Source: a virus. Taken from it: a stretch of DNA of 23,166 bases. The position numbers and the translations under genes were made by a program. The notes beneath the pieces were generated by a model that was not told where the DNA came from, did no database searches, and saw only the letters and a program-made list of their open reading frames with translations. Positions 1 to 23,166 of this stretch are shown one piece after another (the first letter of the stretch is position 1; every line of letters begins with the position of its first letter). The stretch is taken from IMG/VR virus record IMGVR_UViG_3300031565_000393, positions 1 to 23,166 of that record; one strand, written 5' to 3'.

Positions 1-108
1 GTTATTGAGTATGACAATACTGTACCTATTGATATAGCTATGGCAAAGAAGAGTACAATTGTGTCTGCAGCTAAATTATTAAGCACAGAAGCACTAATTA
101 CATCTTAA
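1..108 (+). CDS. C-terminal end of an unknown upstream protein (partial)
   Basis: Frame 1 is open from the left edge to a TAA at 106-108 and gives the last 35 residues of a protein, ending in ALITS. The tail is rich in Ala, Ser and Lys with no recognisable motif. A hairpin follows within 10 bases, which suggests that this gene ends a transcription unit. The start and most of the protein lie outside the window, so no function can be given. Confidence 0.55.
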   Translation, partial: VIEYDNTVPIDIAMAKKSTIVSAAKLLSTEALITS

Positions 109-115
109 TAGATAT

Positions 116-140
116 GATAGAGAGTAATAAACTCTCTATC
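116..140 (+). terminator. Hairpin, possible terminator after the left-edge gene
   Basis: GATAGAGAGT (116-125) and ACTCTCTATC (131-140) form a perfect 10-bp stem with a 5-base loop, AATAA. It sits between the TAA at 108 and the ATG at 163. No run of T follows (the next bases are ACTATTTAAT), so it is not a textbook intrinsic terminator. It could instead be an RNA-stabilising or processing hairpin. Confidence 0.45.
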
Positions 141-162
141 ACTATTTAATACATTAACTACC

Positions 163-609
163 ATGAAAAAAATAATATTATTATTGCTAATATTTATAGT
201 AATTACTGGATGTAATCGCCATTTAAATCAAGTTACATATTGGAGAGCTACTTCTATGTATTCAGCTATAGATGATAAAAAGGCCCCAATAGTACTAAAT
301 ACTGAATTTTATAGGCTCTCCTTAATAAATAAAACAACTGGAGAGATTGTACTAGGAGGTATACCCATAGTTAAATATGATAGTAGAACTGAAATAAGAG
401 TGATTAAAGATAAAAAACCTATTCATTATTATACTGCTATAGATTTTGAAGGAGACTATTGTACTCTAAGTACCACCCTACAAGAAGATTATGATGGAAT
501 ATTATTTCTCTTAATAGGTATGCATTATGAAGATATTGGAGGAATATATTTTAAATTTTATCCCACACAAAAAACTATAAAATTTCTTAAAAGAAGACTT
601 GTATTATAA
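163..609 (+). CDS. Small lipoprotein of unknown function
   Basis: 148 residues. The N-terminus is a classic lipoprotein signal: two Lys at positions 2-3, a hydrophobic core (residues 4-14) and a lipobox ITGC with the lipidated Cys at 17. The mature part is about 132 residues, soluble-looking, with no family I recognise. Acidic residues do not follow the Cys directly (CNRHLNQ), so the surface-export signal described for Bacteroidota lipoproteins is not evident. This would favour retention facing the periplasm. Phage-encoded lipoproteins elsewhere (for example T5 Llp) block superinfection, and a similar role is possible here but is inference only. It is preceded by the hairpin at 116-140, and I see no clear promoter. 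The ATG at 163 is the only start consistent with the signal peptide. Confidence 0.8.
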   Translation: MKKIILLLLIFIVITGCNRHLNQVTYWRATSMYSAIDDKKAPIVLNTEFYRLSLINKTTGEIVLGGIPIVKYDSRTEIRVIKDKKPIHYYTAIDFEGDYCTLSTTLQEDYDGILFLLIGMHYEDIGGIYFKFYPTQKTIKFLKRRLVL

Positions 610-636
610 TTATTAAACCATTTAATTAAATTAATC

Positions 637-798
637 ATGAAAAGAACAACAGTATTATTATTAAAAAAAGGATTAACAGTCCATAAAGCTCGTAAATCAG
701 AGCTTGAGAAAACTGATGAAGTTCAAGAATATTTGAACACTCTTGCAGCACTTGAAGATTTATATGTTGATCTATCTAATAATAAAATAGAAGAATAA
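637..798 (+). CDS. Small hypothetical protein (53 aa)
   Basis: A short open frame of 53 residues runs from ATG 637 to TAA 796-798, and its stop overlaps the ATG of the next gene (TAATG). It begins MKRTTVLLLKKGL and continues as a charged, Leu-rich and probably helical protein with an acidic end. No family is recognised. Support comes from the exact stop/start coupling to the following gene, from filling the otherwise empty gap between 609 and 798, and from codon use like its neighbours. Confidence 0.6.
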   Translation: MKRTTVLLLKKGLTVHKARKSELEKTDEVQEYLNTLAALEDLYVDLSNNKIEE

Positions 799-1052
799 TG
801 ATACATCCTAAAGTTAAAGACGCATTAATAAATCTGCTAATTGCAGATGAAAAAGAGTGGGATTTTAGTAATTCTACATTATATATACATCGTCCAACAC
901 GTTTGGAATTTATACAAACTACAGGCAAGATGTATGTTTATAATCAACCAAACCTTAAACTTAGGTGGAAAGACAGAAGAAAATTACGTAAATTCTTTGA
1001 AGGGGCCCAGTATAAGATAATATTAGCTAAATTTAACAATAAAAAATCATGA
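798..1052 (+). CDS. Hypothetical protein (84 aa)
   Basis: 84 residues, basic at the C-terminal half (RWKDRRKLRKFFEG) and ending in NNKKS. There is no recognised domain, Cys cluster, signal peptide or membrane segment. The start overlaps the stop of the 53-residue gene upstream, and the stop overlaps the ATG of the next gene (ATGA at 1049-1052), so translation is likely coupled. The basic patch could bind nucleic acid, but there is no specific evidence for that. Confidence 0.65.
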   Translation: MIHPKVKDALINLLIADEKEWDFSNSTLYIHRPTRLEFIQTTGKMYVYNQPNLKLRWKDRRKLRKFFEGAQYKIILAKFNNKKS

Positions 1053-1345
1053 GAGATCAAATATTTTTTGTACATGGTGGAACCTGGGATCTCCGTAAAT
1101 TTACATTAGCTGCAATAAGAACAAGTAAGAATCATCTGTGTATTTCTGCATCCCTTTGTAGCCATAATGATAATTTCTGTAAAAAGATAGGCAGAGATAT
1201 AGCATCGGGCCGACTTAATAAAAATAAGCATATTGTTAATTATGTATTTAATAGTAATAAACTTAGTCCTATTCAAGCACTAATTACATATGCTAATCAA
1301 ATGACAACTTCAGTAAAATTTATTAAAGAATTTGAACTTGAATAA
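1049..1345 (+). CDS. Hypothetical protein (98 aa)
   Basis: 98 residues, starting in the ATGA overlap with the gene before. It contains a Cys-rich central part (CISASLCSHNDNFCKKIG, residues 31-48) followed by GRDIASGRL. The block reading FCKKIGRDIASGR looks like a conserved core that I have no name for. The cysteines are spaced irregularly (Cys31, 37, 44), so a zinc site is possible but unproven. It is followed by a 131-residue gene after an 11-base gap. Confidence 0.65.
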   Translation: MRDQIFFVHGGTWDLRKFTLAAIRTSKNHLCISASLCSHNDNFCKKIGRDIASGRLNKNKHIVNYVFNSNKLSPIQALITYANQMTTSVKFIKEFELE

Positions 1346-1356
1346 TATAAAAAACT

Positions 1357-1752
1357 ATGGGATATAGTAATAGAGTACAAGATATAAGTGAACTTGTAGG
1401 TAAATTATTTACCAAAGTAGAGCTATCTGATGAGGAAGATATGATTAGATTTTATTTAGATGATGATAAATTCTATGAAATGTTTCATTCACAAGATTGT
1501 TGTGAATCAGTAATAGTAGATGATATTGAAGGAGATTTTCAAGATCTTGTTAATTCTCCTATTTTACAGGCTGAAGAATCAACTAATTCAGAAGATAAGA
1601 TGGGTAAAGATTCTTATGGTTATGAGAATTCATTTACATGGACTTTTTATAGGTTTGCAACTATTAAAGGATATGTTACTATTAAATGGTATGGAACATC
1701 TAATGGGTATTATTCTGAAAGTATAGATATAGAAAGACGAGGATTTGACTAG
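1357..1752 (+). CDS. Hypothetical acidic protein (131 aa)
   Basis: 131 residues, strongly acidic in the first two thirds (ELSDEEDMIRFYLDDDKFYE) and aromatic in the last third (NSFTWTFYRFATIKGYVTIK). The second part reads like alternating beta strands, as in a small beta-rich or DNA-mimic-like fold, but no family is recognised. The gene ends with TAG 1750-1752, which overlaps the TTG start of the helicase by 8 bases. No SD is obvious at its start. Confidence 0.65.
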   Translation: MGYSNRVQDISELVGKLFTKVELSDEEDMIRFYLDDDKFYEMFHSQDCCESVIVDDIEGDFQDLVNSPILQAEESTNSEDKMGKDSYGYENSFTWTFYRFATIKGYVTIKWYGTSNGYYSESIDIERRGFD

Positions 1753-2953
1753 AAATGAGATACAAAGTAGAGCTGAAGAATTGTCAATAAAACATAATTA
1801 TCTGCTATTAACATGGGCTACCAGAGTTGGTAAAACCCCTGCAGCTTTACGGATTATAGATAAATATGGAGGCAGATGGAATATATGTGTAGCAGAGACT
1901 ACACATATAGAGCAGTGGAGACAAGAATTCATAAAGTTTGGATACGAGAAGAATTTAGATAGGGTTAATATATTCTGTTATCAATCTATTCACAAGTATG
2001 CAGATAATGGTATTAATTGGGTATTTGATGAGTGTCATCATATGTTTGGTGAAAAGAGATGGGCTGTCATCAATTCTATCAACATACCTAAGGCAATACT
2101 GTTATCTGCTACTGTAAATAGTAATGAGAAAGAATATTTAACTGCTAGATTTGAATTATATCACGAATTTCATATATCATTATCAAGAGCTATAGAAGGT
2201 GGTATACTACCACAGCCTAAAGTGTTTTTAATTTCTATAGATTTGGATGATTTCATAATTGATTATATTTATACAATTAATAAAGGACGTAAAGACTTAC
2301 GTAAAACTGTTACTTGCGAGTTTGAAGACAGACATAAGCATTTAGCAGCACATAAACATGTAGGATTAAGAGTAAGATGTACAGCATTACAGAAATACAG
2401 AATGCTTACAGATGATATGGAGAGAAAGAGAGAATTTTATTTGTCAATAATGACTGAATGGGCTAAAACTAATTGGCTCAGGATTGGAAGTGAAAGAAAG
2501 AGATTTTTAGCTTCTGTTAAAACAAATGTGGCTAAAGAATTAATAGCTACTATTGATGGCAAGAGATTCGTTTGTTTTACTGGCTCAGTTGAGCAGTGTA
2601 AGGAGTTAGGAGGTAAAGACATAGTTTATAGTGCTCAAAGCACTAAAACCAATACAGAGGTCCTAACAGCCTTTAATGAGGGTAAAATAAATCAATTGTA
2701 TGCTGTTGGTATGTTAAGAGAAGGTATAAATTTACATAATATAGATGTAGGAATGATTATACAGTTAGATAATAATAGTAGAACATTTGTACAGCGTAGT
2801 GGTAGGATATATTTAGGTAAGGAACCTATACAATATATTTTATATGTAAGAGGAACTCAAGATGAAACTTATCTTGAAACTTCATTGGCTGGATTCAATA
2901 ATGAATATATTTATCAAACAACTATAAAAAATGTCAAAGAAGAAAACAACTAG
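1745..2953 (+). CDS. SF2 DNA helicase/ATPase (DECH box)
   Basis: 402 residues with the superfamily 2 helicase motifs in order: Walker A ATRVGKT at 25-31, motif II VFDECHHM at 93-100, motif III LLSATV at 119-124, motif V-like REGINL at 325-330, and motif VI QRSGR at 350-354 with its arginine finger. It should couple ATP hydrolysis to DNA translocation or unwinding, for example branch migration, fork remodelling or origin work, as in phage UvsW or SNF2-type proteins. The length is compact, with two RecA-like lobes and no added nuclease domain. The start is TTG at 1745, preceded by GACGAGGA. The next in-frame Met lies far inside the protein, after the Walker A motif, so the TTG start is needed. 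It overlaps the upstream gene by 8 bases and the downstream gene by 23. Confidence 0.9.
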   Translation: MTRNEIQSRAEELSIKHNYLLLTWATRVGKTPAALRIIDKYGGRWNICVAETTHIEQWRQEFIKFGYEKNLDRVNIFCYQSIHKYADNGINWVFDECHHMFGEKRWAVINSINIPKAILLSATVNSNEKEYLTARFELYHEFHISLSRAIEGGILPQPKVFLISIDLDDFIIDYIYTINKGRKDLRKTVTCEFEDRHKHLAAHKHVGLRVRCTALQKYRMLTDDMERKREFYLSIMTEWAKTNWLRIGSERKRFLASVKTNVAKELIATIDGKRFVCFTGSVEQCKELGGKDIVYSAQSTKTNTEVLTAFNEGKINQLYAVGMLREGINLHNIDVGMIIQLDNNSRTFVQRSGRIYLGKEPIQYILYVRGTQDETYLETSLAGFNNEYIYQTTIKNVKEENN

Positions 2954-3800
2954 TGGAATTCATCAAAATTCAGGAGTATGGTATGAGAGTACATGGAATA
3001 TGCAAATACAACACACCCCTCAAATGCCATATATATATGGTACTGATCCAATAAGTACAGATGATAAAATAGTTAAAGGTACAACAATATCTTCTAATAC
3101 TATTCCAGATTATAATGTGTATAAAACAATGAATATAGATGAAGTAATGAAAGAATATCAAAAGCATTTTGATATTCCAGTTAAAGAAGAAGAACAACCA
3201 GAAGAAGAACTTGAATATAATGATTTTGATGTCCACATTACTAATGATCCTTCAGATATTCGTATATTATCAGATATATACGATAGTTTACACACAAAAA
3301 TTAATTTAAAATATTCAAAAAGATACACTAAAACTGACAGAATGCAAAACTTACAAAGACTATTTACTACTGTAGTTTACAGTAAAGAAGAATTATTCTT
3401 TTTATTGAAGATTGCTTTAAAAGCAGGAATTAATGTTGATGCTATTGATCCTCATACATTTCCAATAGCGGAAGTAATATTAGGAGAGAAAGCAGTTTAC
3501 ATTCCCTATAATACTAGGGAGAAAGTACTAGAAATGCATGTTGTACCTACAGGATTTACAGACAATTATCTATATGATGTTTTGCCTTTACCTGAATTTA
3601 TGAGTACAATAGGTATTGAATCCCCAAGAGAGCATATTCTTGCTAACTTTGTAAGTAGAAAGAGTAAGGCTAATTCTGAGAACACTGTTGATATTAATGG
3701 TGAATCTTATAAGAGAGATATAGTTGAGCAATTACTTGACTGTAACTTTGATGATTTTATTTCCAATTTGCAATATGAATCTACAATGACTTTTGAATAA
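2931..3800 (+). CDS. Hypothetical protein (289 aa)
   Basis: 289 residues. The N-terminal region of about 75 residues looks disordered (MSKKKTTSGIHQNSGVWYES, then a Thr/Asn-rich stretch), followed by a strongly acidic linker with repeated Glu (about residues 84-95) and a folded C-terminal part from about 105 onward with Leu/Tyr-rich helices. No family is recognised. It lies between a helicase and replication genes, overlaps the helicase by 23 bases, and its TAA overlaps the ATG of the next small gene, so it is likely part of the same transcription unit. A replication or transcription accessory role is only a guess from context. Confidence 0.75.
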   Translation: MSKKKTTSGIHQNSGVWYESTWNMQIQHTPQMPYIYGTDPISTDDKIVKGTTISSNTIPDYNVYKTMNIDEVMKEYQKHFDIPVKEEEQPEEELEYNDFDVHITNDPSDIRILSDIYDSLHTKINLKYSKRYTKTDRMQNLQRLFTTVVYSKEELFFLLKIALKAGINVDAIDPHTFPIAEVILGEKAVYIPYNTREKVLEMHVVPTGFTDNYLYDVLPLPEFMSTIGIESPREHILANFVSRKSKANSENTVDINGESYKRDIVEQLLDCNFDDFISNLQYESTMTFE

Positions 3801-3940
3801 TGAAAAAACTTAATAAAGATAAGAATAAAGTTGCATCCATAATAGAGATTGATTATGAATTAGAAGAAAGGAGAACGAAATATGGATACTATAGTGATAG
3901 ATCTAAAACTTTTGAAGAATTTAGATCTCAATGTAAATGA
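3800..3940 (+). CDS. Small basic hypothetical protein (46 aa)
   Basis: An open frame of 46 residues from ATG 3800 (TAATG overlap with the gene before) to TGA 3938-3940, starting MKKLNKDKNKVASIIEIDYE. It is basic and charged with no recognised motif. It fills the 81-base gap before 3882 but then overlaps the next gene by 59 bases in another frame, which is unusual. It may be a real small gene whose tail overlaps the next, or only a coupling leader for it. Confidence 0.4.
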   Translation: MKKLNKDKNKVASIIEIDYELEERRTKYGYYSDRSKTFEEFRSQCK

Positions 3941-4454
3941 GTATTTAACTCTTCTTAAAATGCATGGATTAGGTGAAGGAGGTCCCTCACCTTTTCCATT
4001 CTCTAGTAGTGATCGTATTATTAAACGATTAGTTGAAAAACATTGGATCACTTCTACAAGTAGTGAAGAGTATACAGGAACTGCTCTTGAATTAGAATTT
4101 ACAGAGAAAGCAACCAGATTATTTGATCAAGAGGATTTATTTCAAGAATTTTTAGAGTTGTTTCCTACAAGAGTACCTAATGGATTAGGAGGATTTAGAC
4201 CTACATCTCCAAGTTCTATTCAAGCTAAATCTGCTCAGATAGCTAAAGGATTGTGGATGAAGCATGTAGGTAAAGGTGTAGGAAGACAACGTGAAGTTAT
4301 TGAAGCTTTACGTAAAGAAGTAGCTCATAGAAATAAAGACGGAAGTTTACAATATATGAATAATATGCAAGCTTGGTTACGACAAGGTAAATGGGAAGAT
4401 TGGATAAATATTCCAGATCAACCTGATAATACATCACACATAAAACAATTATAG
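3882..4454 (+). CDS. Possible winged-helix replication accessory protein
   Basis: 190 residues. The first 75 or so look like a small winged helix-turn-helix: helices around NVNEYLTLLKMHG and RIIKRLVEKHWIT, then a beta-type wing ending LELEFTEKATRLF. The C-terminal part (about 115-190) is basic and helical with a Trp-rich end (QAWLRQGKWEDWINIPDQ). It starts at ATG 3882 behind AGGAGAACGAAAT, one of the few clear Shine-Dalgarno sites here. It is the last gene before the promoter of the DnaB-like helicase. A DNA-binding helicase loader or initiator similar in layout to DnaD-like proteins would fit, but I cannot show homology. Confidence 0.7.
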   Translation: MDTIVIDLKLLKNLDLNVNEYLTLLKMHGLGEGGPSPFPFSSSDRIIKRLVEKHWITSTSSEEYTGTALELEFTEKATRLFDQEDLFQEFLELFPTRVPNGLGGFRPTSPSSIQAKSAQIAKGLWMKHVGKGVGRQREVIEALRKEVAHRNKDGSLQYMNNMQAWLRQGKWEDWINIPDQPDNTSHIKQL

Positions 4455-4460
4455 ATAAAA

Positions 4461-4492
4461 TTTGGATAGTTCATAAATTTTTTGTATCTTTG
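4461..4492 (+). promoter_or_regulatory. Bacteroidota-type promoter for the replication operon
   Basis: TTTG at 4461-4464 and TATCTTTG at 4485-4492, with 20 bases between, match the established Bacteroidota housekeeping promoter (-33 TTTG, -7 TAnnTTTG). It lies in the 57-base gap between the stop at 4454 and the GTG at 4512. Transcription would start about 4497-4500, leaving a leader of only a dozen or so bases made up almost entirely of the Shine-Dalgarno. Fifteen bases around the -7 box are identical to those of the second promoter at 19119. Confidence 0.8.
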
Positions 4493-4497
4493 TATTA

Positions 4498-4508
4498 AAG
4501 GAGGAGGT
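4498..4508 (+). promoter_or_regulatory. Unusually strong Shine-Dalgarno site (AAGGAGGAGG) before a GTG start
   Basis: The bases AAGGAGGAGGT end 4 bases before GTG 4512 and could pair with nearly the whole anti-Shine-Dalgarno of 16S rRNA. Most genes in this window have no such site, as expected for Bacteroidota. This site decides the GTG start, since no ATG lies nearby in frame. Confidence 0.7.
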
Positions 4509-4511
4509 TGA

Positions 4512-5639
4512 GTGTCAGCGTTTAACAGAGTTTTAAATACATTAAAAGATAATAAGCAGAAAAGACTAAAAGGAGATAAAATTGCTATTCCTTGGAGTCT
4601 CCCACGATTGTCTACAGTATTACCTGGTATTGAGAAGGCTAGATATAATTTAGTATCTGCTAGTCCTAAAGCAGGAAAAACAATGCTGGCAGATTTTTTA
4701 TATGTCTATCAACCTATAGAATGGAAGATAGCTAACCCTGATTCTAATATCATTCCCAAGATCTTTTACTTCTCATTAGAGGTATCTATTAATTCCAAAA
4801 TTAAAGCAGCAATGTGTTATAAGCTGTTTAAAGATTATAATGTAGTTATCTCTCCTCAGAAATTAAGTTCAGTATTTGGTGGGTATATATTAGATGACCA
4901 AGTTGAGGAAATTATTTCTTCAGTTGAATTCCAAGAATGGTTCTATAAGTTTGAAAGTATGGTTACATTTTATGATAGTATAAGAAATCCTTATGGTATC
5001 TATAAAGTAATTAAAGACTATGCTGAACATCCTGATGTTGGTTATTATGAGAAAAAACTTATTGATTGGCAAAATAAGGACGGTACATATACTAAGAAGG
5101 AAGTTAAAGGGCAATATATAGCCCGTAATCCTGATGAATATGTTATTGTAATTGTGGATCATATTAGTTTACTACAGCCTGAAAAGGATAAAACATTACA
5201 TCAATCTATAGGACAGTTTAGTTCAGAGTTTTGTCTCCAAATGAGAGATAAATGGAGTTATATACCTGTTATTGTACAGCAGCAATCAGCAGATTCTTCC
5301 CGTGCACAATATAATTATAAGGGAGATACAGTGCTAGAGAAAATTAAACCAGATCAAGAAGGTTTAGCTGATAATAAATATACTGCTAGAGATGTAGATT
5401 TAATGATTAGTTTGTTTAATCCTACTAGGTATAATTTAGAGAAATATAACGGACTTGACTTAACACAAATAGGTGATAATCATAGAGAATTTGTAATTAA
5501 TTTAAATAGAAATGGTGAATCTAATGCTGCTATACAATTATTCTTTTTAGGGCAGAGCTCATTCTTTTCTGAGTTACCTAAGGCATTAGGACCAGAAGAT
5601 TATGGATATATAAAAAACTTAATAAATAAATCAAAATAA
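4512..5639 (+). CDS. DnaB-like replicative helicase (RecA-fold core only)
   Basis: 375 residues. Motifs of the DnaB/RecA fold appear in order: Walker A ASPKAGKT at 50-57, motif 1a FSLEVS at 87-92 (compare FSLEMS in DnaB), Walker B VIVIVDHISLL at 211-221, and a motif 3-like VIVQQQSADSSR at 253-264. The protein would form a ring around single-stranded DNA and unwind the replication fork. It is shorter than bacterial DnaB (about 450-470) and lacks the N-terminal primase-binding domain, as in several phage-type helicases. About 120 residues separate motif 1a from Walker B, including a possible inserted arm (residues 175-205). It starts at GTG behind a strong SD, directly after the promoter at 4461, and is followed by the P-loop ATPase and SSB genes. 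Confidence 0.88.
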   Translation: MSAFNRVLNTLKDNKQKRLKGDKIAIPWSLPRLSTVLPGIEKARYNLVSASPKAGKTMLADFLYVYQPIEWKIANPDSNIIPKIFYFSLEVSINSKIKAAMCYKLFKDYNVVISPQKLSSVFGGYILDDQVEEIISSVEFQEWFYKFESMVTFYDSIRNPYGIYKVIKDYAEHPDVGYYEKKLIDWQNKDGTYTKKEVKGQYIARNPDEYVIVIVDHISLLQPEKDKTLHQSIGQFSSEFCLQMRDKWSYIPVIVQQQSADSSRAQYNYKGDTVLEKIKPDQEGLADNKYTARDVDLMISLFNPTRYNLEKYNGLDLTQIGDNHREFVINLNRNGESNAAIQLFFLGQSSFFSELPKALGPEDYGYIKNLINKSK

Positions 5640-5659
5640 AAAATTATAGGAGAGAATAA

Positions 5660-6367
5660 ATGAGTCAATTAATTGGAGTTGTTGGAGCACAAGGTACTGG
5701 TAAGTCTACTGGTATTCATGCTAATGAGGAGCTTGGGATAAGAGGATTAGATCCCAAGAAAACTATAATAATTAATATTGCTGGTAAACCATTACCATTT
5801 AGAGGATGGAAGAAATTTTATACTCCATTTGAAGGTACTACTGGTAATTTTTTAGTTGAAAGTAGAGCAGAACATATAATAAAAGCCCTTAGATATATAA
5901 ATGATAGTCGTACAGAAATTATAAATATAATTATTGACGATGCACAATATCTAATGTCTTTTGAGTTTATGGAGAAAGCATTACGAAAAGATTGGGATAA
6001 ATTTAATGAGATTGGTAAACATGCCTTTGATACATTCAATATAGCTAGAAAGCTACGTGAAGATATTAAAGTATTTGTACTAACTCATGCTGATGAAATT
6101 CAGAAAGATTTTGAGACTGTTAGAAAGATTAAGACAATAGGTAAAATGATGGATAATATCATTGACCTGGAGGGATTGTTTTTAGTAGTACTATATACTA
6201 AAGTTAATTGGGATAGTAAGGCTGAAAAAGGTGAGTATTTATTTATTACAAATAGAACAAATGAATACCCAGCTAAATCTCCAGTAGGTATGTTTAAAGA
6301 TATAAAGATACCTAACGATTTAGGTCTAGTAGCAGAATTGATAGATAAATATAATGAAGACGAATAA
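5660..6367 (+). CDS. P-loop ATPase (AAA or Sak4-like recombination ATPase)
   Basis: 235 residues. Walker A is GAQGTGKST at 9-17, Walker B is IIIDDAQYL at 90-98, and LTHADE at 141-146 is a sensor-like segment. It starts at ATG 5660 behind AGGAGAGAAT. Being directly upstream of an SSB-like gene and downstream of the replicative helicase points to DNA replication or recombination. One option is a RecA-like single-strand annealing ATPase (Sak4 type), which often pairs with a phage SSB. Another is a helicase-loader AAA protein. The DDAQ Walker B does not settle this. No membrane or nuclease motif is present. Confidence 0.75.
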   Translation: MSQLIGVVGAQGTGKSTGIHANEELGIRGLDPKKTIIINIAGKPLPFRGWKKFYTPFEGTTGNFLVESRAEHIIKALRYINDSRTEIINIIIDDAQYLMSFEFMEKALRKDWDKFNEIGKHAFDTFNIARKLREDIKVFVLTHADEIQKDFETVRKIKTIGKMMDNIIDLEGLFLVVLYTKVNWDSKAEKGEYLFITNRTNEYPAKSPVGMFKDIKIPNDLGLVAELIDKYNEDE

Positions 6368-6387
6368 TTTTAAACTATATATATAAA

Positions 6388-6996
6388 ATGATTGATTTAA
6401 ACAAACCAGAAGATTTTGGTGCAAATGATGTACGTATATTTAATGACGGTAGTACAGGAATAGTTAATAATGTAGCTTTGAGGATTGAACTTAAAGGCCC
6501 AGAAGATAAAGATAATTCTCCTGATTATAAACTATACGCAAAAGATAGCAAGGGTGAAGTAAATGAAGGATACTATTATCAAGATGATGAGAATGCCTCT
6601 GGATGGAAGAAGTATCAGGGCCAGCGTTTAATCCGTTTGGCTAAGGGTGTACTTGGAAATGATTATGTATTTCCTGCATTTGAATCACCTAAAGCAGCTT
6701 TAGATGGAGTTATGAAACTTATAGCACCAGTATTACAAAAAACCCCATTTAATGTGGTTGTTACATATGGTACAACTAAAAAGCCTAGTCAATATCTTGG
6801 ATTCAAACCCTTTGGTAGATTCCTTGAGAATGTAGAATTATATCCAAAGACTATGCTTACTACTGATATTAGATATGATCAATTAACACGTCCACAGCCA
6901 AAAGCTGAGGAGGATATTAAAGATGAAATTGAGACTAGTATGGCAGCTACAGAGGACGGAGGAGAAGCTCCATCATGGCTATCAGACGATAATTAA
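6388..6996 (+). CDS. ssb: Single-stranded DNA-binding protein (phage type)
   Basis: 202 residues. The first 160 read as a beta-rich OB-like domain with many aromatic and basic residues (YYYQDDENASGWKKYQGQRL; VVVTYGTTKKPSQYLGF). The last 35 form an acidic, Pro/Glu-rich tail ending SWLSDDN. An acidic flexible tail after an OB fold is typical of SSB proteins that recruit partners, although the usual DDIPF end is absent. The position after the helicase and P-loop ATPase and before the primase supports the call. There is no Shine-Dalgarno before ATG 6388 (only an A/T-rich leader). The assignment rests on architecture and context rather than a catalytic signature. Confidence 0.7.
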   Translation: MIDLNKPEDFGANDVRIFNDGSTGIVNNVALRIELKGPEDKDNSPDYKLYAKDSKGEVNEGYYYQDDENASGWKKYQGQRLIRLAKGVLGNDYVFPAFESPKAALDGVMKLIAPVLQKTPFNVVVTYGTTKKPSQYLGFKPFGRFLENVELYPKTMLTTDIRYDQLTRPQPKAEEDIKDEIETSMAATEDGGEAPSWLSDDN

Positions 6997-7028
6997 ATAT
7001 ATACTTTTTCATGGTTAGTTAGGGTGGT

Positions 7029-7064
7029 AAAGGGGATTGGGCTTTGGCTCGTCCCCTTTATTTA
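7029..7064 (+). terminator. Hairpin with T-rich tail, probable terminator after ssb
   Basis: AAAGGGGA (7029-7036) pairs perfectly with TCCCCTTT (7052-7059). Inside the loop GGGC (7039-7042) can pair with GCTC (7047-7050, one G-T) around TTTG, making a long two-part hairpin, followed by ATTTATT. It is among the most GC-rich and stable structures in the window and lies in the 82-base gap between ssb and the next gene. No promoter is visible between it and the ATG at 7079, so it may attenuate transcription rather than stop it. Confidence 0.6.
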
Positions 7065-7078
7065 TTAAATTAAAATAT

Positions 7079-7348
7079 ATGAAGAAAAAAATGACCTTTA
7101 GAGAGTTTTTAACTTATACAGGGAATCTAGAAGCATTTATAGTTAATTATAATATCCATAATGGTCCTTATAAAAGAAGTATAGCTGTAGATACTTATAT
7201 AGACGATAAAGAAATATATGGAAGCAACCATATAAGCGCATTTACTTGGTCACTAACTTCTGAAGGAGGATACCACTGGGAAAAGTTATATAACTCTTTT
7301 AATGACTATATTTACGAAGTAAAACCATTACATAATAATAAATATTAA
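7079..7348 (+). CDS. Small hypothetical protein, first of a tandem paralogue pair
   Basis: 89 residues from ATG 7079. A longer reading from TTG 7037 would start inside the terminator hairpin and is unlikely, and ATG 7091 is also possible. The N-terminal pattern FREFLTYTGNLEAFIVNY and the C-terminal pattern WSLTSEGGYHWEKL match those of the next protein (FRKFLNYHKALDNFKKDY; WATTSTGQNYWEKL), so the two are diverged duplicates. No catalytic motif or membrane segment is seen. It lies between ssb and the primase, two bases before its paralogue. Confidence 0.65.
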   Translation: MKKKMTFREFLTYTGNLEAFIVNYNIHNGPYKRSIAVDTYIDDKEIYGSNHISAFTWSLTSEGGYHWEKLYNSFNDYIYEVKPLHNNKY

Positions 7349-7349
7349 C

Positions 7350-7607
7350 ATGCCCAACTTTAGAAAATTTTTAAACTATCATAAAGCTCTGGATAATTTT
7401 AAAAAAGATTATGGAAGTGGTAGAAGATTACCCTCTAATGAAATAAGTCCAGAAAAAATAGAATATTATATAGATTATGAATATCTTAAGGATGAGTTTC
7501 CAATAGATAGAACAATGAGGTGGGCAACTACTTCTACAGGTCAAAACTATTGGGAGAAATTAAATGCACACTATAGAAAATATAAACTTAATGATAAACT
7601 TAAATAA
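7350..7607 (+). CDS. Small hypothetical protein, second of a tandem paralogue pair
   Basis: 85 residues. The same frame of conserved positions as the preceding gene is visible: F-R-x-F-L-x-Y near the start, a Leu and Tyr about 8 and 15 residues later, and W-x-x-T-S-x-G-x-x-Y-W-E-K-L before the C-terminus. The end is basic (HYRKYKLNDKLK). It starts one base after the previous stop and its 3' end overlaps the primase gene. The function is unknown. A small DNA- or protein-binding module is possible because it sits in the replication block. Confidence 0.7.
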   Translation: MPNFRKFLNYHKALDNFKKDYGSGRRLPSNEISPEKIEYYIDYEYLKDEFPIDRTMRWATTSTGQNYWEKLNAHYRKYKLNDKLK

Positions 7608-8604
7608 AAAGGATCTTACAGAAGAAAATCTATTTAAATTTATTACTGAATTCGATGTTTTTGATTATTATATTAAAGATTTTGAACTTCATACTGTGTT
7701 TAATAGTCCTTTGAGAACAGATCGTAGTCCTAGTTTTACTGTATTTAAATCTGATGAACATAATAAACTATTTTACAAAGATTTTGGTACTGGTGACAGC
7801 GGTGATTGTATTGCTTTTATTAGGAGACTATTAGGATTAGGATATGTACAGGCATTACAGCAAGTAGTGCGTGACTTCAGTCTACAAAATGAATTTATTG
7901 ATAATATTCCTAAAGGTACAATAATAACTGGATTTAGTCCTAATACATTTATTAAAGGAATTGCTACAGAAGATATCAAAGCTAAGCAAAGAAGTTTTAT
8001 TCAAATTCTTCCTAGACTTTGGAAGAAATATGATTTACAATTTTGGGCTAACTTTGGAATATCTCAACCTACATTAAAGAAATTCTGGATACAACCACTA
8101 ACATACTTTTTTATAAATGGTCACATATTCACAGCAGATAAGTACTGCTATGCTTACATTGAATTAAAAGATGAAAGTATTACTTATAAAATATATCAAC
8201 CTTATAGTAAGGATAGGAAGTGGATAAGTAATCATCCTAAAGGTGCTCACCAAGGTTACAGATTGTTACCTAAAAAAAGTAATATTCTAATTATTACTAA
8301 ATCTCTTAAGGATGTTATGTCTTTATATGAAGTTATGGCAGTTGCTAGCATAGCTATTCAAAATGAAAGAATAGTTATAAAGGATACTGTTATGGAAGAG
8401 TACATGAAAAGATTTAAAAGAATAATTGGATTCTTTGATAATGATAGTACTGGTAAAGAACTTAGTGAAGTCTATGTTGATAAATATGGAATAGAATGTA
8501 TTTGCAGTCCTTTTGAAGACTCTAAGGACTTTAGTGATATTGTTAAAAATAAAGGTAAAGAACAAGCAGAAACAACATTTTTACAATTAATAAATCCAAA
8601 CTAA
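7564..8604 (+). CDS. DnaG-type primase with TOPRIM domain
   Basis: 346 residues (337 if the second ATG at 7591 is used, which would shorten the overlap with the upstream gene from 44 to 17 bases). Numbered from 7591, residues 38-92 resemble the DnaG zinc-binding region in pattern (NSPLRTDRSPSFTVF, then DFGTGDSGDCIAFIRRL), but the zinc-ligand Cys/His are missing. The TOPRIM fold follows: IITKSLKDVMSLYE at 234-247, where the usual catalytic Glu of the EG motif is replaced by Lys-Ser, and FFDNDSTGKE at 281-290 with the paired Asp. The protein would make RNA primers for the DnaB-like helicase and the family A polymerase. The altered residues either reflect a known phage variant or weaken activity. 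Context strongly supports primase. Confidence 0.85.
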   Translation: MHTIENINLMINLNKKDLTEENLFKFITEFDVFDYYIKDFELHTVFNSPLRTDRSPSFTVFKSDEHNKLFYKDFGTGDSGDCIAFIRRLLGLGYVQALQQVVRDFSLQNEFIDNIPKGTIITGFSPNTFIKGIATEDIKAKQRSFIQILPRLWKKYDLQFWANFGISQPTLKKFWIQPLTYFFINGHIFTADKYCYAYIELKDESITYKIYQPYSKDRKWISNHPKGAHQGYRLLPKKSNILIITKSLKDVMSLYEVMAVASIAIQNERIVIKDTVMEEYMKRFKRIIGFFDNDSTGKELSEVYVDKYGIECICSPFEDSKDFSDIVKNKGKEQAETTFLQLINPN

Positions 8605-8613
8605 ACATTGATT

Positions 8614-9324
8614 ATGAAAAGAAAAATTGGAATTGTCGGCTGGAAAGTCGGTGAAAATTCATTTGGGGTAACTATACCCTATTTAAACTTTTTTAAGGAA
8701 TATGGTGAGATAGTTACTATTATGCCTTGGTCAGAAATACAAGAATTTGATCTAATAGTATTACCCGGTGGCCCAGACATTAATCCATTAACTTATGGAG
8801 CAATACCTGATTTATATTTACAGAAGTCTTGTCCATATCGTGAAAGTTTTGATAGAAACTTTCTTCCTGAGTATATATCTCAAGGAACTCCTATATTTGG
8901 TATTTGTCGTGGTATGCAAGCAATAGCCGTACATTTTGGAGCCCAACTGTATCAGGATATGTATCATGAAACTAATAGTCCTGAAAAAAGAATGGAACGA
9001 GTTCATCCATTAGAATTTGATAGAGAGGCCGCTTCTATTCTTAATCTTAATTATGGTAAAGATAAGTTTAAGGTTAATTCTTTACATCATCAAGTGATTA
9101 AAGAAGAAACTTTATCTAGTGAGATTAGAGTTATAGCAAAGCATCCTTCTTGTAGTTGGGGAGGAATTGAGGTTATAGCCCATGTTGATCTTCCTATTGC
9201 CGGAGTGCAGTATCATCCTGAAGAATTTGGATTTGATGAAGTATCCGATGTTATAATTCCAAGACTATTAGAAAAGAAATCAATATTTAGTATAGAAACA
9301 GTTAAAAACATAATATCAGAATAA
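8614..9324 (+). CDS. Class I glutamine amidotransferase-like hydrolase (peptidase C26)
   Basis: 236 residues from ATG 8614 (a TTG at 8608 is also possible). It has the class I glutamine amidotransferase triad: nucleophile Cys98 in FGICRGMQ, and His201 and Glu203 in GVQYHPEEF. LPGGPDINP (50-58) and LHHQ (158-161) are characteristic of the C26 branch, which includes gamma-glutamyl-GABA hydrolase (PuuD) and gamma-glutamyl hydrolases. These cut gamma-glutamyl amide bonds and need no partner synthase. It is the first gene of the amidoligase cluster, overlapping the next gene by one base (TAATG). In this setting it could trim or recycle gamma-glutamyl-linked intermediates. The reaction type is well supported and the substrate is unknown. 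Confidence 0.9.
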   Translation: MKRKIGIVGWKVGENSFGVTIPYLNFFKEYGEIVTIMPWSEIQEFDLIVLPGGPDINPLTYGAIPDLYLQKSCPYRESFDRNFLPEYISQGTPIFGICRGMQAIAVHFGAQLYQDMYHETNSPEKRMERVHPLEFDREAASILNLNYGKDKFKVNSLHHQVIKEETLSSEIRVIAKHPSCSWGGIEVIAHVDLPIAGVQYHPEEFGFDEVSDVIIPRLLEKKSIFSIETVKNIISE

Positions 9325-9737
9325 TGGAAAAAATATTAGTAGCAGTTTATGGCAGTTTAAGAAAGAATCTAGGCAATCATTCTTTAATTGAAGATTCTAA
9401 GTATCTTGGAGAAGAATGGACAGAGGATGGATATACAATGATATCACTCTCGGCATTTCCTGGAGTATATGAAGATGAAAGTGGTGGTAAAGTTAAGATT
9501 GAAATTTATGAAGTTGATTCTTATACTGCAGCAAGATTAGATATGCTTGAAGGGTATAGTGGAGAAGACAGCTCCCGTAATTTCTATAATAAGAAAATTA
9601 TTGAAACTTCCCATGGTCCTACATATATTTATTTTATAAATGATAGTTATCGTGGCAGAAATAATATTGTAGAGGGTGGAGATTGGACAGAATTTTATAT
9701 GAACGAAAGAAAACAAAAATATGCTACCAAGAGTTAG
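9324..9737 (+). CDS. Gamma-glutamylcyclotransferase-like protein (GGCT/AIG2 fold)
   Basis: 137 residues. The hallmark YGSLR at 9-13 forms the substrate-binding loop, and LDMLEGY (72-78) carries Glu76 in the place of the catalytic Glu. The family converts gamma-glutamyl amino acids or gamma-glutamylamines to 5-oxoproline plus free amine. The length matches single-domain members. It overlaps the C26 gene by one base and the ATP-grasp gene by 17, so it is clearly in the same unit. In predicted amidoligase systems this fold is a repeated partner and is thought to remove or cyclise gamma-glutamyl links. The exact substrate is not visible from the sequence. Confidence 0.88.
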   Translation: MEKILVAVYGSLRKNLGNHSLIEDSKYLGEEWTEDGYTMISLSAFPGVYEDESGGKVKIEIYEVDSYTAARLDMLEGYSGEDSSRNFYNKKIIETSHGPTYIYFINDSYRGRNNIVEGGDWTEFYMNERKQKYATKS

Positions 9738-10512
9738 ATCAGTACAAATTAGAACAAAAAATCCAAGTGCTATTCCATTACGGAGAAGTATTTCAGTTCC
9801 TGGTAGAAGTATAGTAAGACTAGGATCTCAGACTCCTACTAATAGGGCATTTCCTAAGTCATATGGAGTATATCCTATTAAAGAAGTTAATACTGTTGAA
9901 TCAATATTGAATTCTAGAGATAAACTTAGGATGAAGGATTGTTTTGCAAAATATAGTACTGAAATACCTCAAGCTCAATGGTGGGAACTGAAAGATATTC
10001 CTGACAATGCTTATCCTAATCTCCCCTATCCTCTTGTAGCCAAAAGAGTGGTTGGATTTAAGGGGCATGGTATGTTCTTAGTTAATAATGAGCAAGAGCT
10101 TAGAGATAACATTTCCATTATTAGAAGTGGTAGATTTTTAGAACATTTTTGTAATTTTGCTCGTGAGTATAGACTACATTGTACTCAGAATGAATGTTTT
10201 ATGGCGTGGCGTAAGCTTCGTAAAGAAGGAAGTAAAGAACGCTGGTTCTTCAACTCTTCAAATTGTAATTGGGTTAGTCCAAAACACGAGTTGTTTGATA
10301 CCCCTAGTAATTGGAGTAGTATGGTTAGTTCATCAATAAATGCTATGAGAGCAGTAGGATTAGATATTGGTGCAGTAGACGTAAGAGTCCAATCTAATAG
10401 TAAGGCAGATCCTGCCTATATTATTTGTGAAGTTAACAGTGCCCCTGCTCTTGGAGATAAAGGAGTACAAATTTATAAAAATATAATACATAAACTATTA
10501 ATAAATAAATAA
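9721..10512 (+). CDS. ATP-grasp ligase (RimK-like fold)
   Basis: 263 residues. The ATP-grasp fold is visible: nucleotide-binding Lys in PLVAKRV (Lys108), the glycine-rich loop VGFKGHGM (111-118), the hinge acid at FLEHF (Glu141), basic residues REYRLH (148-153), and the metal-binding Asp220 (GLDIGAVDV), Glu237 and Asn239 (ICEVNSAPAL). Such enzymes activate a carboxylate as an acyl phosphate and join it to an amine, giving an amide or peptide bond. The first 45 residues are basic and Pro/Ser/Arg-rich and look disordered, which is unusual for the family and could bind nucleic acid or a partner. It starts 17 bases inside the upstream gene and is followed after one base by the 467-residue unknown gene. 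Confidence 0.88.
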   Translation: MLPRVRSVQIRTKNPSAIPLRRSISVPGRSIVRLGSQTPTNRAFPKSYGVYPIKEVNTVESILNSRDKLRMKDCFAKYSTEIPQAQWWELKDIPDNAYPNLPYPLVAKRVVGFKGHGMFLVNNEQELRDNISIIRSGRFLEHFCNFAREYRLHCTQNECFMAWRKLRKEGSKERWFFNSSNCNWVSPKHELFDTPSNWSSMVSSSINAMRAVGLDIGAVDVRVQSNSKADPAYIICEVNSAPALGDKGVQIYKNIIHKLLINK

Positions 10513-10513
10513 A

Positions 10514-11917
10514 ATGTCAGATACCTCGTATTTTATATGTAATGCAGACAAAGCAGAAAAAGATTCTGATAATCTTTCGGCTTATTTCCAAAAAGCAGGA
10601 TGTTGTTCAGGCATCAGAGATTGGGTTAATAACTCTTATTTTTCTGTAGTAAGAAAAATAGACCTTACTGTAAATCATAAAGTGTATGAAAGTTGGATTG
10701 AAACATTAATAGAAAATAACTTTCCTATTACTGAATTTAAAGAAAATGATCTTATTCCTAAAGAAACTGATCTTTTTAGTGAAAAGACAGTAACAAAGAA
10801 TAAAATAGCTCAGTATGCTAAGCATCCTAATTATAGGGATCTTCTTGTTTCAATAGAGAAAAGTATCACAAAAGGCAATAAAATATTTGTAAGAGGTACT
10901 GATAGAGGAGAAGATCTTTACTATTGGACTGCTACTTCAATGAAAAAAGGCCAAATTATTGGAGTTGATAATAGTTTAGGATTAGTTACAGTTAAAATTC
11001 TTGAACATGATCTTGATTTATTGCATGGTGATTCTCATGATGTAGAACTTCAGGTGTTTAATGATTATGATAGTAATATTCCAATGATTTCTGAGTTAGA
11101 GCTTGGTGAAGTTAAGGTTAAAAAGCCTGAAACTAAGTATCTTGATGGATATCTAATAAAAGTTGATTCTACTAATCTTTCTTCTAAAGAAGTACTTGCT
11201 GTCCATTCTTTAATTAGATATGGTTGGCATACTAATTATACTAACTTTATTGATAACTTCTTTACAGTTAAGAAAGCTGTTCCTGAGGCTACTTTCTTTG
11301 AGTTATTACTCATGGTAAGTTTTGCAGGAAATTATTCTGGATATCATAGCATTTTTGAACCTAATAATAAAGGTGGTTTTATGCCTTCATCCAAAATTGT
11401 GAAGAATTTAAACAGTAGTCCAGACAATATAAATGGATCTGTATATCAGGAACCTAAGTTAAAAGACTTACATGCTAATGCTATTAAGTTTCTTAAGGCA
11501 GGAAATTGGAGGAAAGGATATGAAGATATGCTTGTTGCTTCTTATGGTAGTAAGAATAAAGAGCTTAGAACTATTAAAGCCCTTTCTGATTTTGGTCAAC
11601 TTACTAAAAAAGTAGACTATACCATTATAGATGAGAATTATAGTTCTTATAAAGTAACTGCAGATGATTTTTCATTTCGTTGGTATAAGAAAGAGAGATT
11701 TAGTACTCCTAAAATTATAACAGATTTTAAAGAGCCAAAGCCTGAAGACCAAACTGCTGAAGCAATGAGTGAAGAAAGTTTAATTAGAAGGGGAGCCGCT
11801 AGACCCCTCATCAATAAAGAATATCCTCCTTACCCCAGTGCTGGTCCAAGAGTAAGAAAAATAACACTGGAAGAATCATGGAATGGGCATATTAAAGGTA
11901 AAACTTCCAATCAATAG
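10514..11917 (+). CDS. Large unknown protein in the amidoligase cluster (467 aa)
   Basis: 467 residues with no family I recognise. It begins MSDTSYFICNADKAEKDSDN and CysCys at 29-30 follows soon after. The middle is mixed alpha/beta with aromatic-rich helices (FFELLLMVSFAGNYSGYHS). The last 65 residues are proline- and charge-rich and look extended (RGAARPLINKEYPPYPSAG) with an end of WNGHIKGKTSNQ. It sits between two C-N ligase genes with a one-base gap on the left and a 12-base gap on the right. Two ideas fit: it is the acceptor or carrier modified by the ligases, or a structural partner of the complex. Neither is shown by the sequence. Confidence 0.7.
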   Translation: MSDTSYFICNADKAEKDSDNLSAYFQKAGCCSGIRDWVNNSYFSVVRKIDLTVNHKVYESWIETLIENNFPITEFKENDLIPKETDLFSEKTVTKNKIAQYAKHPNYRDLLVSIEKSITKGNKIFVRGTDRGEDLYYWTATSMKKGQIIGVDNSLGLVTVKILEHDLDLLHGDSHDVELQVFNDYDSNIPMISELELGEVKVKKPETKYLDGYLIKVDSTNLSSKEVLAVHSLIRYGWHTNYTNFIDNFFTVKKAVPEATFFELLLMVSFAGNYSGYHSIFEPNNKGGFMPSSKIVKNLNSSPDNINGSVYQEPKLKDLHANAIKFLKAGNWRKGYEDMLVASYGSKNKELRTIKALSDFGQLTKKVDYTIIDENYSSYKVTADDFSFRWYKKERFSTPKIITDFKEPKPEDQTAEAMSEESLIRRGAARPLINKEYPPYPSAGPRVRKITLEESWNGHIKGKTSNQ

Positions 11918-11929
11918 AGAAAATAGTAT

Positions 11930-12754
11930 ATGTTTAAACTTGAAACAGTAGGATCAGATCCAGAATTCTTTCTATTTAGTGAAGATAATGCATTTCCAGC
12001 TATAAGATTTACCTCAGGTACTAAGACAGTACCTGAGGAAATCAAGCCCGGATTTTCACTACAGAGAGATAATTTATTAATAGAAGGAAATATTCCACCA
12101 AGTAGAACTAAAGACGAATTTGTTAGTAATATATTATTTATTAAAGACTACATTCGTTCACGAGTAGAGATTAAGTCTCTTAAACTTGTATGTGCTGATT
12201 CTGCTAGATTTATGCCCAGATATCTCAGAATTCCTGAGGCTCGTGAATTTGGGTGTGATCCTTATAAGCTTGCTTGGAGAGGAGGAAAAACTGCAGAAGC
12301 AGATGATTTGTCTAGAATTTCGGAAAGGGTAGCCGGATTTCATATTCATTTAGGGTATGATTGGGAAGAGCTTCCTAAAAATCGTGCAGATGTATGTATT
12401 GCAAAAGCATTTGATATGTTTGTAACTGTTCCTTCACGAGAAATTCATTCAGATAGAACTAGAATGCGTTACTATGGTAGATTAGGTTCATATAGAGGTA
12501 AATCTTATGGAATTGAATGTCGTTCATTAGGAGGATATTTTCTTAATGATGAATATTTACCATGGGTATGGGACAGAATTCAAGATATGTCTAAATATTT
12601 AAATACAATTTCTAAAGAGGCATTAAATAAATTATCTACTTTAGGATTGACTTTTGCTCAGGCTAATTATGCTAATATAACAGGACTGCTTGACGATTCT
12701 GTATATGAAAAATATGAAGTTAAAAAACTAGAAAAAATATATGTTAGTATTTAA
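11930..12754 (+). CDS. phiEco32-like COOH-NH2 ligase (glutamine synthetase-fold amidoligase)
   Basis: 274 residues. The pattern is that of the phage COOH-NH2 ligase type 2 group: GSDPEFFLF at 8-16, EFGCDPYKLAW at 106-116, AGFHIHLG at 135-142 and the basic/Arg-rich block YGRLGSYRGK (182-191) followed by ECRSLGG (196-202). The family has the glutamine synthetase catalytic fold, where His, Glu and Arg bind ATP, metal and the acyl phosphate, and is predicted to join a carboxylate to an amine. The gene overlaps the class II amidotransferase gene by 14 bases, an arrangement also described in phiEco32-type phages. A perfect 11-bp inverted repeat lies near the start of this gene (12012-12038). Confidence 0.85.
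   Translation: MFKLETVGSDPEFFLFSEDNAFPAIRFTSGTKTVPEEIKPGFSLQRDNLLIEGNIPPSRTKDEFVSNILFIKDYIRSRVEIKSLKLVCADSARFMPRYLRIPEAREFGCDPYKLAWRGGKTAEADDLSRISERVAGFHIHLGYDWEELPKNRADVCIAKAFDMFVTVPSREIHSDRTRMRYYGRLGSYRGKSYGIECRSLGGYFLNDEYLPWVWDRIQDMSKYLNTISKEALNKLSTLGLTFAQANYANITGLLDDSVYEKYEVKKLEKIYVSI
12012..12038 (+). repeat. Perfect 11-bp inverted repeat inside the COOH-NH2 ligase gene
   Basis: CCTCAGGTACT (12012-12022) and AGTACCTGAGG (12028-12038) are exact inverse complements around the loop AAGAC. The arms are more GC-rich than the surrounding gene. In mRNA this would be a stable hairpin around codons 28-36, close enough to the start to matter for translation. Confidence 0.7.
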
Positions 12755-14765
12755 TATAATAATAATTGCATTAATTTTACATACATTATTCTCTAAACAT
12801 AATACTGTATTATCCTGTGGGTTATTTGCCTTTATAGGTAATAATGCTAATAGATTTAACTGGGATAGATTTAATTATCTTGGTGCAGCAAATGATGATA
12901 GAGGTGGTGATTCATGTGGAATTGTTACTCCAGACTTTTTTAAGTATGGAATGGGACCAGAAGCTAGATATGAGAAATTCATTATTAAAGCAGATCAAAA
13001 TCCTGAAGGTAAGTATAAGATAGTTTTGGGACACACTAGAAAAGCATCTATTGGTGCAGTAGATCTAAACCATGCTCAACCTTATATTTTTACTTCTAAG
13101 TCTAGGATAGTTAAAAGGATGAAGAAGAAAGATCCTATACTTTCTAAATTTGTAGACAGAAATGCCGCTAAAGATACTCTTGTATTTGCAGGAACTCATA
13201 ATGGTACAATTAATAACTATAAAGAGCTTGCATCCCAATATGGCATTAACTGTTTAGACAAAAATGATAGTGGTGTAATAATGGAAATCCTTTTTAAGTA
13301 TGGTACTAATGTACTTACTGAGTATGCAGGAACTGCTGCACTTATTTGGCATAATTTTGCAGAAAATTGTTCTTATGTATTTAGAGGTAGTAGCCCTATT
13401 TATAGTAAGAATGCTGTTGCTGTAGAAGAACGTCCTTTATTTGCATATGTTGAATCTGATAATAATACTTATTTTTCTTCTACAGAAGACAGTTTAAAAT
13501 TTATTGGAGGAAATAAAGATTCTGTTCTAGAAGTTGATGCTAATTATTTGTACAAGATACAGAATGGAAAGATCACTGGCAAAATAGAAGTGGATAGATC
13601 TGTAATTCCTCAAAAAGAATCTACAGTTACTACTAGCTCTGGTAGCAGAAATGCTTATAAAGCAAATGAAGATCTTTATGGCAGTGAATGGAGTAATTGT
13701 CATGGTTATGGAAAATCTAATATTCTTTATCAGAAAGACGTAACTGAAGAATATATAGGTGAGTACAAACTAAGTAAAAGAGCTATAAGTGGAAGTAAGT
13801 TGCATATTATAAATGAAGTTAAACCTTATATAGCTGCTATAGATACAAATAGTATTTTCTTCTGGAGAGGTAGATATATGTTTTGTGAAGTGTTGGCACA
13901 AGGAGTTATACATATTAGTCATTGGGGTAAAAGAATAACCCCAACTGAACGAGGTGCAAGGCCCTTCTTTTTTATAGATGGAGTTATGTTAGTTGATAGA
14001 ACAGCTTATGAAGAAGGTTTAAAAATTATTGCTGACTTTAAGGGCACTGAGAAAGAACTTGCTAGAAAATTAGCTCCTTTATCAGTATATCCAGTACATT
14101 CATACTTCAAAACTAATGAAAGAAAGCTTGATTTCCAAGATTTCTTTAAGCCTAATGATGCTTATGTAGAACATAGGGAGTCTGATAGTACTAGAGTTAT
14201 GGCAGGAAGAGTTCATTTTACTGGAGAGTTTAATCCAGTATTTTCTAAAAGAATCTATATTGTTAGAAATGGTGATTTAAAAGGAATTTCTGAAACTGTA
14301 TTTGCAAAGACTCCTAATGAAGAGTTTGGTTCTATTGAGAATCCTAAGAATAAGCCATTCACAGGTAAAATTATTGCAATACCTCAGGTTACTGAAGAGT
14401 ATCCAGACTGTCCTTGTTATAATTGTAAGGACGCAGAATCTAATCAATGTACTAATTGTAATCCACTTGATGATTATCTTGCTGAGTGGAAAAAGTTTAA
14501 TGAGCTTCCTGAGAATAAAAGAACTGATAATAAGTTGGCGTTATCCCCTGCTGAAAGTGATGTAGCATATGATGCTGCTTATCGTGAGGTATATGATAGT
14601 CAGTTAAAGACTATTATTAGTGACTTTTCTCAAGCAATGCAAGAGGCTATAGAGGAATTATATACTATGGGACCTGTAGATGCTTCTACTGAACTTGAAG
14701 ACATTTTTAATGTTACTAAAAATACGTTAATTAATTTTGAAGATAAACACTTGAGTAAATTCTAA
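12741..14765 (+). CDS. Class II (Ntn) glutamine amidotransferase with hydrophobic leader and Cys cluster
   Basis: 674 residues. Residues 26-220 carry the class II glutamine amidotransferase signature: Cys26 in CGLFAFIG, RGGDSCGI at 54-61, GHTR at 97-100, and HNG at 153-155 (Asn154/Gly155 as the oxyanion hole). Class II enzymes need the nucleophile Cys at the mature N-terminus, and here 25 mostly hydrophobic residues precede it, so processing is implied, as known for PurF and glutamate synthase. The domain would release ammonia from glutamine. Residues 300-674 are unrecognised. They include a possible zinc site with Cys557, 559, 562, 570 and 573, and an acidic C-terminus. The gene overlaps the amidoligase upstream by 14 bases and the second amidoligase by one base (TAATG). 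Confidence 0.85.
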   Translation: MLVFNIIIIALILHTLFSKHNTVLSCGLFAFIGNNANRFNWDRFNYLGAANDDRGGDSCGIVTPDFFKYGMGPEARYEKFIIKADQNPEGKYKIVLGHTRKASIGAVDLNHAQPYIFTSKSRIVKRMKKKDPILSKFVDRNAAKDTLVFAGTHNGTINNYKELASQYGINCLDKNDSGVIMEILFKYGTNVLTEYAGTAALIWHNFAENCSYVFRGSSPIYSKNAVAVEERPLFAYVESDNNTYFSSTEDSLKFIGGNKDSVLEVDANYLYKIQNGKITGKIEVDRSVIPQKESTVTTSSGSRNAYKANEDLYGSEWSNCHGYGKSNILYQKDVTEEYIGEYKLSKRAISGSKLHIINEVKPYIAAIDTNSIFFWRGRYMFCEVLAQGVIHISHWGKRITPTERGARPFFFIDGVMLVDRTAYEEGLKIIADFKGTEKELARKLAPLSVYPVHSYFKTNERKLDFQDFFKPNDAYVEHRESDSTRVMAGRVHFTGEFNPVFSKRIYIVRNGDLKGISETVFAKTPNEEFGSIENPKNKPFTGKIIAIPQVTEEYPDCPCYNCKDAESNQCTNCNPLDDYLAEWKKFNELPENKRTDNKLALSPAESDVAYDAAYREVYDSQLKTIISDFSQAMQEAIEELYTMGPVDASTELEDIFNVTKNTLINFEDKHLSKF

Positions 14766-16207
14766 TGGAAGGAACAAAAATTGTTACTACCTTTGATGGT
14801 ACAAAAGCACCGCGAAGAAAGTGCCGTCATATACATGGTAAATACTATGAAATGAATCGCCAATGTTTTAAGGTGGGCGAGAAATATAATAGAATAAATA
14901 ATGGTAAGATAACTCTTGACCATGAGAATAGAAAATATGTTCTAAAAGGTACTACAGGGTTAACTTACGGTGTTGTAGGAAGAAATGATGATGATAGTTG
15001 GAAATATGGTTATTTTAGCCCTAACATTACAAAAAATGTTAGGTTAGAGCCAAAAGGAATGTCTGGGGAGAGATGTTTATCAGAAGATATTGCTACTAAG
15101 TTGGGGTATGCTGAAGTCATATCCACTGGAGATTTTATTGACCTTAAGCAGTATCGTGGATCTGAGAAGAAAGATGTTCAAGAGTATATAACTCAAAAGA
15201 AGACTCAGCCCAGAGAATTCTATTCTTTTCCAATTCATTATGGAGCTGCTCCATTGATCAGAACGTTTGATGAGTATTTTAAGTATTTTGAGCCTTCTGG
15301 AAGACATATTCCTAGAAATATAGAACATAATATTAGAAGATTTACTTTTGGAATAGAGTATGAAACTGCTCGCGGTACTATTCCTGAAAGACTTCTGTAT
15401 AAAAACGGTTTAATTGCTTGTAGAGATGGTAGCATTGGAGGATTTGAATATGTAACCATTCCTATGTCTGGTCGTAAAGGTCTGCAAGCTATACAAAATC
15501 AATGTGAATTATTACAAAAATATTGTGTAATGGATCATTTATGTTCCTTACATATTCATCTTGGAGGATATCCAATTAGTAAAGAGTCCGTAGTGGCTAT
15601 TTATAGATTGCTGGTACAACTTCAAGATGAATTATACACAATGTTTCCACACCACTACAGAGATACTAGCTATTTTAAGAGAATGAATTATTGTGGCTCT
15701 CTTAAGGCAGTAGGAATGGCAAGTGGTATTGAAGGTGCTTTTGAAAGGATCTATGAAATTCTTACTAATGGTAGTAGTAGATTTCATGGATTTAATGGTG
15801 ATCCACATCCTATGGACACAAGTGGAGAACATAAATGGAATATCTCTCCTAGGTATAAATGGGCATCATTGATTCCTTTAATTTTTGGTGGTAGAAATAC
15901 TGTAGAATTTAGAATGCATACTCCTACTAAGAATCCTGATAAGGTTATTAACTGGTTATTTATTATATCAGCTATTTTATCATATGCTATGGATAATATG
16001 GACGAATTAACAAAGCCCAGGCTATCCAAAAATGTAAATTTGATGAATATCATCCAAACTACTTATTCTGATAGCTCCATGTCAAAAACTTTATGTGATT
16101 ATATTAATTATAGGAAAAAGCAGTTTTCAGATATGGATGATTCTTTGGGTGAGGCAGAAGTAACAAATGATGATCGTGCATTACCAAGTAGAGTTAAAAT
16201 AATATGA
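14765..16207 (+). CDS. Putative amidoligase (glutamine synthetase fold, Amidoligase_2 type)
   Basis: 480 residues. Residues 190-410 match the predicted amidoligase family: GIEYE at 196-200, CRDGSIGGFEYVTIP at 219-233, HIHLGG at 263-268, and NTVEFRMHTPT at 378-388. These His, Glu and Arg residues correspond to the ATP/metal-binding positions of the glutamine synthetase fold. Such proteins are predicted to couple amines to carboxylates in peptide-tag or cell-surface modification systems. The first 190 residues are an unrecognised extension with a basic start (APRRKCRHIH). It is the second GS-fold ligase in the cluster and overlaps its neighbours by 1 and 4 bases, ending the amidoligase block before the repair genes. 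Confidence 0.85.
   Translation: MEGTKIVTTFDGTKAPRRKCRHIHGKYYEMNRQCFKVGEKYNRINNGKITLDHENRKYVLKGTTGLTYGVVGRNDDDSWKYGYFSPNITKNVRLEPKGMSGERCLSEDIATKLGYAEVISTGDFIDLKQYRGSEKKDVQEYITQKKTQPREFYSFPIHYGAAPLIRTFDEYFKYFEPSGRHIPRNIEHNIRRFTFGIEYETARGTIPERLLYKNGLIACRDGSIGGFEYVTIPMSGRKGLQAIQNQCELLQKYCVMDHLCSLHIHLGGYPISKESVVAIYRLLVQLQDELYTMFPHHYRDTSYFKRMNYCGSLKAVGMASGIEGAFERIYEILTNGSSRFHGFNGDPHPMDTSGEHKWNISPRYKWASLIPLIFGGRNTVEFRMHTPTKNPDKVINWLFIISAILSYAMDNMDELTKPRLSKNVNLMNIIQTTYSDSSMSKTLCDYINYRKKQFSDMDDSLGEAEVTNDDRALPSRVKII
15020..15043 (+). repeat. Perfect 9-bp inverted repeat inside the second amidoligase gene
   Basis: CCTAACATT (15020-15028) and AATGTTAGG (15035-15043) are exact inverse complements with loop ACAAAA. 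It lies about 255 bases into the gene and could form a small mRNA hairpin, or be chance. Confidence 0.45.
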
Positions 16208-16875
16208 ATTGGAGTACACTAGTTGGAGATTGGGATAGGCCATTATTACCATTGTTTAAAACAGAATACTTTAATAATTTAATGAAGTATTTGCAAATTG
16301 CATATGACAGTGGTGTGGTCTACCCAGACCGTCAAAATATATTTAAGGCCTTTAAGTTATGTTCTTATAACAAACTTGGAATAGTGATATTAGGGCAAGA
16401 TCCTTATTTTACTAAGGGTCGTGCTACTGGGGTAGCATTTGCTAATCCGGCAGAAACTACTTCTCTTAGTCCCTCTCTTACTAGAATTAGAGATGCTATT
16501 GAGAAAGATATATATAATGGTCTTGCATTAGATTTTGACCCAACTCTAGAGAAATGGACTAAGCAAGGAGTGTTATTACTGAACACAGCCTTGACAGTGC
16601 GACAAGGTATTCCAGATAGCCATACAAAGCTTTGGAATCCTTTTACTGAGTATGTGATAGATTATCTTAATGATCGTAATAAAGGATTAATATATCTTTT
16701 GTGGGGCCAAGTCGCCCAGAGTTATTCAGATAGAATTGTAAGAAATGGTAACTGGGTATATCATTACACCCACCCCGCATACGCTGTACGAAACAGTACT
16801 GCTTGGGAATGTGATCATTTCTCTAAAGCAGCTCAAATTATGCGTACTTATAGTGATGTAGAATTAATATGGTAA
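16204..16875 (+). CDS. ung: Uracil-DNA glycosylase (family 1)
   Basis: 223 residues, the usual length for bacterial Ung. The water-activating loop is GQDPYF (64-69) with Asp66, the uracil-recognition strand is LLNTALTVR (125-133) with Asn127, and the catalytic His is His190 in THPAYAVRN. The last motif usually reads HPSPLSVYR, so the Leu-loop that enters the DNA minor groove is altered here. FSKA near the end matches the family. The enzyme removes uracil from DNA, which may protect an AT-rich phage genome from cytosine deamination or misincorporated dUTP. It overlaps the amidoligase by 4 bases (ATGA) and the RusA gene by 7. Placement beside RusA and an exonuclease suggests a repair and recombination unit. 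Confidence 0.92.
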   Translation: MNWSTLVGDWDRPLLPLFKTEYFNNLMKYLQIAYDSGVVYPDRQNIFKAFKLCSYNKLGIVILGQDPYFTKGRATGVAFANPAETTSLSPSLTRIRDAIEKDIYNGLALDFDPTLEKWTKQGVLLLNTALTVRQGIPDSHTKLWNPFTEYVIDYLNDRNKGLIYLLWGQVAQSYSDRIVRNGNWVYHYTHPAYAVRNSTAWECDHFSKAAQIMRTYSDVELIW

Positions 16876-17270
16876 TTTTTAGTATTTATATACCGGGGGA
16901 TGTTCCATCCTCTAAAAATTCTAAGGTTTGGACAGGTAGATATTTGGTGCATTCCAAAACTGCTACTAAATACATCAAGCAAACTAACTCTATATTTTCT
17001 AATAAGAAGATATTGAAAAGTTTCGCAGATGCTATTACTAGCATTGAACCACCTTATAAGATCTTATTCACCTTTATTAGAGGTTCTAGGCGTAGATTTG
17101 ACTATGTTAACATGGCTCAAATGCCTTTAGACTTAATGGTAAAGCATGAGTGGATTGTAGATGATAATGCGGATTATGTCATACCTATATTCAAACAGTA
17201 TTTATACAGGAAGGAATGCCCCGGTGTTATAATTTCGATAGAAAAAAATGAAGATAACAGGACAATATAG
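16869..17270 (+). CDS. RusA-like Holliday junction resolvase
   Basis: 133 residues, typical of the RusA family (about 120). The N-terminal strand and turn VIFSIYIPGDVPSSKNSKVW resembles the IPG-x-P-x-x-K opening of RusA. The catalytic region RRFDYVNMAQMPLDLM (75-90) with Asp78, Asn81 and Asp88, followed by IVDDNADYVIP (96-106), fits the metal-binding acids and DD motif. The enzyme cuts four-way DNA junctions during phage recombination and packaging. It overlaps ung by 7 bases and the next gene by 23. The first acid block reads FDYVN rather than RusA's DLDN, so exact catalytic residues need alignment. Confidence 0.75.
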   Translation: MVIFSIYIPGDVPSSKNSKVWTGRYLVHSKTATKYIKQTNSIFSNKKILKSFADAITSIEPPYKILFTFIRGSRRRFDYVNMAQMPLDLMVKHEWIVDDNADYVIPIFKQYLYRKECPGVIISIEKNEDNRTI

Positions 17271-17514
17271 AAAACTTATAGAATCTGTTTTTCCTATTGA
17301 GGAAGAGGTAGAACAGATTATAGGTTATCTAAAACAAGATAATTATACTGCTGCAAGAATCTTTACAGCAGATCATCTAGATGCACTTACTGAATTTGAA
17401 GACGATTATAAATATGAAAATGAGTCTATTCCTAAGTGGATTAATAAAGACAGACGAACTACTCAAAAATTATACGACTTTATAATGTTAGAATTGGAGA
17501 AACAATATGAGTAA
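17248..17514 (+). CDS. Hypothetical protein (88 aa)
   Basis: 88 residues, acidic and helical (EEEVEQIIGYLKQDNYTAAR; EFEDDYKYENESIPKWINKD). No family is recognised and there are no Cys or membrane segments. It overlaps the RusA gene by 23 bases and the exonuclease gene by 8, so it is translated with both. Its small acidic helical character would suit an accessory or inhibitor of one of these nucleases, which is inference from position only. Confidence 0.65.
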   Translation: MKITGQYRKLIESVFPIEEEVEQIIGYLKQDNYTAARIFTADHLDALTEFEDDYKYENESIPKWINKDRRTTQKLYDFIMLELEKQYE

Positions 17515-18541
17515 ATTATTTGAAGACTTACAAACATTTAGTACTGTTAAGGAGTATAGAGATTCTCCAGAATTGAATTATTCAATTCTAAAAGAAATGC
17601 AGTACAATCCATCTGTTATCCTAGGAACTGATGAGCATAAAGACAGTGATGCTATGAAACTTGGATCTATGGTGGATACTATACTAACTGAGCCTGATAG
17701 ATTTGAAGAACAGTTTCATATAATGTCTGCAACTAGACCTTCTGATACAGTTCAAGATATTATTCAAAGGTTAATTCAGTTGGGGTACAATCTTTCAGAT
17801 AGGCATGAAGTTATTGCAGAATGTAGGCTCGTTAATTATAGAAATAATTGGGGCAGTGAAAAACTTTATGAATATATAGTAGAAGAAGGAAGTCCTTATT
17901 TTGATGAACTACAGATTAGTAAAGAAAAGAGATTAGTTACATCTGAAGAGAATGAATTAGCCAACAGGATTGCTCAATTATTAGCTACTCATAAATGGAC
18001 ATCAGCATACTTTGGAACTGGTTATAAAGATATAGAAGTTATATTCCAGTTTAAATTCTATAGTAAGATAATGGGTGTAGATGTAAAGTCTATGCTTGAT
18101 ATTTTATTAGTTGATCATTTTGCTAAAACTATACAGCCTCTAGATCTAAAGGTTGGAGAACAGAACTTTAATATCAGTTTCTTCAAATTTAAGTGGTATC
18201 TACAGGGTGCTATGTATAGAGAAGCATTAGAAGTATTTAAAGATAATAGTAAGTTTAATAATTATAAAGTAGAAGAATTTAAGTTTATACATGTAAATAC
18301 TAAGCAATTAAACTATCCCACCATTTATAAAATGAATAATACATTTCATGAACACGCATTATTAGGATGGAAAGAAATGGGTAGAGAGTTCTTAGGTATT
18401 TATGAATTAATAGAAGATTTTAAATGGTACGAAGATTATCGAATTAGGACAGGTGCTACACACTTAATTCCTAGAAGGTTAATAGAGAATAATGGAGTAA
18501 TAGAATTAAATACTCCTAGACCAGATGATCTTCCTTTTTAA
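17507..18541 (+). CDS. PD-(D/E)XK exonuclease (RecE/Cas4-like phage type)
   Basis: 344 residues. The PD-(D/E)XK fold core is seen as EVIFQF (Glu177), SMLDILLVD (Asp198), LDLKVG (211-216, Asp213-x-Lys215) and a following Q-x-x-x-Y helix KWYLQGAMYREAL with Gln233 and Tyr237. An upstream MKLGSMVDTIL (50-60) sits where the family usually has a G-x-x-x-H motif, with Val-Asp in place of the His. Enzymes of this group degrade one strand of double-stranded DNA to prepare recombination, often with an annealing protein. It follows RusA and Ung genes and overlaps the upstream gene by 8 bases, consistent with a recombination unit. Confidence 0.85.
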   Translation: MSKLFEDLQTFSTVKEYRDSPELNYSILKEMQYNPSVILGTDEHKDSDAMKLGSMVDTILTEPDRFEEQFHIMSATRPSDTVQDIIQRLIQLGYNLSDRHEVIAECRLVNYRNNWGSEKLYEYIVEEGSPYFDELQISKEKRLVTSEENELANRIAQLLATHKWTSAYFGTGYKDIEVIFQFKFYSKIMGVDVKSMLDILLVDHFAKTIQPLDLKVGEQNFNISFFKFKWYLQGAMYREALEVFKDNSKFNNYKVEEFKFIHVNTKQLNYPTIYKMNNTFHEHALLGWKEMGREFLGIYELIEDFKWYEDYRIRTGATHLIPRRLIENNGVIELNTPRPDDLPF

Positions 18542-18556
18542 ATAAATTTGACTTTG

Positions 18557-19111
18557 ATGAGTGAGATAGAATTTGCAAAAACGGTTAATAAGTCAAAAAG
18601 TTATATACTTCCCCTCTTAGAGGGATCAATAGATATTCAATATATAAGACACATAATAAACACATATTTATATTTAAAACCAGATTTAGGAATAACAAGT
18701 AGAAGTATACATGTTCTGTATGACAAAGCAATAATCGAACAAGAACTTTTTGAAGAATACCTAGAAGAAGTAAAAAGTTGCTTCTTGTTTATAGACTTCA
18801 GAGAAATATCTGAAGGTTATTTATTATCATTTCGTATACCTGAAAGGCATATTAAAGACTATGATTACTTTGTAGAAGGTAGATATAGTAAATTTAATAA
18901 TGCTTCAAAGAAGAAGATTTTGTATCATCTTTACAAACACTATCCAGAGCTTAACGAATTAATAAAGAAAATTGAATATATTCTTTATAAAGAGGATACA
19001 CTCAAGAAAGCCTGGGAAGAAAAATTAAACATCAGAATACCTGAGGAAATTGAACTCAGTAGTATTATGAATCCCAAAGATGAAACATACGAAATAATTA
19101 TAAAAAGTTAA
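18557..19111 (+). CDS. Hypothetical protein (184 aa)
   Basis: 184 residues from ATG 18557. A TTG at 18548 is in frame but only three codons upstream, so ATG is preferred. The protein is rich in Lys, Glu and Tyr, all helical-looking, with no catalytic motif recognised. Its segments LLPLLEGSIDIQ, HVLYDKAIIEQELFEEYLEE and YHLYKHYPELNELIKKIEYI suggest an alpha-helical bundle. It is the last gene before the terminator/promoter hairpin at 19119-19169. Slightly more ATA and AAA codons than in the enzyme genes fit a small orphan accessory gene. Confidence 0.7.
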   Translation: MSEIEFAKTVNKSKSYILPLLEGSIDIQYIRHIINTYLYLKPDLGITSRSIHVLYDKAIIEQELFEEYLEEVKSCFLFIDFREISEGYLLSFRIPERHIKDYDYFVEGRYSKFNNASKKKILYHLYKHYPELNELIKKIEYILYKEDTLKKAWEEKLNIRIPEEIELSSIMNPKDETYEIIIKS

Positions 19112-19118
19112 TAGATTA

Positions 19119-19150
19119 TTTGCATTTAAGGAAGATATTTTGTATCTTTG
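19119..19150 (+). promoter_or_regulatory. Bacteroidota-type promoter for the RNR-polymerase operon
   Basis: TTTG at 19119-19122 and TATCTTTG at 19143-19150 with 20 bases between, the same spacing and the same 15-base core (TTTTGTATCTTTGTA) as the promoter at 4461. The start of transcription would be near 19155-19157. The -7 element lies in the loop of the hairpin annotated at 19128-19169, so promoter and terminator overlap. It drives the Cys-rich protein, ribonucleotide reductase and polymerase genes. Confidence 0.82.
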
Positions 19151-19169
19151 TAAAGTATCTTCCTTTTTT
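19128..19169 (+). terminator. Intrinsic terminator overlapping the promoter
   Basis: AAGGAAGATA (19128-19137) and TATCTTCCTT (19156-19165) pair perfectly. The stem extends inward by TTT/AAG to 13 bp with one G-T pair, closing a 12-base loop. A run of six T (19164-19169) follows or overlaps the 3' arm. It would stop transcripts arriving from the repair operon. Transcripts starting at the nested promoter begin in the 3' arm and so cannot form this hairpin. Confidence 0.75.
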
Positions 19170-19182
19170 AAATTTTAGAAGA

Positions 19183-19404
19183 ATGAGTATAAAAAATAAA
19201 GTTACTAGGTGTATGGTTTGCAAGAGTGAAGGAGATAAATTAGTATACTCAGGCGTGGTACAATGTCATAATTCTTATACAGGAAATATTTCTTTTTGTG
19301 AAGGAATTGTATGTTCAGCATGTGACACTATGCATTTTTGTGAAGGAGAGAGAATAACTTACCAATTTTATCCTACAATTACTTATGGTAGGAAAACATT
19401 TTAA
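19183..19404 (+). CDS. Small Cys-rich (probable zinc-binding) protein
   Basis: 73 residues from ATG 19183. An in-frame TTG at 19120 lies within the promoter and cannot be used by transcripts from it. Seven Cys occur: Cys10-x-x-Cys13, Cys28, Cys39, Cys44-x-x-Cys47 and Cys53, arranged as one or two zinc-binding knuckles. No known family is recognised. It is the first gene after the promoter at 19119 and directly upstream of ribonucleotide reductase, which itself ends in a Cys-rich tail. It could be a redox or zinc-dependent partner of the reductase or a small regulator, but nothing in the sequence decides. Confidence 0.7.
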   Translation: MSIKNKVTRCMVCKSEGDKLVYSGVVQCHNSYTGNISFCEGIVCSACDTMHFCEGERITYQFYPTITYGRKTF

Positions 19405-19409
19405 AACTT

Positions 19410-21860
19410 ATGGATAAAGAAAAAGTATGGAAAAGTACTCTTGAGTACTTTAGTGGGGATGATTTGGCTACACAAGTATGGATAGATAAATATGCATTAA
19501 GAAATGATGAGGAGATTCTTGAAGAGTCTCCTCTTCAAATGCATGAAAGATTAGCAAAAGAATTTTATCGTATTGAAAAGAAATATGATAATCCTATGTC
19601 TTATGAGGAAATTTTAAAATTACTACATGGTTTTACTTATTTTATACCTGCTGGCAGCGTTATGTTCGGTTGTGGTAACCCTTATACTTACAGTAGTCTT
19701 GCAAATTGTTTCGTTATTGGAAATGAGTTTGATTCTTATGGTGGAATTCTCAAAAATGATGAGGAACTGGTTCAGATCATGAAACGCCGTGGTGGTGTTG
19801 GAATAGATCTATCTCATTTGAGATTCTCTAGGGCAAGAGTTAATAATGCTGCTAGAAATTCTACAGGAGTTGTGTCTTTTATGGAAAGGTATTCTAATAC
19901 TACTAGAGAAGTAGCACAGGGAGGCCGTCGGGGAGCATTAATGCTTACATTAGATGTTAGACATCCAGATATTATGGATTTTGTTGACATTAAGAAAGAT
20001 TTAAAGAAAGTTACAGGGGCTAATATCTCTGTAAAAATTACTGATGAGTTTATGAGGGCTGTTGAAGCAAATGAAGAATTTGAAACTAGCTTTTATATTC
20101 ATGATAAGACTGAAGAATTTAAGAGTCCTATACGTAAAGTGTTTCCTGCAAGAGACTTATGGAATAAAATTATAAATAATGCATGGGAATCTGCAGAGCC
20201 CGGTATTCTATTTTGGGATAAAATATTAGCTGAATCCCCTGCAGATAGTTATACTGGATTTAGAACACATGGAGTAAATCCTTGCGGTGAGGTTCCTCTA
20301 TGTCAATATGATAGTTGTAGATTAGGATCAATTAATCTTTATTCTTTTGTAAAGAATCCTTTCTCGAAGAAAGCTTGGTTTGATTGGGATAATTACCATA
20401 AGGTAATAATTGATAGTCAAAGACTAATGGATGATCTTATAGATTTAGAGGAAGAGCGTATTGATGCTATAATAAAAAAGATTGATTCTGACCCTGAACC
20501 ACCAGTTATGAAGTTTGTAGAGAAGTCCATGTGGCAGAGAGTTATTCACAAGCTCGTAGAAGGCCGTAGAACCGGTCTTGGGGTCTTGGGACTAGGAGAT
20601 GCTTTGGCAGCGTTAGGGAAGACTTATGGCACTCCTGAGGCTACCAAATTAGCAGAGAAGATGGTTAAGAGATTAGCCAAGTATAGTTATCAATCTTCTA
20701 TTATTATGGCAGAGGAACGTGGACCATTTCCTAGATTTCATCCAGACGGCGATTTTAACTCTCAATTTACTAAAAGAATGCTGGATGTTATTGATGATGA
20801 TTACAAAGATTTGTGGAAACATCATGGACGCAGAAATATTGCTAACTTAGCAATAGCTCCTACAGGTTCTTTAGCTATACTAGCACAGACTACCTCAGGG
20901 GTAGAACCATTATTTCAAAGATCCTACATACGTAGGAGAAAGTTAGAGGAAGGGAATCCTAATATCACATTTGTAGATGATAGTGGTGATTCTTGGGAAG
21001 AATATCAAATCTTTCATAAGAAGTGGCAATTGTGTATGGATACAATGATAGAAGAAGATCCAAAATCATATTTTGAAGGAGAAAACTCTCCTTACACAGG
21101 GGCTACTGCAAATGAAATAGATTATCTTGAGAAAATCAAGATGCAGGGTAAATTACAACAATGGATAGATCATAGTATTTCCATTACTCATAATGTACCT
21201 CAAGAAACAACAAAAGAACAAATATCTGAAATTTACTTAAATGCTTGGAAATATGGATGCAAAGGTGTTACAATATATAGAGAAGGCTCTAGAGACGGAG
21301 TCCTTATTAAAAGTGAAAACAAACATAAGTCCTCATTCCCTGAGGTCCATGCTCCCAGAAGGGATAGAACTTTACCCTGTGACATCTACTACCCAACGAT
21401 CAAGGGAACGCAATTCGTGGTTTTGGTTGGCCTCTATGAACAAAGGCCGTATGAAATCTTCGCGTTTAGGCAAAACGGAGTCAAATTGTCCAAATCTTTT
21501 ACAGGAGGATTCATTACTAAAGTTAAACGAGGATATTATAGTTTATTAGATAAAGATAAAGAAGTTATAGTTGATAATCTTATTGATAAATTTGAATTAC
21601 CAGTAGAAGAGTTTGCAACTAGAATGATTAGTACAGCTCTTAGACATGGTACACCTGTTGCTTTCGTAATGGATCAATTAGATAAAGCTCCTGCTGAAAC
21701 ATTACAAGACTATAATAAAGTTGTAGCTAGAGTACTTAAGAAATATGTACCTAATGGTAATAAGGCTAGTGGACATACTTGTTCTGAATGTCATAGCAAT
21801 AATTTAATATATGAAAATGGTTGTATTTTCTGCACACAATGCGGATATTCAAAATGCTAA
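19410..21860 (+). CDS. nrdJ: Adenosylcobalamin-dependent (class II) ribonucleotide reductase
   Basis: 816 residues, the length of long single-chain class II enzymes. Core residues are visible: Cys100 in SLANCFVIG, the radical-site block Asn290, Cys292 and Glu294 in NPCGE, Cys303 in CRLGSINL, and the phosphate-loop APTGSLAILAQ. The C-terminal part contains a TSCPD-type domain (around 645-700) and a Cys-rich tail (791-816; Cys791, 794, 805, 808, 811 and 816) typical of NrdJ. The enzyme reduces ribonucleotides to deoxyribonucleotides using cobalamin, independent of oxygen, which suits anaerobic gut or sediment hosts. No NrdA/NrdB pair is seen here. The DNA from about 21331 to 21490 is much more GC-rich than the rest of the gene. 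The stop overlaps the next start by 7 bases. Confidence 0.93.
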   Translation: MDKEKVWKSTLEYFSGDDLATQVWIDKYALRNDEEILEESPLQMHERLAKEFYRIEKKYDNPMSYEEILKLLHGFTYFIPAGSVMFGCGNPYTYSSLANCFVIGNEFDSYGGILKNDEELVQIMKRRGGVGIDLSHLRFSRARVNNAARNSTGVVSFMERYSNTTREVAQGGRRGALMLTLDVRHPDIMDFVDIKKDLKKVTGANISVKITDEFMRAVEANEEFETSFYIHDKTEEFKSPIRKVFPARDLWNKIINNAWESAEPGILFWDKILAESPADSYTGFRTHGVNPCGEVPLCQYDSCRLGSINLYSFVKNPFSKKAWFDWDNYHKVIIDSQRLMDDLIDLEEERIDAIIKKIDSDPEPPVMKFVEKSMWQRVIHKLVEGRRTGLGVLGLGDALAALGKTYGTPEATKLAEKMVKRLAKYSYQSSIIMAEERGPFPRFHPDGDFNSQFTKRMLDVIDDDYKDLWKHHGRRNIANLAIAPTGSLAILAQTTSGVEPLFQRSYIRRRKLEEGNPNITFVDDSGDSWEEYQIFHKKWQLCMDTMIEEDPKSYFEGENSPYTGATANEIDYLEKIKMQGKLQQWIDHSISITHNVPQETTKEQISEIYLNAWKYGCKGVTIYREGSRDGVLIKSENKHKSSFPEVHAPRRDRTLPCDIYYPTIKGTQFVVLVGLYEQRPYEIFAFRQNGVKLSKSFTGGFITKVKRGYYSLLDKDKEVIVDNLIDKFELPVEEFATRMISTALRHGTPVAFVMDQLDKAPAETLQDYNKVVARVLKKYVPNGNKASGHTCSECHSNNLIYENGCIFCTQCGYSKC
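19509..19533 (+). repeat. Near-perfect 11-bp hairpin early in nrdJ
   Basis: GAGGAGATTCT (19509-19519) pairs with AGAGTCTCCTC (19523-19533), with one G-T pair, around a 3-base loop TGA. It starts about 100 bases into the reductase gene. It may influence early translation or RNA stability, or be chance from an acidic Glu/Ser/Pro-coding stretch. Confidence 0.45.
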
Positions 21861-22078
21861 AAATGACACTTAAAGAAAGTAAAATTAAAAAAAATTTTAT
21901 AAATGAAGTTGCAACTATACATAAAACAAATATTGGTCATAATTATACTAAGGTAAATTTATGTACTAAATATAATGATAACTCAGTTTGGGACTGGATA
22001 TATGTTAAAACTGAGTATACAGAAGATAGAATTATAGAAGATTGTTTTCGTGTATTAAGGGGGCAAAATAATAAATGA
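21854..22078 (+). CDS. Hypothetical protein (74 aa)
   Basis: 74 residues from ATG 21854, overlapping the reductase stop by 7 bases (ATG 21863 is the alternative). A longer frame from 21821 would start inside the reductase and is unlikely. The protein is basic at the start (KMTLKESKIKKNF) and has the block VWDWIYVKTEYTEDRIIEDC. No known family is recognised. It overlaps the polymerase start by 4 bases (ATGA), so the three genes are coupled. A small dNTP- or polymerase-linked accessory role is possible from position only. Confidence 0.65.
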   Translation: MLKMTLKESKIKKNFINEVATIHKTNIGHNYTKVNLCTKYNDNSVWDWIYVKTEYTEDRIIEDCFRVLRGQNNK

Positions 22079-23166
22079 TATATATAGTAAGTAAACAAAA
22101 CAAAGATTTTGGTTTTCCTAGACGTACTCTTAAAGAAGTACTCAATTATTTTATTGATGTTCATAAAGAGATAGCCGTTGATACAGAAACTACTGGACTA
22201 GAGCCTCATACTTGTAAACTACTAACAATACAATTAGGAGATAAAATAAATCAATTTGTAATAGATTGTAGTACTATAGAAATTACTTTGTTAAAGAATT
22301 TATTGGAGAATCGTTTATTAGTTATCCATAATGCTAAGTTTGATCTTAAATTCTTATATAAGCACGGTATTGTGCCTAATAAAGTATTTTGTACTTACTT
22401 GGCTGAGGCTGTACTAAATAAAGGCGATAAGACAGTTAAAAAGAGCTTGCAGGCTGTAGCAAAGCGCTATCTTAATAAAGAACTTGATAAAAGTATTCGT
22501 GGTCAAATTATTTGGAGAGGATTAACTCCTGATGTTATAAAGTATGCTGCTAGAGATGTTGAACATTTATCATCCATAAAGGTTTCACAAACTATTAAGA
22601 TATTTAATCACGATTTATCAAACTCTATGAGATTAGAGAATGAATTTGTTAAAGTTCTGGCTTATATAGAATACTGTGGTATTTTTCTTAATAAAGAATT
22701 ATGGGAAACCAAGGTAGAGAAAGACCTTAAAGAATATAAAGCTGCAGAAGCTGTTCTTGATAAGTGGATAATGGATAATAAACTTGAAAAGTATATTGAT
22801 CCTCAACTTGATCTTTTTCAATCAGATAGAAAATGTGCAATTAATTGGCAATCTTCTCATCAAGTTATACCTCTATTAAAAGAATTAGGAGTAAATACTG
22901 CTATTCTTAACGATAAAGGATTTGAGAAAGATTCTGCTAATAGTAAAAGATTACAACTTCAAGCTAATAAAAGTCCATTTATACCTTTATACTTACATTT
23001 TAAAAGATGTGAAAAAGTTAGCACTACTTACAATGAGTCGTTCATAAAGCAAATTAATCCTGTTACTGGTAGAATTCATGCAAATTTTACACAAGTAATG
23101 GATACTGGTAGACTAAGTTCTGGAGGAGAAAAGACAATTAATCTACAGAATATTCCTGCTGATGAA
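22075..23166 (+). CDS. Family A DNA polymerase, N-terminal part (runs off the right edge)
   Basis: 364 residues are visible. The 3'-5' exonuclease domain is intact: Exo I DTETTGL with Asp36 and Glu38, Exo II HNAKFD (85-90) with Asp90, and Exo III YAARDVEHL with Tyr157 and Asp161. There is no 5'-3' exonuclease domain before it, since the protein starts only about 35 residues ahead of Exo I, as in many phage PolA enzymes. Near the right edge TGRLSS followed by NLQNIP marks entry into the polymerase domain. The enzyme should be the phage replicative polymerase working with the primase and helicase genes at 4512-8604. The C-terminal catalytic palm motifs lie outside the window. Confidence 0.93.
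   Translation, partial: MIYIVSKQNKDFGFPRRTLKEVLNYFIDVHKEIAVDTETTGLEPHTCKLLTIQLGDKINQFVIDCSTIEITLLKNLLENRLLVIHNAKFDLKFLYKHGIVPNKVFCTYLAEAVLNKGDKTVKKSLQAVAKRYLNKELDKSIRGQIIWRGLTPDVIKYAARDVEHLSSIKVSQTIKIFNHDLSNSMRLENEFVKVLAYIEYCGIFLNKELWETKVEKDLKEYKAAEAVLDKWIMDNKLEKYIDPQLDLFQSDRKCAINWQSSHQVIPLLKELGVNTAILNDKGFEKDSANSKRLQLQANKSPFIPLYLHFKRCEKVSTTYNESFIKQINPVTGRIHANFTQVMDTGRLSSGGEKTINLQNIPADE

Follow-up and report, generated by a model that had tools for sequence, protein, structure and literature searches.

The genes at the locus

The window, by which we mean the whole 23,166-base stretch analysed here (IMG/VR virus fragment IMGVR_UViG_3300031565_000393, positions 1 to 23,166), carries seven open reading frames at 8614-16207, all of them real, which lie in a single same-strand run in which neighbours overlap or abut (Table 1). 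By Pfam and PHROGs, their order is a C26-type hydrolase, a GGACT/AIG2-type gamma-glutamyl cyclotransferase-like protein (GGCT), a RimK-like ATP-grasp ligase, a 467-aa protein, a phiEco32-like COOH-NH2 ligase, a class-II glutamine amidotransferase (GAT-II) and an Amidoligase_2. The genes around this cassette encode an SF2 helicase, DnaB, an AAA protein, primase, uracil-DNA glycosylase (UDG), RusA, an exonuclease, ribonucleotide reductase and DNA polymerase A, with the primase directly upstream of the cassette and UDG, RusA and the exonuclease directly downstream. Because no capsid, portal or terminase hallmark gene was identified within the 23-kb window, its placement is drawn from the replication genes. 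The content and order of the Crassvirales replication region agree with the window, which on this basis comes from the replication region of a crAss-like phage. The RusA-like/small ORF/exonuclease VIII-like stretch forms the right flank of the primase-UDG slot in crAss-like phages as well.

Table 1. Features of the window and the matches on which their assignment rests
Feature	Position	Strand	Evidence or remark
DnaG-type primase, left slot border	7564..8604	+	PF01807 E=5.6e-8, plus alignment with primases of crAss-like phages
C26 / class-I GATase-fold gamma-glutamyl hydrolase	8614..9324	+	PF07722 E=1.5e-32
GGACT/AIG2-type gamma-glutamyl cyclotransferase-like protein (GGCT)	9324..9737	+	PF06094 E=6.6e-18, phrog_2520 E=5.2e-29
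RimK-like ATP-grasp ligase	9721..10512	+	PF08443 E=2.3e-6, phrog_2599 E=4.7e-24
U-family partner protein, 467 aa	10514..11917	+	profile match E=7.9e-18, in an iterated profile that includes the 467-aa protein
phiEco32-like COOH-NH2 ligase type 2 (GS fold)	11930..12754	+	phrog_3815 E=1.8e-43
Class-II glutamine amidotransferase (GAT-II, Ntn fold)	12741..14765	+	PF13522 E=3.1e-10
Hydrophobic helix, GAT-II residues 3-17	12747..12791	+	predicted membrane anchor or pro-segment, before Cys26
Codon of catalytic N-terminal-nucleophile Cys26, GAT-II	12816..12818	+	alignment
Amidoligase_2 (second GS-fold ligase)	14765..16207	+	PF12224 E=9.7e-8, phrog_2443 E=1.4e-33
Uracil-DNA glycosylase family (UDG), right slot border	16204..16875	+	PF03167 E=7.6e-15, plus alignment
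RusA-like resolvase, small ORF, PD-(D/E)XK/exonuclease VIII-like protein	16869..18541	+	phrog_1682 E=2.2e-17, phrog_412 E=8.5e-20

The sequence-only reading had described a seven-gene amidoligase set in one overlapping run, and the reading frames, the Pfam and PHROG families and the intact active-site residues bear this out; profile searches likewise assigned the three predicted ligases to the COOH-NH2 ligase, Amidoligase_2 and ATP-grasp families. Its gene details hold for all seven frames on the plus strand and need adjusting at two points: C26 may start at TTG 8608 as well as at ATG 8614, and GAT-II has a hydrophobic N-terminal segment before Cys26.

The six enzymes retain their active-site residues

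The COOH-NH2 ligase scored 23.1 bits against PF14395, just under the cut-off of 25, and Amidoligase_2 scored 32.6 bits against PF12224 (cut-off 22). A PDB sequence search with the profiles of these two ligases gave no meaningful match, and no Pfam domain matched the C-terminal ~400 residues of GAT-II. The best solved relatives of C26 were Lin1909 (3fij) and PuuD (6vtv), the latter a gamma-glutamyl-GABA hydrolase, and GGCT has a fold relative in YtfP (1xhs).

We compared the active sites of the window's six enzymes with those of 84-110 relatives apiece. The Cys/His/Glu triad of C26 (C100, H203 and E205, in TTG-start numbering) is kept in 96-97% of 110 relatives and is present in the window, and Glu76 of GGCT is kept in 91% of 92. 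In the ATP-grasp ligase K68, E149, R151, H153, K165, D220 and E237 are each found in 99-100% of 107 relatives, and the COOH-NH2 ligase residues D10, E12, K32, D47, E52, R133, H138, R178, R189, E196 and R198 in 99-100% of 97. Cys26 of GAT-II is conserved in 99%, and H98, R100, N154, G155 and D176 in 99-100%, of 99 relatives; for Amidoligase_2, E198, E200, D221, G222, S223, H263 and H265 are shared by 100% and R383 by 98% of 84. All six window enzymes retain their conserved active-site residues, with no sign of cassette decay. Judged by these comparisons, the window's cassette is complete and probably active, one more example of the amidoligase cassette known from phages, and we regard this identity as almost certain.

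The gene set is kept together across phages

More than 100 loci were recovered from IMG/VR by scanning with the Amidoligase_2 and ATP-grasp alignments, and their gene order was strongly conserved: primase, GGCT, ATP-grasp, C26 or an unknown protein, COOH ligase, GAT-II, Amidoligase_2, UDG and RusA. Co-occurrence was scored at 43 distinct ATP-grasp loci, each flanked by 7.5 kb or more on either side. GAT-II and Amidoligase_2 were each present at 43/43 of these and the COOH ligase at 42/43, and the order recurs in dozens of phages, so that the condition under which the sequence-only reading would have fallen, genes not staying together in related phages, does not hold; C26 (37/43), GGCT (35/43) and a detected protein of the partner family U described below (24/43) were also encoded there, on the same strand throughout. 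The cassette is present in phi14:2, cr108_1, Lbo-JY46, PaP3, 7-11, BUCT695, Bjorn and Bas86, and the same enzymes stand in a different order in PaP3, 7-11, BUCT695, Vp_R1, Bjorn, CVT22 and Bas86. In nearly all phages seen, it sits among replication genes.

The closest arrangements are those of phi14:2, a Cellulophaga phage, and the uncultured cr108_1 (Crassvirales, Steigviridae), which have the same primase-UDG slot and the same core order of ATP-grasp...COOH ligase-GAT-II-Amidoligase_2 as the window. From primase to exonuclease phi14:2 follows the window's order, minus C26 and a detectable U protein, and its GAT-II has the hydrophobic N-terminus too, whereas cr108_1 has a pair of U proteins and a GAT-II that starts with Met-Cys, and no GGCT was detected in it. 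The phiEco32, LUZ24-PaP3 and RIO-1-PSA-HP1 cassettes share with the window a COOH-NH2 ligase, Amidoligase_2, GAT-II, ATP-grasp and GGCT among replication genes, and several members also have a glutamine amidotransferase-type hydrolase. However, the neighbours of their COOH ligase and GAT-II are ordered differently, they have an extra ~190-205 aa protein between the two ligases, and in gammaproteobacterial phages GAT-II starts with Met-Cys instead of carrying a hydrophobic helix ahead of the Cys.

The novelty that the sequence-only reading implied for the seven-gene set was overstated, as the set had already been published as recurrent, with a target proposed for it. A seven-gene 'peptidoglycan modification cassette' was described in PSA-HP1, with peptidoglycan side chains as the proposed target and RIO-1, phiEco32, 7-11, PA11, tf, LUZ24, PaP3 and CW02 listed as carriers (PMC5498523); that article cites Iyer 2009 and Hardies 2013 for the cassette. 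A role in superinfection was later proposed again (PMC10580990). The literature yielded no experimentally proven cassette substrate, peptidoglycan activity being a prediction there (PMC10580990, PMC5498523), in agreement with the earlier statement that no phage substrate is proven. Among phage multi-enzyme sets, the cassette counts as a widespread one.

For bacteria and archaea, one scan over 84,980 genomes returned nine COOH-ligase loci, all on MAG contigs <50 kb and most alongside other cassette genes; these are probably phage contigs. So few loci fit a phage-specific rather than a host-metabolic enzyme, and this bears on the proposal that the enzymes serve auxiliary nitrogen or amino-acid metabolism by channelling ammonia and glutamate for the infected host. 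Such a role was put forward for Phage-ZRK32, where host growth increased with phage plus nitrate or ammonium (PMC10945688), and GGACT and C26 do come from families of gamma-glutamyl catabolism. That growth result, however, concerns the whole phage and not single genes (PMC10945688), the COOH ligase occurs almost exclusively in phages, unlike genes derived from host metabolism, and neither U nor a pair of GS-fold ligases has a place in such a pathway, so that we hold a metabolic role to be improbable.

Iterated profiles place the 467-aa protein in a fast-evolving partner family

The 467-aa protein had no Pfam match and only a weak PHROG match, to a family of unknown function, and tblastn against 50,697 phage records found no relative. 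Metagenomic cassette loci encode proteins of 255-424 aa at the equivalent position, to which BLASTP related it at E about 5e-4 only. Iterated profiles joined 57 distinct proteins >150 aa into one family, here called U, and by this profile evidence the 467-aa protein belongs to it. U proteins are fast-evolving, occur in 1-4 copies and are encoded either near DnaB or in the interval from ATP-grasp to C26/COOH ligase; in many cassette loci no member was detectable. An arginine in the central helix (R235) is invariant (56/56 U proteins), and a C[FCYWR] motif lies near the N-terminus in 40/56, reading AGCCSG in the window protein, which exceeds most of its relatives in length via insertions.

The AF2 model of the 467-aa protein was poor (pLDDT 50) and was left out of the fold search; that of a U relative, L039, was confident (pLDDT 80, pTM 0.83). 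Foldseek matched the L039 model best to cr108_1 and another crAss-like phage and next to Aeromonas phages 4_4572 (prob 0.98, E=0.007) and LAh_6 (prob 0.94, E=0.035), and a PDB fold search with the U model gave nothing at E<=0.001. Phage 4_4572 is itself a cassette carrier; four Cys-motif proteins of 266-322 aa surround its COOH ligase, and the U profile, run against a 12-protein set, matched 4572_137 (E=1.4e-6) and 4572_136 (E=2.4e-4). U and the paralogues encoded next to the COOH-NH2 ligase in gammaproteobacterial phages probably form a single family, a link that we grade no higher because hhalign of U against the gammaproteobacterial partner proteins was not significant (4% probability).

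A predicted hydrophobic helix ahead of the catalytic cysteine of GAT-II

Ntn amidotransferases require a free N-terminal Cys. No ATG, GTG or TTG directly precedes the Cys26 codon of the window's GAT-II, and the only in-frame upstream start seen, ATG 12741, adds 25 residues that bring a hydrophobic helix, followed by a basic residue and L-S-Cys. Among 88 distinct scorable GAT-II proteins, 37, the window's included, have such a helix, then usually K/R, then L-x-Cys; 51 start with Met-Cys, placing the Cys at residue 2 with no anchor. Leu is nearly constant at position -2, and the other cassette proteins all lack a hydrophobic helix in their first 45 residues. Because the catalytic Cys has to be N-terminal and free, cleavage of the leader is implied, and the parsimonious reading of these sequences is that GAT-II would be membrane-anchored or membrane-matured. 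The helix would favour a substrate near the membrane, a location that is not a general trait of the family because 51/88 GAT-II proteins are without the anchor.

It is likely that the cassette ligates or hydrolyses gamma-glutamyl or isopeptide bonds. We tentatively favour remodelling of these bonds at the inner membrane, where murein-precursor peptides would be the leading target. We infer a series of steps in which the RimK-like ATP-grasp and the two GS-fold ligases would carry out ATP-dependent addition of amino acids, or form gamma-glutamyl or isopeptide amides, on a peptide, with ammonia supplied from glutamine via GAT-II. In the window's lineage GAT-II would be made as a membrane-anchored pro-form, whose cleavage frees the catalytic Cys. 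C26 and GGACT would cleave gamma-glutamyl bonds, so opening or editing the substrate, and the U protein may act as a phage-specific adaptor or acceptor. The substrate would be a membrane-bound murein-precursor stem peptide, and the infected cell's envelope would be altered, for instance against superinfection.

Two known systems resemble parts of this scheme. Lipid II amidation by MurT-GatD uses an amidotransferase and a ligase on a gamma-Glu carboxyl, and PuuA-PuuD pairs a GS-fold ligase with a C26 hydrolase. GatD, however, is a class-I amidotransferase whose ligase partner is of the Mur type, PuuA/PuuD are metabolic enzymes acting on putrescine, and neither system has both GS-fold ligase families plus U.

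We favour a murein-type target mainly because of the GAT-II helix, which precedes the catalytic Cys in 37/88 distinct proteins and is found at no partner's N-terminus, and because of the published predictions, which agree on a peptidoglycan or superinfection role (PMC10580990, PMC5498523); the kinship of C26 to Lin1909 and PuuD is also consistent with it. On the other side, the cassette contains no murein ligase, Mur-family or transport gene, the anchor is absent from most GAT-II proteins, the alternative occupants of the slot (see below) are not wall enzymes, and the unusual restriction-modification (RM) resistance reported for E. coli phages of the Bas86 subfamily (PMC11990801) points to another kind of target.

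The primase-UDG slot has alternative occupants

The slot between primase and UDG holds five other genes in crAss001, cr112_1, DAC15, cr111_1, cr85_1 and cr128_1, including a ThiF/E1 and a JAB-like protein (in crAss001, PF00899 E=8e-16 and PF14464 E=4.9e-4). Like the cassette, the operon of the Bacteroides phage crAss001 (gp79-gp75) is predicted to combine ATP-dependent carboxyl activation with a hydrolase in the same slot; it has, however, no proteins homologous to those of the window, E1/ThiF and JAB replacing the GS-fold and ATP-grasp ligases. Pfam found neither ThiF/E1 nor JAB families among the window's cassette proteins, and the U profile showed no relation to proteins of the E1-type operons. 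A ubiquitin-like fold guessed by eye for X1 of crAss001 (gp79) was unsupported by Pfam, NCBIfam and PDB.

We surveyed 189 distinct primase loci, 59 of which were too short to judge. The amidoligase cassette occupied 67 slots and the E1/JAB operon 27, with both in 0/94 classified slots; these proportions are not frequencies and carry no weight, because the loci were pooled from several scans and most of the 94 were seeded with cassette genes. Other slots held a GHKL ATPase (HATPase_c_3) with a protein of ~330-400 aa (five pairs checked), or something else. Genome-wide, ThiF was found in 0/26 amidoligase records, and the COOH ligase in 0/23 E1 or GHKL records, the latter a count with no positive control in the same run. 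Thus, the slot clearly holds the amidoligase cassette, the E1/JAB operon or the GHKL-ATPase pair, and never two of them.

This exclusivity, together with the E1/JAB operon occupying the same slot in other crAss-like phages, argues for protein tagging, in which the ligases would join glutamate or a peptide onto a protein of the host or the phage, U would serve as acceptor or adaptor and C26/GGACT as editors, making the cassette a non-homologous counterpart of ubiquitin-like conjugation. The fast evolution and 1-4 copies of U are as expected for a target-specific partner. But neither a tag peptide nor a degradation partner turned up, the 0/23 count had no positive control, the pooled slot proportions carry no weight, and the GHKL ATPase shows that the slot is not confined to conjugation systems, so that a shared function of its occupants cannot be assumed. 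At first the slot swap seemed to prove that the occupants conjugate proteins, a reading abandoned once the GHKL-ATPase occupant appeared. Tagging is, in our assessment, somewhat unlikely; that the slot is a dedicated protein-conjugation site, where the cassette functionally replaces E1/JAB and tags via U in a Pup-like or glutamylation-like manner with its two GS-fold and ATP-grasp ligases, is distinctly unlikely.

The cassette in restriction-resistant Escherichia coli phages

The BASEL Gordonclarkvirinae (Bas86-93) are reported to be remarkably RM-resistant by a pathway that is not known (PMC11990801). Bas86 has the full cassette, in which the neighbours Bas86_0081 and 0082 are U candidates on position alone, and Bas88 and Bas93 have at least the COOH ligase. 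These phages, and the position of the cassette among replication genes, are consistent with its making an amino-acid-type base modification or modifying a restriction enzyme, either of which would protect phage DNA. The authors of that study, however, suggest dCTP deaminase and nucleotidyltransferase as the likely source of the resistance (PMC11990801), and the window's cassette has no base hydroxylase, hydroxymethylase or base transferase; we consider a DNA- or restriction-related role improbable. PADLOC defence models, scanned over five cassette proteins, gave only a weak 4TM-effector match (E=0.002), to the Amidoligase_2 protein.

The open literature searched contained nothing on the U family, on the helix of GAT-II or on alternation at the slot, an absence that is weak evidence of novelty. 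Together with an E. coli K-12 phage, Bas86, that carries the whole set, the U family, the helix and the exclusive slot occupants turn an old prediction into a testable question. Bas86 infects E. coli K-12 with restored O16 O-antigen, which it needs (PMC11990801).

Genes in and around the amidoligase cassette and the primase-UDG slot

Each of the four proteins flanking the COOH-NH2 ligase of Aeromonas phage 4_4572 carries a C[FYW]G-type motif, suggesting that the partner gene, probably related to the window's 467-aa protein, was duplicated repeatedly. In Bas86, an HNH endonuclease gene sits between two annotated pieces of the COOH-NH2 ligase gene, and the interruption is apparently an intron.

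The primase-UDG slot holds a conserved X1-X2-JAB-E1/ThiF-X5 operon in six gut Steigviridae; X1 and X2 matched no family in Pfam or NCBIfam. At two other loci the slot is occupied by a GHKL ATPase (728-736 aa) and a companion protein (333-367 aa); in front of them lies a small ORF that resembles a portion of X1 from the crAss001-type operon.

Location of the genes described
Feature	Position	Context
Four proteins, 266-322 aa	L142:2604-7008 (Aeromonas phage 4_4572)	around COOH-NH2 ligase
Split COOH-NH2 ligase gene, HNH endonuclease gene	L310:6481-7789 (Bas86)	annotation
Five-gene X1-X2-JAB-E1/ThiF-X5 operon	L136:20583-25805 (crAss001 gp75-gp79)	primase-UDG slot
GHKL ATPase, second protein	L238:11004-14659; L273:11430-14973	primase-UDG slot
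Nicotinamide/nicotinate phosphoribosyltransferase, PRPP synthetase	L138:1307-4048; L139:1-1879; L140:1-2140; L007:2005-4568; L004:9736-13945	
Ribonucleotide reductase, 816 aa	window 19410-21860	

Several of the compared phages encode a nicotinamide/nicotinate phosphoribosyltransferase together with a PRPP synthetase, located a few kb upstream of either the slot or the cassette; the two genes may serve NAD+ salvage. The C-terminus of the window's ribonucleotide reductase matched TSCPD (PF12637) weakly, under the family cut-off, and the enzyme is likely of the B12-dependent type.
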